Shown: positions 1 through 64,000 of the stretch, in pieces
Layout of the letters: each line of letters begins with the position of its first letter
Numbering within the stretch: position 1 is the stretch's first letter
Source of the DNA: Blastocatellia bacterium
GTDB taxonomy: Bacteria > Acidobacteriota > Blastocatellia > Pyrinomonadales > Pyrinomonadaceae
DNA length: 64,000 bases
Direction of reading: 5' to 3'
NCBI GenBank assembly: GCA_003168335.1
Contig: PMSM01000010.1
Location: forward strand, 905,588 to 969,587
Notes under the pieces: model-generated
What the model saw: only the letters and a program-made list of their open reading frames with translations
Databases searched by the model: none
What the model was told of the DNA's origin: nothing
Program-made: the position numbers and the translations under genes

Positions 1-890
1 GGGCCCCGCGCGGCTACGTCGATGGCCCGCAGCCTGTTACCGAAACCGCGGCCAACGAAAGACCCGCGGGCAAGAAACCGGCGCAGACTCCCGAAGCTGA
101 CTTGCGTGACGCGCTGGGTGACTATTACGCGCGGAACACTTTGCCGACCCTGCTTTCGCTGACCTATTTGAACACGCCCAAAAATGAAACCGTGCTGACT
201 TCGTCGATGCAGATTTCCAGCCGTGGTCTGACCTATGGCGAGGATGGCAAACAGCCGGCCACGATCAAACTTGCGGGCGTAATTCTTACCGACAAGGGCA
301 AGATAGCTTCCAGTTTTAAGAATCAACTGAACGTCAATCCTCTTGATGCGGGAAAATCTGACGCGGGAATTATTTACAATCAACACACTCCGATGGCGCC
401 CGGCATTTATCAGGTGCGGGTGGCCGCGCAGGATGAAAAAAGCGGCCGCGTCGGCAGCGCAATGCAGTGGGTCGTCATCCCTGATCTTGCCAAGCGTGAA
501 CTAACGCTGAGTAGCGTGCTGCTCGGCGGACAGGTTTTGGAAAACGCCCGCAACAAAGATACCGGCCCACAGATCCAGCTCAGCGTCGATCACCGCTTTT
601 CGCGTCTGGCCCATCTGGGCTACTGGATGTTTATCTACAACGCGAAACGCGACCAGACCGGAGCGCCTAACCTGACCGTGCAAACAGAGGTCCTGCGTGA
701 CGGCCGTGTGATGCTTGTCTCGCCACAACGCAAAGTGAACCAGGGCGGATCTGACCCGGAACGAATTCCGTTTGGAGAAGAACTGGCGCTGCAAACTCTG
801 GCGCCGGGCAGCTACGATTTGCGCGTCACAATTACCGACAGCATCGCTGGGACCAGCTTCACTCAAACGATCGATTTTGTGGTTTTGTAG
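1..890 (+). CDS. VWFA-related domain protein, C-terminal part (cut by window edge)
   Basis: The reading frame is open from base 3, so the gene begins before the window and only its last 295 codons are present. The first residues read PRGYVDG, like the R-x-GY-x-x-P motif that closes the VWA-like part of acidobacterial VWFA-related proteins (TIGR03436 type). The rest is a beta-rich tail with a strand pattern around GIYQVRVAAQDEKSG and a final SYDLRVTITD segment. Such proteins are usually exported and of unknown function. The TTG at 102 is internal and not a real start. The family call is from memory of the motif and layout; the truncation is certain. Confidence 0.7.
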   Translation, partial: APRGYVDGPQPVTETAANERPAGKKPAQTPEADLRDALGDYYARNTLPTLLSLTYLNTPKNETVLTSSMQISSRGLTYGEDGKQPATIKLAGVILTDKGKIASSFKNQLNVNPLDAGKSDAGIIYNQHTPMAPGIYQVRVAAQDEKSGRVGSAMQWVVIPDLAKRELTLSSVLLGGQVLENARNKDTGPQIQLSVDHRFSRLAHLGYWMFIYNAKRDQTGAPNLTVQTEVLRDGRVMLVSPQRKVNQGGSDPERIPFGEELALQTLAPGSYDLRVTITDSIAGTSFTQTIDFVVL

Positions 891-919
891 ATTTCGAACT
901 CGCGAGCTGAATACCCGAG

Positions 920-1140
920 CTTAGGCCCAAAGGGCCGGCATTCAATAGCCATGCCCGTGAGGGCGTGGTCGCGATCGGCTTGATCAGTCTTGAGGCCCAA
1001 AGGGCCGGCATATTGTGCCCTGCGATGTCATCAATGCTTGCTTTGTCTCGCACCTTCGGCGCTCATTCGTCTTAACAGGTTTCTGATCCACGCCCTTACG
1101 GGCCGGGCTATTACATGTCGGCCCTTCGGGCCTTGTTCAG
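920..1140. repeat. cluster of short palindromic (REP-like) repeats
   Basis: The unit aggcccaaagggccggca occurs twice (about 922-940 and 993-1010). It is followed by further small hairpins of the form gcccttacgggc and ggcccttcgggcc near 1092 and 1123. Each is a 5-6 bp stem with a tiny loop. No convincing ORF lies in this stretch. Comparable clusters recur at 3190-3300, 9725-9990 and 17571-17830. Confidence 0.6.
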
Positions 1141-1159
1141 ACGTTCCCCTAATACAAAG

Positions 1160-1633
1160 ATGGCACATCGTCCGCCACCTGAGCTCATCAAGTTTCTCAA
1201 GCCATACGATCGCGAGATCCGGGATCTGGCCCTGAAGCTGCGCGCGCTGGTGCTCGAAGAAATGGCGCCCTGCTATGAAAACATTTATGACGCCTATAGC
1301 GCCGTGGCGATTGGCTATGGCACCAGCGATCGTTTGCGAGACGGGATATTTCACCTTGCGGTCTATTCAAAGGGTGTAAATCTCGGGTTCAATGATGGCG
1401 CAAACCTCGCTGATCCAAAAGGCATTTTACTGGGCACGGGATCGCAGATACGGCACATTACGATCAAAACCGCGGCGGACATTGGCAGGCCAGAGATTCG
1501 CGCTTACATTCGCCGCGCGCGCAAGAAAGCGCTTGCAGATGCGCGGAAGTTAGGCGAACCGACGCTGCCAAAACCCGCGGGTGTCGTGTCAACGGTCAAG
1601 GCGATCTATCCAAAGAAGCGCCGGCCCAAGTGA
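1160..1633 (+). CDS. DUF1801 (YdhG-like) domain protein
   Basis: This 157-residue soluble protein has the DUF1801 layout: an N-terminal helix with PYDREIRDLALKLRALVLE, a central segment IGYGTSDRLRDGIFHLAVYSKGVNLGF, and a C-terminal basic helix RAYIRRARKKALADARK. The family is common in bacteria and has no settled biochemical role. I chose the ATG at 1160 because the 15 codons upstream lie inside the palindromic repeat cluster and are not conserved-looking. It sits upstream of the DUF2442 gene with about 50 bp between them, so co-transcription is possible. Confidence 0.7.
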   Translation: MAHRPPPELIKFLKPYDREIRDLALKLRALVLEEMAPCYENIYDAYSAVAIGYGTSDRLRDGIFHLAVYSKGVNLGFNDGANLADPKGILLGTGSQIRHITIKTAADIGRPEIRAYIRRARKKALADARKLGEPTLPKPAGVVSTVKAIYPKKRRPK

Positions 1634-1684
1634 GTTTCAGGTTGGTGGGCTTTGGCGCACGGGCTGGTGGAGTAGGAGGTAATG

Positions 1685-1945
1685 ATGCATTTCGTAAAGG
1701 ACGTGAAGTATTTGTCGGACTACAAACTACTGCTGACTTTTGAGGACGACAGCTTACGACAGGTTGATTTAGCGTCGCACCTCGACGGAGAAGTGTTCGA
1801 GCCGCTGAAGGATATGAGCAACTTCAAGAGCGTTCATCTCAACTCTGATTTGGATACGATCGTCTGGAAGAATGGCGCCGACATGTCCCCGGATTTTCTC
1901 TATGAAATCGGCGTTCCCGTAGCCGAGTCAGTGCCGGCGGCATAG
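1685..1945 (+). CDS. DUF2442 domain protein
   Basis: The product is a small 86-residue protein matching DUF2442: VKYLSDYKLLLTFEDDS at the start, a middle LASHLDGEVFEPLKD, and the typical ending IVWKNGADMSPDFLYE. DUF2442 proteins often pair with DUF4160 or HigB-like partners in toxin-antitoxin-like loci, but no such partner is seen here. A strong AGGAGGT lies at 1675-1681. Two ATG codons follow in tandem (1682 and 1685), and the second has the better spacing. Confidence 0.75.
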   Translation: MHFVKDVKYLSDYKLLLTFEDDSLRQVDLASHLDGEVFEPLKDMSNFKSVHLNSDLDTIVWKNGADMSPDFLYEIGVPVAESVPAA

Positions 1946-2281
1946 CACCCACGACCTCGTTCAATTATTTCATCTGGGGCGATCCGCTGCTGGATTTCAC
2001 GGTCAGAACCCGGAGCGGCAGCGATGGGATCGGCGACAAACTTGAGGTCATGCTTGGATCGCTTGTCAGATCAGTTCTGCGTTGCGTGTTTGATAAGTCA
2101 AAGTTGTGCATTGATCCGGTCGCTACCGCTCGCGGTTCTGACACGGCTGCCGGACTTCACCGCGCCGGAATTGCCAAAGAAGGAAACGAAAGAAGAAAAC
2201 AAGACCCGTAATTAGGGCGCGCGATTACGATTTCGCCGAGGACATCCGACCGGGTCTCGATGTAGAACAGCAAGGAGATAC
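1946..2281. other. intergenic stretch without a convincing gene
   Basis: No ORF here has a plausible start and family-like sequence. The 63-codon frame at 2024-2215 has low-complexity ends and no ribosome binding site. The last 15 bases carry an AAGGAGA motif that serves the septoil-knot gene at 2282. Confidence 0.4.
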
Positions 2282-2734
2282 ATGCAAAGGAAACTGGTAA
2301 TTCTAAGCGTTTTAATAGGCCTGCTGGCGGCGGTGCCGGCCGAGGCAGTGAAAGTCTATCGGACTCAGAGTGAAGGCCTGTCCGACGTAAAAGTCTACGA
2401 GACGAGCAGTGAAGGGCTGGCTGACTGTCTCATATATGTTACGAGCAGCGAAGGGCTGGCGAGCGGCGACGCTAAGTGGTACTTCGAAAGCAGTGAGGGC
2501 CTGGCAGACGTGAAGATTTACTTCACCAGCAGTGAAGGCCTGGCCGACAAGAAAATCTATTTCACTAAGAGCGAAGGTCTGGCCAAATGCGACGTCGACT
2601 GGAAAGGCTACAAGAAGAGTAATGCCGGCTACCTGGCTCGCAGTCTTGACGCGCTGCAGTTTCCCACGGATGGACTGATGAGGAATTTGGTTCTCCCTGA
2701 TTTGGATCGAAGGTTGGTTGTAATCGCCCGGTGA
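2282..2734 (+). CDS. exported septoil-knot (DUF6150-like) repeat protein
   Basis: The 150-residue product has a signal peptide (residues 1-22, ending AEA). It then carries seven near-identical units of 12-15 residues of the form (V/I)-(K)-x-Y-x-T-S-SEGLAD. The SEGLA core is repeated six times and the last unit degenerates to CDVDWKGYKK. This pattern, including the DAKWYF fourth unit and KKIYF sixth unit, fits the remembered DUF6150 family, whose fold is a very small and complex 7(1) knot. In remembered homologues the core is ESQAD, here replaced by SEGLAD throughout. Residues 107-150 are an extra tail. An AAGGAGA motif precedes the ATG. Function is unknown; export to the periplasm or outside is inferred. 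Confidence 0.75.
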   Translation: MQRKLVILSVLIGLLAAVPAEAVKVYRTQSEGLSDVKVYETSSEGLADCLIYVTSSEGLASGDAKWYFESSEGLADVKIYFTSSEGLADKKIYFTKSEGLAKCDVDWKGYKKSNAGYLARSLDALQFPTDGLMRNLVLPDLDRRLVVIAR

Positions 2735-2822
2735 GATACAAACGATTATCTCACGGGGTCAACTCAACCGTTGGGCAGGGCCGGGAAATAGGCTTCCGGT
2801 TTTCGGCTTTAGTAAATGCGAA

Positions 2823-3152
2823 AGATGGCCGCTCAACCAGCCGCTCCGGGTACTGGTGCAGTTTGACGTGGCACGCGCTGCGACAAACACGTTCGTGCGC
2901 GAGATGTTTGAGGCGGCTGGATTTTACATGGTAACCTCCGAACTCGTTACACAGGAGATTGCGCCGAACTACGCGGCTTACGCAGAGAAACTATCGGCGG
3001 GAGCGGACTCAGTCCTGGCTAGTTTAAGTCGAAGCGAGTTTGACGCTGGGATGAGGGCGTTGCGGGCCCACGCAGCGCACAGCGATGGTCAAGCCGTCTT
3101 TGAGCCAATTGACGTTTTCGTTTTTAGGAGCCCGCGAACGCGGGCAGCATAG
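2823..3152 (+). pseudogene. C-terminal relic of a SAM-dependent methyltransferase
   Basis: From about 2823 the frame reads a C-terminal methyltransferase-like end: LRVLVQFDVA, EMFEAAGF, then ELVTQEIAPNYAAYAEKLSAG, SVLASLSRSEFDAGMRAL and a closing EPIDVFVFR. These resemble the tail of class I methyltransferases of the UbiE/ubiquinone type. The SAM-binding N-terminal half is missing. Upstream sequence to 2736 stays open but does not look like the family, and no good start exists; a GTG at 2856 is the nearest. It is best read as a decayed or recombined fragment. Confidence 0.55.
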
Positions 3153-3189
3153 ATCACAACCGGCTGCGATCTTTTTCTGGTAGTGCAAG

Positions 3190-3300
3190 TTGGGCGTTTT
3201 CTGATGTCGCCCCTCCGGGGCTTCGTCATCATTTTTGTTCCCTTACCCACAGCTTGCGCTGTGGGCTATTGATATACCGTCGGCTCACGCCGACTGGTTG
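3190..3300. repeat. three short palindromic hairpins
   Basis: Small perfect stems occur at cgcccctccggggc (near 3208), cccacagcttgcgctgtggg (near 3246) and gtcggctcacgccgac (near 3279). They belong to the same style of intergenic palindromes as the other clusters. The intergenic gap holds no gene. Confidence 0.5.
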
Positions 3301-3373
3301 TCGCTGTCCGCTTCAGTTAACTCTGACGTTTGACCGCAGAGAAGAAGGTACAATATTGCTGAGAGGCGAAATC

Positions 3374-3841
3374 ATGGAAAGCATATCCCCTGGGATTCCA
3401 CTCGCGATAGTGTTGTCATTGATGTGTGCTCTGCCTAGCTCCGGTTACGTCGACCGTAATGGCTTAACCGGTACTAGCGTCCCCATCGAGGCGCAATCGG
3501 AAAACGCCGGGCTGGAACAAAACTTCAAGATCAAGTACGGCCAGGAGGTGATGGTCAAGGGACAGAATTTGAAAGTGAAGTTCGACTCTCTGCTGGACGA
3601 CTCGCGCTGCCCTACAGACATGGAATGCGTTTGGTCGGGAGATGCAGAGATAGTGATAAGCGTGAAGCGCGCCAATGCGCACGCGTCGAACATGGAGTTG
3701 CACACCAACGGGCAATTTACCCAAGCGAGAAAATACCAACGGTACGTGATCAAGTTGGTTGCGCTCGATCCATACCCGAGGACACGCGTCAAGAAAAAGC
3801 CCAGTGATTATGTTGCGACTTTACTGATAAAGAAGGAGTAA
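3374..3841 (+). CDS. exported protein of unknown function with a conserved DSRCPxxxxCVW motif
   Basis: The product is 155 residues and starts at the ATG at 3374, preceded by gagaggcgaa. An N-terminal hydrophobic segment (residues 7-21) looks like a signal peptide. The mature part is a compact beta-rich domain with DDSRCPTDMECVWSGDA and a C-terminal YVIKLVALDPYPR..DYVATLLIKK. The two cysteines of the RCP..CVW motif probably form a disulfide outside the cytoplasm. Similar short secreted proteins are seen in Acidobacteriota and Bacteroidota without assigned function. It stands alone between repeats and the SAP-like gene. Confidence 0.65.
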   Translation: MESISPGIPLAIVLSLMCALPSSGYVDRNGLTGTSVPIEAQSENAGLEQNFKIKYGQEVMVKGQNLKVKFDSLLDDSRCPTDMECVWSGDAEIVISVKRANAHASNMELHTNGQFTQARKYQRYVIKLVALDPYPRTRVKKKPSDYVATLLIKKE

Positions 3842-3916
3842 GACGCTCGACATTGTTGCCAATCCCGCGCCCGGTCAATTCAAAAGTTAAGTAGAAATAA
3901 CCCTGGTGGCCGTACC

Positions 3917-4537
3917 TTGAAAGCAAAAGCGAAGCTCACTAAGTCGATGACCATGACTCAGTTTGAAAATGGCTATTGGTATGCCACGGAACTGAAGACA
4001 TTTGCTGAGGCGATCGGAATTCCGTCGGCAAATAAACTGCGAAAAGACGAACTTGAAAAAGCGATCATTTCTTTTCTCGGGACCGGAACGATCCAAAGCC
4101 CGGCACTAAGAAGCCTCTCAAAAACAGGAATCAGAGATGTCGAAAAGGGGCTGAGCCTCAAACTTCCGGTGGTCAACTACACCAACGACAAGCAGACAAA
4201 AGATTTCCTCGAAAAAGAGGCTCGGAAAATCGCACCCCACTTAAAAAGAAAATCGGGCGCCCGCTACCGGCTGAATCGTTGGCGAGAAGAGCAGCTCACC
4301 GGCGGCATCAAGATAACCTACCGGGATTTGGTAAAGCAGTATGTTAAGTTGAATCAAACCAGAGAGCGCTTTGCTCAAATCCCGCACGGGAGATATATCA
4401 ATTTTATCAGCGATTTTTTCGCGGCAGAAAAAAATGCCACCAGAGAGCAGGCGCTAAGAGCGTGGGAAAAGATCAAGAAAATGGATGTGCCGAAGAACTA
4501 TCGTTCGTGGGCACAGCTAGGTTCAAGACCAAATTGA
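3917..4537 (+). CDS. SAP-like domain protein
   Basis: The product is up to 206 residues and soluble. Residues 18-56 (YWYATELKTFAEAIGIPSANKLRKDELEKAIISFL) resemble a SAP helix-extended-helix motif, typically nucleic-acid binding. The remainder, with RYRLNRWREEQLTGGIKITYRDLVKQYVKLN and IPHGRYINFISDFF, resembles the region that accompanies SAP in a widespread bacterial protein of unknown role. The called start is a TTG; ATG codons at 3947 and 3953 are credible alternatives because the family signature begins after them. No operon partner is evident. Confidence 0.6.
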   Translation: MKAKAKLTKSMTMTQFENGYWYATELKTFAEAIGIPSANKLRKDELEKAIISFLGTGTIQSPALRSLSKTGIRDVEKGLSLKLPVVNYTNDKQTKDFLEKEARKIAPHLKRKSGARYRLNRWREEQLTGGIKITYRDLVKQYVKLNQTRERFAQIPHGRYINFISDFFAAEKNATREQALRAWEKIKKMDVPKNYRSWAQLGSRPN

Positions 4538-4674
4538 CGGCCTGGGCTATTTTTATGCCGCCGGCTGCTGGTCGCTAATCTTTCCGGTCATTGAATGAGT
4601 CGCGAAGCCGCCACGAGTGCTACAATTCAGCGCCCGAGATATTAACCAAACCGAATTCTCTGGAGTGCCTATCC

Positions 4675-7404
4675 ATGCGTCAGATTCGCCGGTTCATCGT
4701 TCACCAATTTCTTTCAGTCCTAATCGTGGCGATCGTTACTTTGTTGCTGGTGCCGGTTATTACCGCGCAGCAATATGACACCAATCTCTATTCCGGTTTG
4801 CGCTGGCGAATGATTGGCCCATTCCGCGGGGGGCGGGTTAACGCCGTCAGCGGGGTGGTGGGACAACCGGACACTTTCTATTTTGGCTCGGTGGGCGGCG
4901 GACTGTGGAAGTCTGGGAACGCTGGTCGCACCTGGAATCCGATTTTTGATTCACAATCTGCCGCCTCGATCGGCGCGATTGGCGTCGCACCATCGAATCC
5001 CGGCGTCGTATACGTTGGCACGGGCGAGCCGGACATGCGCGATTCGATTGCCTTTGGCGACGGCATCTACAAATCCACTGACGCCGGCAAAACCTGGAAG
5101 CACACGGGCCTGGAGAACACGAGACAGATTGGCCGGATCATCGTCGATCCGAAAAATCCAAACGTCGTTTTCGTAGCGGCGTTGGGCCATGCTTACGGGC
5201 CGAATCCGGATCGTGGCGTCTATCGTTCACGCGATGGCGGCGCGACCTGGCAAAAAGTGCTGTTCAAGAATGACGATGTCGGGGCGATCGATCTCGCTTT
5301 CGATCCCACCAACTCTCAAATCGTTTATGCGACCTTGTGGAATGTCCGCCGTCCACCCTGGTTCATTTACGCGCCGGCGAACGGGCCGGGCGGAGGGATC
5401 TTCAAATCGACGGACGGCGGCACGAACTGGAAAGAAATATCGGAGGGCATTCCGGCAGAAGGACGAGGCCACATCGGGATCGCGGTGGCGCCGGCGAATC
5501 ACAATCGCGTGTACGCCATCGTCGATGCGAAAGAAGATGCGAAGGACGTTAATGCGAAGGGAGGCGGCCTTTTCGTTTCCAATGACGCCGGCACGACCTG
5601 GACCAGGACCTCAAGCGACAAGCGAGTCTGGGACCGCGGCTGGTACTTCGAAAAGGTCGCGGTCGATCCGAAAAACGCGGACATCGTTTACGTTTCGAAC
5701 ACTTCCGTCTATCGATCTACGGACGCCGGTAAGACATGGACCGCGATCAAAGGCGCGCCTGGTGGCGATGACTATCACCAACTCTGGATAAATCCCGATG
5801 ATCCGAAGCGAATGATCGTCGGCAGCGATCAGGGCGGGATTGTCACCGTCGACGGCGCCCTAACCTGGAGTTCCTGGTACAACCAACCGACGGCCCAGAC
5901 CTATCACGTAGCGCCCGACTATCGCTTCCCTTACTGGGTAACCGGCGCGCAACAGGACAGCGGCGCGGTCGGCACGCCTTCGCGCAGCCGGCATTCAGAA
6001 ATTTCAAATCGCGATTGGGAGGGTTTGTGCTCCGGCGGTGAGTCAGGTTACACCGCGCCCGATCCGCTGCATCCGGAAATTCTTTTCGGCGGCACGGTTT
6101 CACGCTGCAATGTTCTGACCGGCGAAACAAAGAACGTTACGCCTGAGCGCGGTGGGACGCCGGGCCAGTTCCGTCATGCGTGGACTCAGCCGCTGGTGTT
6201 TTCACAAGCCGATCCGCACGCGCTCTACTTCGCCAATCAGTTTTTGTATAAGACGACGAACGGCGGCGAGAGCTGGACGCAAATTGGCCAGGACTTAACT
6301 CGCGAAGATCCGGGAGTGCCGCCCAACCTCAACCAGGCGGCCGCGGCCGACGCGCCTGCCGATAAACGGCGCGGCGTGATTTACACCATTGCGCCTTCGC
6401 CTTTGCGCGCTGCAATGATTTGGATCGGCACGGACGACGGCCTGATCCAGGGGACGAATGACGACGGCAAGACCTGGAAGGACGTGACGCCGCCAGCGCT
6501 GACTTCGTGGAGCAAGGTCGTGATGATCGAGGCGTCGCATTTTGATGCCGACGAAGCCTACGCGGCAGTCGAGCGGCATCAACTGGAAGATTACGAGCCG
6601 CACATCTACCGCACCCGCGACGCGGGGCGAACCTGGACTGAGATTACGAATGGTTTACCAGGCGGGGCTTACCTGGAAACAGTAAAAGAAGATCCGCAGC
6701 GGCGCGGACTGCTTTTCGCCGGCACTGAGCGCGCGGTCTTCGTTTCCTTCGACGATGGCGATCACTGGCAGTCGCTGCAACTGAACTTACCGCCGGCATC
6801 GATGCGCGATCTCGCTATTCACCGCGACGACTTGATCGTGGCCACACACGGTCGCGGCTTCTGGGTGCTGGACGACATCAACGCCCTGCGCCAGGTCACT
6901 CCTGAGGTCGCGAACTCTGCCGCATTTCTGTTTCGCCCGGCCGATGCTATCAACATGCCGCCGGGCAGCGACAACGGCACTCCGATGCCGCGCGACGAAC
7001 CGCTGGCCGAGAATCCTCCTAACGGCGCCATGATTGATTATTATTTGAAGTCGAATGTTGCCGGACTAGTGACGCTCGAGATTCTCGATCCGGCGGGCGA
7101 AGTGATTCGACGCTACGCGAGCGACGACAAATTTCCGGCCGTCAATCCTGACACGTTGAGCATACCTGCGTCGTGGGTGCGCCGACAGGAACCCCTCTCA
7201 GCCGCGGCCGGCATGCATCGGTGGATTTGGGACCTTCGTCCTACTCTTCCCCAGCGTCCTGCCGGTGGTGGTGGCGGCGGTGGGGGCGGCGGTCGTGGCG
7301 GTGCTGCTTCAGCGTTGCCGGGAAAGTACGCGGTGAAGTTAACCGTCGGCGGGAAAAGCTACACCCAGCCATTGGTTGTGCAGATGGATCCGCGCGCGAA
7401 ATGA
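4675..7404 (+). CDS. exported VPS10/BNR-type beta-propeller protein
   Basis: The product has 909 residues from the ATG at 4675, with a signal peptide ending near residue 28 (VITAQQ). It contains a long series of BNR/Asp-box repeats such as STDAGKTWKHT, SRDGGATWQKV, STDGGTNWKE, SNDAGTTWTR, STDAGKTWTA, TNGGESWTQ, TRDAGRTWTE and FDDGDHW. The opening WRMIGPFRGGRVNAVSGV is typical of glycosyl-hydrolase-annotated VPS10 or sortilin-like proteins of Acidobacteriota and Bacteroidota. A C-terminal Ig-like segment and a poly-glycine run (nt 7264-7300) follow. Catalytic residues of sialidases are not recognisable, so an enzymatic role is not claimed. It is 34 bp upstream of the YncE-like gene and likely co-transcribed. 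Confidence 0.8.
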   Translation: MRQIRRFIVHQFLSVLIVAIVTLLLVPVITAQQYDTNLYSGLRWRMIGPFRGGRVNAVSGVVGQPDTFYFGSVGGGLWKSGNAGRTWNPIFDSQSAASIGAIGVAPSNPGVVYVGTGEPDMRDSIAFGDGIYKSTDAGKTWKHTGLENTRQIGRIIVDPKNPNVVFVAALGHAYGPNPDRGVYRSRDGGATWQKVLFKNDDVGAIDLAFDPTNSQIVYATLWNVRRPPWFIYAPANGPGGGIFKSTDGGTNWKEISEGIPAEGRGHIGIAVAPANHNRVYAIVDAKEDAKDVNAKGGGLFVSNDAGTTWTRTSSDKRVWDRGWYFEKVAVDPKNADIVYVSNTSVYRSTDAGKTWTAIKGAPGGDDYHQLWINPDDPKRMIVGSDQGGIVTVDGALTWSSWYNQPTAQTYHVAPDYRFPYWVTGAQQDSGAVGTPSRSRHSEISNRDWEGLCSGGESGYTAPDPLHPEILFGGTVSRCNVLTGETKNVTPERGGTPGQFRHAWTQPLVFSQADPHALYFANQFLYKTTNGGESWTQIGQDLTREDPGVPPNLNQAAAADAPADKRRGVIYTIAPSPLRAAMIWIGTDDGLIQGTNDDGKTWKDVTPPALTSWSKVVMIEASHFDADEAYAAVERHQLEDYEPHIYRTRDAGRTWTEITNGLPGGAYLETVKEDPQRRGLLFAGTERAVFVSFDDGDHWQSLQLNLPPASMRDLAIHRDDLIVATHGRGFWVLDDINALRQVTPEVANSAAFLFRPADAINMPPGSDNGTPMPRDEPLAENPPNGAMIDYYLKSNVAGLVTLEILDPAGEVIRRYASDDKFPAVNPDTLSIPASWVRRQEPLSAAAGMHRWIWDLRPTLPQRPAGGGGGGGGGGRGGAASALPGKYAVKLTVGGKSYTQPLVVQMDPRAK

Positions 7405-7438
7405 AACATAAGACTAAACACGATTAGGAGAATAAATA

Positions 7439-8458
7439 ATGCTAACCATAAAGAGCGTTTTAGCTTTCTTCTTTCTTGCCGCACTGCTGTTTCAGGGCGG
7501 AACTAATTACAAAGTCACAGATCGTTATCCGATTGGCGGCGTCGGTGGTTTTGATTATGTCGCGATAGACAGTTCGGCTCGGCGGCTCTACGTTTCGCAT
7601 GCGACCCAGGTTGAGGTGCTGGATGCTGACAGCGGAAAAGTCGTGGGCACAATTCCCGATACGCCGGGCGTCCATGGGGCTGCGATCGCCTCGGCTTTCA
7701 AGCACGGTTTCACCAGCAATGGCCGCGAGAATAAGGTGTCGATGTTCGACTCGACAACCCTGGCGCTCATCAAGAAGATCGATGTTGGCAAAGGGCCGGA
7801 CGGCATCTACTACGATCCAAAGACGAAGCGCGTGTTCACCAACAATCACGGCTCGCACGACATCACGGCGATCGATGCCGCGACCGGTGAGGTGGTCGGC
7901 ACGGTGCCGGCGAAAGGCGATGGCGAACAGGCAATCATCGGCGCCGATGGCCTTATTTATGTGAACAGCGAGGACACCGCCGAAGTAGTCGCGTTTGATC
8001 CAAAGTCACTGGAAGTCAAAAAGCGCTTTCCCATCGGCGTGGCCAAAACCCCGACCGGGCTTGCCTATGACGCGAAGACGAACCGCTTGTTTATCGGTTG
8101 CCGCACTGAACCGAAGATGGTGGTCATGGATGCCGCGACGGGAAAAGTAATTAATAGCTTCCCGATTGCCGCGGGCGTTGACTATGCGGGTTTCGATCCG
8201 GACGCGCATCTGATCTTCTTTGCGTGCGGGAGTGGAACCTTGAGTATCTATCGTGAGAAGTCAGCCGATGTCTACGAAGACGCCGGAGCGGTCACGACCC
8301 AGCCCAGCGCGAAGACGATGGCTTTCGATCCGAAGACCAGGAAGGTTTTTCTGCCCGCGGCCGAAATAACTGAAACGCCACCAGCTCAGCCGGGCGGGCG
8401 ACCCACGCGTACCCAGAAGCCGGGATCATTTGTGGTTCTGGTTGTTGCCAAATCATAA
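7439..8458 (+). CDS. YncE-like YVTN beta-propeller protein (paralog 1)
   Basis: The 339-residue exported protein has a signal peptide at residues 1-21 and then seven-bladed-propeller repeats of the YncE/YVTN class: GGVGGFDYVAIDSSARRLYVSHATQVEVLD, VVGTIPDTPGVHGAA, FDSTTLALIKKIDVGKGPDGIYYDPKTKRVFTNN, and so on. TAGGAGAA lies 8 bp before the ATG. It follows the BNR propeller gene closely. Two further full-length paralogs are at 50876-51904 and 61857-62912. The C-terminus is a Pro/Gly linker (PPAQPGGRPTRTQKPGSFVVLVV) shared in style with those paralogs. Function is unknown; a periplasmic binding or scaffold role is only a guess. Confidence 0.85.
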   Translation: MLTIKSVLAFFFLAALLFQGGTNYKVTDRYPIGGVGGFDYVAIDSSARRLYVSHATQVEVLDADSGKVVGTIPDTPGVHGAAIASAFKHGFTSNGRENKVSMFDSTTLALIKKIDVGKGPDGIYYDPKTKRVFTNNHGSHDITAIDAATGEVVGTVPAKGDGEQAIIGADGLIYVNSEDTAEVVAFDPKSLEVKKRFPIGVAKTPTGLAYDAKTNRLFIGCRTEPKMVVMDAATGKVINSFPIAAGVDYAGFDPDAHLIFFACGSGTLSIYREKSADVYEDAGAVTTQPSAKTMAFDPKTRKVFLPAAEITETPPAQPGGRPTRTQKPGSFVVLVVAKS

Positions 8459-8609
8459 GCGCGCGCCTCTGCCACGAACGTTGTCCAGGCCCAAGCCTCA
8501 CCTTGTTCACCACGCTGATCCTCGGGTGCGAGCCACCGCTGCGGGCACGAGTCACCGGTAGGACGACAGGATTGGGTGTGTCTGGCGATATTCGGCTGAA
8601 TCGCTTTCC

Positions 8610-9587
8610 ATGATCAAGAGACTTCAAATTCTGCTGCTTGTCCCGCTCGCCGTTTTGCTGCTGGCGTTGCTCTTTCGCTCGAACCCATCCGCAAACACCA
8701 GCGAGCAAGCGACCGGCGCCGCGGTTGCCGTTCCCTTCAGCGGCGTGCCGGTGCAACCCGGAAGTTTCACCAACGCAGATTTCGCGCGACATGTTGACCA
8801 GCTCAGGAAGACACTGCCATCAAGCGACTTTACGGTGATCATTCAGCCGCCGTTCGTTGTTATTGGCGATGAATCGCCGGTGTCAGTAAAAGAACACGCC
8901 GAGAAAACAATCAAGTGGGCCGTCGATAAACTGAAGCAGGATTACTTCTCTCAGGATCCAAAACAGATTCTCGACATCTGGCTGTTCAGGGATTCCGCTT
9001 CTTATGAGAAGAATACTTTCACCCTGTTTGGCGAGAAACCAGGCACGCCGTACGGCTATTATTCAAGCGCGCACAAAGCGCTAATCATGAACATTTCAAC
9101 CGGCGGCGGCACGCTGGTACATGAGATTGTGCATCCGTTTGTCGAGGCCAACTTTCCCGCTTGCCCGCCCTGGTTCAACGAGGGTTTAGGTTCGTTGTAT
9201 GAACAATCCGGTGAGGTCGACGGTCACATTCACGGATATACGAACTGGCGTTTGCCCGGACTACAGACGGCGATCCGGGCCGGCAAAGTCCCTGAATTCA
9301 AATATCTCACGGCGCTCGACGCTCACGGTTTCTATAACGAAGACAAAGGCACAAACTATGGCCAGGCGCGTTACCTTTGTTACTACTTGCAGCAGCGGGG
9401 CCTGCTCGTAAAATTTTACCGGGAGTTTCATGCTCATCAGAAACAAGATCCCACGGGCTACAAGAGTTTGCAGAAGACTCTCGGCTTGGTCGACATGAAT
9501 GCATTCAAACAGAAGTGGGAGAAATACGTTCTGGGCCTGCAGCAAGGGTTCGAAGTAGACTCGCTACCGCCGCCGGACGGTAACTAA
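8610..9587 (+). CDS. exported gluzincin-like zinc metallopeptidase
   Basis: The 325-residue product has an N-terminal hydrophobic segment (residues 5-23), either a signal peptide or membrane anchor. The active-site motif is HEIVH (H171-H175), followed by a glutamate in NEGLGSLYE (E191), the arrangement of HExxH...E zinc peptidases of the gluzincin or DUF1570 type. Upstream, residues 70-160 resemble the usual N-terminal half of such proteins. No propeptide is recognised and the substrate is unknown. It stands 150 bp after the YncE-like gene and probably has its own promoter. Confidence 0.75.
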   Translation: MIKRLQILLLVPLAVLLLALLFRSNPSANTSEQATGAAVAVPFSGVPVQPGSFTNADFARHVDQLRKTLPSSDFTVIIQPPFVVIGDESPVSVKEHAEKTIKWAVDKLKQDYFSQDPKQILDIWLFRDSASYEKNTFTLFGEKPGTPYGYYSSAHKALIMNISTGGGTLVHEIVHPFVEANFPACPPWFNEGLGSLYEQSGEVDGHIHGYTNWRLPGLQTAIRAGKVPEFKYLTALDAHGFYNEDKGTNYGQARYLCYYLQQRGLLVKFYREFHAHQKQDPTGYKSLQKTLGLVDMNAFKQKWEKYVLGLQQGFEVDSLPPPDGN

Positions 9588-9724
9588 GATTGCACCATCC
9601 GAAGCTCACTGTCGCGGATTCTCCGTTTTAAATGTCAGCTCTTCTCGGCAAAAGTCTTTGCGGCCTCTGCGTAGCAAGTCCGTAAGCTCCTTTCTGCCTG
9701 ACAAACTTTTCTAACCTTAAAAGT

Positions 9725-9990
9725 AAACTCACTACCAGCCTGCAAAGCAGGCGGCATATCAGTAGCCCCGGGTGTAAGCCTGGGGACCGAGCAGCGAAAG
9801 AATTCCCAACCCGTAAGGGGCGAACCCCTCGCGTTAGCGAGAGGGTAACGTTGCTCGTAAGGCCCGCTTGCTACCGCAGGCGGTTCCGTACCAATTTCTG
9901 TCGCCCGCTTTGCGGGCTTGATGTCGGGGGGTGGCGTTCGAACCCCGGGCGTAAGCCCGGGGGCTACTAGCATGCCGCCCGCTATCGCGG
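9725..9990. repeat. cluster of at least six different short palindromes
   Basis: The stretch carries successive hairpins: cctgcaaagcagg, ccccgggtgtaagcctgggg, cccctcgcgttagcgagggg, gcccgctttgcgggc, ccccgggcgtaagcccgggg and gcccgctatcgcgggc. Loops are 3-5 bases. The hairpins differ in sequence but share form, as if one class of element recurred with new stems. ORFs running through it are shadows. Confidence 0.65.
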
Positions 9991-10107
9991 GCTCGTTGAA
10001 CCCTCTCCCCCTGGAAATTGAGGACAGAACCCTGCAAGTTCGTCTCGCCATCGGCGTTCATCCACTGGTTGTTCGACTAATGCAAACCGAAGGAGTCGTC
10101 GTTACCC

Positions 10108-12093
10108 ATGAAAAGTTTTATCCGACCCGCGCGTACTTTCGCGCTTTCCGCAACCGGTTTCACCTTTTCCGCAGTCGCCACCCTGTTCGTTATTTCATTG
10201 CTCGCGGCTTGCGTTGGCCGTCCGGTAAGCAGCGCGCCCGGCTTGACTCCAAAAGCAACCGGCGCCAAGACCATGCACGCCTTCGGCTCTGAGGAAGAAC
10301 TAAAGAACTACTTCCGTCAATTAGTTGAAGAGCGGAAAAAAGAGTTGGCGCGGGGGCGTCGTGACAATGCAGGAAATCCGCCACCCGCGCCGAGCGCCGC
10401 TCTGAATCAGGCAGCGAGCACAGATTCCAAGTCCGGCGAAGGTCTGGCTGCCGGCAAAGACGAATCAATCACTAATACGCAGCACGCCGGTGTCGACGAA
10501 GGCGGCATCGTCAAGCTTCATGGCGATCATCTGGTTGTCTTGCGCCGGGGTCGTTTGTTCACGGTCGCGATTGGCGACGGAGCCTTGAAACCGATTTCGG
10601 CAGTTGACGCGTTTGGCCCGGACATCGATCCGCGTTCCACCTGGTACGACGAGATGCTGGTCTCAGACGACACGGTAGCGGTGATCGGCTATAGCTACGA
10701 ACGCGGCGGAACTGAAGTCGGCCTGTTCAACATCAATCCGGCCGGCAATCTCAGCTATCGATCGACTTATCATCTGCGCTCGAACGATTACTATTCATCG
10801 CGCAACTATGCGAGCCGCTTGATTGGCAGCAAACTTATTTTCTACACGCCGCTCTATCTGTCGCCGTACAGCGACAATCCGTTCGCGCAGTTTCCCGCCG
10901 TGCGCAAATGGCACAAGGGCGCAACTGCCGCCGAATTCCAACGGATCGTTTCCGCCACGCACGTGTACCGGCCAGAACGTCAACTGAATGCGACCTACGG
11001 CCTGGCGCTGCACACGGTGACGGTGTGTGACCTGGCGGCAGGCGATTTCAAATGCGAAGCCACAGCGGTACTGGGACCCGCGGGTCGCGTGTTCTATGTC
11101 TCGCCGGATTCGGTTTACGTCTGGACGACTGATTGGTCGCGAAATGGACAGCGCCTGAGCGAGAACTCGACGCTTTATCGCATGCCGCTGGATGGTTCGA
11201 GCCCGAGTGCGATCGGTGTCTCAGGAAGTCCGGTCGATCAGTTCTCGTTTCTGGAGAGCGAAGACAAACACCTCAACGTGCTCGTGCGATCGGGCTCAGC
11301 CGGTGACGGCATGTGGGGCGCGGAAGTCGCTGCGGGCGACGTCGCACTCTTGCGTCTGCCGCTTTCGAGTTTCAATGACGGCAGCCAGAGTGCTTCTTCG
11401 TGGAGTTATCACCCGCTGCCGAAACCCGCCGGCTACACTTTCCAGAATCGGTTCGTCGGCAACTATCTGCTTTACGGAACCGGTAGCGGCTGGGGAGCCC
11501 CGCAGCAGAACAAGGCGAATCTGTATGCCGTGCGCTGGACGGACGGCGACACTACTGAGCTGCCGCTCACCCATGGAGTAGATCGGATCGAGGCCCTGGG
11601 TGCGAATGCTATTGTGGTTGGGACTGACGGCAAGGATTTGCACTTCACCGCCGTGCGGCTTGGTGATTCACCGGAAGTCGCGGACGAGTTCATTCGCAAG
11701 GACGCTTCGCAGGGCGAACTCCGCAGCCAGGGCTTTTTCTACAAACCGGACGGCGCGGATTCCGGTGTCCTCGGCTTGCCTATTAGCGTGCCTGGCCGCG
11801 CCGGGTATCAAAGTCTGTTCCAGGGTTCGGCAGCGATTCTCTTTCTGCGCAACGACTCTCTGCACTTCGAAGAGTTGGGCGAACTGGGTGCGGAGTCTGA
11901 TAAAGCTGTTGACGATGGATGTCGTGCGTCCTGCGTCGACTGGTACGGCAACTCTCGGCCGTTGTTTGTACGGGGGCGGGTTCTGGCTCTGCTCGGCTAT
12001 GAGATCGTCGAAGGAAATCTGAAGGACGGTCGGATGCGCGAACTGCGCCGGATTAACTACGCGCCGCAAAGGGCGCAAGTTACCAGTCGCTGA
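10108..12093 (+). CDS. beta-propeller lipoprotein (PF09826-like)
   Basis: The 661-residue product starts with a basic region and hydrophobic stretch ending LLAAC, a plausible lipobox with Cys at residue 35. The sequence ITNTQHAGVDEGGIVKLHGDHLVVLRRGRL is the opening signature of the bacterial beta-propeller domain PF09826 (TNxQxxGVDEADIVKxDG in the family). Further blades follow to the C-terminus, which has DDGCRASCVDWYGNSRPLFV. Anchoring to a membrane outer face is inferred from the lipobox. Its role is unknown. A hairpin terminator follows at 12112. Confidence 0.8.
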   Translation: MKSFIRPARTFALSATGFTFSAVATLFVISLLAACVGRPVSSAPGLTPKATGAKTMHAFGSEEELKNYFRQLVEERKKELARGRRDNAGNPPPAPSAALNQAASTDSKSGEGLAAGKDESITNTQHAGVDEGGIVKLHGDHLVVLRRGRLFTVAIGDGALKPISAVDAFGPDIDPRSTWYDEMLVSDDTVAVIGYSYERGGTEVGLFNINPAGNLSYRSTYHLRSNDYYSSRNYASRLIGSKLIFYTPLYLSPYSDNPFAQFPAVRKWHKGATAAEFQRIVSATHVYRPERQLNATYGLALHTVTVCDLAAGDFKCEATAVLGPAGRVFYVSPDSVYVWTTDWSRNGQRLSENSTLYRMPLDGSSPSAIGVSGSPVDQFSFLESEDKHLNVLVRSGSAGDGMWGAEVAAGDVALLRLPLSSFNDGSQSASSWSYHPLPKPAGYTFQNRFVGNYLLYGTGSGWGAPQQNKANLYAVRWTDGDTTELPLTHGVDRIEALGANAIVVGTDGKDLHFTAVRLGDSPEVADEFIRKDASQGELRSQGFFYKPDGADSGVLGLPISVPGRAGYQSLFQGSAAILFLRNDSLHFEELGELGAESDKAVDDGCRASCVDWYGNSRPLFVRGRVLALLGYEIVEGNLKDGRMRELRRINYAPQRAQVTSR

Positions 12094-12111
12094 GAGCGAA
12101 TAACAAAATGG

Positions 12112-12150
12112 TGGGCCTCCTGGCGGGTTGCCGGGAGGCCCATTCTTTTT
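12112..12150 (+). terminator. rho-independent terminator
   Basis: A 9-bp stem tgggcctcc/ggaggccca with a 13-base loop is followed by ttcttttt. It lies 19 bp after the stop of the propeller lipoprotein and in front of the convergent phosphoesterase gene. Confidence 0.8.
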
Positions 12151-12190
12151 ACCGCAAAACCAAACCGCCAGGACTACTGACCCAACGCGG

Positions 12191-13657
12191 TCAGGTACGT
12201 TTCAGATACGTGACCACGCTGTCGACCGCCAGCTTGATCCGATTTTGATCGTTTTCCTCAAGCTCCTTTCCAAGGAACGTACCTACCCGGAGAAAGAGCT
12301 TTCCCACGCGCGCTTTTAGGTTCATCCACCAACCGGCCGCGGCGACTTCTTCCAGAACCTTCGCCGCGTCGCCCATCTCAGTTCGCAGATATTTCGCAAA
12401 CGCCTGCAACGCAATCTGGTGATTGCTATTCACTTCCATTTCCAGGTCTGGCCGGTCCGGAAGTACCACCGACGTCGAGATGCGAATGAACGGCAGCGTG
12501 TCTGTGCGCGGCTGACTTTCCGTGATGGCCACACCGATGCTGTTTGCCGCGGCGGTACGATTACCAAGTGGTCCGAGGTTCCACTTATTAACCATGTACT
12601 TGAGCAGACTGGTGTGATCGAATTGCGTGCTCTCTACTCGCTTGCCTACGAGCGGCGAAATCAGGACTGCCGGGACGCGCACACCCAGACGATCAAACGC
12701 GTACTCTTCCTGGTGCTCGTCCGGCGGCACTGCGGGCGGAGGCGAAACATGATCATAAAAGCCGCCATGCTCGTCGAAAACGACCACCAGCAGAGTCGAT
12801 TTCCAAAGCTCATCGTTCGAGCGAATCGCGTTGTAAACGTCGGCGATCAGCTTCTCGCCTTTCATGATGTTATGGGGTGGATGATCGTCGTTTTGATCCT
12901 TGCCGGAATATTTGGGTTCGATCAGTGAGAATTGAGGAAAGTCTTCGGCCTTCAGATGGGCAGTGTCTTGAAAGAACTTGTCTATCTTGTGGTACTTCAA
13001 AAGGTTCTTGAGTTCGCGTTGATGCGTCAGAATTAGCGAGCTCGGAAAATCATAAAAGTAGACCTTCCAGGACCGTCCCGCTTCGTTGAGGCGATCAAAA
13101 AGCGTCGTCTGATGTTGCCGAAAGATAAGATTGTCCAGGTCCGGATGCTTGATGCCATCCGGCATGTCGACGCGCCCCGAAGCGGTCCCGGAAAAGGCAA
13201 AGAAGCGATTCGGCCACGTTGGCCCAGGCAAGGAAGAAAACCAATGATCGCAAATCGTAAAGTCTCGGGCCATCCGGTGTAGCGCGTGCAGGAACATGCG
13301 GGGGTAGTAACTCATGATGAGTTGCCGATCCTCATCACTCGCGGTTACCCCATAGTTTTCCACGAAGTCCCGCACGAAACCTGCATTCCCATCTTTTAGC
13401 TGGTTGAGTACGTGGCAGGTCTCGTGTCGCGGATCGACCGGCATCTGCTGCGCGTCGGTAGGCACTTGTTGGTACTGCTTAACGCCATCGCTGTTCACTC
13501 TGGCGGGAGCGTTTGCATCAATGCCATCAAGATTCAGATAGACTTCCTGAAAGCAGCCCAGCATCTGATCGAACGAGCGATTTTCGAGCAGCAGCAGGAC
13601 GACATGCTTGATGTCATCGTTAGCGTCTTTGGTGGCTTGAGCATCAATTGGGGTCAT
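12191..13657 (-). CDS. phosphoesterase of the phospholipase C / acid phosphatase AcpA family
   Basis: The 488-residue product matches PF04185. It opens with HVVLLLLENRSFDQMLG, whose Glu-Asn and the following serine are metal/nucleophile residues in this family. It ends the catalytic domain with VVFDEHGGFYDHVSPP and LGVRVPAVLISPLV. No signal peptide is visible, unlike many homologues, so secretion is uncertain. It may hydrolyse phospholipids or other phosphate esters. The C-terminal 90 residues, after QPRTDTLPFI, are an extension of helical character. It is convergent with the lipoprotein gene. Confidence 0.85.
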   Translation of the reverse strand: MTPIDAQATKDANDDIKHVVLLLLENRSFDQMLGCFQEVYLNLDGIDANAPARVNSDGVKQYQQVPTDAQQMPVDPRHETCHVLNQLKDGNAGFVRDFVENYGVTASDEDRQLIMSYYPRMFLHALHRMARDFTICDHWFSSLPGPTWPNRFFAFSGTASGRVDMPDGIKHPDLDNLIFRQHQTTLFDRLNEAGRSWKVYFYDFPSSLILTHQRELKNLLKYHKIDKFFQDTAHLKAEDFPQFSLIEPKYSGKDQNDDHPPHNIMKGEKLIADVYNAIRSNDELWKSTLLVVVFDEHGGFYDHVSPPPAVPPDEHQEEYAFDRLGVRVPAVLISPLVGKRVESTQFDHTSLLKYMVNKWNLGPLGNRTAAANSIGVAITESQPRTDTLPFIRISTSVVLPDRPDLEMEVNSNHQIALQAFAKYLRTEMGDAAKVLEEVAAAGWWMNLKARVGKLFLRVGTFLGKELEENDQNRIKLAVDSVVTYLKRT

Positions 13658-13816
13658 CGTGAGAGTTCCTTATTCCAGTGGGATGAGCTAGCGGCAAGAG
13701 TCTATGACCGAGCGCGGCCGACGTCAATCTTTTCGGGACCCGGTGGCGGTAACGACCGGATGTTAAGTCCGCAGATTTCGCAGATTACACTGATGAACTT
13801 AGGACCTACTGCCTTT

Positions 13817-13926
13817 TTGGAGTGCGGCGACTTGTCGCCGCTTTTCTTCTCGCGGTAACGATTGACGAACGGGAGCCGCGACAAGTCGCAGCCGGAACAA
13901 AGCGCTGACAAGTCAGCGCACTCCAA
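13817..13926. repeat. REPIN-like inverted repeat element
   Basis: Ends are ttggagtgcg and its inverse cgcactccaa, enclosing two internal palindromes (gcggcgacttgtcgccgc and gcgctgacaagtcagcgc). A shorter relative with the same ends is at 18021-18092. No coding capacity; probably mobilised in trans. Confidence 0.7.
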
Positions 13927-14005
13927 ATTTCCTCGACACACCTGTGCAAACCGTTCCCTTCTTGTACAATCCAACCTGACAGCGGCAGAATTGCGATTGA
14001 AATCG

Positions 14006-14962
14006 ATGAAGAAAATATTGCTTAGCTACGCTCTGCTTTTTGTCTCGTTCACCTCCGCCTGCTCAAACAGCGCTTCCACCCAGGAGAAAGCAGAACACAC
14101 AACGCAGAACGCAGTCGCCAGACAAAGGCAGGAACTTCAGAACGCGGAGCTACAAAAACAACTTGAGCAGATCGCTTCCGCGGCCAGGGGACGCGTGGGA
14201 GTTGCGGCAGTGGTGCTGGAAACGGGAGAGACCGCTTCTCTTAATCTCCACGATCACTTTCCGATGCAGAGCGTCTATAAACTTCCGATCGGCATGGCGG
14301 TGATGAAACAGGTTGATGCCGGGAAGATAGAGCTCGAGCAAAAAGTGTCCGTAACGAAGCGGGATTTTGTCAGAGTTGGTCAACACAGTCCGATTCGCGA
14401 CCAGAATCCAAACGGCGCCGAGTTGAGCGTCAGCGAGTTGATGGGATGGATGCTTCTGGAAAGCGATGGCACGGCGAGCGATGTGCTGATGAAGCTCGCC
14501 GGCGGACCGGAAGCAGTCCAGGCATATCTCACCGAACTAAACATCACCCAAATGATCGTCCTCAATACTGAAAAAGAGATCGGGCAGGATTGGCAGACGC
14601 AATATCGCAACTGGGCTACGCCTGAAGCAGCGGTCGCTTTGCTGCGCGGACTGTATGAACGACGCGGGCTTTCGGAGACAGCGCACGGCTTGTTGCTAAA
14701 ACTCTTGACCGAATCGACACCGGGTGCGAAGCGATTGAAAGGTCTTTTGCCTGTCGGCACGGTCGTCGCGCATAAAACCGGAACATCTGGAACTCAGGAC
14801 GGTGTAACAGCTGCGACCAATGACATCGGAATCATTACTCTGCCAAACGGGCGGCACTTAGCTATCGCAGTCTTCGTCTCGGATTCTCCGGCGGATGAGG
14901 CGACGCGCGAGGGAGTGATCGCGAAGATCGCCAGGGCCGTCTGGGACAAGTGGAGCAAGTGA
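14006..14962 (+). CDS. class A (subclass A2-like) serine beta-lactamase
   Basis: From the ATG at 14006 the product has 318 residues and an N-terminal signal ending FTSAC, suggesting a lipoprotein or periplasmic form. Class A motifs are intact: S-V-Y-K (nucleophile S89, K92), S-D-G (S153), a general-base glutamate that aligns as E189, and K-T-G (K257). The omega-loop segment QYRNWATP resembles the extended loop of PER/CfxA-like A2 enzymes. A coiled segment (residues 30-60) links signal and domain. The enzyme should acylate and hydrolyse beta-lactams; spectrum cannot be read from sequence. It stands alone, downstream of a REPIN element. Confidence 0.85.
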   Translation: MKKILLSYALLFVSFTSACSNSASTQEKAEHTTQNAVARQRQELQNAELQKQLEQIASAARGRVGVAAVVLETGETASLNLHDHFPMQSVYKLPIGMAVMKQVDAGKIELEQKVSVTKRDFVRVGQHSPIRDQNPNGAELSVSELMGWMLLESDGTASDVLMKLAGGPEAVQAYLTELNITQMIVLNTEKEIGQDWQTQYRNWATPEAAVALLRGLYERRGLSETAHGLLLKLLTESTPGAKRLKGLLPVGTVVAHKTGTSGTQDGVTAATNDIGIITLPNGRHLAIAVFVSDSPADEATREGVIAKIARAVWDKWSK

Positions 14963-15199
14963 ACTATCCACAGATTACGCAGATTACACAGATTTCAGGG
15001 CCCAAAACAGTTAACGAAAATATAAGGCATGACTCACTTGTTGGCTTGTGAGTACGGCGTTTCTGGCGGCTTGTTTTTTGCATCTGAGCAATCTGTGTAA
15101 TCTGTGGACGAAAATTTCTTCTCAACGTTTTCCTGCCGCCGCGTGTATATGTACGTGGGAAGTAGAAAATTTGCACAGGTGCCGAGTGGGGCTCACGAC

Positions 15200-15832
15200 A
15201 TGGCTCTGGCCGTAGAGATACTGTTGCCGGTAAACGCCTTGACTCAAACTCAGACATCACTTACCCGTCTCATTGAACGCGCCGCGTCCGGCGATACCGC
15301 GGCCTTCGAGCAGATTATGGTTCATTCTCAGCAGAGAGTTATGGCGATGACGTGGCGGATGTTGGGCAACGAGGCCGACGCCCGCGATGCTTCGCAGGAA
15401 GTATTTCTGCGAGTTTACAAGTACCTCGGACGTTTTAAGCAGGATCAGGACTTCTTCGCGTGGCTGTACACGATCACGATTAACGTATGCCGCGACCTGG
15501 CGAAGAAGCGTCAACACCACGGCGACCGGTTCATTTCGCTCGCTGCGGGCGCCGACGAAGGAGCTCTGGCAGTGCCTGCTGACGAAGAGGACGCCGAAGA
15601 GGCTCTCTTGCACACACAACAGCGTGAGCTGATCTTCAGAGCAATGGCCACGCTGCCGGACAAAGAGCGCGCGTCCATAGTGCTGCGCGACGTTGAAGGA
15701 TTTCCGACGGATGAAGTGGCGCGGATTATGAAGTCCAGCTCGACCACGGTGCGCTCACAGATCAGCTCTGCACGTAAGAAGATCAAGATTTATTGCGAGC
15801 AGTATCTGAGCAGAAAGGAGCGGTCCCGATGA
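15200..15832 (+). CDS. RNA polymerase sigma factor, ECF type
   Basis: The 210-residue product from the ATG at 15200 has region 2 (AFEQIMVHSQQRVMAMTWRMLGNEADARDASQEVFLRVYKYL with FAWLYTITINVCRD) and region 4 (LPDKERASIVLRDVEGFPTDEVARIMKSSSTTVRSQISSARKKIK). This is the standard ECF two-domain architecture; the linker is acidic (DEEDAEEA). A longer frame starts at GTG 15104, but the extra part is not family-like. Its stop overlaps the next ATG by four bases, so it is translationally coupled to its anti-sigma factor, the usual regulatory partner. Confidence 0.9.
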   Translation: MALAVEILLPVNALTQTQTSLTRLIERAASGDTAAFEQIMVHSQQRVMAMTWRMLGNEADARDASQEVFLRVYKYLGRFKQDQDFFAWLYTITINVCRDLAKKRQHHGDRFISLAAGADEGALAVPADEEDAEEALLHTQQRELIFRAMATLPDKERASIVLRDVEGFPTDEVARIMKSSSTTVRSQISSARKKIKIYCEQYLSRKERSR

Positions 15833-16599
15833 ATTGTAAGCACGTCCAGGAATTGTTGCCGCTCTATGTGGCCCGCGACCTCGAAGAACAACGCGCGCAG
15901 CTGGTCACCTCGCATGTGCAGACCTGTGCAGAGTGTGCCGGCTCGGCAGAAGAATACCGCGAGACCCGGCAGTTGCTGCAACAGTTTGTGCCGCCGCCGT
16001 TTAGTGAAGCGGTCTACGCCGGAGTCCGCCAGCGGGTCTTGCGCGACATTGAACGGGAAGCCACGGCGCCGGGTTTGTCCCGACTGTTAGAGAGCCTGTT
16101 CCGGCCGCGCCTCCGCTGGGCCGTTGCGACTGCGCTGCTGCTCGCCGTCTCGGTGTTTGCCTTTTACTTCATCGCTGACCGCGCGAATGACCGGCAGCGG
16201 GTTGCCTACAGTGGTCGCACGGTAGATAAGCCGACTGCATCTTCGATCAAAGAGAGCGAGGTGCCACCCTCGGCGCGGAATACAGGCGCGGGCAAGACGA
16301 TCGCAGGGTCAGTCGATCGTTCTCGTCAATCTCAGCGAAGAAAGAGTCCCGGCGTGGCTGCCGAGCGCACCGCGTCCGTCGCATCGAATACGCCTGACAC
16401 CCGGCCGATGACCGTCGAGGCTGTTCCGGAGCGTAGTAATCTCGGTGAACCGGACGCCGCAACCGTCCCCGATCCGGCCACTTCAGGGAAGACTCTGAGG
16501 GTGGAAATGCAGACAAAGGATCCGAACATACGAATCATCTGGTTTGCGCATCAACCCACTAAACAGGATTCTCCAAGTAAATTTTCCAAAGGCACCTAG
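15829..16599 (+). CDS. anti-sigma factor with zinc-binding domain
   Basis: The 256-residue product begins MNCKHVQELLPLY and carries H-x3-C-x2-C (HVQTCAEC), the ZAS zinc-binding motif of anti-sigma factors. A single transmembrane helix follows (WAVATALLLAVSVFAFYFIA, about residues 102-121). The periplasmic part is Ser/Pro/Arg-rich and disordered-looking. Start ATG overlaps the sigma stop (ATGA). It should hold the ECF sigma factor at the membrane and release it on an envelope signal. The secretin-like gene downstream may be part of the regulon or the sensor. Confidence 0.88.
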   Translation: MNCKHVQELLPLYVARDLEEQRAQLVTSHVQTCAECAGSAEEYRETRQLLQQFVPPPFSEAVYAGVRQRVLRDIEREATAPGLSRLLESLFRPRLRWAVATALLLAVSVFAFYFIADRANDRQRVAYSGRTVDKPTASSIKESEVPPSARNTGAGKTIAGSVDRSRQSQRRKSPGVAAERTASVASNTPDTRPMTVEAVPERSNLGEPDAATVPDPATSGKTLRVEMQTKDPNIRIIWFAHQPTKQDSPSKFSKGT

Positions 16600-16626
16600 G
16601 AAAGGTACCCGGGAGGTAACAGTCTC

Positions 16627-17427
16627 ATGATTAAGTTTATGAAAATCGCGCCGGCAGCACTCGTTCTGGTATTAATCTCTATCTCTGCGTCATTCGGACA
16701 GTCAACAGCCACGCCCGCGCCCACCAAACCGGAGCCCGATTACGTCACCGAAAAGGGTTTCAAGACTAAGGTCCTCGATGTTAAGTACCGCGACGCAAAC
16801 AGTCTCGCAGGGGTTCTGCGGCAACTCGGTAGCGGCTTCAAGGGCGCTTCGGTTTCGCCTAACTCGGAGTTCAAGACCATCACGTTGCGCGACTTTCCCG
16901 AAAATCTTGCCACCATGGAAGAGGCTGTCAAGCGACTCGATATACCAGCCGCTCCGCTCCCGAACATAGAGCTACACATATTTGCCCTGGTCGCGTCTAA
17001 CACGAGTGGCACGGGCGACACGACCGCCGCGCTCCCGGCTGAATTGAAAGACGTAGTGACGCAGTTGCGGGGGACTCTCACCTACCAGAATTACGAACTG
17101 GCTGCCACAGTGGTCCAGCGACTTACGGAGACGCGGAACATGTTGATGGGCACCGGCGCGGGCCAGGTGTCGCATGCCAATCCTACGGGCCTCGACATGG
17201 CCCTGCCGTACCAATACGTCATCCAATCCATGTCACTGGTTCAGAATCCGAGCGGCGCTCCCTCCGTGCAGATTAACGAATTCACCTTTAAGGCCCAGAC
17301 CGACCACGATCAAATTCAGGTGCAGACGGCCCTCAACCTGCGCGACGGCGAAAAGGTAGTGGTGGGTACCGCCACCATCAGGAACCGCGCGTTAATCGTC
17401 GTTCTCTCAGCGAAGGTTGTGAACTAA
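16627..17427 (+). CDS. exported secretin-N-like domain protein
   Basis: The 266-residue product has a signal peptide (residues 1-24). Residues 43-105 have the short secretin_N pattern KVLDVKYRDANSLAGVLRQLGSG...TITLRDFPENLATMEEAVKRLD, which in type II/III secretin subunits forms periplasmic ring domains. The rest (IELHIFALVAS...LNLRDGEKVVVGTATI) is like the first part of the secretin barrel region but stops short of a full secretin. A GGGAGGT motif precedes the ATG and it follows the anti-sigma gene by 27 bp, so it is operonic. Probably an accessory envelope protein, not a pore. Confidence 0.75.
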   Translation: MIKFMKIAPAALVLVLISISASFGQSTATPAPTKPEPDYVTEKGFKTKVLDVKYRDANSLAGVLRQLGSGFKGASVSPNSEFKTITLRDFPENLATMEEAVKRLDIPAAPLPNIELHIFALVASNTSGTGDTTAALPAELKDVVTQLRGTLTYQNYELAATVVQRLTETRNMLMGTGAGQVSHANPTGLDMALPYQYVIQSMSLVQNPSGAPSVQINEFTFKAQTDHDQIQVQTALNLRDGEKVVVGTATIRNRALIVVLSAKVVN

Positions 17428-17570
17428 GAGTTCTCCACCTTTTCAAATCCGAGATTCGGCCGGCTCCAGGCAAGACTAGTCGGCACGGCAGTAAGGCACA
17501 CAGATTATCCGGATTACACAGATGCGAAATCCAGGAGAGCAGAAGACAAAAGAAGCGCCAAGGGCGCGGA

Positions 17571-17830
17571 ATGTAATAGCCTGGGCCAGCGGCCCAGGAA
17601 CGATAACGAGAGAAATCATTTGAGCTCTGAAGGAGCGGAATGAGTCCGTGAGGCGCGGGAATGTGAGGGACGATCTATTTCGCGCTTTCAGCGCTTGGAT
17701 CTTCTTGGGGGCATCGATCCTGGGGCGTTTGCCCCAGGCTATTACATTTCACGCCTTCAGCGTGAACACGCCTGCTACCTGCGGGTGGTATTGACCTCAC
17801 CCAACACAGAGACAATTAAAGCGCCTTCGG
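17571..17830. repeat. cluster of short palindromes
   Basis: Hairpins include gcctgggccagcggcccagg, cctggggcgtttgccccagg, cgccttcagcg and aagcgccttcggcgctt. Two carry the flank aatgtaatagcc or its inverse ggctattacatt, so pairs of these hairpins face each other. No gene is seen between 17428 and 18100. Confidence 0.6.
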
Positions 17831-18020
17831 CGCTTACACCGTAATCTGTGGAGAGATAAGGTACTCGATTTCAATTCATGTCTCCAACTTCGCTCTAGTA
17901 TCGGATTATTCCTGCACCCCCACTAAATCATCGGCAAAGATGCTTTCGGAATGCTGCGGATCTTGCGCGGACATTCTGGCATTCTGATTGCTATTCAACC
18001 CGATCGTAAGGGAGAGCGTT

Positions 18021-18092
18021 TTGGAGTGCGGCGACAAGATCACCCCGCACGCGGCCGCTTTCAAAAGCGCTGACAAGTCAGCGCACTCCAAA
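18021..18092. repeat. REPIN-like inverted repeat element, short copy
   Basis: Same ends as the element at 13817 (ttggagtgcg / cgcactccaa) but only 72 bp, with the right half gctgacaagtcagc retained almost exactly and the left half altered. Confidence 0.7.
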
Positions 18093-18100
18093 TCTTCGCC

Positions 18101-18793
18101 ATGGAACTCGTAATGAAAAGCAAAACTTTCCGCGATGCCGAGCGAGAGCAGACAAGTATCTTAGCCCCGCTCGAAAGAGCTGCCCTCCGAGGACTCGCAC
18201 GCCGAATGCCCGGCTGGGTGAATTCCGACCACCTGTCGGTCCTCGGGCTCGTGGGAATGCTCGGGGCCGGTGCGTGCTACGTCGCCAGCAAGCAGAATCC
18301 CCTGATGCTGCACCTCGTGAATCTGTTCATATTTCTCAACTGGTTTGGCGACAGTTTAGACGGGACGCTGGCGCGATACAGAGATCGTCAGCGTCCGCGC
18401 TACGGGTTCTATGTGGACCACATCATAGATACCTTCGGCGCGGTGTTCCTGCTTTTCGGCCTCGCGCTCTCCGGTTATATGAGCGAGCGCGTGGCCGCGG
18501 CGGTGCTGATCGTCTTTTTCATGCTGGCCATCAACTCGTATTTGGCCGCCTATGCGCTCGGCGTATTCAAGATCTCGCAATGGAAAATGGGTCCCACAGA
18601 AATGCGTCTGCTGCTTATGGTCGGCAATGTATTCCTGATCTATCATCCGCACACACACGTATTCCACCATGTCTATCTGCTCTACGATGTCGGCGGAGTG
18701 GTCGCGGTAATTGGGATGGCCTTCATTCTGGTGGTCTTGTCCATTCAGAATACACATGCTCTCTATCAACTGGAGCGACTGCCAAGGGAGTGA
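18101..18793 (+). CDS. CDP-alcohol phosphatidyltransferase family protein
   Basis: The 230-residue membrane protein has the complete CDP-alcohol transferase motif D-x2-D-G-x2-A-R-x8-G-x3-D-x3-D, read as DSLDGTLARYRDRQ...YGFYVDHIID (D84 to D110). About six hydrophobic helices are visible. Such enzymes transfer a phosphoalcohol from a CDP-activated donor, for example CDP-diacylglycerol, in the membrane. The exact substrate cannot be read from sequence. An alternative start lies at 18113. The GtrA gene follows after a palindromic element. Confidence 0.85.
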   Translation: MELVMKSKTFRDAEREQTSILAPLERAALRGLARRMPGWVNSDHLSVLGLVGMLGAGACYVASKQNPLMLHLVNLFIFLNWFGDSLDGTLARYRDRQRPRYGFYVDHIIDTFGAVFLLFGLALSGYMSERVAAAVLIVFFMLAINSYLAAYALGVFKISQWKMGPTEMRLLLMVGNVFLIYHPHTHVFHHVYLLYDVGGVVAVIGMAFILVVLSIQNTHALYQLERLPRE

Positions 18794-18817
18794 AAGGGCG
18801 CGACTTAATTTGACGGT

Positions 18818-18888
18818 GTTTAGAGTACCAACTTTAGTTGGGCCCTCTGTCGATTGAGAAAAGCCCGACTGAAGTCGGTACTCTAAAC
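18818..18888. repeat. palindromic element with 12-bp inverted ends
   Basis: The 71-bp element starts gtttagagtacc and ends with the perfect inverse ggtactctaaac. Inside are two small hairpins (caactttagttg and ccgactgaagtcgg). This is the REPIN architecture of two REP units facing each other. It lies between two genes that may belong together. Confidence 0.7.
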
Positions 18889-18917
18889 GCCGTTTAGCTG
18901 AACTAGAACACCACCCA

Positions 18918-19319
18918 ATGATTCACTTCATAAGGTTCAATGTGGTCGGAGTGTTTGGGTTTGCTCTACAATCCGGTGCGCTTTTTGTTCTTACACACGG
19001 CGCGCACCCCTTTGGTTATCTGGTCGCGACCGCGGCGGCAGTTGAGTTGGCTGTACTAAATAATTTTGTCTGGCATCAACGGTGGACGTGGAGAGACCGG
19101 CCTTCTGCCGCCACGGGGGAAACCCTGCGCCGGCTGGCGAAGTTCAACCTCACGAATGGCGCGGTTTCAATAGCCGGCAATCTGGTCTTTATGAGCATTC
19201 TGGTAGGACGCCTCGGCCTGCCGATCGCCGGCGCCAACGTCGCCAGCGTTGCGGCTTGCTCAATATGCAATTTCTTTCTCGCCGACCGAATCGCGTTCTA
19301 TGTGGATAAGGAAGCCTGA
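18918..19319 (+). CDS. GtrA-like membrane protein
   Basis: The 133-residue protein has four predicted membrane helices and the GtrA-family pattern IRFNVVGVFGFALQSGALFVL at the start, NNFVWHQRWTWR between helices 2 and 3, and ICNFFLADRIAFY at the end. GtrA proteins are linked to polyprenyl-linked sugar translocation in surface polysaccharide synthesis. The upstream CDP-alcohol transferase gives a membrane-lipid context. The stop is 3 bp from the convergent threonine dehydratase stop. Confidence 0.85.
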   Translation: MIHFIRFNVVGVFGFALQSGALFVLTHGAHPFGYLVATAAAVELAVLNNFVWHQRWTWRDRPSAATGETLRRLAKFNLTNGAVSIAGNLVFMSILVGRLGLPIAGANVASVAACSICNFFLADRIAFYVDKEA

Positions 19320-19322
19320 CGC

Positions 19323-20285
19323 TCAACGCTTCACCACCGCCGCAAATCGCTCCAGCGGAATATTCCCGCCACTCAAAATGCCCACGACTTTCTTTCCCCG
19401 CAACTGATCGCGCAGCTTGATCGCTGCTGCGAGTGACGCAGCGCCGGCGCCTTCCGCTACTTGTTTTGCCTGCTGCGCGAGCAGGCGAACGGCTTCATTG
19501 ATCTCTTCATCGCTCACCAACACAAAATCATCGAGCAGCTCCCAGAGGATCCGGTTCGTCATTTCAAAAGGCACCCGCGTCGCCAGGCCTTCATGCTCGG
19601 TCTCCATCGTCGGATATGGATCCAAGGTGCGATTCCGCCAGGCGTGCCACAGGGCCGGCGCGCGTTCCGACTGCACTGCGATGACACGAGTGCGGGGGTT
19701 GATCTGTTTAGCAACGATGCAGTTGCCTGCGGCGCAACTCCCACCACCCGCGGCAGCGATGATTACATCGACGTCTGGCAGATCATCAAAGATCTCAAGA
19801 CCGATTGTGCCGACGCCCGCTATCAACTTCGGTTCATTCGCCGAATGAACATAGCGGTGGCCGTCCTGCCGTGCCAGGCGTTCTGCATCTATCCGTGCTT
19901 CATCGAAATCACGACCATGCAAACGGACTTCGGCACCCAGATCGCGCATGGCCTGCATCTTTGTCTGATTCACATTCTCAGCGGGCGCATAAATGATCAC
20001 TCTTGCTCCGAAGAGACGGCCCGCGTACGCGATCGATTGCCCATGATTGCCGGTGCTGGCTGAAACCAACCCCGCACGTTTTTCCTGGTCGGACGCGGTC
20101 CCAACCAGATTCACTCCGCCGCGCACCTTGAACGCGCCGACCGGTTGCAGGTTTTCTAACTTGGCGTAGTAATCACAGCCAAGCATTTCGGAAAGTTTCT
20201 CGACGGGCACGAGCGGTGTCCTGGGAAGATACTGACCTACAAAGTCCCGGGCCGTTAAGACGTCGTTGAAAGTTGGCGGAAGCAT
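19323..20285 (-). CDS. threonine dehydratase-like PLP enzyme
   Basis: The 320-residue product is a fold-type II PLP enzyme. The PLP lysine lies in GAFKVRGGVN, the substrate loop in SASTGNHGQSIAYAG, and the phosphate-binding glycine loop in AAGGGSCAAGNC. The order and length match the short biodegradative-type threonine/serine ammonia-lyase without an ACT domain. It would convert threonine to 2-oxobutyrate and ammonia. I chose the ATG at 20285 because the upstream frame lacks family features. A decayed copy of the region around this start lies at 20437-20510. Confidence 0.85.
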   Translation of the reverse strand: MLPPTFNDVLTARDFVGQYLPRTPLVPVEKLSEMLGCDYYAKLENLQPVGAFKVRGGVNLVGTASDQEKRAGLVSASTGNHGQSIAYAGRLFGARVIIYAPAENVNQTKMQAMRDLGAEVRLHGRDFDEARIDAERLARQDGHRYVHSANEPKLIAGVGTIGLEIFDDLPDVDVIIAAAGGGSCAAGNCIVAKQINPRTRVIAVQSERAPALWHAWRNRTLDPYPTMETEHEGLATRVPFEMTNRILWELLDDFVLVSDEEINEAVRLLAQQAKQVAEGAGAASLAAAIKLRDQLRGKKVVGILSGGNIPLERFAAVVKR

Positions 20286-20436
20286 TGGCGTAGTGTAACG
20301 CAGGCTGTCAGCATGCGCGCAAACTCCTGGACCCCGCCGGAGCAGCGCAGGCTCCCGGGCCGAGCATCTCGGCTGGGGTGCCAATCCCGTGCGGTGGCCT
20401 AAGAGTTTGCGTTGCGGATACCGGGATGAAACTCAT

Positions 20437-20510
20437 GGGCCGCTAGGATGTTGGGAGTTTGGCGGAAGCATTGGTTTGATCTAACGCAAGCTGTTAGCTT
20501 GCTCGCAAAC
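20437..20510 (-). repeat. diverged duplicate of the threonine dehydratase start region
   Basis: This segment matches 20249-20323 with roughly 80 percent identity by eye, including the core ttggcggaagcattgg. In the reverse strand it gives an ATG followed by only eleven sense codons before a stop. It looks like a tandem duplication of the gene's start and leader. Confidence 0.55.
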
Positions 20511-20585
20511 GAACAGTCCGCGTGACCGGAAATCGTCGAGCCTGGTTTGCTCTCCAGCGATCTGTCTCTATAATTGGGTCCGCGT

Positions 20586-20662
20586 GGCGGGGTAGCTCAG
20601 ATGGTTAGAGCGTGGGATTCATAACCCCAAGGTCGGCAGTTCGATCCTGCCCCCCGCTACCA
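20586..20662 (+). tRNA. tRNA-Met (anticodon CAT)
   Basis: A full cloverleaf can be drawn: acceptor ggcgggg/ccccgct with a G1:T72 wobble, D-stem gctc/gagc, anticodon loop ttCATaa, T-stem ggcag/ctgcc with loop ttcgatc, and an encoded CCA end. The anticodon stem has an A31-C39 mismatch. The paired first position suggests elongator methionine rather than initiator, though lysidine-modified tRNA-Ile cannot be excluded from the anticodon alone. Confidence 0.9.
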
Positions 20663-20815
20663 ACCTATCTCATAACTTTTCAAAGAGTTACCGTCACTTC
20701 CGTTCTCAGCCAATCCGCCGTTTTCCCGCCGATGACGTGAAAATGACGTGATTTCGGATCCTCAGCTTTTTGGCTGAATTCAACTACCTTGTTGCCCTTC
20801 AACGCTAGTTTGTTC

Positions 20816-20971
20816 ACAGCGTGAGAGACTCGACACTCACCACTTTGAAGGCCCCATCGACGGCTGGCTCGGATCGCACAAATCGACTCGTGCACGAGAC
20901 GGATTTAGATTTCAGTTCACGATCGAGGACATGACGGAACCACACCTTGTCGGCGCGGACTAATAGTACAC
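20816..20971 (+). repeat. left copy of a 156-bp perfect inverted duplication
   Basis: The 156 bp are identical to the reverse complement of 30617-30772. They contain the last 46 codons and the stop of the BNR gene at 30625-34314. Beyond 20971 about 60 bp remain recognisably similar but diverged. The two copies bracket the RHS island. Confidence 0.9.
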
Positions 20972-21313
20972 AGTCTACATGGATCGATTGGGTGGAGGTC
21001 ACAACCCGGAAGTCTCTAGAGATCTTGAAGGAATTAGGGGTGGATCTAGCAGGGGTTACATTCCCTCGCAATTGACCAGATTCGTAAGAAGAAATCTTAG
21101 TAGAAAATGATAGTTTATCGCTGCGGTTCGGCGCGTTAAAGAATGAGCAGCAATTTAAAGAACCGGCAATTGCCCACGCTCGATGAAAGGTTTCGCTTGC
21201 TTATGCCATTCTTGATGAAACAGAAATGTTGAAGTGGCGAAAGCCGAGGCGTCGAGAGTTCGTAACGACGTTACAGTCAACCATCGTTCAGGAAATCAAA
21301 GAAGGACGTCGGC

Positions 21314-21460
21314 ATGCGGAGATTCATGGTTGTTCTTGTCGTACTCTTTGCGGTGCATGTGCAACTGCACGCGCAATCGTGTCAGCTCACCCTACAGGAT
21401 TTGAAACAGAACCCTGGCGCTCCACCAACCGAAGTAAACACGAGCGGAATCGATCGTTGA
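21314..21460 (+). CDS. small exported peptide or gene stub (48 codons)
   Basis: The ATG at 21314 is preceded by gaaggacgtcggc, a fair ribosome binding site. The product begins with a clean signal peptide MRRFMVVLVVLFAVHVQLHAQ and continues only 27 residues (SCQLTLQDLKQNPGAPPTE...) to a stop. It may be a genuine short secreted peptide, but it reads more like the head of a longer exported protein whose body was lost. The flanking sequence from 21072 to 21313 and 21461 to 21853 shows no other supported gene. Confidence 0.4.
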   Translation: MRRFMVVLVVLFAVHVQLHAQSCQLTLQDLKQNPGAPPTEVNTSGIDR

Positions 21461-21853
21461 GGAGCTAGTTTCAAGCCTTCAACTAATCATGTTCAAACCA
21501 CAGAATCGCTAGGCAGCGATAGGGTTTTTCTCTTCTAACGCCTCAAAATCTAGATGCCACCTTTTCAGCGAATCCCTTGCAGCGTGCTTCGATGGCTTGC
21601 TGGCTGGCGCGGACGCGTTGTTTCTCATGCATCCATGGCCGTGCTCCCTCGAGCTGGACGCGGAGGACACTCTCCAAAAAAGCCCTTGACATTTCGTTCT
21701 ATCAAGCGTAGCGTGCGCGCATCCGTAGCATGTTCTTTGGCAACAAAGAGTAAAAACGCTATCTCCTAGAGCTTACGGTTTTCCGCACGCTCGCCAGTTA
21801 GCCTTGTTTTCAACCCAGCGCTTCTTGCAGAGTGCTTTACTAAGGGGACCCTC

Positions 21854-24800
21854 ATGTCTTCCACTAATCCATCCAGTTGGCCATGGTTAAGCCGCTCAGC
21901 CTCCATCGCGCTCGTTCTTTGTTTGTTATCAAGTTCGACACCGGCGGCGCCAGAGACGATTGTAGCTGTGGCAAAGGAATCGAGCGTCGGCTTCGCGTTC
22001 TGGTATCAGGGCAGCGGGCTTGCCAAATTGATTCAAGGAAACGGCACGGGTAATGCGAAGGCGCAGGAGAAGCAAGCAGACCGCGATGCGAAGGTCAGCC
22101 GCATTCAGATTTTTCCCGGCGACGTGACCGTCGATCTCAGCGACCCTGTGCGATTCTCGGCAGTCGCTTACGATCGTGATGGTGATCCTGTCGGTGGAGT
22201 CAAGATCAAATGGAGCGGTCACGGCGCAACGGCTCAAGCCCGGGTGCGCATCTCGCCGCACGGCGAGTTCGAGGCGACTACGCCGGGTTCATTCACGATT
22301 ACCGCGCAGGCGGGTGGGAAGACAGCGCAGGTAACCGTCACGGTGCGCGCCGGTCTCAAGCGAGATTTGAAAGCGACTCCGACTGGCACGCACGAGGTCT
22401 CGTCGCGCGACGTTTCTACTGCAAAGATTGCGTCTGTCAAGGAACAGAAAAAGTCTGAAGGCGGCGCCGGACTTCAATTCAAGAGAAGCAATCGGCAAGG
22501 CGGAAGCAGCGCCTCCAGACGAGCGCACGCTAGCACCGCAAAGGTTACGACTGCGCCAGATCCGATGCCACAGGGCGGAGGTGGCGGTTGGGGCGACAGC
22601 AACTACTGGTCGGCAGGCAGACCAGAGAATCGAGTCGCCGATCCGCCAGGCGCCACCGTCGATGGCGGCGCTGGCAGCGGCAATTTCCAGTTTGCTGCAC
22701 CGGTCGTGAGCATGCCGGGTCGAGGAGTCAACATTTCACTCGGCCTCGCCTACAACTCCCGACTCTGGAATAAGGCGAACTCGCAAATCAATTATGACAA
22801 CGATCGTGGCTGGCCAGCGCCAGGGTTCAATCTGGGTTTTGGGAAGCTGCTCGGCATGGGTGTTTACAATGGCGGCATGCTCGTCGATGCTGACGGCACT
22901 CGCCATAGTTATACCGGCAATATCACCTTTTACAATTGGGGCACCTATGGTGTCATGCATACCATTGATGGTTCGCTAATTGACTACACCTATTGGACCG
23001 GCACCGGTGGCGGCCTCGTATCGGCCCAAGTACGACTTCCGAATGGAACGGTCATCAATTATGGCGCGGCAGGTCCGGGCGCGATCTATCCGACTTTTAT
23101 CGAAGACCCCAACGGCAACTACATCAGCATCACCTATGTCAACAACGCGGGGCCGCGCATTCAAACCGTTACGGACACGCTGAACCGCACAATCAGTTTC
23201 TCGTACGACTACAACAATCTACTAACCGCGATCACCGCGCCGGGATATACTGGCGGCACCAGGACGGTGGTCAGGCTGCACTATCATCAACTCGCACTCA
23301 GCTACGGTTTCAGCGGGCTAACGCCTTCCGTCAGAGATTCCTATCCGTGGGTGGTTGACGCGATTTATTATCCGGGAACCAGCACGGGCTACTGGCTCAA
23401 CGATTCCGATTCATATTCGAGTTACGGCATGTTGGCCAAGGTCGTGGAAGAACGGGGCATGGGGTTCTCAGCTTCTTCCCTCAACGACATGGGCAGCGCC
23501 TCGCAAGGCGCGATCACGCGCCGCGAGACTTATAACTATCCACTCACGCCGGACTACAGTCTTACTGATGCGCCGACTTACCCGTCTGTGCTTGAAGAGT
23601 GGACGCGCGACGGGGTGAATTTCGATTCGGCGACCACCGGCTATGAAGTTCACGAAAATGACAATCCGCGCACCACAACCATCACGCTCCCGAACGGCAC
23701 GAAGAGCAAGCAATACTCTTACAACGCGTCGGGCCAATACAATGATGGACTCGTTTATCATGACGTGACCTACGTCAGTGATGAAAACAGCCCGCTGCAA
23801 AGCAGCAACTCCTACTGGGAGCAAGGCGCTTACAACACTCCGCGGCCCACGCGAGTTGAAAAGACTGATGAGCGTGGACAAACAACGGCCGCGGCGTTCA
23901 GTTACGGAAGCGTTTACAATCAAGTCACGGAGGTGCGCAACTACGACTATGGCGGCAGCTCGCTTCTGCGCGCGACGCGCACGACTTATCAGAACAGCAC
24001 GAATTACACGGGAACATGTTACAGCTCCGGCTGTGTTGGCCGTCACATCTTCAATCTGCCGTCAAGTGTCGAAGTGTATGCGGCCGATTATTCGACTCGC
24101 GTAGCGCGGACGGAATATCAGTATGACGGTCAGAGTCTCAGCGCAGCTCCCAACGTCGTCATGCACGATCAGGCAGCCAACCCGCACGCTGCGGACGAAG
24201 GGTTTTGCTACACGGATTATGACTGGAACGATGGAGACTGCACTGGCAGTTGCAATCAGAACTGCCCGGATTGCATTCAGGATCGAACTTGCGACGGCTA
24301 TTGCCCGCAGATTTATGTTTGTCCCTACGATTCGTCGACTGACTTCCGCGGCAACGTCACCCAGGTGACGAGTTATGCCGATGCCATCAATCTTGGGGGT
24401 GCAGTTACGGAAACCCGGCGTTATGACATCACCGGTAACCTGGTGACGGGGGCTACTTCGTCCGAGCAGACTAGTTTCAATTACTCGGTAGACACGCAAT
24501 ACACCCATCCGCTCTCGAAGACGCAAGGCTCGGCTACAGACGCTTACGCCCAAGTCACCACCAGCGCAACTTATGATTTCTATACGGGCCTGGGACTTTC
24601 GGCAACAGATGTCAATGGCCGGCAATCGCAAGCCAGTTACGATACAAACACGCTTCGCCCGACGACTTCGGTTTCGCCCACGGGAGCGCACACCGACTTT
24701 GCTTACGACGACGCGGCGATGACCGTCACTTCGACCACTTATCCGACCGCTGGCACTGGCGGCGCGATCGCCGATCAGAGCGTGAAGATGCTGAACGGTG

Positions 24801-27800
24801 CAGGCCAAGTGCGCGTCGAGAAGGCCCGCGGTCCGGACAGCGGCGGCAATCAAACCTGGGATGAAGTTGATACCATCTACAACAACCTCGGCCAGGTGTC
24901 TCAGCAGTCAAGGCCATATCGTGTCGGCACAGAAACGCCCGTGACGAGCACCGTGGCTTACGATGCGCTGGGCCGCACGGTTAGCGTAACTGCGCCCGAC
25001 GGCGGTGTGACGCAAACTTTCTACAACGAAGCAAGCCGGCCAAGTGTAGCGTCAAGCAGTCCGGGAGAGACTACGCGCATGCAAGACTCCTGGGGTCGCG
25101 AGCGTTGGGGGCGTACGGATGCGAGCGGGCGACTGGTAGAAGTTGTCGAACCCGATCCATCAGGTGGCGGTTCGGTCGCCAGCTATGGCTTGGTGACAAC
25201 TTACAGCTACAACACACTTGGGAATTTGACGCAGACGAACCAGGGTGCGCAGACGCGTTCGTTCAAGTACGATTCACTCGGAAGATTAAACGGGCAGAAG
25301 TTAGCTGAACAGAATGCCACGCTCAATGACGCCGGAACCTATGTTGGTTCCGGAACGTGGAGCGATGTTTTCACTTACGACGATCGTTCGAATCTCACCT
25401 CGCGCACCGATGCGCGCGGCGTCAAGACTGTTTACACCTATAGCAGCGATCCGCTCAATCGCCTCCAATCCGTTTCGTGGGACACGAGCGGCTTTGGCGA
25501 TACGGCAAATCCGATTCTGTCGGCTGCGACTGTGAGTTATCAGTATCGTACCAAAGCAAGCCCGTCCGATTTGACAGATGTGACCCAACTCGCCAGTGTT
25601 ACCGCTTCAGGCGTGAGTACGGAAACCTATGCATTCGACACCGAAGCACGAGTCAGTTCAAAGACATTGACCTTGACCAGCCGTCCGTACTACCCAATGG
25701 TCACTGACTACACTTTCGATACGCTGGATCGCGTCACCGATGTGCGCTATCCGGCGGAGTATGGAAACGGGAGCGCGCCGCGCAAGGTCGTGCACCATGA
25801 CTATGACATCGCGAGCCGTTTGAGCGGTCTGACTTACGATAGTCAATCGTTTGCTTCAAGCATCGTCTACAACGCGGCCAGCCAGACGACTTCGCTCAGC
25901 GTGGGCACGGCCACGAATCAAGTTAATGAGAGCTACACCTACAACGCGCAAACCGGTTTGCTCGACAGTCAGTCCGCTACACGCGGAAGCACGCCACTGC
26001 TCAATCTCTCTTACGATTATACGAACTCAAGTGGCAAGCGCACGGGCCAGCTGACCAAGATTAGCAACAATCAGGATCACAACAAGGATCGCGGTTACGA
26101 ATACGATGCACTTGGCAGATTACAACGGGCTACCGGCGGGCAGAACGTCAACTGGGTGCAGCGCTACAACTATGATAGCTATGGCAATCGCTCCGACGTC
26201 TGGTCCTACACGGGGGATCAGTATGTAAAGAATTTATATCAGAGCGCCTTGAATCGGCAGCCGAACTCGACCGAGTTGCAAACCGCGCTCAGTAGTCTGC
26301 AGAGCGCCTACTCCCAGGGACAGTCTGCGTTTCTCACAGCGATGCAGGGCATAGGCGAAACGGTGTTCGGCGGGTCAGAGTATGCAGGTCGCAATCGTTC
26401 AAATCACGACTACGTTTACGACCTCTACAAAGCCTATCTCTATCGCGAGCCGGATGCAGGCGGCTGGGCCGCCTGGGAAGCGGCGCTTAATAACGGCAGC
26501 AGTCGCGCGGATGTGCGCAGCGGCTTCGCCTGGAGCGCAGAGTTTCAATTAAAGATCAAGGGCGTCAGTCCTTACGCGCCGCCGAACAACGGAGTGGTGC
26601 CGCCTGACGGCTTAACTGCGCTTGGATTCGACAGCGCTTCGAATCGGATTAACTCATCGGGCTTTGCGTACGACGCCGCCGGCAATCAAACGCGTGCATT
26701 AATTCCTGGCAGCACCACAATCTCGCAACGCTTTCAGTACGACGCTGCGAATCGTATGGTGAAGGTCAAGGCTGATGACAACTCGACGGTGTTGACGAGT
26801 TATACGTATGGCAGTTCCAATGAAAGATTGATGGCGGAAGAAGGAAGCCTCAGAACCTACTACGATTGCGAAGGCGGCTCGACTGTCGCCGAGTACATAG
26901 AGAGCGGTGGTTCGACGACTCCTGCATGGTCGAAGAGTTATTTGTACCTCGACGAGCGCTTGCTTTCAACACTCACTCCAAATGGAAGCGGCGGTGAAGC
27001 AGTTCAATATCATCATCCGGATCGATTGGGTACGCGTCTAGTCACCGATCCTTCAAGTGGAAGTTCATTCGAGCAGGTAGCGCTACCTTTTGGCACTGCG
27101 TTGGAATCCGAATCGTCTGGCCAAACGAATAGAAGATTCACTTCTTACGACCGCAGCACAACGACAAAACTCGATTACGCGGTCAATCGCCATTACGACT
27201 CGCAACAGGGACGATTCACTCAGGTCGATCCAGCAGGGATGAGCGCCACAAGTCTAGAGAGTCCGCAGACGCTCAACCTGTACGCTTACTGCGCCAACGA
27301 TCCGATCAATCAAACTGACCCAAGCGGCCTGGGCTTCTTTAGCTTCTTAAAGAAAGTCTTCAAGTGGGTTGTTGTGGCAGTCACGGTCGTTGTCGCTGTA
27401 CTAACCATAATTTACACTGGCCAAATCTGGGCCGCCGTAGGCTGGGTCAAGATGGCGCTTGGACTCATTGCGGCTGTCGCTAACGCAGCCTCGTCAGTCC
27501 TCACCGCCTTAGGCGTGAAAACAGCCGGAATGATTTTCGACATCATAGCGGCGGGCGCTAGTTTTGGTATCTCACTTGCCAATATTGCCGGTCACGCTCT
27601 GGAAAAAGTGAAGACCATCTTCAAAGCAATTCAGGACGGAGCTACACTAGCCAGCAAGACACTTACCGCCCTCGGGCACAAAATGGCCGGGCAAATCTTC
27701 GACCTTGTTAGCACCGTGGCAGGATTCATCTCAAGCGAGATCTCCAAAACAGCCGTGCCAGATCCCAAACATAAAGGGGAGTTCATCCACGAATGGAAGT

Positions 27801-28090
27801 TCAAGAAATGGGACATCTACAAATTCGTGAGAGCAGTAATCGAGAAGGGTGCAAATCTGGCCGGCGCGGAAAGGCTGAGCGGGTTCGTAAATGTGCTGGG
27901 TCTCGTTGACGACACGGGTGATATTATTATGGGGATTCAGAGCTTCGGAAATGCGGCTAAAGGCGGACCGCTCTCCAAGAGTCCAGGGATTCCTCGGTGG
28001 GCCGGCTGGTTTGAAAGGAGCTTACCGCTACTCAAGAAGGTCAACACCGCATTCGGGAGAATTGATAAAGCCGTCGCGCTGGCGCACTAA
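21854..28090 (+). CDS. exported RHS/YD-repeat protein with DUF4214 insert and C-terminal tip
   Basis: The 2078-residue product begins with a signal peptide (residues 1-32) and an Ig-like Big domain (about 81-165: IQIFPGDVTVDLSDPVRFSAVAYDRDG...). YD repeats run from about 260 onward, with many GxTxxxxYDxxGR-type units. Two insertions are notable: a cysteine-rich patch (8 Cys within about 40 residues, nt 24207-24330) and a DUF4214-like domain (residues about 1455-1575: LYQSALNRQPN...YLYREPDAGGWAAWEAAL...). The RHS core ends with NLYAYCANDPINQTDPSGLG near residue 1825. A 250-residue tip follows, with strong hydrophobic helices and a doubled unit (TALGVKTAGMIFDI / TALGHKMAGQIFDL). In such proteins the core is a shell around a variable C-terminal toxin or effector; the tip's activity is not recognised. 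Confidence 0.85.
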   Translation: MSSTNPSSWPWLSRSASIALVLCLLSSSTPAAPETIVAVAKESSVGFAFWYQGSGLAKLIQGNGTGNAKAQEKQADRDAKVSRIQIFPGDVTVDLSDPVRFSAVAYDRDGDPVGGVKIKWSGHGATAQARVRISPHGEFEATTPGSFTITAQAGGKTAQVTVTVRAGLKRDLKATPTGTHEVSSRDVSTAKIASVKEQKKSEGGAGLQFKRSNRQGGSSASRRAHASTAKVTTAPDPMPQGGGGGWGDSNYWSAGRPENRVADPPGATVDGGAGSGNFQFAAPVVSMPGRGVNISLGLAYNSRLWNKANSQINYDNDRGWPAPGFNLGFGKLLGMGVYNGGMLVDADGTRHSYTGNITFYNWGTYGVMHTIDGSLIDYTYWTGTGGGLVSAQVRLPNGTVINYGAAGPGAIYPTFIEDPNGNYISITYVNNAGPRIQTVTDTLNRTISFSYDYNNLLTAITAPGYTGGTRTVVRLHYHQLALSYGFSGLTPSVRDSYPWVVDAIYYPGTSTGYWLNDSDSYSSYGMLAKVVEERGMGFSASSLNDMGSASQGAITRRETYNYPLTPDYSLTDAPTYPSVLEEWTRDGVNFDSATTGYEVHENDNPRTTTITLPNGTKSKQYSYNASGQYNDGLVYHDVTYVSDENSPLQSSNSYWEQGAYNTPRPTRVEKTDERGQTTAAAFSYGSVYNQVTEVRNYDYGGSSLLRATRTTYQNSTNYTGTCYSSGCVGRHIFNLPSSVEVYAADYSTRVARTEYQYDGQSLSAAPNVVMHDQAANPHAADEGFCYTDYDWNDGDCTGSCNQNCPDCIQDRTCDGYCPQIYVCPYDSSTDFRGNVTQVTSYADAINLGGAVTETRRYDITGNLVTGATSSEQTSFNYSVDTQYTHPLSKTQGSATDAYAQVTTSATYDFYTGLGLSATDVNGRQSQASYDTNTLRPTTSVSPTGAHTDFAYDDAAMTVTSTTYPTAGTGGAIADQSVKMLNGAGQVRVEKARGPDSGGNQTWDEVDTIYNNLGQVSQQSRPYRVGTETPVTSTVAYDALGRTVSVTAPDGGVTQTFYNEASRPSVASSSPGETTRMQDSWGRERWGRTDASGRLVEVVEPDPSGGGSVASYGLVTTYSYNTLGNLTQTNQGAQTRSFKYDSLGRLNGQKLAEQNATLNDAGTYVGSGTWSDVFTYDDRSNLTSRTDARGVKTVYTYSSDPLNRLQSVSWDTSGFGDTANPILSAATVSYQYRTKASPSDLTDVTQLASVTASGVSTETYAFDTEARVSSKTLTLTSRPYYPMVTDYTFDTLDRVTDVRYPAEYGNGSAPRKVVHHDYDIASRLSGLTYDSQSFASSIVYNAASQTTSLSVGTATNQVNESYTYNAQTGLLDSQSATRGSTPLLNLSYDYTNSSGKRTGQLTKISNNQDHNKDRGYEYDALGRLQRATGGQNVNWVQRYNYDSYGNRSDVWSYTGDQYVKNLYQSALNRQPNSTELQTALSSLQSAYSQGQSAFLTAMQGIGETVFGGSEYAGRNRSNHDYVYDLYKAYLYREPDAGGWAAWEAALNNGSSRADVRSGFAWSAEFQLKIKGVSPYAPPNNGVVPPDGLTALGFDSASNRINSSGFAYDAAGNQTRALIPGSTTISQRFQYDAANRMVKVKADDNSTVLTSYTYGSSNERLMAEEGSLRTYYDCEGGSTVAEYIESGGSTTPAWSKSYLYLDERLLSTLTPNGSGGEAVQYHHPDRLGTRLVTDPSSGSSFEQVALPFGTALESESSGQTNRRFTSYDRSTTTKLDYAVNRHYDSQQGRFTQVDPAGMSATSLESPQTLNLYAYCANDPINQTDPSGLGFFSFLKKVFKWVVVAVTVVVAVLTIIYTGQIWAAVGWVKMALGLIAAVANAASSVLTALGVKTAGMIFDIIAAGASFGISLANIAGHALEKVKTIFKAIQDGATLASKTLTALGHKMAGQIFDLVSTVAGFISSEISKTAVPDPKHKGEFIHEWKFKKWDIYKFVRAVIEKGANLAGAERLSGFVNVLGLVDDTGDIIMGIQSFGNAAKGGPLSKSPGIPRWAGWFERSLPLLKKVNTAFGRIDKAVALAH

Positions 28091-28186
28091 CAAGTCTTAT
28101 CCGATTGCTCCGGAACAGCGAACGATCTCTTTGGATTGGAAGATATTTGCAGTTTCGTCGTTTGAGCGAGAGCGAAGGAGATCGCT

Positions 28187-28882
28187 ATGAAAACAATCGC
28201 ACTGTTGCTAGCTGGGTTCCTTTCGATTTTGAGCGCAGGGACGACCCTTGCTCAGAGTAAGCCGAAGCTTCCGCCTCAGCTGAACAAGGGTTCATCGCTA
28301 TCAGAAATCGTGGACTGGCTGGACAAGAACAGTTTCTCCCATGCACGGATTGGTCTGGAGTCTGACGGTCCTAATCTCGATCCAATGGAATCAATGATGT
28401 TTACGATTTCCGAGGGGCTGGTCTTCTCTTCCGGATTCAGGCTGGTTAAAGTCGACGGCTGTCGTTTAACTCTCAGGAATGATGAAGTAAAGGTGCTCAG
28501 CGGGTGGACGAATCGTACCGATAGCAACGAAATGAGTCTTGCCAATTTCGTGTGGGGTGGAAAGAAGGGAGAAAAGAAACTAACACCGCACTCAGCCGTC
28601 TTGTTCATCCCGCTCGACAAGATGCGTTACGGCAAGAAGCCCTATCAACATACTAAGAACCTGGAGCAAGCTAAATTGCTCGGAACGTGGCGGACTAAAT
28701 TCAAAGAGAAAGGGTTCTTTAAACGGTTTGTCTTTCAAATGGAGATCACCGCCGTTGAAGACCCTGAACTGAAGGGCAAGATGAAGGCTGGGACGCTGAC
28801 CTTTACGTTTGATGACAAGGCGATGAGCGAGCAGTTCAACGCAGCCTTCCGGCAAGCCATTAAGTTTTGTTCCTCGAAATAA
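28187..28882 (+). CDS. exported protein of unknown function downstream of RHS tip (candidate immunity or accessory)
   Basis: The 231-residue product has a signal peptide (residues 1-22, ending TLAQ) and no recognised domain. A GAAGGAGA motif sits 8 bp before the ATG. Residues 60-190 look like a mixed alpha/beta domain with C89 and a C-terminal cysteine. It lies 96 bp after the RHS stop, the position where cognate immunity genes of polymorphic toxins sit, and a decayed second copy of the RHS tip lies right after it. The immunity idea is inference from place alone; export would fit a toxin acting in the periplasm or membrane. Confidence 0.55.
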   Translation: MKTIALLLAGFLSILSAGTTLAQSKPKLPPQLNKGSSLSEIVDWLDKNSFSHARIGLESDGPNLDPMESMMFTISEGLVFSSGFRLVKVDGCRLTLRNDEVKVLSGWTNRTDSNEMSLANFVWGGKKGEKKLTPHSAVLFIPLDKMRYGKKPYQHTKNLEQAKLLGTWRTKFKEKGFFKRFVFQMEITAVEDPELKGKMKAGTLTFTFDDKAMSEQFNAAFRQAIKFCSSK

Positions 28883-28884
28883 GT

Positions 28885-29201
28885 AGCCGCGCGAAGACCT
28901 ACAAGTTCATCCGACGAACGGCCGAGAAAATTGCCAATCTTGCCGGCGCGAAAAGAGTGGGCGGGTTTCCTGAATGTGCTGGGTCTCGTTGACGACGCCG
29001 GTGATATTTATTTCGGCCTCAGGAGCATCGGCCAAATGGGTCAAGGACCATCCGTCGGTCCGGTCAACGCACCAATCCCTCTTGCCCAAATTTTTTTCAG
29101 GACCGAAGGGGGGGATTCCTGGCGACCTAGAAAGGATCTTGCCACTAATCAAAAAGGTCAACATTGCATTTGGGCGGATCGACACGACGATTACTTTGGC
29201 A
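28885..29201 (+). pseudogene. orphan, frameshifted copy of the RHS C-terminal tip
   Basis: Read in three successive frames, the segment matches the last 90 residues of the RHS protein: KTYKFIRRTAEKIANLAGAKRVGGF, then FLNVLGLVDDAGDIYFGLRSIG, then LPLIKKVNIAFGRIDTTITLA. Corresponding parent residues are IYKFVRAVIEKGANLAGAERLSGF, FVNVLGLVDDTGDIIMGIQSFG and LPLLKKVNTAFGRIDKAVALA. Two single-base-type shifts (near 28970 and in the t/g runs near 29095-29115) break it. This is the classic 'orphan tip' arrangement of polymorphic toxin loci, here decayed. A MITE-like element abuts its end. Confidence 0.85.
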
Positions 29202-29320
29202 GGTATTGTCAACTTAAGGTAAATATCACGGATCTTAGTACTTCATGTTGGGGACTGGTCCCTTCTGAGTGCCACAAATGGTGTCCATTTTCCCGGATCT
29301 TCACTTAAGTTGACAATACC
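29202..29320. mobile_element. MITE-like element with 17-bp perfect inverted ends
   Basis: The 119-bp element begins ggtattgtcaacttaag and ends with its exact inverse cttaagttgacaatacc. The same terminal sequence is at the ends of the two IS6-type transposase remnants (44189 and 55455). It has no transposase and is best explained as an internally deleted derivative. No clear target duplication is seen. Confidence 0.85.
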
Positions 29321-29473
29321 GTGATGCGAGCACGTTCCCCGATGATTCTGGCTGTAGCTGTAAGTACCGTCGCGGCATCTTGCGGTTGCGCCGGCTAGGG
29401 CCGAGCGGATTACTGGGCTAGGTGACGATTTAGCGGTCCAGAGATCGTTGTCTTCGTAAGCGACTCCGATGGG

Positions 29474-30382
29474 TTAAGGGGATAATCCTATTGACTGTCT
29501 TAGCGCTATATTGACATCGCTGTCGTTCTTGAAAAACTCCATCAAAAACGGATCGAGTAGAACAACCCTGGATCGGAGTCCAAATGCGCGCGGCCAATAC
29601 GTTTCCCATATATCGTCGATGTCGCATTGTGCACGATGGCATTTCCAAGATAGCCATGCAATCAGACCGAGGAAAATCAATTCTATAGTTAGGAGCTCCC
29701 AGTTATCCGTAAAGGAGAACAGTCTCAAAATCAGAACTGTGTAATAGTCATAAGCAACTCCTACAGAAAAGATCACGACCGGTAGTAGGTAGACTAATTT
29801 TGGCGCGATTCTCAATAATCGTCCTGTTATCTGATTTCGCATGCTTGGAACGGTGAATACTTGGTGCATCGCCAGTGCGTGATAGAAGGGATACAGTTTC
29901 TCGTGTTGGGTGGCTTCCCTAAATGAGAACGTTAAGTTTCTAATCTCACTAGAAAGGCAAAACCTCAATAGTACTAGAACTGCGATCAGGGATCCGCCCC
30001 CTATGAGGCCCAAGTCATTAATATCAAATGCAATCCCAAAAAAAGGCGCGCGAATGAAGTAAGTGTTATCAATATACGATCTTACCAAGGCCTTTTGGAA
30101 TTCCTCCCGAAACTCATCCTGTGGGATCTTTTCATGAATTTTGACCTGAAAGGCGGGGTTCATTTCCGGATTGAGCTTCTTTTCGACGAAGGTTGAATAG
30201 GGGTTGTAGGCGGCGCGAATTCGCTGGAGCATCCAAGCATTGTTGAGCGAATTATAAAACCCAGTGAAGACGAGTACGCAAGCCACCACTAAAACTATTA
30301 CCACCCATCGAGTCCGCTTGGCGGACTGCTCGCAAGCGTCAACATATTCCTTTACGTTGAATCGGGAGTGTGAAATATTCAT
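29474..30382 (-). CDS. membrane protein of unknown function
   Basis: The 302-residue product has an N-terminal helix (WVVIVLVVACVLVFTGFY), a soluble stretch of about 75 residues, then helices around IGGGSLIAVLVLLRFCL, LVYLLPVVIFSVGVAY and LLTIELIFLGLIAWLSW. The tail (QCDIDDIWETYWP...) is cytoplasmic-looking. No family is recognised. It is less GC-rich than its neighbours, in line with a foreign origin within the RHS island. Its place next to the orphan tip allows a membrane immunity role, but it is on the other strand and this is speculation. Confidence 0.6.
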   Translation of the reverse strand: MNISHSRFNVKEYVDACEQSAKRTRWVVIVLVVACVLVFTGFYNSLNNAWMLQRIRAAYNPYSTFVEKKLNPEMNPAFQVKIHEKIPQDEFREEFQKALVRSYIDNTYFIRAPFFGIAFDINDLGLIGGGSLIAVLVLLRFCLSSEIRNLTFSFREATQHEKLYPFYHALAMHQVFTVPSMRNQITGRLLRIAPKLVYLLPVVIFSVGVAYDYYTVLILRLFSFTDNWELLTIELIFLGLIAWLSWKCHRAQCDIDDIWETYWPRAFGLRSRVVLLDPFLMEFFKNDSDVNIALRQSIGLSP

Positions 30383-30616
30383 CGAGTTCCCCGTGGGTAA
30401 GTTCCTCGTCGGCCAGGTCCCCGAGTATCTTCAATCTTACAAAAGCAAACAGTTTTGCCACCACATCTGCGCAGCTGGGAAGCGTGCTGTTCGATTCATT
30501 CAGTCCTTAATCGTTTTTCATGCCCCCCTTTTGCCCTCGTAACCCTTCCCCTGTAGGTCTACCGATAACCAGGATCTCTGGGGGTGTGGGCCTCCCTAAC
30601 GCGATCCATGGAAACG

Positions 30617-30772
30617 GTGTACTATTAGTCCGCGCCGACAAGGTGTGGTTCCGTCATGTCCTCGATCGTGAACTGAAATCTAAATCCGTCTCGTGCACGA
30701 GTCGATTTGTGCGATCCGAGCCAGCCGTCGATGGGGCCTTCAAAGTGGTGAGTGTCGAGTCTCTCACGCTGT
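30617..30772 (-). repeat. right copy of the 156-bp perfect inverted duplication
   Basis: This copy is the real 3' end of the BNR gene plus 8 bp past its stop codon. It is identical to 20816-20971 in reverse orientation. Sequence outside on the gene side (towards 30780) has no counterpart at 20815, so the left copy is the partial, derived one. Confidence 0.9.
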
Positions 30773-33700
30773 TCGGACACCTCAAGCCGCTCAGCTTCCA
30801 TGAGTTCAAGCATCAACGATTCGCCATCCGCAAGATAACCGTCGAACAAGCATGGCGCTATCGCGCCAGCACGCATTAGATCACCAAGCGGTCGAAGCAC
30901 GATTCGGTCGGGGTTTGCAGCAATCGTTACCTGCGCCCAGAGCATCGTGCGTTCCTGGTCCCTTTCCTTCTCACCGAACTGGAGATGATCCGCAACGATT
31001 CGGATCCGGCGTACGCGTGGTGCCGTTGGGCTACCCGCTCCGTCGTATCCAATCTGAAACGTACTTCCACCGATCGAGACGCCATCGATCCTTTGCTCTA
31101 TGGAAATTCGTGGCGCGACTGGCGTGGGCACGTCGCGCTTGTGCGAGCACACCAATGCGCCCCGCAACGTTTGGCCAGGGTCCAGGCGGATTCCAGCGAG
31201 CCGCGACACCTGAGTTGAACTGAATCTCCAGAGGTAGCTGCGGTCCAAGCCCTCCCAGCGAGCGCTCAACTGTTTCTCGTTCGCATTTTTGCCGCGTAGA
31301 TACCACTTGGCGATCGGATCATCGGGCGATAACGGAATTCGTTCGACGCCAACTGATTCCGATTTGGTTTTGGCAAACTCGAGCTTCGGCAAAAGCAAGC
31401 CGATCATTCCTCGGTCAAACAGAGACGGACGGATGATGATCTCGGCAACAGCACGACGCTTGCCGCCGTTGTTAAAGTCGATGCCGACCATCGTCATACC
31501 GGCAGGAGCCGGGCCTGGATCTATTACGTGCAGGTTCTTGAGGCAGGCACGTTTGTCACCCGTGACGAGCGTACCAATGTCGGTTGCTGTATTCGTAAAG
31601 GGATCATCCGCCGACGATACGACAGCGAGACAGCAGGTGTGCGTGGCTGTCGACGCTGGGAGGTTGAAATCCCAGGTAACGATCACCGGCCGGTTGGGAA
31701 CCAGCTGCGGGATCATCTGTGCCGGACCGACCGGAGTCCAGACTGCCGCGCTCGAAAGATTGAAATTGGGTGGAACCAGCGCGTTCGGCAAGGGCGGTAG
31801 TCCAGCTGATGCATCGGCGACGAACGCGCGTACCCAGACATTGGAAGTAGACTGCCAGCCACGGTTGTGTACTTGCAAATAGAAGCGGTTAGTTTCTGTC
31901 CGGTGGGGATCCTGATGCACGAGGCTGATATCGAAGTCCACGCCGTCAAAGACGGTGCCGCTCGGCGTGAAAAACGGCGCGTGATTCACTTTGATGTCCG
32001 GGCTCATCCACCACTGGGCCAGCGCGGGGGCAGGAACCAACGGATCAGGCAGACCGGAAGGCGAAGGCAGATGCTCGCCGGTGTCGAGATCGTCGTCGCG
32101 CAAGTACAGATCGACCTGCGGCTTGGTGATGCCTGGCGTGATGTCGAGCTTGTAAGCCCCACGTCCGAAGGTCCCGGCATAAAGCATCTTCAAGGTTGGG
32201 TCGACCGCCAGATCAGCAACGGGCACATTGGGAATGCCATTATCAAATGGCAGCCAGTGGGTGCCGCTGTCCGTGGTTCGGTAGACGCCGCCATCGGTAG
32301 CAAGGTAATAAGTCGTGGCACTGCTGGGGTCGCCGACGACGGCGTTCGCTGTGATCGTCGGCAGGTCTCCGCTCACGTTCGTCCAAGAAGTTCCGCCGTT
32401 TGTGCTGTGATAAACGGATTGAGCCGCGGGACTGCCCGGGCCGCCCGTGCTAAGTAGCCCGCCAACACTAATCAGTATATTGTCAGCGTTGGCGGGATCG
32501 ACCCAGATGCTGCTTACCGGGCGGGAAGGAAGACCGGTAGACTTGTCGGCCCACGGCGAAGTATTCCCGCCATCATCGCTGCGATAGACATGACCGCCTG
32601 TAGTTCCCGCGTAAACGCGATTGGAATTGGAAGCTGCGACCGCAATCGCGCTTACCTCCCCGACGAGGGTCTGACTGACCGTGGTCCAGGCTGTACTGCA
32701 GCCATCGAGCGTGCGCAGAACAACGCTGGTGCCGTAGTAGAGTCGAAGATGATCGTTGGGATCCATCGTCAGGATCCCTTCCCAGTTCGCCGACCCGCTA
32801 ATTCCGGAAGTCACTGCCGTCCAGGTCGCACCACCGTCAGTGCTCTTGGCAACGTAAGCACCCTGTCCCTCAGCATACATCGTACGGGGATCACTAAAGT
32901 CGATCACGAACCAACCGCCATCGTTAGTCCACACCGGCCGCCATGTCAGGCCACTGGTAGTGTAATTCGTGGCGTTGTCCTGGGCGCCGCCGCCGATTAC
33001 ATTGCTGAGCGTTCGCCAGAAGCCAATATTGTAGAACTGCGTGATAACGAGACCGTTGCTGACTTTGCGCACGCCTGCGCCTTTGTTGTCAGACCGCCAC
33101 ACCCCGCCGTCGTTCGCGAAGTAGATGATATTCGAGTTCGATGGCGCAAAGGTCGCCGCGTGTTGATCAGAGTGAACGGGCAAACCCGACCATGTGGTGC
33201 CGCCATCGGTTGAGCGCTCGAGCCCTACGCCGCCGTAAAAAATGATCGTCTCATCATCAGGCGCGCAGCCGATCACATCGCACCAGCCGAAGTAACCCCC
33301 GTGTCCGGTCGAGACGGTTGTGAAGGTCGTCCCGCCATTGATACTCGTCGCAACCGTGCCGCCCATCTTGATCACAAGAAAGTTGTGGCCATGGGTTCCC
33401 GATGTGCCGATAGCGATCTGCGGAAAGGTCACTCCAGCACCGGTCGGCGAACCAGCCAAAAGAGTAAACGTCGCACCCGAATCAGTTGATTTGAAAAATC
33501 CGTTCCCAGCAACTCCTATGAACAGCGTGGACGCACTTGCCGGATCAAGAACTATGTCGGAAACCGTGTCCGCTCTCAGGTGCGTCCATGTTGTGCCGCC
33601 GTCGTCTGTACGCTCGAGACCAGAGTCGCCACATATCCATACTCGCAGCGGGTTTCCGGGGTCGACAATGAGCTTGCCTATGCGCCGGCAGAGACATGAG

Positions 33701-34314
33701 TTGCGCAATGACCAGGTACCGCCTCCATTGGTAGAAACATACACGCCCGCGCCTGGGTAACTCGGTCCCCAACCCGGCGTCCATTCGCCCGTGCCCGCAT
33801 AGACTGTCTGAGGACTCGATGCCGCGATCCCGATCGCACCGACAGCAAGCGACTCTTGCATGTCCCATTGCGGGTCCCATGTTTGACCACCATCTACACT
33901 CTTCCAGACTCCACCGCTTGCAGCACCCGCATAGACGATATCGGGGTTCGTCGGATGTACTGCCAGCGCCTTCACCCGGCCATTCACGTTACGCGGACCT
34001 ATCGGGAACCACGGCGAGCCGGCCCCGGCGGGATCATAGCCGGCCAGGGCGCCAGAATCCCTGCCTTCCTCTTCGATCAGCCGTAGCTTGTGAATGAACG
34101 CGAGGTCTCGCGCTTCAATGAGAGCCTTCTCGTCTGCCGAACGTGAGAGAGTAAACCACCGGCGACGCCAGTCGAACGACGAACTCCGCTGAGAGAGAAG
34201 TAGCTCCACCGCGCGCTCGGGTTGGCGGTAGACCTTGCCGTTTGTGCGCTTGGTACGTTTCGTGTCCTTCTTTGCGCGAGTATTCTTGGTTCCTGGTTTG
34301 TCGGATTTCTTCAT
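30625..34314 (-). CDS. large BNR/VPS10-type beta-propeller protein
   Basis: The product has 1229 residues from the ATG at 34314, which has AAAGGAGC 8 bases upstream. It begins with a very basic, signal-less tail (KKSDKPGTKNTRAKKDTKR...). Asp-box propeller units follow: SVDGGQTWD, STNGGGTWS, TDDGGTTWT, STDSGATFT, STDGGTTWSG, STDGGATWTA, SDDGGNTSPW, STNGGTSWTN and TTDSGTHWLP. Past residue 700 lie Ig-like or CARDB-like beta domains (DLYLRDDDLDTGE..., YLQVHNRGWQSTSNVWVRAFVAD). It probably binds surface or extracellular ligands; no catalytic residues are recognised. How a protein with this N-terminus would leave the cell is unclear. Its 3' end is duplicated at 20816. Confidence 0.8.
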   Translation of the reverse strand: MKKSDKPGTKNTRAKKDTKRTKRTNGKVYRQPERAVELLLSQRSSSFDWRRRWFTLSRSADEKALIEARDLAFIHKLRLIEEEGRDSGALAGYDPAGAGSPWFPIGPRNVNGRVKALAVHPTNPDIVYAGAASGGVWKSVDGGQTWDPQWDMQESLAVGAIGIAASSPQTVYAGTGEWTPGWGPSYPGAGVYVSTNGGGTWSLRNSCLCRRIGKLIVDPGNPLRVWICGDSGLERTDDGGTTWTHLRADTVSDIVLDPASASTLFIGVAGNGFFKSTDSGATFTLLAGSPTGAGVTFPQIAIGTSGTHGHNFLVIKMGGTVATSINGGTTFTTVSTGHGGYFGWCDVIGCAPDDETIIFYGGVGLERSTDGGTTWSGLPVHSDQHAATFAPSNSNIIYFANDGGVWRSDNKGAGVRKVSNGLVITQFYNIGFWRTLSNVIGGGAQDNATNYTTSGLTWRPVWTNDGGWFVIDFSDPRTMYAEGQGAYVAKSTDGGATWTAVTSGISGSANWEGILTMDPNDHLRLYYGTSVVLRTLDGCSTAWTTVSQTLVGEVSAIAVAASNSNRVYAGTTGGHVYRSDDGGNTSPWADKSTGLPSRPVSSIWVDPANADNILISVGGLLSTGGPGSPAAQSVYHSTNGGTSWTNVSGDLPTITANAVVGDPSSATTYYLATDGGVYRTTDSGTHWLPFDNGIPNVPVADLAVDPTLKMLYAGTFGRGAYKLDITPGITKPQVDLYLRDDDLDTGEHLPSPSGLPDPLVPAPALAQWWMSPDIKVNHAPFFTPSGTVFDGVDFDISLVHQDPHRTETNRFYLQVHNRGWQSTSNVWVRAFVADASAGLPPLPNALVPPNFNLSSAAVWTPVGPAQMIPQLVPNRPVIVTWDFNLPASTATHTCCLAVVSSADDPFTNTATDIGTLVTGDKRACLKNLHVIDPGPAPAGMTMVGIDFNNGGKRRAVAEIIIRPSLFDRGMIGLLLPKLEFAKTKSESVGVERIPLSPDDPIAKWYLRGKNANEKQLSARWEGLDRSYLWRFSSTQVSRLAGIRLDPGQTLRGALVCSHKRDVPTPVAPRISIEQRIDGVSIGGSTFQIGYDGAGSPTAPRVRRIRIVADHLQFGEKERDQERTMLWAQVTIAANPDRIVLRPLGDLMRAGAIAPCLFDGYLADGESLMLELMEAERLEVSEQRERLDTHHFEGPIDGWLGSHKSTRARDGFRFQFTIEDMTEPHLVGAD

Positions 34315-34349
34315 GATGAGAGCTCCTTTTGGGCTTGTCCGCAATCCGC

Positions 34350-35110
34350 TGTGGTCACGAATGGGGACGACTTGCTAGAAAACAACCAGAGAAGCATGGG
34401 TTTCGCGAGTATGCAGGGAGCAGAGGCTCGTGGAAGCCAGCCGTGCTTGTGAAAAACTGCCGCACAATATTCCAAGTCGGGCGAAAAAGTCAACACCTTT
34501 TCCGTGGATAGTATTGAAAACCCTCCTGTAAGCGGCAATGTAATGAATCCTGCCACGTACCGTCGTGAGAAAAGAGGGAGGAATCTGGGGATCTTTAAGC
34601 TATGCCTTCTTACGGCGAAAACAAAGCTGTCGGGCGGAATGTAGCTGTTGCAAAGGCAAAGTTGAAGCGGGCGTGGGCCAAGCGCAGAAGATGATTTGTT
34701 CTCTTTTTTCGTCGCTCAATACGTTGCTCAAACCGCCGCAGGCTACAACCCATGAACCCGAAAACACAGGACATTCGCTCGAATTCTGGGCTGGTCTACG
34801 GTTTCTATTGCGAGTTGGACGAGCGGAATCGACTCATAAGAATTACATCAAAAAACCACGAGTCTTCTTCATTTGCTACCGAGCTACTTGACCGCACCAA
34901 AGTTGAACAGACTTTAGCCGACGAAGTGAACATCTAAAAGACCTTTTATCCCAGCCGACTGCTGCGCCGGCCGCTGAATTCCACCGTCAGACATAAATCG
35001 TTGTTGAGGCAATGGGCGATAAATCATTCATCACGCGACCACCGTTCCACGAGAAGTTTCTTTCAACAATTACCCGTCCTAATTTCAACTTGGATAAGCT
35101 AATGCTTGCA
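34350..35110. other. gene-poor gap with one weak small ORF
   Basis: The only candidate is a 61-codon frame at 34752-34937 (MNPKTQDIRSNSGLVYGFYCELDERN...) lacking a clear ribosome binding site. Its composition is protein-like but no family is recognised. The promoter of the BNR gene should lie in 34330-34520. Otherwise nothing is supported. Confidence 0.35.
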
Positions 35111-35115
35111 AAGAG

Positions 35116-36456
35116 TCATTTCATCATTGTGTTAGTTGCGATCCATGCAGCGATATCGTCGATCACTTCTTTTGGGACATGGTTTGGTTTCTGGTATTCG
35201 GAGCCGGAAGATGGGCCAGTGCCCGGCATGAAGAGATGATTAAGCGCGGGGTAGAGTTTGAAGGTTGCATTCGCATGACCGGAAAGCGCCTTTTTCCAGC
35301 CTTCAAAATCCGCCGTTCGCACCTGAATGTCGCGCTCGCCTTGCAAAACGAGAATTGGAATCTTCAACATTGCGGCAGTCTCGCCGGGCTTGTAGCCGCG
35401 CAGGTCGAGCACGTAGGAAGCCGGAACGGGAGCGCCCAGCAGATGGACGGTCATGCCCGGTTTCAGATCCGGATTGCGCCATTCACCCATCTCTTTTTCG
35501 GCCGCTTCGATCTGCTTTTCTCCTTCCGGCGTTACTTTGCCGCTGAGTGAAACACCATAGCGAATCTGCTCGACCACCAGATCTTCCACCGGCCGAGTGT
35601 TGCCTGCCATCAAAACCAGCCCGGCTATCTTTGTGTTACCCGTAGCGATCCGCGGTGCTATGTAGCCGCCAAGACTATGACCGAGAACGCAGATACGCTT
35701 TGGATCTACCCCCTGAGTTGCGGCCAACAGAGCCACAGCTGAACGAGCGTCGTCGATGGTTTCATCCGCGACGGTGAGGGTCGCCGGATCGGCGCTGCTC
35801 TTCGCGCCGTACTTGTGGGTGCGCTTTTCGTAACGGAGGACGGCAACACCCCGGCTGGCCAGACCCCAAGCCAGATCCTTGAATGTTTTGTTTGGACCGA
35901 TGCTCTCGTCCTGATCGTTGGGGCCCGAGCCGTGCACTAGCACAACGCCTGGAAATGGACCGGCGCCCGAAGGAATCGTGAGCGTGCCGGGAAGTTGCCA
36001 CAAGCCGGTCGTTATGGTAACCGCACGCTCGGTGAAGGAATCCGCCTTTGCGTATTCCGGGGGCTTCCAACTTTCGCGCGCCTCCGGTGGCGTCGCAGTA
36101 AACGAGGCCACGCGCCCGTTTGAGTCAAATACCATCGTCAGCATGAGCTTTCCGCGCGCAAAAGCAGTCGTCAGGTAGACCACCTGCAGACCGCCTTTCT
36201 CTTCTTGCTCCACGCGCTCGATTGATCCGAAAGCGCCGTACTGCCCGATGACGCCGTCCCAGGCTGCGGCTAGGGCCAGTGCATCGAGCACCTTCGCTAT
36301 TTCCGGGCTGAAATGCGCCACGACTTGTTCAAAACGGCGCGCGGCCAGGTCATTAACGATTGAGCGTGCCTGTGCTTCGTAATTCGTCGCCGTCTTTTGG
36401 CCAAAGGTTGGCGCGCAGCACAAGATGAAAATGAGCAGGAAAGTTAATCGCCTCAT
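35116..36456 (-). CDS. exported alpha/beta hydrolase with DUF3887 N-terminal domain
   Basis: The 446-residue product has a signal peptide (residues 1-19, ending TFGQ). Residues 22-125 are a DUF3887-like domain (ARSIVNDLAARRFEQVVAHFSPEI...). The hydrolase follows: oxyanion region VVLVHGSGPNDQDES, nucleophile elbow GHSLGG, acid near VLQGERDIQV, and a late histidine in YPALNHLF. This is the widespread dienelactone-hydrolase-like secreted esterase layout. AAGGAG precedes the ATG at 36456. Substrate unknown. It is followed upstream by the sdpI-like gene in the same direction, 85 bp away. Confidence 0.85.
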   Translation of the reverse strand: MRRLTFLLIFILCCAPTFGQKTATNYEAQARSIVNDLAARRFEQVVAHFSPEIAKVLDALALAAAWDGVIGQYGAFGSIERVEQEEKGGLQVVYLTTAFARGKLMLTMVFDSNGRVASFTATPPEARESWKPPEYAKADSFTERAVTITTGLWQLPGTLTIPSGAGPFPGVVLVHGSGPNDQDESIGPNKTFKDLAWGLASRGVAVLRYEKRTHKYGAKSSADPATLTVADETIDDARSAVALLAATQGVDPKRICVLGHSLGGYIAPRIATGNTKIAGLVLMAGNTRPVEDLVVEQIRYGVSLSGKVTPEGEKQIEAAEKEMGEWRNPDLKPGMTVHLLGAPVPASYVLDLRGYKPGETAAMLKIPILVLQGERDIQVRTADFEGWKKALSGHANATFKLYPALNHLFMPGTGPSSGSEYQKPNHVPKEVIDDIAAWIATNTMMK

Positions 36457-36540
36457 CGGTTCACTCCTTATGACTGAGACTCGAAACTCGGACACACGTT
36501 TCGGATCGGCGCAGCGTGTAGCTGAGACCGAAAGCCTGAT

Positions 36541-37188
36541 TCACAATTCACCTAATCGTTCCAGGCGTTTGTAATACACCAGCGAATAAATGACGGACGC
36601 CAGCGCTGCGGCAATTAGAATCGATAATCCGACTGCCGGGGGCGTGCCGATTATTACGGAAAGCAGACCAAGAGATCCGGCGGCCACGAAGGCCTTCGCG
36701 GCAAACCGGTGTGTTGCGTACCACACCTTTTCACTGGCCAGAGTCCACGGAGTGCGCACTCCGATGTAGAAATTTCGCTTCACCTTGCCAAGAACATTTC
36801 CGACCAGAATCAGGAAGAAAAATAACGCCCCCAGAAGAGAACGAGGCATATTGAGCGGTCTGGAGAGAGCGGCCCAGAGGAGCAACGCATGTAAATACGC
36901 GAACAGCGCAACCGCCAGGACCATGATGTAAAGAGAGGTTGAGCGAAACGTGTCCACCTCGAATCGCTTCGGCGAAAGCCAGGGCAGCACAGCAAATAAC
37001 AACAAGACCCCGGCCATGACGCCAGGGAGCATGAAGACACTTTGCCTGCTGCCGTAATGATCAATTTCTCCCTTGAAATTCCAGTGCTCCGGAATCTGAT
37101 CCGGCAAATGAGGGTAGAGCAACGCGGTCACGACCAACGTTGCCACAATCATCGCCGCCGCGATCAGAAAATAGTAGTTTCGTTTCAT
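36541..37188 (-). CDS. SdpI/DUF1648 family membrane protein
   Basis: The 215-residue product has about six helices. It begins with a DUF1648-like region (LLYPHLPDQIPEHWNFKGEIDHYGSRQ) and carries the SdpI-family KVKRNFYIGVRTPWTLASEKVWYATHRFAAK motif. In Bacillus, SdpI gives immunity to the SdpC toxin and sequesters the SdpR repressor. Its ATG overlaps the stop of the upstream ArsR-type gene by four bases, so the two are coupled as in sdpRI. No SdpC-like toxin is seen in the window. Confidence 0.85.
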   Translation of the reverse strand: MKRNYYFLIAAAMIVATLVVTALLYPHLPDQIPEHWNFKGEIDHYGSRQSVFMLPGVMAGVLLLFAVLPWLSPKRFEVDTFRSTSLYIMVLAVALFAYLHALLLWAALSRPLNMPRSLLGALFFFLILVGNVLGKVKRNFYIGVRTPWTLASEKVWYATHRFAAKAFVAAGSLGLLSVIIGTPPAVGLSILIAAALASVIYSLVYYKRLERLGEL

Positions 37189-37469
37189 TTGCGTTTGCTC
37201 CGTTTCCCGGACGAGCGCTCCACCAGATCCATCACCCACGCAATTGCTTCCTGGGCCACCGTGGTGTTGAGGCTATACCAGATTTGCTGCCCTTCGCGGC
37301 GGCTGCTGATCAACTCGGCATCCTTGAGCACGGCAAAGTGATGGGACATCGAGGGCTTCGTCATGTCGAACTTGCTCGCAAGCTCGCCCGCGGTTTTCTC
37401 GCCCTGGCTCAGGAGCCGCAAGATTTCCCGCCGAGTCGGATCAGAGAGCGCTTTGAATACGATATCCAT
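37185..37469 (-). CDS. ArsR-type repressor, SdpR-like
   Basis: The 94-residue winged-helix protein has the ArsR/SmtB layout: FKALSDPTRREILRLLSQGEKTAGELASKFDMTKPSMSHHFAVLKDAELISSRREGQQIWYSLN. No metal-binding cysteines are present, as in SdpR-type autorepressors. It overlaps the sdpI-like gene by ATGA and probably represses the pair. The divergent region upstream (37470-37520) should hold its promoter. Confidence 0.88.
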   Translation of the reverse strand: MDIVFKALSDPTRREILRLLSQGEKTAGELASKFDMTKPSMSHHFAVLKDAELISSRREGQQIWYSLNTTVAQEAIAWVMDLVERSSGKRSKRK

Positions 37470-37519
37470 GTGATCGTTGTTCAGTGGATGTCTAATTAGC
37501 CACCCGTCTAACTATTGTC

Positions 37520-38460
37520 CAGAGCTGAGCCGGTTGTCAAGGCTTTCTTGATTAAGCGTTACATCGACCAGGCTGTTACTCCAGATATCGAGGTGACGTG
37601 GACCCGGCAGTATCTGTGCGAGGGGCGTGACCCTGATATCGCCAAGGCACTGGATCTGTTTGGCAGCGGCGATTGAAAACTTTAAGAATTGAGACGGCAG
37701 TGACGAGAGTCTGGCCTTCACTCTTATGAGAGAGTCGAAGCGCGACCCTCTTGTTACGAGAGTGCGCCTGAGCGCGCGCAATCACTAACCTACCCGAGAG
37801 AGGTTTTTGTATTCCATTCTTCCTAAATTGTTCGGACTAACAGAGGAGTAGATTTTGAATAGCGGCCAGACTGCGTGCAATTTCGCGGGCGCTTGTATCA
37901 ACGCGAGAAGAACTGGAAAACCGGCCGCCCCGGAGGAAGAGCAAACGAGCGGTACACCCGCCATGATAGACCTGGGTCCGGCAAGCAATCCGCAGTTCAT
38001 CACGCCAACCGCGAAATCGGAAGACGAATTACGGCATTAAGAATTCCGCCAGTAGCTCGCGGTCATTCTGACAAGTTCCTTTGCTCAAAACGGTTGAGTT
38101 GACGCGGCGGGAGCAACCAGCACGCACTGCGTGGGTATGGGTCGCATGACCATAAGCATAACTAGAGAGCTGAGGTAAAGAAGGACGCGTTCAACGTTGC
38201 CGGCGGTTGTCAGATTTAGACATGACGCCGTTGCGTGCTGCTCGCCGCCGCATTTAGATTTGAGGCTTGCCAGAGGGCTGCGGCATGGCTTTCGCATAGC
38301 GCGAATCCGGTTATCGCGAGAGTCATCGCGAGCCACCATGGCGAAAGCTTCGTCAGGTTGTTTTGTCTCTAGTATGGATTCTATCTGTCTCTTAGACGCA
38401 AAGTGATCCTTGTCCAGCACACGCCTTTTCGGAGGGCCTCAAAGAAGCCCAAAAAAACTG
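37520..38460. other. long gap with only decayed sequence
   Basis: Nearly 950 bp carry no convincing gene. ORFs such as 37512-37781 (reverse) and 37855-38040 lack family signal. A partial attC-like sequence lies at 38091-38130. Confidence 0.4.
38091..38130 (-). repeat. isolated half of an attC site
   Basis: The string ggttgagttgacgcggcgg matches the R'-L' half shared by the attC sites at 48195, 59098 and 59752, and gagcaacca continues as in the last one. The other half is missing. It lies 7 kb outside the main cassette array. Confidence 0.55.
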
Positions 38461-38461
38461 C

Positions 38462-38500
38462 TTGACATTGGAATTAGTTCCAAGGTTTACAATGCTTATG
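38462..38500 (+). promoter_or_regulatory. MerR-type promoter with palindromic operator
   Basis: A perfect -35 ttgaca (38462-38467) and a -10 tacaat (38488-38493) are separated by 20 bp, the overlong spacing of MerR-controlled promoters. The spacer holds the perfect dyad TTGGAA-ttag-TTCCAA (38468-38483). Transcription would begin around 38500, so the mRNA of the MerR gene would be leaderless or nearly so. Confidence 0.8.
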
Positions 38501-39004
38501 ATGAATACCAAAGCTGCGAATGGAGGCTTCTGGCGTGTTGGCGAACTGGCGAAGGCGGCCGGTGTCAGCGCAGATACTCTCCGTCATTATGAGAGGAAGG
38601 GATTACTTCGACCGCAACGGTCGCACAATGGTTATCGCGAGTACCCGGAGCATGCGTTCGAGCGCGTGCGGATGATCAGGCAAGCGCTGGCGGTGGGGTT
38701 CACGCTCGATGAACTCCGCGAAGTTTTCAAGGTCTTTGACCGCGGCGGAGCCCCTTGCCATGAAGTACGAAGCCTCGCCGCTACTAAGCTCGCGGAAATT
38801 GAGACTCATTTAGAGGACGTGCTGGCCCTGCGCAACGAACTACGCGCGTCGCTGAAAGAGTGGGATGCGCGCCTCGCGCAGACGGCGTCAGGACAGCGGG
38901 CCTCTCTCTTGAAAATCCTCGCCGCCCGGGACAGTGTGCTGCATTCATCAAATAGTTTTCTCTTACGCAAACCCAACATGAAGCCGAAAGGAAAGAACAA
39001 ATGA
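38498..39004 (+). CDS. MerR-family transcriptional regulator
   Basis: The 168-residue product has the MerR helix-turn-helix with wing (FWRVGELAKAAGVSADTLRHYERKGLLRPQRSHNGYREYPEHAFERVRMIRQAL) and a dimer helix. The motif GGAPCHEVRSLAATKLAEIE has one cysteine at the place where ZntR/CueR-like regulators bind metal, but a second family cysteine is not obvious. ATG codons occur at 38492, 38498 and 38501; the promoter position favours the last two. It heads the operon with the 39001 gene and the MacAB-like exporter, and its ligand is probably an exporter substrate. Confidence 0.88.
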   Translation: MMNTKAANGGFWRVGELAKAAGVSADTLRHYERKGLLRPQRSHNGYREYPEHAFERVRMIRQALAVGFTLDELREVFKVFDRGGAPCHEVRSLAATKLAEIETHLEDVLALRNELRASLKEWDARLAQTASGQRASLLKILAARDSVLHSSNSFLLRKPNMKPKGKNK

Positions 39005-39534
39005 TTAACCGAACGTACATGGGTCTTGGTGTCTCGGTCCTGGCAATCGGGTTGACGGCCGGATTGATAATCCGCGGACAACAGCAGAAAAAGCCCGACG
39101 ACCCGATGACGCAAGAGCAAATGGAAGACATGCATAGACGCGGGGATCAAGCGATGGGCTTCGATCATTTGAAGACGACGCACCATTTCATTCTGGCAAG
39201 AGATGGTGGTTCGATTCAGGTGGAAGCCAACGACCCGAAAGACAAACAAAGCCGCGATCAAATCCGGATGCATCTGCACCACATTGCCATGATGTTCAGC
39301 GACGGCAACTTTGAGATACCGATGTTCGTTCATGCGGAGACGCCCCCCGGAGCGGAGGTCATGCGGAAACTCAAAGCGGAAATGACTTATAAATATGAAG
39401 AAACAGATCGCGGTGCCTTGATTCGAATCACCACCACCAACACGGACGCCCTAGACGCTGTCCACGCCTTCCTGCGATTCCAGATTAAGGAACATATGAC
39501 TGGCGATCCACTTGAGGCGACAGCGAAGCCATAA
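39001..39534 (+). CDS. exported or anchored protein of unknown function
   Basis: The 177-residue product has an N-terminal helix (residues 7-26) and then a periplasmic domain starting GFDHLKTTHHFILARDGGSIQVEANDPKD and ending DALDAVHAFLRFQIKEHMTGDP. The family is met repeatedly in Acidobacteriota beside transporters and is sometimes mislabelled. Histidines in the HH and HLHHI segments could bind metal. Its ATG overlaps the MerR stop by four bases, so it is translationally coupled and under the same promoter. Confidence 0.65.
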   Translation: MINRTYMGLGVSVLAIGLTAGLIIRGQQQKKPDDPMTQEQMEDMHRRGDQAMGFDHLKTTHHFILARDGGSIQVEANDPKDKQSRDQIRMHLHHIAMMFSDGNFEIPMFVHAETPPGAEVMRKLKAEMTYKYEETDRGALIRITTTNTDALDAVHAFLRFQIKEHMTGDPLEATAKP

Positions 39535-39586
39535 ATGAGTTCTAGAGACGCCAAGAGTTCTTCGGTTGGCCAAATGAGGTAAATAC

Positions 39587-42004
39587 ATGCGAGTTCTCGC
39601 TCAGGATTTAAAGTTTGGCATTCGAACACTAGTTGAGAATCCTGTGTTCACCCTGGTCTCTGTCCTGGCGCTCGCAATCGGCGTGGGGGCCAACAGCGCG
39701 ATCTTCAGTGTGATTGACGCCGTGCTGCTGCGCCCTTTGCCATATTACGAATCGCATCGGCTCGTGAAAATCTGGGAAAGACAGCCGCAGTTGGCAAGAG
39801 GCAGCGTTGCTTTCGCGAACTTCAGGGACTGGAAAGATCAAAACCATGTTTTTGAAGAAGTAGCCGCCTACCAAACGGGCGATTACAACCTCACGAGCGG
39901 CGACGAGCCGGAGCAGATTCAAGGAGTTGCCGTTTCTTCAAATCTCTTCACCCTGCTACACGCGCAACCTAGCTCAGGCAATACTTTTCTGCCGGGACAA
40001 GAGAATCAGGGTTCGAGCTCGGACGTAATCCTCAGTCATGACTTGTGGGCAAATAGGTTTGGTTCTGATCCCTCTTTGATTGGGAAAGCCATCAATATAG
40101 ATAACAAGAACTATGTTGTGGTCGGCGTGATGCCTGATAAATTTTACTTCCCCGGCAAGCAGTTTCAATTGTGGTTGCCGCTTTCTATCAACCCCAATTC
40201 GCCGATGGCTGGTCGCGGCATGCACTACTTGCAAGCGATCGGTCGCCTCAAACCTGAGGTCAGCTTAGAGCAAGCCAAAGCAGAGATGGACGCGATCGGC
40301 GGCCGCCTGGAACAACAATATCCGCGAGATAACTCGGGCCATGGAGTAAATGTTTTCTCTTTGCAGGAAGATTCCGCGGCAGGCATTCGTTCAAGTCTGT
40401 TAATGATCCAGTTCGTCGTTGGCTTTGTGCTTCTCATTGCCTGCGCCAATGTCGCGAACCTGCTGCTGGCGCGCGCTACGGCGAGACAAAAGGAAATTGC
40501 TTTACGCAGTGCGCTCGGAGCAAGCCGAACCCGCATTGTGCGTCAGTTGCTCACGGAAAGTATCCTTCTTTCCTTGTTAGGCGGCACTCTGGGTTTAGCT
40601 CTTGCCGCAATCGGTATCCGCCTCCTCGTTACTCTAAGTCCGGGCGGGATTCCGCGAATCGAAGAGAGTGCATTAAATGGATCAGTCGTAGCTTTCACCT
40701 TTCTTACTGCCCTTGCTACGGGAATTGTCTTCGGTCTAGCGCCGGCGCTTCAGATCTCGAAGCCCGATATCAATGAATTGCTTAAAGCTGGAAGCGCCCG
40801 AGGATCTACCAGCGCCGCGAGCAATCGACTGCGCAAGCTCTTTGTAGTTATCGAAGTCGCCCTTTCCCTCGTGCTCTTGATCGGTGCGGGATTAATGATT
40901 AAGAGCTTTGTCAAATTAGTAAGCGTCTCGCCCGGCTTCAATGTCGAAAACATTCTAACTGGAAGTATAACTCTGCCGAATTCAAAGTATAAGGGAAGTC
41001 AAAGAGCCGTTTTCTTACAGCAGGTGTTGGAGCGACTGCAAACCGATCCGCGGGTCATAGCAGCGGGTGCGGTAAGTCATCTCCCGCTAGCGGGCAATGG
41101 TCCAAGCTTTAACTTTGATATCCAGGGCCGTCCAGCGACAATCCCAGGCCAAGAATTCAAAGCCCAGCTGCGCGCTACCAGCCCCGACTATTTTCGCGCA
41201 ATTGGTATTCCTCTACTCGAAGGTCGACAGCTTACTGTCCAGGATTCAAGCAGCTCGCCTAATGTAGTCATTATTAATGATGTGATGGCCCAGCGGTATT
41301 GGCCCAACGAGTCTGCTTTGGACAAGGAGATCAGCATTGACAAAGATGACAAAGGCAGCCCGATATGGCGGCGGATAATAGGCGTCGTGCGTGGAGTGCG
41401 CCATACAAGCTTGGAACTCCAGCCAGAGGCGCAAATGTATACTCCGTACACTCAATTCTCTATGCCCTATATTACACTCGTCTTACACACGAAGACGGCA
41501 GCGCTGGATCTGACCGCAGACGTGCGGCATGCGGTTTCTGCTGTAGACAGGGACCAGCCAATCTCCAATACCAGGACTATGGAGCAAGTTGTATCCGAAT
41601 CTACCGCCCCACGTCGGTTCAATATGGTTCTCCTCAGTCTTTTTGCAGGCTCGGCCTTGTTCCTGGCTTCGATTGGCATATACGGAGTTATTTCTTATCT
41701 GGTCACCCAGCGCACTCGCGAAATTGGTATTCGCTCCGCCTTGGGCGCTCGACGGTTCGACATCCTCAAGCTGGTGATTAGTCAAGGCATGGCCCTGGCA
41801 TTGATTGGCGCAGGAATCGGATTGGCGGCCTCTTTCGCGCTGACCCGCACCGTCTCAAGCCTTCTGTTTAGCGTATCAACAACCGATCCGCTTATTTTCC
41901 TCGAGGTCACTGGCCTGCTTCTCGGTGTGGCCCTATTGGCCTGCTACCTTCCAGCCCGCCGAGCGACTAAGGTGAACCCCATGATTGCTCTCAGGTGTGA
42001 GTGA
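39587..42004 (+). CDS. MacB/FtsX-type ABC transporter permease (ADOP-like)
   Basis: The 805-residue protein has the duplicated FtsX arrangement: an opening helix with MRVLAQDLKFGIRTLVENPVFTLVSVLALAIGVGANSAIFSVIDAVLLRPLPY, a MacB periplasmic core domain, three helices with RQKEIALRSALGASRTRIVRQLLTES, a second core domain, and three final helices with RTREIGIRSALGARRFDILKLVI. This is the acidobacterial duplicated orphan permease form (TIGR03434 type), but it is not orphan here because an adaptor and ATPase follow. Together they would form a MacAB-like exporter for a peptide, siderophore or drug. The gene fills the operon between 39001 and the adaptor. Confidence 0.9.
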   Translation: MRVLAQDLKFGIRTLVENPVFTLVSVLALAIGVGANSAIFSVIDAVLLRPLPYYESHRLVKIWERQPQLARGSVAFANFRDWKDQNHVFEEVAAYQTGDYNLTSGDEPEQIQGVAVSSNLFTLLHAQPSSGNTFLPGQENQGSSSDVILSHDLWANRFGSDPSLIGKAINIDNKNYVVVGVMPDKFYFPGKQFQLWLPLSINPNSPMAGRGMHYLQAIGRLKPEVSLEQAKAEMDAIGGRLEQQYPRDNSGHGVNVFSLQEDSAAGIRSSLLMIQFVVGFVLLIACANVANLLLARATARQKEIALRSALGASRTRIVRQLLTESILLSLLGGTLGLALAAIGIRLLVTLSPGGIPRIEESALNGSVVAFTFLTALATGIVFGLAPALQISKPDINELLKAGSARGSTSAASNRLRKLFVVIEVALSLVLLIGAGLMIKSFVKLVSVSPGFNVENILTGSITLPNSKYKGSQRAVFLQQVLERLQTDPRVIAAGAVSHLPLAGNGPSFNFDIQGRPATIPGQEFKAQLRATSPDYFRAIGIPLLEGRQLTVQDSSSSPNVVIINDVMAQRYWPNESALDKEISIDKDDKGSPIWRRIIGVVRGVRHTSLELQPEAQMYTPYTQFSMPYITLVLHTKTAALDLTADVRHAVSAVDRDQPISNTRTMEQVVSESTAPRRFNMVLLSLFAGSALFLASIGIYGVISYLVTQRTREIGIRSALGARRFDILKLVISQGMALALIGAGIGLAASFALTRTVSSLLFSVSTTDPLIFLEVTGLLLGVALLACYLPARRATKVNPMIALRCE

Positions 42005-42017
42005 GTTTGTAAATCAC

Positions 42018-43274
42018 ATGGATATCCAACGCAAGAGATCCGTTATTCATAGCCGTCGCTTTCGGGTCATCGTAATCTCCTCTTTCGGAATTGCCGCAGT
42101 TTCGCTGGGTGCTCTTGGCCTCTCGCGCCTAAAGCCAGCAGCTCTGGGTGTGGAGCGCGCAGCTCTCGTGATAGATAGTGTTAAGCGCGGTCCAATGGTC
42201 CGCGAGGTGCGTGGCCCTGGCAATCTTATAGCGGAGGACGTCCGGATCATTGCCGCTGCGACTGCCGGAAGAGTGGAGCGCGTTTTGGTTCATCCGGGAA
42301 CTCCTGTGATTGCGGGCACGGTCTTAGTACAGCTAAGTAATCCTGAGCTCGAGCAGTCCGCTGTCGATGCCGAATATCAACTACGCGCCGCCGAGGCGGA
42401 TTATAAGAATCTAAAAGTTCGTCTCGAAAGTGATCGCATGACTCAGCGTGCTGGGGCGGCCACTGTGCACGCCGAATATGAAGAGGCCAAATTGCAAACT
42501 GACACAGACGAAGCGTTGGCAAAAGAGGGATTAGTGCCGCAACTGAGCCTCAAACTTTCTCGTGTCAAGACTGAAGAATTGGCTAATCGTAACACAATCG
42601 AGGAACAACGTCTCGACATCACGAGCCGTTCTGCCAGCGCCCAACTTGATTCGCAGCAGGCGCGCAACTCTCAACTGCAAGCCGTCCTGAAGCTTAAGCG
42701 AGAGCAGGTGCAAAACATGCGAGTACTCGCCGGCACGACCGGTGTGCTACAGCAGATGCAGGTTGAGGAAGGTCAGCAGGTCGCTCCCGGAACAAACCTC
42801 GCTCGCGTGGTCGAGCCTCAGCACTTAAAGGCGGAACTCAAGATCGCTGAAACTCAAGTTAAAGACGTGCGCTTGGGCCAGTCGGCCGAAATTGACACCA
42901 GGAACGGCCTTATCCCGGGGCATGTCTCGCGCATCGACCCTGCTGCCCTGCAGGGAACTGTCACGGTTGACGTAGCGCTGGATGGCCAGCTACCGCAGAG
43001 CGCGCGACCGGACCTAAACATCGATGGCACGATCGAACTGGAACGGTTGAGCGATGTGATTTTCATGGGACACCCGGCTTCGGGCCAAGAGCACAGCACA
43101 GTTGGAATTTTCAAGCTTGAAACGGGGGGTAACGCAGCCGTACGCGTTCAAGTCAAGTTAGGTCGCACCTCGGTAAGTGCGGTGGAAGTGATTGAAGGCT
43201 TACAGCCGGGCGATCAGGTCATTCTTTCAGACACATCGCAGTGGGATGCCTATAGCCGCATTCAATTGAAATGA
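42018..43274 (+). CDS. HlyD/MacA-type periplasmic adaptor subunit
   Basis: The 418-residue product has one N-terminal transmembrane helix (VIVISSFGIAAVSLGALGLSRL), a biotinyl-lipoyl half-motif (GRVERVLVHPGTPVIAGTVLVQLSNPELEQ), a long coiled-coil hairpin (about residues 100-235), the second lipoyl half (GTTGVLQQMQVEEGQQVAPGTNLARVVEP) and beta-barrel domains to the end (GLQPGDQVILSDTSQWDAYSRIQL). It would link the permease to an outer membrane channel. Start chosen at 42018 because upstream codons overlap the permease end. Confidence 0.9.
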   Translation: MDIQRKRSVIHSRRFRVIVISSFGIAAVSLGALGLSRLKPAALGVERAALVIDSVKRGPMVREVRGPGNLIAEDVRIIAAATAGRVERVLVHPGTPVIAGTVLVQLSNPELEQSAVDAEYQLRAAEADYKNLKVRLESDRMTQRAGAATVHAEYEEAKLQTDTDEALAKEGLVPQLSLKLSRVKTEELANRNTIEEQRLDITSRSASAQLDSQQARNSQLQAVLKLKREQVQNMRVLAGTTGVLQQMQVEEGQQVAPGTNLARVVEPQHLKAELKIAETQVKDVRLGQSAEIDTRNGLIPGHVSRIDPAALQGTVTVDVALDGQLPQSARPDLNIDGTIELERLSDVIFMGHPASGQEHSTVGIFKLETGGNAAVRVQVKLGRTSVSAVEVIEGLQPGDQVILSDTSQWDAYSRIQLK

Positions 43275-43361
43275 GAAAGACTAGTGGGAAGATCATTGTT
43301 AGTAAAAATGAATCCTTGAGGCCAGAGATTAGTTTGTCCTGATTTGACTGAGGAGAAAATA

Positions 43362-44069
43362 ATGAACGTACAAGCCGAACCGCTAATTCGTCTGAAAGAT
43401 GTGAAAAAGGTCTTCTACACCGACGAGGTCGAGACTCATGCGCTGTCGGACATCCACCTCGAAATAAGGAATGGCGAGTACGTTTCGATCGCGGGTCCGT
43501 CGGGGTGCGGTAAGTCAACATTGCTCTCAATTCTGGGACTGCTGGATGCGCCGACTGACGGCAGTTATTGGTTGAATGGTCAGCCGGTATCAGAGCTCTC
43601 GCTCTCGGAGAGTGCGCGCATTCGCAATCGTGAAGTTGGTTTCGTCTTTCAGAGCTTTAACCTGATAGGCGACCTTACAGTCTATGAGAACGTCGAGTTG
43701 CCGCTCACTTATCGGGGCATGAAGAGCGCTGAGCGCAAGGAGCGGGTAACCGAGGCGCTTGAAAAAGTCGGCGTGGCTCATCGTAAGAATCACTTGCCGA
43801 GTCATCTCTCAGGTGGGCAGCAGCAAAGAGTGGCCGTGGCGCGGGCGGTAGCAGGCCGACCGAATATTCTCCTTGCTGACGAACCAACCGGCAATTTGGA
43901 TTCTTCGAATGGCGAGGCCGTGATGGAATTGCTGCGCGAACTTCATCGTGATGGAGCGACCATCTGCACAGTCACTCACGATCCGCGTTTCGCCCAACAT
44001 GCTGATCGCATCATTAATCTCTTTGATGGTCGTCTTATTGAAGAAAGCGCGAGTAGGCCAGACCGATGA
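43362..44069 (+). CDS. MacB/LolD-type ABC transporter ATPase
   Basis: The 235-residue protein has Walker A GPSGCGKS, Q-loop FVFQSFNLI, signature LSGGQQQR, Walker B ILLADEP and H-loop TVTHDPRF. It lacks membrane helices, so it is the separate ATPase partner of the FtsX-type permease. A GAGGAG motif precedes the ATG at 43362. It closes the MerR-led operon; an IS6 remnant starts 120 bp downstream. Confidence 0.92.
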   Translation: MNVQAEPLIRLKDVKKVFYTDEVETHALSDIHLEIRNGEYVSIAGPSGCGKSTLLSILGLLDAPTDGSYWLNGQPVSELSLSESARIRNREVGFVFQSFNLIGDLTVYENVELPLTYRGMKSAERKERVTEALEKVGVAHRKNHLPSHLSGGQQQRVAVARAVAGRPNILLADEPTGNLDSSNGEAVMELLRELHRDGATICTVTHDPRFAQHADRIINLFDGRLIEESASRPDR

Positions 44070-44188
44070 CGATTTAGGCGATATGTTGGTAGATGGATCG
44101 CCAACTGCATTGCGGATTGCAAACAAATCAGAGCTGAGAGGACGTCGGATGATCGGAGATTCTGCACCGTCGCTAGTGGGGGAAAGGA

Positions 44189-44682
44189 GGTATTGTCAAC
44201 TTAACTTCAGAAGAAACAAAATCAGGTACTCAGACAGGTTGAATCCACCTTCGTCATTTCATTAATTAACTGTCCCAACGACGCAAGTCGTCTCTTTCCA
44301 TACGGCGAATCTCGACTTCATTACTTCTCGGTAACCGCTCGCTCGGTACAGATGTCTCCCCACCCGGAAGTGTGAGGTAATGATTCCGAGGGCCGCGAGA
44401 AAGCGCTGCGCCTGACCGGCTGATTTGAACCGCCTCATCACCCTCTCTCGCAATCTGGTCGGCTGATGTGAATTCTCCGCTCGGTTGTTCTGATACTTCT
44501 GCCGGCGGTGCTCCACACCCGGCATCACCTCAGCCTTCGCCGCACTGTAGCTCTTTAGCTTGTCTGAAATGATCACACGCGGGACATAGCGCAATCCCTT
44601 CAATAGCCTGCGAAAGAACTTCTTGGCAGCGTTCTTATCTCTTCGGCTTTGGACCAGGATATCCAGCACATCCCCATCCTGA
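44189..44682 (-). mobile_element. truncated IS6-type insertion sequence (3' end)
   Basis: The right-hand end is the terminal sequence ggtattgtcaacttaa (44189-44204), shared with 55455 and with the MITE at 29202. The inner part encodes the C-terminal transposase half. The 5' half and the other end are missing. The break falls at about 44682, where a beheaded resolvase begins in the opposite direction. Confidence 0.8.
44262..44682 (-). pseudogene. IS6-family transposase, C-terminal half
   Basis: The frame reads QDGDVLDILVQSRRDKNAAKKFFRRLLKGL...VIISDKLKSYSAAKAEV...NNRAENSHQPTRLRERVMRRFKS, the DDE catalytic half of an IS6/IS240-like transposase. The second acidic residue lies in ISDK and the final glutamate in RAENSH. 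The first catalytic aspartate and the N-terminal HTH are gone. The protein would be inactive. Confidence 0.85.
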
Positions 44683-44684
44683 CA

Positions 44685-45128
44685 GGCACGCGGCTGCAGC
44701 GACCAGAGTTTGACCGCTTACAGGGCGATATCTTCGCCGGCAAGGTCAAGACTGTAATCATCTGGAAGCTGGATCGTTTGAGTCGCAACCTGCGTGATGG
44801 CGTCAACGTCCTGGCTGACTGGGCGGAGAAGGGGTTGAAGATCATAGTTGTGACGCAGCAACTCGAACTAAACGGCGTGATCGGCCGCACCATCGCTGCG
44901 TTATTGCTAGGTCTGGCTGAAATCGAGCACGGCAACATAAGGGAACGTCAGAAGGCAGGTATCGAGGCGGCCAAGGCTCGAGGCGTGTATACCGGACGAA
45001 CAGTCGGCAGCACTAAGGCGAACCCTGGGAGGGCACGGGAGTTGAAGAGGAAGGGGCTCAGTATGAACGAGATCGCTACCGCTCTCGGCGTAAGCACGCG
45101 CACAGTAACGCGCTATTTGGGTTCCTGA
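44685..45128 (+). pseudogene. serine recombinase/resolvase lacking its N-terminus
   Basis: The frame from 44685 reads LTGTRLQRPEFDRLQGDIFAGKVKTVIIWKLDRLSRNLRDG, the resolvase catalytic domain after the active-site serine, then ELNGVIGRTIAALLLGLAEIEHGNIRERQKAGIEAAK and a C-terminal HTH (KGLSMNEIATALGVSTRTVTRYLGS). The usual first 45 residues with YARVST are missing. An ATG at 44649 exists but its first codons lie in IS6 sequence. The site looks like a fusion of two mobile-element relics. Confidence 0.8.
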
Positions 45129-45258
45129 AATTCCAACACTTCGCTAACTACTGCTGTCCACGTATACTTGCCACAAGTGGAACAAATCGGCCCGTAATAC
45201 CAATCTCCAATTTTGGGTTCTTTGTCGGCCGTATATGATCCTCCACTGCGAAGTCTAG

Positions 45259-45340
45259 ACGCCCAACGTCAGAGTTGGCCGGGCGGCGCGAATTCATTCA
45301 AGCTTCGCCGGACCAAGCAAATTGAGAAAGAGGCTATCTA
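45259..45340 (-). repeat. attC site (e), probably incomplete
   Basis: Begins with the core gcccaac and continues gtcagagttggccgggcgg, cgcgaattcattcaagcttc and gccggaccaagcaaattgag, closely following the site at 59098. The distal R'' core is not clear; a GTTAGAC at 45373 may be it. This is the left limit of the array. Confidence 0.65.
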
Positions 45341-45570
45341 ATGTAATTGAAGCAGGCGTCTCCTGCCGAGAGTTGTTAGACTCGGGGCACCGCAAGACGA
45401 TTATTCTTGACCGGAGCCCACCCCTTAGCGGAAACTTGATTCAGGCATCTGTCGTGGTTCGACCCGAAGCCTACGACACTCCTTCTTACCGGTTCTTCCG
45501 GGGCCAACGACCGCGGTACCGAAGACTCTTCCAATAGACGCCGGCTCCCGTTCAGCTTCGAGTTAAAACA

Positions 45571-47529
45571 ATGAAATCCAGGACTTGGTCAATAGGTCGC
45601 TATGAACGCATCTCGCAGATCTTCGCACTGCTCGCCGTCTTGCTGAGCATAGCCGCGTTGGCTAGATGGTTCGCCGGCTTCGTCACTGTGACGGGCCTCC
45701 CTGCGCCCTTCATCCCGATGGCCCCAAACGCCGCGCTCATGTTTCTCCTGCTGGGAATGTCGGTGGCTCTCAGAGAGAAGTCGCGAATTCTTCTCTTAGC
45801 AACCCGCGTCGCGGTGGCGATCACCGCCACTTTGGCGATTACGCGGCTGAGTGTGTATCTGACCAATCTCCAACTCAGGGTCGAGCACTGGTTTTTTACG
45901 TTTCCACATGAAACCGTGGCCTCGGCTCCTATTGGTCAGATGGCTTTCTCCACTGCACTTACCTTCGTGCTATTAAGCACTGCAATCTTTCTCTTCACTT
46001 TGTCACACCCACGATGGGTCAACGACGCGGTAAAAGCGTTATCGATTGTCGTCGGTTTCATCGGCCTCGCGTTCCTGCTCGGGTACTTCTATGGAGCGCC
46101 GCTGATGTACGACGGCCGCTGGATACCCATGGCGATGACCGCCGCCATTTGTTTTTTCCTCTTGGGAGCAGCGCTCGTCGTCAGAGCATCAGTACGCGAC
46201 ATCACGGAACGGCGCTCGGTCCAGGAGGCGTTACAAAAGGCGCATGAGGAATTGGAACAGCGCGTTCTTGAGAGAACCGCCGCGCTATCCCAAGCCGTTA
46301 CCTCACTTGAAACCGAAGCCGCCGAGCGCAAACAGGCGGAACAGGCTCTGAGAGAAACCGAGGAGCAGTTGCGCCAGTCACAGAAGCTTGAGGGTGTCGG
46401 CCAACTCGCTGGCGGAATCGCTCATGATTTCAATAACCTGCTCACGGTTATTACCGGTTACAGCGATCTCCTATTGATTCGTCACAGTCTGGATGATGTA
46501 GCGCGCGAAAAACTTCAGGAGATTAAATCCGCCGGCGTTCGCGCGACTTCACTTACGCGTCAACTCCTGGCCTTTAGCCGTAAGCAGGTGCTACAGCCCG
46601 TGGTGCTGGATGTCAACACTTTGGTTGAGGGCATAGGCAAGATGCTCGAGCGTCTCATCGGTGAGCATATTGAGGTCACCACCCTGCTAAGGCCTGGTGT
46701 GGCGAAGATTAACGCCGACCCTGGTCAGATCGAGCAAGTCCTGATCAATCTTGTCGTCAACGCGCGCGACGCCATGCCAATCGGTGGAAGGATTGCAGTC
46801 GAAACCGCCAACGTTGAACTAGACAGCGAGTACGCAAGAGTGAACGCGCCGGTGAAGCCGGGACGATACGTAATGCTATCGGTCACAGACAATGGGACCG
46901 GCATGGACTCGGAAACGCAGCAGCGAATCTTCGAGCCGTTCTTTACCACTAAGGAAGTCGGTAAAGGAACCGGATTGGGACTCTCGACGGTTTATGGAAT
47001 CGTCAAGCAGTCTGGAGGCAGCATCTCGATGCATAGCGAAGTTGGCAAGGGCACAACCTTCAAGATTTACCTGCCGCGCGCCGATGACCAATGCGCTACG
47101 CCGGTCTCCGGGCAGGATCCACTTGAGCCGATCAACGGGACGGAGACAATCCTCGTTGTCGAAGACGAGGAAATGGTCAGGAAGCTCGCGCGTGAAGTGC
47201 TCGATGAACGAGGATATCGCGTCCTCGAGGCGGCAAATGGTGATGAGGCAATCAAAATCTGCCATGAGTATGAGAATCCGATCCACCTTGTGCTCACTGA
47301 TGTTGTGATGCCGGTCATGAGTGGCAGGGAGGTCGCGCAGGCAATCAAGACCGCGCATCCCGAAGCTGCGGTGCTCTACATGTCAGGTTACACCGACGAC
47401 GCCATCCTTCGTCACGGTGTTCTGGAACCTGGAATAAACTTCATCGAGAAACCCTTCACGTCTCAGGCGCTGGTGTCTAAAGTCATGAGCGTATTGAAGG
47501 ACGGCGGGAAGACAGCAACCACCCGCTAA
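45571..47529 (+). CDS. hybrid sensor histidine kinase with receiver domain
   Basis: The 652-residue product starts with about seven membrane helices (residues 15-205), then a coiled coil (residues 210-270). HisKA follows with the phospho-histidine in AGGIAHDFNNLL (H285), then HATPase with N box VLINLVVNARDAM, G1 DNGTGM, F box FEPFFTTKEVGKGTGLGLST and G2. A C-terminal receiver domain has the acceptor aspartate in LVLTDVVMP (D577). It should sense a membrane or light-independent envelope signal and phosphorylate itself. It is the only plus-strand gene inside the left part of the cassette array and lacks a cognate output regulator nearby. Confidence 0.88.
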   Translation: MKSRTWSIGRYERISQIFALLAVLLSIAALARWFAGFVTVTGLPAPFIPMAPNAALMFLLLGMSVALREKSRILLLATRVAVAITATLAITRLSVYLTNLQLRVEHWFFTFPHETVASAPIGQMAFSTALTFVLLSTAIFLFTLSHPRWVNDAVKALSIVVGFIGLAFLLGYFYGAPLMYDGRWIPMAMTAAICFFLLGAALVVRASVRDITERRSVQEALQKAHEELEQRVLERTAALSQAVTSLETEAAERKQAEQALRETEEQLRQSQKLEGVGQLAGGIAHDFNNLLTVITGYSDLLLIRHSLDDVAREKLQEIKSAGVRATSLTRQLLAFSRKQVLQPVVLDVNTLVEGIGKMLERLIGEHIEVTTLLRPGVAKINADPGQIEQVLINLVVNARDAMPIGGRIAVETANVELDSEYARVNAPVKPGRYVMLSVTDNGTGMDSETQQRIFEPFFTTKEVGKGTGLGLSTVYGIVKQSGGSISMHSEVGKGTTFKIYLPRADDQCATPVSGQDPLEPINGTETILVVEDEEMVRKLAREVLDERGYRVLEAANGDEAIKICHEYENPIHLVLTDVVMPVMSGREVAQAIKTAHPEAAVLYMSGYTDDAILRHGVLEPGINFIEKPFTSQALVSKVMSVLKDGGKTATTR

Positions 47530-47636
47530 GACGCCAGCACCACGCTAATCATTATTGAGGGTCGCAGAATCTTATTCATTCTTGTCTGACTCTAAAGGTC
47601 GGCAGGGCGGCATCCAGACGGCGTCACTAAGTCAGT

Positions 47637-47678
47637 TGTTTACGCTTGACTCCGTCTTTCATACCCGACATGTTGGGC
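47637..47678 (-). repeat. short attC-like site (a)
   Basis: Starts tacgcttgactccgtctttc and ends with gttgggc, whose inverse gcccaac is a perfect RYYYAAC core. It lies 18 bp after the stop of the NTF2-like gene. Same 40-bp family as sites at 49662, 58134 and 63081. Confidence 0.6.
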
Positions 47679-47696
47679 GCGTGCTGCGGAAGAACT

Positions 47697-48137
47697 TTAG
47701 GTCTTTACCTGACTCACATGTGCGGCGACGAGTTGCCACCGTCCATGTTGTTTCACCCACACGTGAGTCGCTTGATACGGATTGCCATATGGTTGCGTTC
47801 CCGCCTTGTCCACCCATTTCGACCGCACGGTGACAACGGCACTATTCCCATAGGGGTACACCTTCACCTCTTCGTTGCGGTTCGTTAATTGATTTGGATC
47901 GGCGGAAGGCTTTTGCGCTGCTAGCCGTTGGGCTTTGTTGGAAATATGACCATCGGGAAACGTGAAGACCAGCGTCTCACTCCACAAACGGTCAAGGACC
48001 GAAGCGTCCTGCCTGACCAAAGCCTCAGATAGCTGGCGCTCCAGTTCTATTAGTTCACGTTCAACCTTCTGCGCTGGGCTGATCGCTTTCCTGTTACTCT
48101 GTGCTGCAACCGACGCTGCAACAAAAGTGATTACCAC
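47697..48137 (-). CDS. exported NTF2/SnoaL-like protein, start region damaged
   Basis: The protein reads VAASVAAQSNRKAISPAQKVERELIELERQLSEALVRQDASVLDRLWSETLVFTFPDGHISNK..., ending THVWVKQHGRWQLVAAHVSQVKT, a DUF4440/NTF2-like fold domain. No ATG lies in frame near the signal peptide; a GTG at 48137 or CTG at 48140 would serve. Two ATGs at 48160-48163 are out of frame, giving MMKTFSQFWW-stop, so a single-base shift probably damaged the start. It is flanked by an attC upstream (48195) and an attC-like site downstream (47678), so it is a single-gene cassette. Confidence 0.7.
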   Translation of the reverse strand: MVITFVAASVAAQSNRKAISPAQKVERELIELERQLSEALVRQDASVLDRLWSETLVFTFPDGHISNKAQRLAAQKPSADPNQLTNRNEEVKVYPYGNSAVVTVRSKWVDKAGTQPYGNPYQATHVWVKQHGRWQLVAAHVSQVKT

Positions 48138-48194
48138 CAGAATTGAGAAAATGTTTTCATCATTCCAACGCCTTCGAGGTTTGTTTAAGGCTGC

Positions 48195-48302
48195 GCCCAA
48201 CGTTTGAGTTGACGCGGCGGCGCGAATCAAAGCACCCTCCGCCGCACCAAGCAAGTTACGAAACACGCCCCCCGCCGCGCGCGTCCAATGGCACGGTTGC
48301 AT
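48195..48302 (-). repeat. attC site (f)
   Basis: On the reverse strand the site ends aactcaaacgttgggc, an ideal R' with core GTTGGGC. The L'/L'' pairing is gcgtcaa against ttg-g-acgc with one unpaired G, plus gccgcc/ggcgg. This is the extrahelical-base hallmark of attC. It lies 15 bp after the stop of the 48317 gene. Confidence 0.85.
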
Positions 48303-48316
48303 CCCGAGAAAAGAAT

Positions 48317-49582
48317 TTACGCGCGCAGAACTGAGCGCCGTTTGAAGTTACCATTTATGTCAAAGAGTTTATGATTCAGCCATTCTCGAAACAACTCGAA
48401 AAGTTCGACAAGCGAATACGGTTTAGTCTCGGTGGCGAGTGCCAAATCAAAAGTCGGCGCTGGGTTTCGAAGAATCCTTGCATGTATGCTCTCGCCGAAT
48501 TGTTCCGCAAGAAAGGACATGAAGGCAGCACCACCATTATTGTCATCATCGATCTTTAGTTGCGGCGCACAACAAGAAAACTTGTCTGAGTTGCGCTTCG
48601 CCCATTCGTATAGTCGCTTGGTTGTGCTGGCGCGGTTATAGTCGGTCGTATGAAAGATTGCGTCGTACTCCCGAAGTCCGTGCACAAACCAGTTTGGCGC
48701 GCTGTAGTAAAGCCACCCGTATTCGCCTCTGCTTTTCTGTACCTCATCGTATCCAACCGCAATATATTCTGACATTAACACTTTCGCGTGATAGTCCTCG
48801 TCGCTTTTGGGCAATCCAAGGCTCGATTTCAAGTTCGCCCGCCAAGCGGCGGCCGAGATCGTTAGGAGGGCGATCGTATCCGTGCGTATACCTGATTCGG
48901 TCATCCAGCAGCAAAAGTTGTACCCGCTTTGGTTAACATCTATCTCGTCCGCCGGCGCCGGATATAGATAAACCGATGTTCGGTAATGATCCAGCGTAAC
49001 GCCGTACTTTACTTTCATTAGTCTCTCGGCGCTATCCATCCATTTCCGAGCGAACTCAGCATCCTTCTCATAACCAGCTTGGTAAAACACGGTGTAGTGC
49101 GCGCTCTTGGACTCGATCCAGTCTGCAAATGCGCGAGCCGGATTGACTATGCGCCCCGGCGATCCAGCCGGTGCAATGTTAAGAATGAGATCGAGGTGCG
49201 TCCGCGAGTTGCGCACAGTCTTCACAGATTCACGCGTTGCCTTTTTGAATCCGGGTGATACCACGGTGACATCGTAGGTATCAGGCTCAAGATCAACTGC
49301 GTATGTGCCGTCAGCGTTTGTCTTGCAATACACCCACGTCGGTGATGAACGGGAAATGATTGTGATTCTTCCGTCCGGGACACCTGTGCCGTTCGGGTCA
49401 GTAATTCGCCCGGAGATTCCAGAGCGAAGTTCCTGCGACCTATCATGTGCGTTTGCCGTATTGGTCTCAACTAGAACGATTACGAGCAGCGATGAGAGTG
49501 CCAGTGCAGCTAGAGATTGCATGGTCATAAGTAGGAACCGAACAGTGGAGTTTACGCGGCGACGCGCTATTTGATCCTTCAT
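48317..49582 (-). CDS. exported protein with carboxypeptidase-regulatory-like domain and inactive-peptidase-like body
   Basis: From the ATG at 49582 the product has about 421 residues. A hydrophobic segment (SLAALALSSLLVIVLVETNTANA) is the likely signal. Residues about 55-140 form a CarboxypepD_reg-like Ig fold (GISGRITDPNGTGVPDGRITI...YDVTVVSPGFKKATRESVKT). The C-terminal 270 residues (SAHYTVFYQAGYEKDAEFARKWMDSAERLM...NWFVHGLREYDAIF) resemble gluzincin-type peptidases but no HExxH is present. Function unknown. It is a single-gene cassette between attC-like sites at 49662 and 48302. Start is uncertain; a good GGAGGG lies in front of an out-of-frame ATG near 49614. Confidence 0.65.
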   Translation of the reverse strand: MKDQIARRRVNSTVRFLLMTMQSLAALALSSLLVIVLVETNTANAHDRSQELRSGISGRITDPNGTGVPDGRITIISRSSPTWVYCKTNADGTYAVDLEPDTYDVTVVSPGFKKATRESVKTVRNSRTHLDLILNIAPAGSPGRIVNPARAFADWIESKSAHYTVFYQAGYEKDAEFARKWMDSAERLMKVKYGVTLDHYRTSVYLYPAPADEIDVNQSGYNFCCWMTESGIRTDTIALLTISAAAWRANLKSSLGLPKSDEDYHAKVLMSEYIAVGYDEVQKSRGEYGWLYYSAPNWFVHGLREYDAIFHTTDYNRASTTKRLYEWAKRNSDKFSCCAPQLKIDDDNNGGAAFMSFLAEQFGESIHARILRNPAPTFDLALATETKPYSLVELFELFREWLNHKLFDINGNFKRRSVLRA

Positions 49583-49661
49583 CCTTGCATTTCGCCCGCT
49601 CCGGTCCAATGCTCATTAACAGCCCTCCGAAGTCAATCACGACTTTGGCGGCTCAGGAGAT

Positions 49662-49702
49662 GTCTACGCTTGACTTCGACTTTCATACCCGATTTGTTAT
49701 GC
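49662..49702 (-). repeat. short attC-like site (b)
   Basis: Reads gtctacgcttgacttcgact and ends gttatgc. It lies 18 bp after the stop of the esterase gene. Nearly identical to the sites at 58134 and 63081. Confidence 0.6.
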
Positions 49703-49719
49703 GTTTGCCGCACAAGCAC

Positions 49720-50706
49720 TTACTCCGAAATCATCCCGATGGTCCCAAGCCAGGTCTCCACCAGCGGAGGCCACTCGGTTATCGGAAACTTCGTGCGACG
49801 CAGCCCAAAGCCATGCCCGCCCTGCGCATACAAATGCATCTCCACAGGGACGCCAGCCTTCTTCAGCGCAGCATAATAAACCAGCGAGTTGTTTACATTG
49901 TCCACCGGGTCATCCTCCGCCTGTAGCAAGAACGTAGGCGGCGTATGGCTAGTGACAGGAACATCCGGATTCAACTCAAAAGTTTTACGGTCACTGCTCC
50001 ACAGATGCCCCGGGTAAAGAGCGACCGCAAAATCCGGACGGCAGCTTTCTTTGTCGGCCGCGTCTACCTCCGGATACGATCGCTTATCAAAATGCGTGCT
50101 CACCGCGGCAACCATGTGCCCGCCGGCCGAAAAGCCGATGACTCCAATCTTGTGCGGATCAATGTGCCACTCAGCCGCATGAAAGCGGACCAGCCCCAAC
50201 GCTCTCTGCGCATCCTGCAATGCCAGCGGCGATTGCCGATACTGACCAACTCTCTCGGTCGGCACGCGGTATTTTAGCAGCACAGCGGTAATCCCCTTGG
50301 AGGTCAACCAGTCACAAATCTCAGTGCCTTCAAGATCGATCGCCAGAATTTGATAGCCCCCGCCCGGGAACACGATAACCGCTGCGCCCGTATTCTTTCC
50401 CTTTGGCGAATAGACCGTGATCGTCGGCCGCGAGACATTGCTCACATAAAACCACGGACTGCCGGCGACGAACTCCTTCGTTTCCGTCGTCGCAACGGTC
50501 TCTGGTCCAGTGACAGGCCGCGCATCAGGCACTGCCCCCGGCCAGAGCGGCACTTGCGTATGTCCCGGCGATGGCTGCCATGTAGACTTCTGCGCGCTCA
50601 GACCGCCACACGCACACACAACACCGACAGCAAAAACCAGAGACGTCAAGATCATTCTTTTGTTGTAACGTATGAGCATGTTATGCCTATTTCCACCATC
50701 TTTCAT
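49720..50706 (-). CDS. exported alpha/beta hydrolase (esterase/acetylxylan-esterase-like)
   Basis: The 328-residue product has a hydrophobic start with possible lipobox (AVGVVCACGG). The catalytic fold shows the oxyanion segment VIVFPGGGYQ, nucleophile elbow GFSAGG, acidic residue in EDDPVDN and histidine in GGHGFG. The motif WPGAVPDARPVTGPE and the SAGGH type place it near the BD-FAE/pectin-acetylesterase-like hydrolases that cut ester groups from plant polysaccharides. A cassette gene, followed by site (b). A GTTATGC core-like word also precedes it near 50680. Start could be 50706, 50679 or 50655. Confidence 0.8.
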   Translation of the reverse strand: MKDGGNRHNMLIRYNKRMILTSLVFAVGVVCACGGLSAQKSTWQPSPGHTQVPLWPGAVPDARPVTGPETVATTETKEFVAGSPWFYVSNVSRPTITVYSPKGKNTGAAVIVFPGGGYQILAIDLEGTEICDWLTSKGITAVLLKYRVPTERVGQYRQSPLALQDAQRALGLVRFHAAEWHIDPHKIGVIGFSAGGHMVAAVSTHFDKRSYPEVDAADKESCRPDFAVALYPGHLWSSDRKTFELNPDVPVTSHTPPTFLLQAEDDPVDNVNNSLVYYAALKKAGVPVEMHLYAQGGHGFGLRRTKFPITEWPPLVETWLGTIGMISE

Positions 50707-50776
50707 AAATAGAAAAGGCCAAGCCCTCCCACAAGCCTAGCCTCTTCTTCACAGCTTTAGGGGCTGTGTTATTTGG

Positions 50777-50862
50777 GCGGAGACGTTCAGCCTCTTCACC
50801 AATGTGTCCTCACCCCACACCGGCAACGCCCCAAGTGCGGCGCATTCTATCCGCTGTTAGGT
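50777..50862 (-). repeat. attC candidate (j)
   Basis: Reverse strand starts with core acctaac (inverse of gttaggt, 50856-50862), followed by agcggatagaatgcgccgca and ends near gaggctgaacgtct. It lies 14 bp after the stop of the YncE-like gene, as expected. The R' end is degenerate, so confidence is moderate. Confidence 0.5.
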
Positions 50863-50875
50863 TTTTGTCAATCCA

Positions 50876-51904
50876 TTACCGGCCTCGGCGTGCGACGACA
50901 ACGATCATGAATGTGCCGGGTTTCGAACGAGGTCTCGTTCCTGGTTTGGCTTCCTCGAATTCTGATGTGGGTAAATAGATCATGTGAGTCGTGGGATCTA
51001 TACCCATCGTCCTGGCGCCTTGCGGCGTCTTCACAGTTTGGACGATCTCGAATTTTCCGGGAGACATTTCTCTCGCCACCGCCAACGAGCCGTCTGCGCA
51101 ACTCGCGAACGCCAGGCCGTCATCAATCTTCGTCGCATCGACGCTCGCGCCAATTGGCAGATCTGCTAGAACCTTTCCATTGTCGGCGCTCATCACGATC
51201 AACTTCTGGGGATTTCGGCATCCGATGAAGAGGAACCGTTTCTTGGTATCCATTGACATTCCCACTGGAGCACCACCGGGGGCGACCGACCACCGCGCCG
51301 TTACTTTTCTCGCGTTCAGATTCACCACTACTACCTCATTCTTGTCAACGAGATTTATATAGACGTTGCCCTTGCCATCGCCGGCGAGGAACTCCGGCTT
51401 TCCACCTAAGTCGATCGGCGGATCCAGTTTTCCCGTTTTGGGATCAACATCCGGCTTGAGCGACATCAGCACGCCTTTGTCGCCCGAGACGACCAGAACC
51501 CGTCCGCTGGCGGGATCGAAGATGATGCCATCGGCGTCCGGCTGCGCCGCGATGGTGCCGAGCACGGCGTTCGTTCTCAGGTCGAAGATTACGACGGCGC
51601 CGTCACCTCCACCGTCACTGATAAATCCGCGGCCGGCCTGAGGAACAATCGCAACGCCATGAGCGCGTTTCTGGCCGGGAATGTCGGCGATGGTCTTGCC
51701 GGATTCGGAGTCTATCACCATTGTGTGAGTACCCCGGGGGACGTACAGTCGATGTGTCTGCGGGTCCACCGTGAGATAGTCCCACCCGCCTTCACCACCA
51801 ACGTGAAGCGTCTTGGTAACGGTCCATTCCGACTGGGCCAAAACTGGGGCGCCAATAAACAGGACGAGGGCTAAAGCCACGACGATTGATCTCGCTGTTC
51901 GCAT
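50876..51904 (-). CDS. YncE-like YVTN beta-propeller protein (paralog 2)
   Basis: The 342-residue exported protein (signal peptide residues 1-22, ending VLAQ) has the same architecture as the 7439 gene: VGGEGGWDYLTVDPQTHRLYVPRGTHTMVID, then repeated propeller blades, and the end KPGTRPRSKPGTFMIVVVARRGR. GGAGG precedes the ATG at 51904. It sits at the end of a cassette-like block, before site (j). Function unknown. Confidence 0.85.
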   Translation of the reverse strand: MRTARSIVVALALVLFIGAPVLAQSEWTVTKTLHVGGEGGWDYLTVDPQTHRLYVPRGTHTMVIDSESGKTIADIPGQKRAHGVAIVPQAGRGFISDGGGDGAVVIFDLRTNAVLGTIAAQPDADGIIFDPASGRVLVVSGDKGVLMSLKPDVDPKTGKLDPPIDLGGKPEFLAGDGKGNVYINLVDKNEVVVVNLNARKVTARWSVAPGGAPVGMSMDTKKRFLFIGCRNPQKLIVMSADNGKVLADLPIGASVDATKIDDGLAFASCADGSLAVAREMSPGKFEIVQTVKTPQGARTMGIDPTTHMIYLPTSEFEEAKPGTRPRSKPGTFMIVVVARRGR

Positions 51905-52073
51905 ATTGATCCTCCGCGGGGAAGTACTCAACAAAAGAGTCCTAGGTAGCCTTCAGTCTGCCTGGCTACTGTAGCTCTGCCCAACCAAAAACAAAAGACA
52001 TTGGGGCGGGTTTGAATTCCCGGCTTTCGGAAGAACAAACACTCTCCAAGGGCTTCGGGCACAACCCGCACTC

Positions 52074-52556
52074 CTAATGTCTCCAATTGGAGACAAATTT
52101 AAGAAACGAGCCCATGATGAGGCGGTAGACAATCGCTGCAACCACAATGGCCATCCCGATACTGCCGATGATATCTATGGGTCGGTGAAGACCGACCTGA
52201 ACTCGCGACATTCCAACCAACAACGTCAGCACCCAGAGCATGAGGCTCAGGCGCTTACTGCTCGGATATATTACCGCTGCTAAGCCAGCGCCCAACAACA
52301 CATGATCAGATGGAAAGCCATTGTCTGGTTCGTGCGGAATAAGGGGGACAAAGTGCCCGACTACGAACGGTCGCGGGTCGTCATATAAAAGCCCACCGAT
52401 CTTTGAAACGATGTATATTAGCGGCAAGGTTACAGCCGCAAAGATCACGATCCGTTTCTGCATCGAACGCGGCTGACCAAAGAAGTAAACCAGGGCCATG
52501 ACTCCGATTACGATAAACAGGTACTTCGCGCCGAAGATTGATGGCTTATCAAACAC
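52074..52556 (-). CDS. PAP2-family phosphatase (undecaprenyl-pyrophosphatase-like)
   Basis: The 160-residue membrane protein carries the three phosphatidic-acid-phosphatase motifs: K-x6-RP (KIGGLLYDDPRPF), PSDH (GFPSDHVLLGAG) and SR-x5-H-x3-D (SRVQVGLHRPIDII). Four to five membrane helices are visible. The size fits BcrC-like undecaprenyl-diphosphate phosphatases, which recycle the lipid carrier and give bacitracin tolerance; the exact substrate is inference. Start is a GTG at 52556 after aaagga. Confidence 0.85.
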   Translation of the reverse strand: MFDKPSIFGAKYLFIVIGVMALVYFFGQPRSMQKRIVIFAAVTLPLIYIVSKIGGLLYDDPRPFVVGHFVPLIPHEPDNGFPSDHVLLGAGLAAVIYPSSKRLSLMLWVLTLLVGMSRVQVGLHRPIDIIGSIGMAIVVAAIVYRLIMGSFLKFVSNWRH

Positions 52557-52594
52557 ACGATTCCTTTGGCGCGGCCTGCGCCCTTCTTAGAGTT

Positions 52595-52628
52595 GGAGCA
52601 AAAGCTTCACGTCTAGACCTTTTGCTCC
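52595..52628. repeat. 10-bp perfect stem-loop
   Basis: ggagcaaaag and cttttgctcc pair around a 14-base loop. It lies between the divergently placed PAP2 gene and the 52779 gene. No poly-T follows on either strand; role unclear. Confidence 0.4.
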
Positions 52629-52778
52629 CTATCAAAGATGGCGGGCGCTAACCCTCTGCCACCGCGCTAAACAAAGAACGGTTTTCGCTCAGCATTTAAG
52701 GAAGCCGCTTGACCTCCACTGAAATAACTGCCACTGGTACGTCGCTTGTAGTAGGTAAAGACTGGGAGGGTAAGGATC

Positions 52779-53114
52779 ATGAAAAAAATAATTGTTGGAC
52801 TAATGGGATTGATGTTGGTGGGAGCGATGGCTCTACCGGTGGCGGCGCAGGGACGCAGATCGAATCGCGATAATCAGACGACTAACATTCGAAGGGACAA
52901 CACCCAACGCAATGACGTAGGCTTCTCGCGACGAAATGACGACCAGCGCGACAACCGGTATGACCAGGAACGACGGACGCCGAATCAGTACGATGACTAT
53001 GGACAGCGTAGCACCTACGATAACTACGACCGGCGTGGTAGCTCGCAGCAGTGGAACCGTCAAGGCGTGCAGATCAACGCAGGAACAATCCTAAACCTTT
53101 TGCTTCGCCACTAA
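52779..53114 (+). CDS. exported, Asn/Asp/Arg/Gln-rich low-complexity protein
   Basis: The 111-residue product has a clean signal peptide (residues 1-23, ending VAAQG) and a charged, disordered mature part rich in R, N, D, Q and Y (RRNDDQRDNRYDQERRTPNQYDDYGQRSTYDNYDRRG). It ends with a short ordered VQINAGTILNLLLRH. A GGGAGGG precedes the ATG and a terminator follows. Function unknown; such proteins are common in Acidobacteriota. Confidence 0.65.
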   Translation: MKKIIVGLMGLMLVGAMALPVAAQGRRSNRDNQTTNIRRDNTQRNDVGFSRRNDDQRDNRYDQERRTPNQYDDYGQRSTYDNYDRRGSSQQWNRQGVQINAGTILNLLLRH

Positions 53115-53139
53115 GACGCAAGGCAAAACAGACAAGTAG

Positions 53140-53182
53140 CGCTCACTCGGCTTTAATCAAGCAGGGTGAGCGTTTCCTTTTT
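53140..53182 (+). terminator. rho-independent terminator
   Basis: Stem cgctcac/gtgagcg with a 19-base loop is followed by tttccttttt. It follows the stop of the 52779 gene by 26 bp. Confidence 0.75.
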
Positions 53183-53210
53183 CGGACTTCAAACGAACGA
53201 TACACAAGCA

Positions 53211-53435
53211 GCGAACCGGTTCGTATGTGTTAAGCACAGTTGCAGCGTAAGTCTGACCGAACTTAAGGCACCATTCTCGGACTGTCTCATAGCTCAGGGA
53301 TACACCGCGCATCGCTAACATTTCTTCGACATCGCCGAAGCTCGGGGCGAAGCGAAAATATGACCAAACGCAATAACTGATAATTTCGGCGGGGAAACGA
53401 TGACGATGGTAGGAGAGACAGAGGTGCGCATCAAT
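53211..53435 (-). pseudogene. IS6-family transposase, N-terminal fragment
   Basis: The reverse strand reads SYHRHRFPAEIISYCVWSYFRF, SFGDVEEMLAMRGVSLSYETVREWCLKFGQTY and ends NTYEPVR, the N-terminal helix-turn-helix region of an IS6/IS240-like transposase. The catalytic half is missing. It complements the C-terminal remnants at 44262 and 55470 and may derive from the same element. Confidence 0.85.
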
Positions 53436-53545
53436 GAAGTATGCCGCATGAACAAGCTGATTACATCTTCCGCCTGTTAACCCTAGAATACCGCGGCGAA
53501 GCCTTCGCCCCGCCGCTCTTTTTTCAGGTCATTTCGCCGGTACTC

Positions 53546-53782
53546 TTAGTGTCGGCATTTGTCCCTGCACTCGCGCCGTTCCTTATCGGCTCTTTGCTGG
53601 CATTCGCGCCGTTCCCCGCCTCTTTTACTTTTACAGTCGCGCGTTTGCTCTTTGTATCTATCCTGACATTCCTTCTGACACCTCTCACGATCCCGCTGCC
53701 CTGGTGGGACCGAATTCGCAGTGACAAACGTCCCAAGGCAAAACAGCAGTGCCAGACTACTTCGAAGAATTGTTGACTTCAT
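53546..53782 (-). CDS. small exported cysteine-rich protein
   Basis: From the ATG at 53782 the 78-residue product has a signal peptide (SSLALLFCLGTFVTANS) and a highly charged mature part with paired cysteines: C-x3-C, C, C, C-x3-C. The spacing within an otherwise helical Arg/Glu/Lys region suggests a disulfide-linked helical hairpin. No family is recognised. It may be transcribed with the RHH gene upstream. Confidence 0.6.
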   Translation of the reverse strand: MKSTILRSSLALLFCLGTFVTANSVPPGQRDRERCQKECQDRYKEQTRDCKSKRGGERRECQQRADKERRECRDKCRH

Positions 53783-53973
53783 GCCCAAGAGTCCTTTCTT
53801 TAGTCGAACGTTGATGCTTTCAAAGATTTACTGAAATCGCCACCATTAGAGAGGACGGTTAAGGGCGCGTCTGTGCGGAAGCCCACATAGCAGGCGAAGA
53901 TTATTTGCGTCCCACAGATTCAAGAGTGAGCCGTCAAATTAGGTCGATCAAGTAATGATTTGTATCAAGTCAA

Positions 53974-54195
53974 TTACTCGACTGATTCGTCGGGACGGGT
54001 ATCCTGCTGAGCGGCCGGAATCTCGGCTTTAGCACTTGGTCGATCACCAGCGGCATATGCGCGATAGCCATAACCCAGACACCAAGCTACGAGCTCAGAA
54101 CCGGTTAGTCCTTCAGCCTTAGCAATCCGCCGGTATTCTTGAATCAATTTCTTTGGCAATTGAAGAGGTACGATCTCCTTGTCGGTTTGAGTCAT
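53974..54195 (-). CDS. ribbon-helix-helix-like small protein
   Basis: The 73-residue product begins with a short beta strand IVPLQLPKKLIQEYRRIAKAEGLTGSELVAWCLGYGYRAY, the strand-helix-helix layout of CopG/Arc-type DNA-binding proteins. The tail is Ala/Pro-rich and disordered. It could be an antitoxin or plasmid-style regulator, but no toxin gene is adjacent. Confidence 0.6.
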   Translation of the reverse strand: MTQTDKEIVPLQLPKKLIQEYRRIAKAEGLTGSELVAWCLGYGYRAYAAGDRPSAKAEIPAAQQDTRPDESVE

Positions 54196-54311
54196 GGATA
54201 GACCTCCCGATTCAGAAATTCATCATCTGGAGGCTGGATCGGCGAATCCCGATGCCGCGCGGATGGGGGGATGAGAAACTAACCTCTTATATCACCAATC
54301 TAACGTTTCGC

Positions 54312-54370
54312 AAAAAACAAAAGCGGGGAAGTCGGCGAGCGCGTTAGCGCCCCCAAGGGCTTCCCCGCTT
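54312..54370 (-). terminator. rho-independent terminator for leftward transcription
   Basis: An 11-bp stem aagcggggaag/cttccccgctt encloses a 28-base loop. On the reverse strand it is followed by ttgttttttg. It lies downstream of the GGCT-like gene. Confidence 0.7.
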
Positions 54371-54543
54371 GGAAAGTGAACGTCCTGTCCTCGCCCGTGG
54401 GGAGAGTAGGTGCGCCGCACTCCTAATCTTAGCTAACGTCACATGGCTCAGCGCGGTTACTAGAAACGCTTGGAAAAGACCTATGCCAGGCTTCGGGCCT
54501 TGGCGCGGCAAATTAGGGTAATTATATACTTGACTGACTGATG

Positions 54544-54915
54544 CTAAACCAATTCACCGGATGCAACGCCTACGTAGACCCACGCCCGGGTTCCCGATTC
54601 CAGGTGAACACTGACACGCTTGTAATCGGCGGTAACCTCATAAATATCGGCTTGCTCAAGCTCTTTCTTGGTCACTTTAAACATGGTTCCCACGACAAAA
54701 TCTGAATCACGGCCGGTGAACTGAACGTTAAGATGATACTTGGCTCCGCTTGTGGCGACAGCACTGGCATCCTGAATCTCGATCATAGTCTGACGATAGC
54801 CGAGCAGAGTGTCGGGCTCACCCGCTAGTTTTCGACCAAATGTGGCAAGCTGAACGGCCTCGGTTTGTAAGGTCCCATATGAAAACAAATGTTCTGATTC
54901 TTCTGTAGTATTCAT
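54544..54915 (-). CDS. gamma-glutamylcyclotransferase/AIG2-like protein
   Basis: The 123-residue protein opens with LFSYGTLQTEAVQLATFGRKLAGEPDTLLGYR, the YGTL substrate loop of the GGCT/AIG2 fold, and continues GTMFKVTKKELEQADIYEVTADYKRVSVHLESG with the usual acidic residue region. GGCT enzymes cyclise gamma-glutamyl amines to 5-oxoproline. A ggaagc motif precedes the ATG, which lies 21 bp from the attC core at 54934, the normal start of a cassette. Confidence 0.8.
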   Translation of the reverse strand: MNTTEESEHLFSYGTLQTEAVQLATFGRKLAGEPDTLLGYRQTMIEIQDASAVATSGAKYHLNVQFTGRDSDFVVGTMFKVTKKELEQADIYEVTADYKRVSVHLESGTRAWVYVGVASGELV

Positions 54916-54933
54916 GCTTCCTCTCTATGTGAC

Positions 54934-54992
54934 GCCTAACGTCAGAGACGTGTACACCCCACAAGGCGCGTCCTTTGGTTTGTAAGTTACGC
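54934..54992 (-). repeat. attC site (i)
   Basis: Reverse strand runs from gcgtaac at 54992 to the core GTTAGGC at 54934-54940. R' includes the ctctgac-gttaggc end. It is 59 bp, the short length class. It separates the GGCT gene from the truncated 55053 gene. Confidence 0.6.
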
Positions 54993-55052
54993 AGCTTTTC
55001 TGCAGGCTCCTGACGGACGGTGGTTTATCGGCAAGATAAGACTCGAAGCTTT

Positions 55053-55439
55053 CTATTGTTTCCATTCGATTAAGCTTTCTAATTCTTTCTTTGCTTGCGG
55101 CCAAGGTCTCTTAGCGTCGGATGAACCAGTAGCTAGGAGGGCAACGCTCTGGCGAAGTTTGAGTGTGAATTGTGCAGCATTTCTGGCTTCCCAGAAGCGC
55201 TCTTGTGCGGCTTGGCCAATGAACTCTTTGACCCAGGGTACAACGATGTCTGCGGGAACTGAGGAAAGATCTTGGAAGAGGTATTGCTCCGTTATTCTAT
55301 CCATCCCAGTAAGTGGTTTGAGTGTAGAAACAAAATACGGACCCTCCAAATGCGGTCCGCCCGGTAAAGCATTAAGTAGAGCCCGTGCACGAGGATAGTT
55401 GTAATTATTTAATACCCACTGCGCTAGTTGATCTATCAA
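55053..55439 (-). CDS. hypothetical cassette protein, N-terminus lost to IS6 remnant
   Basis: The frame reads IDQLAQWVLNNYNYPRARALLNALPGGPHLEGPYFVSTLKPLTGMDRITEQYLFQDL... and is 128 residues from a TTG with no ribosome binding site. Upstream the frame stays open into the IS end (GDSPLIDQ). The natural N-terminus was probably removed when the IS inserted at 55455. It is all-alpha-looking and not recognised. Expression in the present state is doubtful. Confidence 0.5.
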   Translation of the reverse strand: MIDQLAQWVLNNYNYPRARALLNALPGGPHLEGPYFVSTLKPLTGMDRITEQYLFQDLSSVPADIVVPWVKEFIGQAAQERFWEARNAAQFTLKLRQSVALLATGSSDAKRPWPQAKKELESLIEWKQ

Positions 55440-55454
55440 AGGAGAATCCCCCTT

Positions 55455-55741
55455 GGTATTGTCAACTTAAACTGATGAGGAAACACAACCACCATGTCAG
55501 ATTAGATCAACCCATACTTCCTCATCTTATCGATCGACGATCTCCTGCTTCAAGCTGGTGCTTGAGCCGCAATCACCTCTTCCCAAGTCATGAACCTCGA
55601 CCTCATCACTGCTCGGTAACCGCTAGCTCTATACAAATGTCTTCCCACTCGGAAGTGTGAGGTAATGATTCCGAAGGCCGAGAAAAAACGCTGCGCGTGG
55701 CCCGATGACTTGAACCGTCTCATCACCTTCTCTCGAACTTA
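55455..55741 (-). mobile_element. IS6-type insertion sequence remnant (3' end)
   Basis: Starts with the terminal sequence ggtattgtcaacttaa at 55455-55470. In reverse it encodes the last 45 or so residues of the transposase, homologous to 44330-44470 (for example ggaagtgtgaggtaatgatt is shared). The remainder is gone and the break abuts a beta-hydroxyacid dehydrogenase fragment at 55742. Confidence 0.85.
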
Positions 55742-55979
55742 CGGGAGTATGATTGCATCGGACAAGTTCGAACCTGCGGGTTTCAAATTGCCGCTCGGGC
55801 TTAAAGACAACCGACTTCTACTCGCTGCGGCGGAGGAGGCCGCAGTTCCGATGCCGATGGCTAGCTTAGTGCACGATCGGTTTGTGGCCGCTCTCGCTCA
55901 AGGGTTGGGCGAAGCCGATTGGGCTGCAATCGCTCGCATCTCATATCAAAACGCTGGACTAAAAGGAGTAACAAAATGA
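55742..55979 (+). pseudogene. C-terminal fragment of a beta-hydroxyacid dehydrogenase
   Basis: The frame reads SDKFEPAGFKLPLGLKDNRLLLAAAEEAAVPMPMASLVHDRFVAALAQGLGEADWAAIARISYQNAGL, the substrate and dimer domain of 3-hydroxyisobutyrate dehydrogenase-type oxidoreductases. The NAD-binding half is missing, cut by the IS6 remnant. Its stop overlaps the ATG of the aldo-keto reductase by four bases, so the two were once a coupled operon. Confidence 0.8.
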
Positions 55980-56911
55980 TTTATCGAACACTGGGCAGCA
56001 CTGGGGAAAAGGTGTCGGCGATTGGAGTGGGCGGCTGGCATCTCGGTCTGAAGACTGTTGACGAGCAGTTGGCAATTCGCATCGTTCGCTCGGCCATCGA
56101 TCAAGGCATCAACTTCCTCGACAACAGTTGGGACTACAACGAAGGTGCCAGTGAGTTACGCATGGGCAAAGCGCTGCGCGACGGTTACCGCGATCAGGCG
56201 TTTCTAATGACAAAGATTGATGGACGTTCGAAAAAGGAGGCTGCCAGACAACTCGATGAATCTTTGCGTCGCTTAGGTGTCGAATACATTGATCTGGTCC
56301 AGCACCATGAAATCATCCGGTTTGACGATCCGCACCGCATCTTTCATGCGGAGGGAGCGAACGCCGCGCTACTTAAAGCTCGCGAGGCTGGAAAGCTTCG
56401 CTACATCGGATTCACCGGCCACAAAGATCCGCGCATACACTTACACATGCTCGAAGTAGCTAAAGAGAACGGATTCAAGTTCGATACCGTGCAAATGCCT
56501 TTGAATGTTATGGACGCGCATTATCGAAGTTTCGAAAAGCAGGTTGTGCCGGAGTTAGTAAAACTCAAAATTGGCATACTCGGAATGAAGAGCATGGCGA
56601 ACGGCATTCTGTTGAAGTCAAAGACCGTGACGCCGGTTGAGTGCCTGCACTATGCGCTGAGCTTGCCGACCTCGGTCGTGATTACAGGCATTGACAGCAT
56701 GGAGATTCTCGACCAGGCATTCGCCGCGGCAGAATCGTTTCATCCGTTGAGCGACGACGAGCGCGATGCCTTGCTCCGGAAAACTCGCGCCGCCGCAGCG
56801 ACGGGCCAGTTTGAGCCCTTCAAGACCTCATCAATTTTTGATAGCACTGCCGAGAACCCGGAGTGGCTCGGCGAAGAGCCGCCTGAGATTCGAGAGCTAA
56901 TACCTGCTTAG
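55976..56911 (+). CDS. aldo/keto reductase
   Basis: The 311-residue protein has the AKR TIM barrel. It opens MIYRTLGSTGEKVSAIGVGGWHLG; the catalytic tetrad is readable as Asp in FLDNSWDYNEG, its Tyr, Lys in MTKIDGR and His in LVQHHEI. Cofactor binding would use NADP(H). A strong AAAAGGAG lies 8 bp before the ATG. It reduces an aldehyde or ketone of unknown identity. It is convergent with the intact dehydrogenase at 56934 and coupled upstream to a broken one. Confidence 0.88.
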   Translation: MIYRTLGSTGEKVSAIGVGGWHLGLKTVDEQLAIRIVRSAIDQGINFLDNSWDYNEGASELRMGKALRDGYRDQAFLMTKIDGRSKKEAARQLDESLRRLGVEYIDLVQHHEIIRFDDPHRIFHAEGANAALLKAREAGKLRYIGFTGHKDPRIHLHMLEVAKENGFKFDTVQMPLNVMDAHYRSFEKQVVPELVKLKIGILGMKSMANGILLKSKTVTPVECLHYALSLPTSVVITGIDSMEILDQAFAAAESFHPLSDDERDALLRKTRAAAATGQFEPFKTSSIFDSTAENPEWLGEEPPEIRELIPA

Positions 56912-56933
56912 ACATCTAAAACTTGAACTGAAC

Positions 56934-57869
56934 CTACACCGTACCTGCAACTCGGCGATTCGCGGCCTCTGACGTTTCCACCTGCGCCAGTCTCTCCATC
57001 AAAGCAATCACAGCCGAGAAGTCCTCCTCTTTGCCCTCGTTGAATTCCGCGACATTCATTTGAAACGCGGCCGCAGTTGCCGGCATTGGCACCTTCGCGG
57101 CAGTCGCTGTTTCGAGAACTAACCCAAAATCTTTGTTCATCAGCCGAATTGAAAACTGAGGACTGTAGTCTCCACGGTCCGCTCGTGACAGCTTGCCGAG
57201 ATGTGCAGGGGCTACGACTGCCGTGTGCGATAAAACATCGAGCAGTCGATGACGATCGAGACCTTCCTTCTGACCCAGAGCAACCGACTCGGCGATCGCT
57301 TGCATGCCAACTCCCAACAAAGTATTCGCGACGAGTTTCATCGCGGTCCCTGAGCCGCTGCCTCCCAGATAAAAATATTGGCTTGCGATCGAGCTGAAGA
57401 TTGGTTGGACGGCTTGAAAGAGTTCTTCGTCTCCGCCACAGAAGAGCGTCAACGTACCCTCTTCAGCGGAAGGAGTGCTGCCGGAGACTGGCGAGTCCAG
57501 ACATTTCACTCCAGCCTCGCGACTCAAGTCGTACAGTTCGCGCGAAGTCGCGGGCAGCACGGTGCTCATCTCGATTATAGCCGAGCCGCGACGCACGTTG
57601 GCAAAGACACCTTTAGGATCGGTGTACACACTCTTGACTGCCTCATCATTCGTAAGAGACGAAAAGATGACGTCGGCTTCTGAAGCGAGTTCACCGATGC
57701 TGTCAGCGACCGTTGCGCCGTACTTAGTCAACGCCTCGGCGGCTCCACGGCTTCGGTTATAGACGATGACCTGGTACCCGTGTTCGAGCAGACGTTTAGC
57801 CATGCGGCTTCCCATGTTGCCGACGCCAATAAAACCCAGGCGTGTATTTTCTTTGGTGAGCGAGTTCAT
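56934..57869 (-). CDS. 3-hydroxyisobutyrate dehydrogenase-like oxidoreductase
   Basis: The 311-residue protein has the dinucleotide motif GFIGVGNMGSRMAKRLLEHG, the substrate motif DSPVSGSTPSAEEGTLTLFCGG, catalytic lysine region GSGTAMKLVANTLLG and the C-terminal MNKDFGLVLETATAAKVPMP. It should oxidise a beta-hydroxyacid such as 3-hydroxyisobutyrate or glyoxylate-type substrates using NAD(P). AAGGAGAG precedes the ATG at 57869. A related C-terminal fragment is at 55742, so two members of this family stood close together. Confidence 0.88.
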   Translation of the reverse strand: MNSLTKENTRLGFIGVGNMGSRMAKRLLEHGYQVIVYNRSRGAAEALTKYGATVADSIGELASEADVIFSSLTNDEAVKSVYTDPKGVFANVRRGSAIIEMSTVLPATSRELYDLSREAGVKCLDSPVSGSTPSAEEGTLTLFCGGDEELFQAVQPIFSSIASQYFYLGGSGSGTAMKLVANTLLGVGMQAIAESVALGQKEGLDRHRLLDVLSHTAVVAPAHLGKLSRADRGDYSPQFSIRLMNKDFGLVLETATAAKVPMPATAAAFQMNVAEFNEGKEEDFSAVIALMERLAQVETSEAANRRVAGTV

Positions 57870-57940
57870 TTCACTCTCCTTCCTTTCGACCGAGAATGCT
57901 AAAGCGAACGCAAGATTACACGGCACGATCAGCCATCAAT

Positions 57941-58126
57941 TCAACCGCCAACTGTGTGGAACAAGCGTCCTATCAAAAAACCCAGCGCCGCCGCACCAAG
58001 GCCGATGGCTACCATTTGTATCCCGCTCTTACGCCAGTCTCCGACCAGGGTCGTCGCAGAATAAACTCCCACGGCAAAGAGCGTCACTGCGCTCAGTGCT
58101 ATCGCCAAAATAATGGCTGGAGGCAC
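57941..58126 (-). pseudogene. C-terminal fragment of a VIT1/CCC1-type iron/manganese transporter
   Basis: The 61 codons read ILAIALSAVTLFAVGVYSATTLVGDWRKSGIQMVAIGLGAAALGFLIGRLF, two membrane helices typical of the end of VIT1/CCC1 transporters. The rest is absent, and the frame begins right at the 3' end of the attC-like site 58134. A cassette insertion or deletion evidently removed the first part. Confidence 0.6.
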
Positions 58127-58133
58127 CGAGGAT

Positions 58134-58174
58134 GTCTACGCTTGACTCCGACTTTCATACCCGATTTGTTGGGC
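58134..58174 (-). repeat. short attC-like site (c)
   Basis: Reads gtctacgcttgactccgact and ends gttgggc, a perfect core. It lies 15 bp after the stop of the 58190 gene. Same family as (a), (b) and (d). Confidence 0.6.
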
Positions 58175-58189
58175 GGCCGCCGCGCAATT

Positions 58190-58561
58190 TCACGACCGGA
58201 TCCTTCGACGGTAGTCTCGGAGTTGATCGGCTTGGTCGGGATTCTGAGCAATCGCGTCTTTGAGAAGCTCACTCGCGAGAGCTTCGGAAATCCGCCTACC
58301 GGCCGGACCGGGCGTATCGCACGGGTGTCGGCGCGGCAAACTTAGCGTAACCTCATTCTCTAGAGTGCTATCGGCAACTCGGAAGACAAGCCCGCCGGAA
58401 GCGTCGTCGCCCATGACACCGAAATGGATACCCTCGGCTTTTGATTTCTGCACTTTGCAAGGCTTGCCGTCGATACCTTTGAAGCTGTCAGAAAGGCCGC
58501 GTCTGTTTTCCCAGTTCAATCCTTTCGTGCCGTAGTACACTAGCGCATTACGATCGTCCAT
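58190..58561 (-). CDS. hypothetical cassette protein
   Basis: The 123-residue product has a strong AAGGAGG 10 bp before the ATG. It reads MDDRNALVYYGTKGLNWENRRGLSDSFKGIDGKPCKVQKSKAEG..., a cytoplasmic soluble protein with no recognised domain. It is followed by site (c), so it is a cassette gene. The neighbours in the block (DUF2569 fragment, 58593 ORF) may be part of the same or a second decayed cassette. Confidence 0.55.
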   Translation of the reverse strand: MDDRNALVYYGTKGLNWENRRGLSDSFKGIDGKPCKVQKSKAEGIHFGVMGDDASGGLVFRVADSTLENEVTLSLPRRHPCDTPGPAGRRISEALASELLKDAIAQNPDQADQLRDYRRRIRS

Positions 58562-58592
58562 GATATCGATACCTCCTTAATTGGCGCCCTCG

Positions 58593-58832
58593 TCAGACTT
58601 GACCGGGAGCACCCGAGGCGAGTAATTGCTCGATTGAACCTCTTGGGGTTTGCTCTAATGCTTCGTACGACTTTTCACCGACTACGACGAGCTCGAGACG
58701 AAATTGCTGTCGGCGCTCCTGAATATGATGAACTGCCGCCAACAATCCGGAAGTAATGTCTCCGGAACGTGTCTTTGTCCGTTCGACTTCGGCTTCCAAG
58801 TGGCGCGCGCCTGGTGTTAGGGACTCCAACAC
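58593..58832 (-). CDS. small ORF of unknown function (79 codons)
   Basis: The frame reads LEAEVERTKTRSGDITSGLLAAVHHIQERRQQFRLELVVVGEKSYEALEQTPRGS, with protein-like amphipathic helices and a beta strand. The start is unclear because it overlaps the end of the DUF2569 fragment by 16 bp. It may be the remaining half of a longer gene. Confidence 0.35.
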   Translation of the reverse strand: MLESLTPGARHLEAEVERTKTRSGDITSGLLAAVHHIQERRQQFRLELVVVGEKSYEALEQTPRGSIEQLLASGAPGQV

Positions 58833-59083
58833 GCTCTGGCGGCTCTGCCCCTAATAACTGGTTTCCAATAAGGATGATAAACCGGCGAGTTGGGGTCCGT
58901 AAGTCGGGTCCAGACGTCGCGGCGAACAATCGGAGCAATGTCGGCCACCAGATTGGAAAGATTATGAAGAAGACTGAAGACAAGGCCAATCGCGACCACA
59001 ATGAGCCATCCGCCAATTTTCGGAGCCTGTAATTGGCGAAAGTGAGTCTCAGTTGCTATTGACGGGGAAGTGATTTCGTTCAT
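58817..59083 (-). CDS. DUF2569-like membrane protein, truncated
   Basis: The frame starts MNEITSPSIATETHFRQLQAPKIGGWLIVVAIGLVFSLLHNL and continues WTRLTDPNSPVYHPYWKPVI, the N-terminal part of the DUF2569 family (first helix plus the loop motif). The usual remaining helices are missing, and the frame ends in non-family sequence. It lies directly after the attC at 59098, as a cassette start, and looks like a cut gene. Confidence 0.5.
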   Translation of the reverse strand: MNEITSPSIATETHFRQLQAPKIGGWLIVVAIGLVFSLLHNLSNLVADIAPIVRRDVWTRLTDPNSPVYHPYWKPVIRGRAARACWSP

Positions 59084-59097
59084 AGGAGGATAAGCAA

Positions 59098-59202
59098 CAT
59101 AAGGTTTGAGTTGACGCGGCGGCGCGAATTCGTTCAAGCATCGCCGGACGAATCAAGTTGAGAAACACGCTCCCGCCGCTCGCGTCCAACGATTTGTTGG
59201 CC
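59098..59202 (-). repeat. attC site (g)
   Basis: On the reverse strand it starts ggccaacaaatcgttggacg and ends gccgcgtcaactcaaacc. L'' gttGgacgc pairs with L' gcgtcaac leaving one extra G, and a further A bulge precedes gcggcg. The R' core is degenerate (aag instead of aac). It lies 12 bp after the stop of the 59214 gene. R'' GGCCAAC matches the GTTGGCC of site (h), consistent with one cassette. Confidence 0.85.
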
Positions 59203-59213
59203 TGGGCCGACGT

Positions 59214-59720
59214 TCATTGATCGACGAGGTAACCAGTTACTGCGATGCTAACGTACTGTTCGGGTTCGGGTCCATAGCCGGTCCACGCCACAAGAGAGTT
59301 TCCCGCAGGAATGACATATCCAGAGCAAAGATGAACCTGATCAGATTTCATTGGGTCAACAATAAACTGGAACAAGATGTCGTGTTTGCCCGCGGACAGA
59401 TTTGCGTTGCCGATATTCACGGGCACCGATTGGTGAACGCTGACCTGCGCCTGGTACATAACGTCCGTGAGAACAAATTTCTTTCCCGCGGGGACGACGG
59501 TAAATGAGCGTTGCGGTGTGGTCGATGGAATGAGCGAAATCTGTTCGCCAGGCGGAGCCAATCGTGACACGGCGCGCCCGTGACCTTGGACAAGTACTTG
59601 GTTGGGTTGAGCCGCATTCTGCGCACGAGCCGATCGAGTTTGCGGAAATCGATTCAGCAAGAGTCCAGACATCATTCCGATGAGCAGCGATACAACAATG
59701 AGCCCTGATTTCTTTGACAT
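59214..59720 (-). CDS. exported or membrane-anchored cassette protein, unknown function
   Basis: The 168-residue product has a signal or anchor helix (residues 4-24) and then a beta-rich domain: QVLVQGHGRAVSRLAPPGEQISLIPSTTPQRSFTVVPAGKKFVLTDVMYQAQVSVHQSVPVNIGNANLSAGKHDILFQFIVDP. A conserved-looking C-terminal HLCSGYVIPAGNSLVAWTGYG follows. Aggatggtgacctc precedes the ATG. It is enclosed by matched attC cores (GTTGGCC upstream, GGCCAAC downstream), so this is the clearest single-gene cassette in the array. Confidence 0.65.
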   Translation of the reverse strand: MSKKSGLIVVSLLIGMMSGLLLNRFPQTRSARAQNAAQPNQVLVQGHGRAVSRLAPPGEQISLIPSTTPQRSFTVVPAGKKFVLTDVMYQAQVSVHQSVPVNIGNANLSAGKHDILFQFIVDPMKSDQVHLCSGYVIPAGNSLVAWTGYGPEPEQYVSIAVTGYLVDQ

Positions 59721-59751
59721 GAGGTCACCATCCTTTCAAAGAAGCGAAGCA

Positions 59752-59848
59752 GGCCAACGTTTGAGTTGACGCGGCCGGAGACAACCACGTTACGGACAAG
59801 TTGTCGATGACAAGCCCGCTGATTCCGCTCGCGTCCGATTTGTTCGGT
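59752..59848 (-). repeat. attC site (h)
   Basis: Reverse strand ends aactcaaacgttggcc with core GTTGGCC; the distal part starts gaacaaatcggacgcgagcg. Stem pairing gacgcg/cgcgtc and gcgg/ccgg is visible. It lies 33 bp after the stop of the DUF2090 gene. Confidence 0.8.
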
Positions 59849-59880
59849 GGCGGGTCCAGCCGAAACGACACGTTGGTGAT

Positions 59881-60798
59881 CTAGCGATTACCTGCGGGTG
59901 CTGGTTCGAAGACATCCGCCCACTCATGGAAGCGCCTGGCGATTTGAGCAGCCGCTGCCTCAGAGGAAATCTCTTTTCTCCGCCATGCCGCCAGTGTGTC
60001 CCACCACGTCGTCCTGCCCACCGCAAAGCCAATGAAGCCCGGCACGCCCGCGGCCGTTTGGAGCCACCTGAGCACATCCTTTTCATCCGATCCACGTCCA
60101 AGGATGATGCAGCCAACCTTTGTGCGACCGTCACGTCGAACCGCCTCCACAACCTTCTCGCAGTCTTGCCGGACATCCAGTCCCTCGATCTTCCAGACGT
60201 CCGGCTCGACCTCTGCGTCCTGCAGCGCTCGAATCGTTTCGATCATCAGCTTGGGACGCAGTTCTCGATCGTAAGCCTCCTGGCCACCAACGCGTTGGAG
60301 CTGCGCTTTCTCCGGTGGCAGCAGCAGCTCAAACATAAACAAGCGGCTGGTCTTGGCGAGATATTCTGAAAGCCGCCGTAGCCGACCAGCCTGTCGCTTG
60401 TTCATCTCAGCATTGCCCTCCGGGTTATAGCGCACCAGTACCTTGCCAAACGTCGGATTAAACTTCTCGAGGTGATACGCAAAATCCTCCCCATACTCAA
60501 ATTGGAATTCTTCCACGCCGCTCTTCTCAATCGACATGCAGGTGATGTATCCGCTGCTCGCGGCATCCCGTAGAATCTCTGCTCCGAATTCTTCGTCGAC
60601 CAGGATGGCGGCGCGATCCCGCCGAACTCCATCCTCGACAGCCTTCTTGAATCCCTCATAAATTAGGTGCTTGCTTGCGGCAACCTCGCCAGTCTGCTCG
60701 GCCGTGAGCGGCTGCTGCCAGTTGAACAGTCCCTTGATATAAGAACTCCTATGATCGAAAGGAAGGACGTAGAGTGGCCTGTCGTATCCGTTGATCAT
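59881..60798 (-). CDS. DUF2090/IolC C-terminal-type aldolase-like protein
   Basis: The 305-residue product begins YDRPLYVLPFDHRSSYIKGLF, the signature of DUF2090, the aldolase-like domain fused to IolC (5-dehydro-2-deoxygluconokinase) in some bacteria. It is a TIM-barrel, with the putative Lys in FGKVLVRYNPEG and Glu/Asp pairs typical of class I aldolases. The kinase part is absent. It may cleave a 2-deoxy-5-keto-gluconate-6-phosphate-like sugar phosphate. A GGAAA motif precedes the ATG at 60798. The upstream leader contains a broken HAD gene. Confidence 0.7.
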   Translation of the reverse strand: MINGYDRPLYVLPFDHRSSYIKGLFNWQQPLTAEQTGEVAASKHLIYEGFKKAVEDGVRRDRAAILVDEEFGAEILRDAASSGYITCMSIEKSGVEEFQFEYGEDFAYHLEKFNPTFGKVLVRYNPEGNAEMNKRQAGRLRRLSEYLAKTSRLFMFELLLPPEKAQLQRVGGQEAYDRELRPKLMIETIRALQDAEVEPDVWKIEGLDVRQDCEKVVEAVRRDGRTKVGCIILGRGSDEKDVLRWLQTAAGVPGFIGFAVGRTTWWDTLAAWRRKEISSEAAAAQIARRFHEWADVFEPAPAGNR

Positions 60799-60948
60799 AG
60801 CTTCGTTTCCTTTCTTCAGTTTGCCTGGCTTCAACTCCCGACTGGCTTCGTCACGGGGAATCGCGAAAATCGCCCGAGCCTCTCCAGCGTTACCGATCTG
60901 AGGACTTGCACGATCCACATCTGCTGTTGGTGTCCTCATTCTTGCTGG

Positions 60949-61015
60949 ACTACCCGTTCCACGAACGCCTCTACCCTCAATCGCTCGATGTGCTCAAACG
61001 GCTTAATCGTTTTGT
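60949..61015 (+). pseudogene. internal fragment of a HAD-like hydrolase
   Basis: The frame reads FLLDYPFHERLYPQSLDVLKRLNRF, an internal segment typical of HAD-family hydrolases (DYPF...LYPxSLDVL). It lies on the opposite strand to the N-terminal fragment that abuts it at about 61005-61015. Confidence 0.55.
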
Positions 61016-61083
61016 GCCTTGTCGTTGTCAAGCAAGGTGTTGTCGACATTGACAAGGAAGACGACGTTGCGCACTGCCGTCAT
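61003..61083 (-). pseudogene. N-terminal fragment of a HAD-like hydrolase
   Basis: The reverse frame reads MTAVRNVVFLVNVDNTLLDNDKAQND and stops. It holds HAD motif I (DxDxT, here NVDNT with the first Asp changed to Asn). An excellent AAGGAGG precedes the ATG at 61083. Only 26 codons remain. The two HAD pieces in opposite orientation show a local inversion scar. Confidence 0.65.
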
Positions 61084-61268
61084 GACGTTCCTCCTTCAAC
61101 GGCGGAGTTGACAGGGCGCGGCGATTACATGCCACCATCGAATCCCAGCAAGTAAGTTATTACGGTCCGAATCTGCAGCGATATTCGATCGAGTTCACAA
61201 AGCCGGTGACCATGCCGCATGAGTCGTTTGCTATTTCAGTTTGCTTCGCATTCAAAGGTGTCCCACAG

Positions 61269-61775
61269 TTACTCGGTAGTCTTCGTCCGCCTGGTCGGTC
61301 TTCTTCTTTTCACTCGGTGTCTCTTATGCCGGCGTGTCCTATTACTGACAGTTGACGGATTATTTGTCTGCGCTGGCCCCGCGCCGGGGCCAATGCCTGC
61401 GTTCGCACGATAGGTCTCAGCGTCAGCACTAGCGATGGCCGCTTCCAAACGAGTGCGGCTTGCGGCGAGTACCTCAAGCTGGGACTGTATGCTCTTCTCT
61501 TGGATTTCCAGTTGACGTCGGCGTGCTTCGCGCAACTCTTCCGGATGTGTGCTGCCCACACCTGCCAGACTATGCTCGATGTTTTCCGGCTTGAGATCTT
61601 CTTCAAGTTGCTGTAGACGCACTTGCAGTTCAGCCTGCTTTGCTTGCGTCTCACTCAACTGGGCGCGCAGGTTTGCGGCGCGTTCCTGAGCGCTCTCTGG
61701 CGCCACCCCTGTTATGGTGAGCGAACAACTGACGATTAAAGCTCCAACAAGAGCGTGTGTTACTGAGTGTGGCAC
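61269..61775 (-). CDS. exported coiled-coil protein with basic tail
   Basis: The 168-residue product has a signal peptide (residues 6-27) and a long coiled coil (about residues 30-115, heptads LRAQLSETQAKQAELQVRLQQLEEDL and LEIQEKSIQSQLEVLAASRTRLEAAIASADAE). The C-terminal 25 residues are extremely basic (RTRRHKRHRVKRRRPTRRTKT). It may bind polyanions or the cell surface. It lies 82 bp downstream of the YncE-like gene in the same direction, likely co-transcribed, with a hairpin between them. Confidence 0.6.
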   Translation of the reverse strand: MPHSVTHALVGALIVSCSLTITGVAPESAQERAANLRAQLSETQAKQAELQVRLQQLEEDLKPENIEHSLAGVGSTHPEELREARRRQLEIQEKSIQSQLEVLAASRTRLEAAIASADAETYRANAGIGPGAGPAQTNNPSTVSNRTRRHKRHRVKRRRPTRRTKTTE

Positions 61776-61809
61776 GTTCTTATCCCTTCCCTAAAGCTCA
61801 AGTATTTAT

Positions 61810-61838
61810 GCCCCGTGAACACCAGATGTTCGCGGGGC
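61810..61838. repeat. 12-bp stem-loop between two co-directed genes
   Basis: gccccgtgaaca pairs with tgttcgcggggc with a single wobble around a 5-base loop. No poly-T on the reverse strand, so it may be an mRNA-stabilising hairpin or a weak attenuator rather than a terminator. Confidence 0.5.
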
Positions 61839-61856
61839 TCGATGTCTAGCTGTCTT

Positions 61857-62912
61857 CTATTTGCCTACCATCAGAATTGAAAACGAACCCGGCAACATGG
61901 GACCGCGGGCGGGACGCCCTGCTGGCCCTGATGGCGCGTTAGCGGGAGGTGCCCCAAACTCAGCCGCCATGGTAAACACATGATTTGTCTTAGTGTCGAG
62001 GGCGAGAGTCTTGGCGCCCGCCATGGTTTGCAGCGTCTGCTCTACAACGAAGTTCGTGGGACTGTTTTCCTTCACGAATGTCATCGTGCCGGCACCTTCC
62101 GCGCTGATCGCTTCCATAGTAGCCGGATTGAAGGCGACGGTATCCACACCCGTCCCGGTTGGGAGAGTGGTGATGATGTTGCCGTTTTTGGCATTGACGA
62201 TGATCACTACAGGTGAGGGCTGGCGGTAATACGCAGAGAGGATGTGATTCTTCCCGTCAAAGGCCAGCCCGCTTCCACCACGGCCCTTCGAGCTAACGTC
62301 GTAGTGAGCCGTAACTTTCATGTTCTTTGCGTCCACCACGGCAATGTTCGCCTTGTCCGAGATGTTCACGTAGATCGTGCCTTTGCCATCGCTCACCGCC
62401 TGTTCCGGCGCTCCGCCTAGGTCGAGTGTCCCCACCACGGTACCCTCCTTTGCATCGATCACCGTGGCGTATGGAGCCTGGTGGCTCAGGACCCACACCC
62501 GCTCGTTGTACGGGTCGAGCATGATTCCGTCAGGTCGGCCGCCCACGTCAATAGTCTTGATCACTTTCAAGGTTTGCGAGTCCCACATGGTGATTGGCTT
62601 TGTGGTGGAGAATCCGTGATGCGATTTGGGGTCAACCGTGGCGCCGCCGGCACTAACGTTGTCGACCTCGCCTACCGGTTCGAGCGTATCCAGGTTGAAG
62701 ACAGCCAAATGCCCTTTCGGACCACCGCGCGGAGTGTACAAACGGCGTCCTTTGACGTCCGCGAAAATGTAGTCAAACCCACCCTCTCCGCCAACTTTGA
62801 CTGTCCTTAGTACCTGATAAGGACCTGCGGTTGGGGCGTGCTGGGCCAAACCTATGGACGCCAACATCGCGATCCCTGCTGCAAGTACAACCGCTAAACA
62901 AAATGGTCGCAT
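61857..62912 (-). CDS. YncE-like YVTN beta-propeller protein (paralog 3)
   Basis: The 351-residue product has a signal peptide (residues 1-23, ending GLAQ) and YVTN propeller blades: VGGEGGFDYIFADVKGRRLYTPRGG, FNLDTLEPVGEVDNV, WDSQTLKVIKTIDVGGRPDGIMLDPYNERVWVLS and onward. The C-terminus APSGPAGRPARGPMLPGSFSILMVGK follows the same Pro/Gly linker style as the other two paralogs. GGAAGGGGG precedes the ATG. It heads a block with the coiled-coil gene. Confidence 0.85.
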   Translation of the reverse strand: MRPFCLAVVLAAGIAMLASIGLAQHAPTAGPYQVLRTVKVGGEGGFDYIFADVKGRRLYTPRGGPKGHLAVFNLDTLEPVGEVDNVSAGGATVDPKSHHGFSTTKPITMWDSQTLKVIKTIDVGGRPDGIMLDPYNERVWVLSHQAPYATVIDAKEGTVVGTLDLGGAPEQAVSDGKGTIYVNISDKANIAVVDAKNMKVTAHYDVSSKGRGGSGLAFDGKNHILSAYYRQPSPVVIIVNAKNGNIITTLPTGTGVDTVAFNPATMEAISAEGAGTMTFVKENSPTNFVVEQTLQTMAGAKTLALDTKTNHVFTMAAEFGAPPANAPSGPAGRPARGPMLPGSFSILMVGK

Positions 62913-63080
62913 GAAATACCCCCTTCCATTGACATGGAATCTCCATTCATCACAGCAGCAAGCGCTAGGGCGCGCTGCGATTATTCTCTAATTACGTTCC
63001 GCGTTGAGTTCACTCCACCCATCGATGCTTCTATTCCAATCTGAAATAGAAGTCAACAGACTTTGGCGGGTACAGGAGAT

Positions 63081-63121
63081 GCGTACGCTTGACTCCGTCT
63101 TTCATACCCGATTTGTTGGGT
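63081..63121 (-). repeat. short attC-like site (d)
   Basis: Reads gcgtacgcttgactccgtct and ends gttgggt, a good core inverse of acccaac. It lies 19 bp after the stop of the 38-codon ORF. It is the rightmost site of the array. Confidence 0.6.
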
Positions 63122-63139
63122 GCCTGTTTGTCAGACCAA

Positions 63140-63256
63140 TCACTTGGTGGCGACGGGCGCAAAAGGGCGAGCCGGCCCGTGCTCAGGTTGATATTTTTTC
63201 AAAATGATAAGAGCAATGATTGACGTAATACTGAAACCAAAAGCACCGGGGCGCAT
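63140..63256 (-). CDS. 38-residue single-helix membrane peptide
   Basis: The short frame reads MRPGAFGFSITSIIALIILKKYQPEHGP..., a basic start, one hydrophobic helix of about 15 residues and a short polar tail. It ends 19 bp before attC-like site (d), at the same distance as the other cassette genes. No good ribosome binding site is seen and the frame stays open upstream, so it may be the end of a longer lost protein. Confidence 0.4.
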   Translation of the reverse strand: MRPGAFGFSITSIIALIILKKYQPEHGPARPFAPVATK

Positions 63257-63458
63257 TTTGGACGTTAAGAAAAAGCTGGTTGTTGAAAATGGAAAACTGG
63301 ATTCCCACAGCACCAGAAGGAGAAGCGTGCAACTTTGATTTGCTCTACTGTGGGGTGCAACACGTGGCAGAGGTAAGAGCTATGTCATTCCTTACGGCTT
63401 GACATCTCAACAAATCCTAGCCGAAACTCCATTGCGTTTAAAGCGGAGTGTTTATTCA

Positions 63459-64000
63459 ATGAGTCATTCTTCACACGTTCATGTCGGCGAGCACGAAGAC
63501 GCCGATTCCACGAAGACCAGTAAATTCGAACTTATCGCGGCGGTTTTGCTTGGCCTTGCCGGCATACTCACGGCCTTAGCGAGTTTTCAGGCCGGCCTTT
63601 GGAACGGGAAAATGTCCGAGCACTACGGAAAAGCCAACGCGATGGCGACCGCCGCTGCCGCGGAGAAGAGTCGCGCGATCGTCGAGATGTCAAGAGACGC
63701 GACCGTAGATATTCAGGCAAAGCAACTGATCATGGAGGGCGATGAGAATCCCGCTGTACGACTGCGTGACCATACAATCGCGGCTTATCTTTATACAGTC
63801 CAGATGAGCGACGCTGGTTACAAGGCTATGGGGTTTCCGGCAGAAGCCAAAAAGCTGGTCAAGGATGATCCGAAGACGCCGCAAGACGAAAGCAAAGTCG
63901 CTGCGTTTGGGGAAGAACTCATTGATAAGGCGCTCCGAAACGAGCTGACCGATAACGCAAATTATCGCAACGAGATGTTGGCTGAGAGTAAAAAGGGTTC
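63459..64000 (+). CDS. membrane protein of unknown function (cut by window edge)
   Basis: The frame starts at ATG 63459 after ggagtgttt and runs past the window end with 180 codons. It reads MSHSSHVHVGEHEDADSTKTSKFELIAAVLLGLAGILTALASFQAGLWNGK, a His/Asp-rich head, one helix, then a periplasmic helical region (SEHYGKANAMATAAAAEKSRAIVEMSRDATVDIQAKQLIMEG). It resembles the DUF4337-like membrane proteins of unknown role, but the remainder is needed to decide. It is plus-strand and outside the cassette array. Confidence 0.6.
   Translation, partial: MSHSSHVHVGEHEDADSTKTSKFELIAAVLLGLAGILTALASFQAGLWNGKMSEHYGKANAMATAAAAEKSRAIVEMSRDATVDIQAKQLIMEGDENPAVRLRDHTIAAYLYTVQMSDAGYKAMGFPAEAKKLVKDDPKTPQDESKVAAFGEELIDKALRNELTDNANYRNEMLAESKKG

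What the first reader, a model, noticed from the sequence alone, without database searches (positions are those of the whole stretch)
20816..30772. Perfect 156-bp inverted duplication bracketing the RHS island
The last codons and stop of the BNR gene exist twice in opposite orientation, 9.6 kb apart, with 100 percent identity, while the flanking 60 bp are only similar. The identity implies a very recent event or gene conversion. Inverted repeats of this kind would let the whole RHS island flip by homologous recombination, or may record how it was inserted next to the tRNA.
Basis: seen in the sequence. Interest (0 to 1): 0.7.

Follow-up and report, generated by a model that had tools for sequence, protein, structure and literature searches.

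The report
Stray inverted copy of gene end
The last 49 codons of one large gene were copied once, backwards, to a spot 9.6 kb away; it looks like a one-off DNA-copying accident rather than a working genetic switch or the edge of a mobile island.

Summary
Window 20816-20971 is the exact reverse complement of 30617-30772 (156/156). The arms enclose 9,645 bp. The right arm is the last 49 codons, stop and a few bases of an intact 1,239-aa BNR/VPS10-type beta-propeller gene. The left arm is a headless fragment of it 154 bp past tRNA-Met. It has no third copy in its own genome and none in 60 relatives. In 684.6 kb of the chromosome it is the only repeat over 50 bp with at least 97% identity.

Identity ends abruptly. 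On the stop-codon side there is an 11/15 microhomology (9 exact); on the other side none. That fits a single microhomology-primed, inverted template switch or templated repair that dropped 156 bp of the gene's end at the left site. A staggered-break inversion with duplication is the main rival. RecA-mediated flipping is possible, but would change no coding sequence, and no recombinase or site points to a switch. The tRNA is intact and its end is not repeated. Synteny with the nearest relative is lost before the tRNA and does not resume at the right arm, so the arms do not mark island borders. 'Very recent' means only less than about 1.9% divergence. An ordinary structural scar.

The parts
20816..20971 (+). 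Left arm: headless copy of the 3' end of the BNR gene (last 49 codons in frame, stop TAA, 8 bp beyond)
   Evidence: 156/156 identical to the reverse complement of 30617-30772; upstream frame has stops and no BNR homology
30617..30772 (-). Right arm: native 3' end of the BNR gene plus 8 bp
   Evidence: in frame with the 1239-aa ORF
20972..20986 (+). Left microhomology, 11/15 with an exact CATGGATCG
   Evidence: 1.25e-5 of random aligned pairs are as good
30602..30616 (-). Right partner of the microhomology, just downstream of the BNR stop
30625..34344 (-). 1239-aa BNR/VPS10-type beta-propeller protein with a C-terminal extension; presumed source gene
   Evidence: Pfam Sortilin-Vps10 1.8e-20 and PSII_BNR 4.3e-9; NCBIfam F510_1955 below cut-off
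20586..20662 (+). tRNA-Met (CAU), intact, not duplicated
   Evidence: ARAGORN; repeat scan
21854..28090 (+). 2078-aa RHS-repeat protein lying between the arms
   Evidence: Pfam RHS_repeat, DUF4214; Rhs_assc_core 2.5e-16
29474..30382 (-). 302-aa predicted membrane protein between the arms, patchily distributed in the family
   Evidence: Sequence; homologues in 5 other genomes of the family, none in the genus

Best explanation
A single, non-reciprocal inverted duplication. A broken or stalled 3' end at the left site, 154 bp past tRNA-Met, annealed at a roughly 15-bp imperfect microhomology just downstream of the BNR stop (30602-30616). DNA synthesis copied 156 bp of the gene's 3' end (30617 towards 30772), and the new end was then joined to the tRNA flank at 20815|20816 with no homology. 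The result is a dead gene fragment that happens to form an inverted repeat around the RHS region. The identity, boundaries and one-sided microhomology are shown; the copying mechanism and its direction are inferred.
For: The arms are 156/156 identical with abrupt ends. The four differences in the 171-bp match all lie in the outer 15 bp (chance 4e-5 if uniform), so those 15 bp were not part of the same copied block. The 15-bp microhomology (11/15, 9-bp run) has a frequency of 1.25e-5 among random pairs, against none on the other side. The right arm completes an intact 1239-aa ORF while the left arm's frame is closed just upstream. It is a singleton: no third copy and no copy in 60 relatives. 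There is precedent: E. coli amplification events include inverted template switches with junction microhomology of 3-30 bp (PMC3161906).
Against: No ancestor-like genome without the copy is held; the nearest genome differs too much at this locus. The direction of copying (BNR to left) rests on the intact ORF only: the last ~137 residues of the BNR protein have no homologue to prove that they are ancestral. The microhomology is mismatched near the would-be primer's 3' end.
Confidence: 0.6

Rival explanations
1. Inversion with duplication (staggered break, or 'DNA duplication associated with inversion'): the 9.6-kb segment was inverted once, and the 156 bp at its BNR end was filled in and so ended up at both ends in opposite orientation.
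For: The layout A-X-S-X'-B is exactly what this model gives. It is documented in bacteria: Helicobacter and Thermus cases are cited in PMC8963470 and PMC4671568.
Against: It does not by itself explain the microhomology between the two inner flanks. It needs two breaks and an inversion where one copying event suffices.
Confidence: 0.22
2. Invertible switch: the arms let the RHS region flip regularly, with a selected function.
For: Long perfect arms, inverted, on the same contig. A truncated serine-recombinase ORF lies 14 kb to the right (44649-45128).
Against: The arms are coding sequence with no special folding (z = +1.4). The stop lies inside the arm, so flipping changes no protein. No promoter-like site was found near the left arm. 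The recombinase ORF matches the resolvase domain only from position 43 and adjoins what looks like an IS remnant. No relative carries the arms.
Confidence: 0.06
3. Gene conversion between two older, diverged copies of the same gene end.
For: There is weak similarity beyond the exact block on one side.
Against: Similarity past the first 15 bp is not distinguishable from random pairs (432/2000), and there is none on the other side. No other homologue exists in the genome.
Confidence: 0.06
4. Assembly artefact.
For: Reads cannot be inspected here.
Against: Four different flanks, an imperfect microhomology junction, and a 985-kb contig that runs through both arms. A fold-back chimera would not give 156-bp arms 9.6 kb apart.
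Confidence: 0.04
5. Template/variable repeat pair of a diversity-generating retroelement (a copy of a gene's 3' end with a mismatched short element just past it).
For: The placement at a gene's 3' end, with a mismatched 15-bp tract beyond it, superficially resembles the TR/VR and IMH layout.
Against: No A-specific substitutions in 156 bp. No reverse transcriptase over the Pfam cut-off in the genome; one sub-threshold hit lies on another contig.
Confidence: 0.01

Closest known systems
Microhomology-mediated inverted template switching (E. coli lac amplification, PMC3161906)
   Same: Inverted copy of nearby sequence, with microhomology of 3-30 bp at the junctions
   Different: The embedded duplications there are 5-43 kb and selected by amplification; this one is 156 bp, fixed in an assembly, with microhomology at one junction only
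DNA duplication associated with inversion (H. pylori, Thermus; cited in PMC8963470, PMC4671568)
   Same: A gene-end fragment duplicated in opposite orientation at both ends of a segment
   Different: No relative here shows the segment in the other orientation, so an inversion cannot be demonstrated
Invertons / phase-variable inversions (PMC5903667, PMC4272514)
   Same: A segment bracketed by inverted repeats
   Different: Arms are coding sequence, longer and further apart than typical recombinase sites (own knowledge), with no adjacent intact invertase and no promoter or gene fusion changed by a flip

Membership tests
Invertible DNA switch (inverton) | Inverted repeats bracketing a segment | tested here: met
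Invertible DNA switch (inverton) | Both orientations present in the population | not testable with these tools
   No reads available
Invertible DNA switch (inverton) | Flip changes a promoter or a coding sequence | tested here: not met
   The BNR stop lies inside the arm and the RHS gene lies wholly inside the segment with 0.87 kb upstream; no promoter-like site at 20500-21900
Invertible DNA switch (inverton) | Dedicated recombinase nearby | tested here: not met
   None between the arms; the only recombinase-like ORF noted, at 44649-45128, lacks the first 42 positions of the resolvase domain
Genomic island at a tRNA | Repeat of the tRNA 3' end at the far border | tested here: not met
   No match of 14 bp or more elsewhere in the window
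Genomic island at a tRNA | Integrase | tested here: not met
   No integrase family found among the ORFs scanned between the arms
Diversity-generating retroelement | A-specific differences between template and variable repeat | tested here: not met
   0 differences in 156 bp
Diversity-generating retroelement | Adjacent reverse transcriptase | tested here: not met
   Only one sub-threshold RVT_1 hit in the genome, on another contig
DNA duplication associated with inversion | Same fragment at both ends of a segment in opposite orientation | tested here: met
DNA duplication associated with inversion | A relative with the segment in the other orientation and one copy | tested here: inconclusive
   No relative examined carries the segment or the arms
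Microhomology-mediated templated duplication | Short homology at a junction | tested here: met
   11/15 at one junction, none at the other

The most novel reading that the evidence does not exclude
The RHS segment flips at appreciable frequency by recombination between the 156-bp arms, giving two chromosomal orientations of a polymorphic-toxin-type gene, for instance relative to replication direction.
Probability: 0.06. Interest if true: 0.45.

Novelty: new member of a known kind. Interest (0 to 1): 0.15.

Why it matters
It is a clean, datable scar of an inverted copying event in a bacterial chromosome otherwise almost free of near-identical repeats. It shows how a gene end can be scattered and how substrates for later inversions arise. 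It is a caution against reading every perfect inverted repeat as a switch or an island border.

Tried and rejected
Diversity-generating retroelement: no A-specific changes and no RT over the cut-off. tRNA-targeted island: no repeated tRNA end, no integrase. Arms as element ends with a special fold: DNA folding z = +1.4. Dating or polarising the event through homologues of the C-terminal extension: no true homologue in 162 genomes of the class, 396 of the phylum, genome contigs, viral contigs, plasmids or PDB sequences; the G401 hit proved to lie in an unrelated protein. Structure prediction of the C-terminal 262 residues was uninformative (pLDDT 34). Use of the genus relative G005 to find the empty site: synteny breaks before the tRNA.

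Full report
Observation. The inverted repeat is real. Bases 20816-20971 equal the reverse complement of 30617-30772 at 156 of 156 positions; the unbroken BLAST match is 171 bp at 98%. The distance between the arms is 9,645 bp. The right arm starts inside codon 1191 of the 1239-aa ORF 30625-34344 (-) and contains its stop and eight more bases. The left copy keeps the same reading frame to the stop, but that frame is closed by a stop codon shortly upstream and shows no BNR homology there.

Is it exceptional? Neither arm has a third copy in the 5.16-Mb genome, and none of the other genomes in a set of 60 relatives carries it. In 684,560 bp of the same contig it is the only repeat over 50 bp with 97% identity or more. 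The next best are a 347-bp pair at 95%, a 199-bp tandem at 94% and older dispersed elements. So it is not background noise.

Surroundings. Left: a PLP-dependent enzyme gene (19323-20384, -) and an intact tRNA-Met. Between the arms: a 2078-aa RHS protein, a small secreted-looking protein, a second RHS-tip-like stretch and a 302-aa predicted membrane protein. Right: the BNR/VPS10-type beta-propeller gene. The nearest genome (G005, same genus) is collinear for parts of 10.1-20.4 kb and then stops: no gene from 21.8 to about 45 kb is found in its neighbouring 80 kb, and its matching tRNA lies about 20 kb from its PLP gene on the same contig. The synteny break therefore lies left of the arms and does not end at the right arm. 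The arms are not the borders of a discrete insertion as far as these genomes can tell.

Boundaries. The block ends abruptly. If the 171-bp match were one block, finding all four mismatches within its outer 15 bp would have a probability of 4e-5. Those 15 bp (11 matches, nine in a row: CATGGATCG) are better read as a microhomology that was there before the event; 1.25e-5 of random aligned pairs do as well. Beyond them the similarity is not distinguishable from chance (432 of 2000 random pairs), and at the other junction there is none.

Mechanism (inferred). One-sided microhomology, a faithful short copy and a junction without homology are what a microhomology-primed inverted template switch, or templated repair of a break, would leave. 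E. coli work describes inverted template switches with junction microhomology of 3-30 bp (PMC3161906). The main rival is inversion of the 9.6-kb segment with duplication of its end, known from Helicobacter and Thermus (PMC8963470, PMC4671568). Both leave the same layout; only a close relative could separate them. I favour the copy because it needs no inversion and uses the microhomology. That the BNR gene is the donor is inferred from its intact frame. Its nearest homologue (G020) ends about 137 residues before the BNR C-terminus, and no homologue of the extension was found anywhere searched.

Could it flip? RecA-dependent recombination between 156-bp arms is feasible (own knowledge). A flip would leave the BNR protein unchanged, because the stop is inside the arm, and would carry the RHS gene with its own upstream region. 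No promoter-like site lies at 20500-21900, no recombinase gene lies between the arms, and the one recombinase-like ORF noted, 14 kb away, lacks the start of its catalytic domain. There is no positive evidence of a switch.

Age. Zero differences in 156 bp bound the divergence below 1.9% at 95%. That is recent on the scale of the genus but not necessarily 'very recent'.

Verdict. A true, non-random feature; an ordinary structural scar; low interest.

Noticed in passing
window 29202-29320: 119-bp MITE-like element with perfect 17-bp terminal inverted repeats (GGTATTGTCAACTTAAG), inside or beside the orphan RHS-tip stretch; related 16-17-bp ends recur at about 44188 and 55455. No obvious target-site duplication.
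   Followed up: partly
window 27881-27963 and 28964-29046: The C-terminal end of the RHS gene recurs at 73% identity about 1.08 kb downstream, suggesting a displaced (orphan) RHS tip.
   Followed up: no
window 44188-45128: A serine-recombinase ORF truncated at its N-terminus adjoins, on the other strand, what looks like a transposase remnant of IS6 type (recognised by eye, not tested); part of the remnant recurs at 55592-55735, 85% identical.
   Followed up: partly
window 45265, 47622, 48199, 49646, 58118, 59101, 63065: Two families of 70-90-bp repeats flank the genes of this stretch, with motifs such as GCCCAAC, GTTGGGC and GAATTCGTTCAAGC that recall integron attC sites; could be a cassette-like array.
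   Followed up: no
window 20273-20324 and 20459-20510: Direct 52-bp repeat (83%) with a hairpin-like core just upstream of tRNA-Met.
   Followed up: no
window 18814-18892 and about 17552-17767: Members of dispersed, often palindromic 45-95-bp repeat families found along the contig (REP/BIME-like).
   Followed up: no

Follow-up and report, generated by a model that had tools for sequence, protein, structure and literature searches.

A candidate Sec-exported RHS toxin locus with a putative exported immunity protein and a decayed copy of the toxin end in a Blastocatellia bacterium

Organization of the RHS locus

The locus described here lies within a 64,000-nucleotide stretch (hereafter, the window) of the genome of a Blastocatellia bacterium. 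It comprises a long RHS gene ending in a variable tip, a gene for an exported protein of 231 amino acids, a decayed copy of the end of the tip (the orphan) and a short inverted-repeat element. This layout is directly observed, and the open reading frames, their translations and the order of tip, 231-aa gene and orphan agreed with an earlier note on this DNA. The features are as follows (window coordinates, strand):

21854-28090, plus strand: RHS ORF of 2,078 aa (ORF call; Pfam RHS_repeat, E 5e-17; NCBIfam Rhs_assc_core, E 2.5e-16)
26387-26551, plus strand: DUF4214 domain between the RHS repeats and the core (Pfam PF13946, E 3e-17; the better of two stretches)
27086-27331, plus strand: RHS-associated core, ahead of the tip (TIGR03696, residues 1745-1826)
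27326-27595, plus strand: hydrophobic linker, the first ~90 residues of the tip, common to other RHS proteins of the order
27632-27727, plus strand: second, partial copy of the linker motif, an internal repeat (phmmer domain)
27773-28087, plus strand: unique C-terminal tip domain of ~105 aa, the candidate toxin domain, with no significant relatives elsewhere
28187-28882, plus strand: exported 231-aa protein, candidate immunity protein (ORF, homologs, weakly predicted PH-like fold)
28890-29201 (about), plus strand: orphan, a decayed copy of the last ~90 residues of the tip, with two frameshifts, no start and no linker
29202-29320, no strand assigned: 119-bp element with perfect 17-bp inverted ends (GGTATTGTCAACTTAAG), which replaces the end of the orphan

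The RHS protein is composed of a Sec-type signal peptide, an Ig-like N-terminal region, RHS/YD repeats and the core, and is closed by a tip of 254 aa. Its export route was assigned heuristically from the hydrophobic N-terminal signal, and neither a PAAR nor a VgrG domain was detected in a Pfam scan. Two DUF4214 stretches are present in the body ahead of the core; stretches of similar appearance to these inserts were also seen in ORFs of another locus (L085). Relatives of this RHS protein share the same core and carry unrelated tips, i.e., a variable C-terminus on a conserved body. The linker is 47-54% identical across ~90 residues to tips in G012 and G072, while its partial second copy scored 11.5 bits within its own protein and 19.9 bits against the linker of a relative (phmmer).

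A search of 161 further genomes of the class gave no significant match to the unique tip domain, and the orphan is its sole relative in its own genome. Matches with E-values of 0.02-0.1 (L115, L116, L117, L120 and L124) were discarded, as they look like chance hits to unrelated proteins, a phosphomannomutase-like enzyme among them; a sixth weak match (L119) gave no clear identity. Neither a catalytic motif nor a known family was recognized in the domain with Pfam and NCBIfam, and folding of the tip as a single sequence yielded a poor model (pLDDT 48). The lack of recognizable catalytic residues, the partial duplication of the linker and the relic next door are what would be expected if the tip were not a toxin and the gene encoded a surface protein devoid of an effector, ending in a repeated linker and a degenerate end within a decaying locus. 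However, the RHS ORF is intact across 2,078 codons, the tip length after the core (252 aa) falls inside the 166-297 aa span of related tips, and there used to be two copies of the unique domain. We therefore regard a non-toxic tip as improbable.

The 231-aa gene starts 96 bp past the RHS stop codon on the same strand and is preceded by a good ribosome-binding site (GAAGGAGATCGCTATG), on which grounds it was considered the candidate partner of the tip. The N-terminus of its product, MKTIALLLAGFLSILSAGTTLAQ, has the appearance of a Sec signal peptide both by eye and by our heuristic, and no lipobox is present. In line with the earlier note, which had described a signal peptide and no known family, the protein had no Pfam, NCBIfam or PADLOC match above cut-off; Pfam matches to SAM_3 and Sharpin_PH were dismissed as below cut-off or weak. 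Scans for promoters and terminators around the gene gave nothing beyond chance. Homologs were found in seven other genomes of the order, plus one distant match in an eighth genome of the class, and two cysteines are conserved in every sequence of the family alignment; relatives were found neither in plasmids nor in the PDB. A contig profile search with the single sequence gave no match, while a two-row alignment recovered two loci. The fold predicted from a three-row alignment reached moderate confidence (pLDDT 66) and its top 50 structural matches were mostly PH-type domains, the best Z being only 6.4, and no significant E-value was obtained with Foldseek. Taking a sheet of seven strands capped by a C-terminal helix as the hallmark, the model suggests that the protein possibly adopts a PH-like fold, which we treat as a lead.

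With regard to the genomic setting, a tRNA-Met gene precedes the RHS gene by 1.2 kb (within the interval 20586-21854). The sister genome G118 is syntenic upstream as far as the PALP gene (window position 20384), where clear similarity stops, and the stretch read beyond that gene contained no tRNA, RHS gene or partner. The absence of both RHS and partner there fits an accessory insertion, and the synteny break between the PALP gene and the tRNA-Met suggests an island.

The orphan tip and the inverted-repeat element

At the DNA level, the orphan matches the end of the tip with 84% identity over 86 bp (E 6e-22) and with 79% in a further block of 53 bp, and a global alignment gave 76% over 268 aligned bases. 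Covering the orphan takes three successive reading frames, so that it contains two frameshifts, and its decay is thus directly visible; the earlier description of ~90 residues shared with the tip and broken twice was borne out. It spans only the last ~90 of the 254 tip residues, with no core or linker homology upstream, and its last codons run into the 119-bp element. No further copy of the 231-aa gene, which would have been a sign of cassette duplication, was found behind it. The following gene (29474-30382) lies on the opposite strand, and behind the orphan there is no immunity gene to go with it. Beyond the tip and the orphan pieces, no other tip-like place was found in the whole 5.16-Mb genome.

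The 16-base end of the element, GGTATTGTCAACTTAA, has 12 exact occurrences in the genome, compared with 0 in the backward control, with copies in the window at 44189-44204 and 55455-55470. These recurring ends are probably remnants of an insertion element, for which no transposase was identified.

The earlier note had read the order of tip, candidate immunity gene and orphan as the hallmark of loci that exchange tips by recombination. A functional silent cassette for such swapping would indeed be positioned behind tip and partner, and relatives in the order carry orphans consisting of core plus tip with a partner of their own. Here, by contrast, the orphan belongs to the toxin family of the live tip, so that a swap would leave the toxin unchanged. 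In addition to its frameshifts, missing upstream homology and missing immunity gene, it is followed by a gene on the opposite strand, and its end has been cut by the inverted-repeat element. We consider such a cassette extremely improbable, and tip exchange through the orphan was not upheld: as judged from its sequence, the orphan is a relic of the toxin end that the live tip also carries, and no reserve tip.

The orphan Rhs tip of Salmonella LT2 is reported to be located behind the main gene, to be unlike the main tip and to be accompanied by an immunity gene; once recombination has fused it to the main gene, it can be expressed and deployed (Koskiniemi et al. 2014, PMC3967940). The orphan in the window, in contrast, derives from the live tip itself, is broken by frameshifts and has no immunity gene. 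The MafB/MafI islands of Neisseria, which comprise a secreted toxin, an immunity gene and C-terminal cassettes, some of them without an initiation codon (PMC4287609), resemble the window in the order of toxin, immunity gene and C-terminal cassette. However, the window has no MafB N-domain, and each Neisseria cassette has its own immunity gene (PMC4287609).

Exported genes behind RHS tips in the order

The genes following RHS tips were surveyed in 38 further RHS stretches of the order and two stretches of the same genome. These were picked as best matches to the core and linker of the window, and the sample leans to close relatives; the RHS locus of the window is itself counted among the cases. 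When the core was at least 55% identical and the next same-strand gene of at least 130 aa was scored, this gene was exported-like in 29/31 cases vs. 24/55 among genes three to six positions downstream (Fisher p 2e-6). With one case per locus, the figure was 23 of 24 (p 5e-6), and under a looser rule 30 of 34 next genes were exported-like against a background of 43/128 (p 9e-9). Among more distant RHS genes, only 8/25 showed this arrangement. Export was called by a heuristic (a hydrophobic stretch or a lipobox) with a high background rate, so the weight rests on the contrast and not on single calls. Relatives in the order also contain arrays in which an RHS tip and an exported or lipoprotein gene are followed by an orphan core plus tip and a further exported gene. 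In this RHS clade, tips are as a rule followed by an exported partner, in almost all loci, which is unusual.

In several relatives, similar tips are paired with similar partners. Three tips with a CxPGxG...CxxHD signature are each immediately followed by the gene for an exported protein of ~400 aa, and two metalloprotease-like tips (HELRH in one, DELRH in the other) are followed by a DUF6438 protein:

L101, 6485-7663: exported WD40-type partner, matching WD40 models
L104, 6405-7631: exported WD40-type partner, matching WD40 models
L109, 6185-7399: exported WD40-type partner, related to both the L101 and the L104 partners
L092, 6293-6850: DUF6438 behind a metalloprotease-like tip
L095, 1344-1937: DUF6438 behind a metalloprotease-like tip

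An assignment of the CxxHD tips to PLA2 is weak, with E 0.009 for one tip, under the cut-off. Mutually related lipoproteins were found behind tips in L095, L092, L072 and L100; visual inspection showed a JAB-like HTHP motif in the tips of L095 and L072, and those of L092 and L100 are short or broken. Further related tips were an M23 peptidase (E 2e-19), an SLT-like domain (E 3e-4, just under the cut-off) and a DUF4329 domain, which is listed as Tox-JAB-2 in PMC3482391. The M23 and SLT-like domains fit action in the envelope; JAB-type tips give no pointer to the envelope, as nuclease activity has been suggested for them (PMC3482391). Taken together, the excess of exported genes and the homologous tips keeping homologous exported partners mean that the position behind the tip argues for immunity acting in the envelope.

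The co-occurrence data bear on whether the 231-aa gene could instead be a standalone member of an exported family, lying behind the RHS gene by chance. None of its homologs in the seven other genomes adjoins an RHS gene, contig ends limiting some of these loci; no RHS core, linker or tip was detected in the fetched loci, and the gene contexts are varied. Likewise, the distant homolog in the eighth genome stands alone. The unique tip domain has no significant relative in any of the genomes that encode a homolog. The same pair, proposed earlier as something to be sought in other genomes (161 for the tip domain), was not found; it is known from one genome only, and the two families do not co-occur across the genomes searched. 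Occurrence away from RHS genes, which the earlier note had set against a partner role, is therefore real, but it carries little weight: in a control in which DUF6438 was sought in 118 genomes, this candidate partner, too, was mostly standalone, with 28 of 30 fetched places having no RHS core within 1.5 kb. Standalone homologs are thus compatible with a partner role, and adjacency to RHS is a weak test of little power in this clade. As exported genes are also found behind related RHS tips much more often than in the background, we consider a chance neighbour unlikely.

A putative envelope-directed toxin and its exported immunity protein

We favour, with a probability of about 0.58, the interpretation that the locus encodes a Sec-exported RHS polymorphic toxin with an exported immunity protein that neutralizes the tip outside the cytoplasm, the orphan being a dying duplicate. 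The Sec-exported RHS protein would carry an effector tip made up of the linker, its partial second copy and the unique ~105-aa domain, while the 231-aa protein would neutralize this tip outside the cytoplasm, thereby protecting the producer and its siblings. Toxicity, binding, protection and the site of action are what we infer from the layout; exported proteins encoded behind the tips of related RHS genes in the same family appear to act alike, and an immunity role of the 231-aa protein is likely. The orphan may be a duplicate of the tip end that remained after an earlier rearrangement and was then cut by the small inverted-repeat element. As to the polymorphic-toxin locus claimed at the outset, this framing is supported by the arrays of relatives and by the rule of exported partners; the tip exchange attached to it is not.

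The locus resembles the Sec-exported RHS polymorphic toxins of Zhang et al. (2012, PMC3482391) in its signal peptide, RHS repeats and core, and likewise in its variable C-terminus with a candidate immunity gene directly behind. That survey named a single lipoprotein immunity family (Imm65) and reported beta-propeller immunity proteins as unseen; the RHS loci of this order, in contrast, have exported partners as a rule, three of them WD40-type. In the Imm65/Tox-JAB-1 pair (PMC3482391), an exported, lipobox-bearing immunity protein lies behind an RHS tip. The related loci with an HTHP tip and a lipoprotein resemble this pair, with no family model matched. Between the window and these Imm65-like loci no similarity was found for either tip or partner, and the partner in the window has no lipobox.

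On its own, the locus would be one more polymorphic toxin of ordinary layout in a soil-type acidobacterium. At the level of the family, close RHS relatives are almost always followed by exported proteins, suggesting that the toxins act in the envelope of rivals. Tentatively, and at somewhat less than even odds, the RHS proteins of this family may form an envelope-aimed toxin system in which nearly every tip has an exported immunity protein. The partners would belong to domain classes not given as immunity proteins in the survey in PMC3482391 (WD40 beta-propellers, DUF6438 and a PH-like exported family), apparently recruited from standalone exported proteins. The pattern supplies several conserved tip-partner pairs in a little-studied lineage, among them WD40-type partners, a class said to be unseen by the major 2012 survey (PMC3482391).
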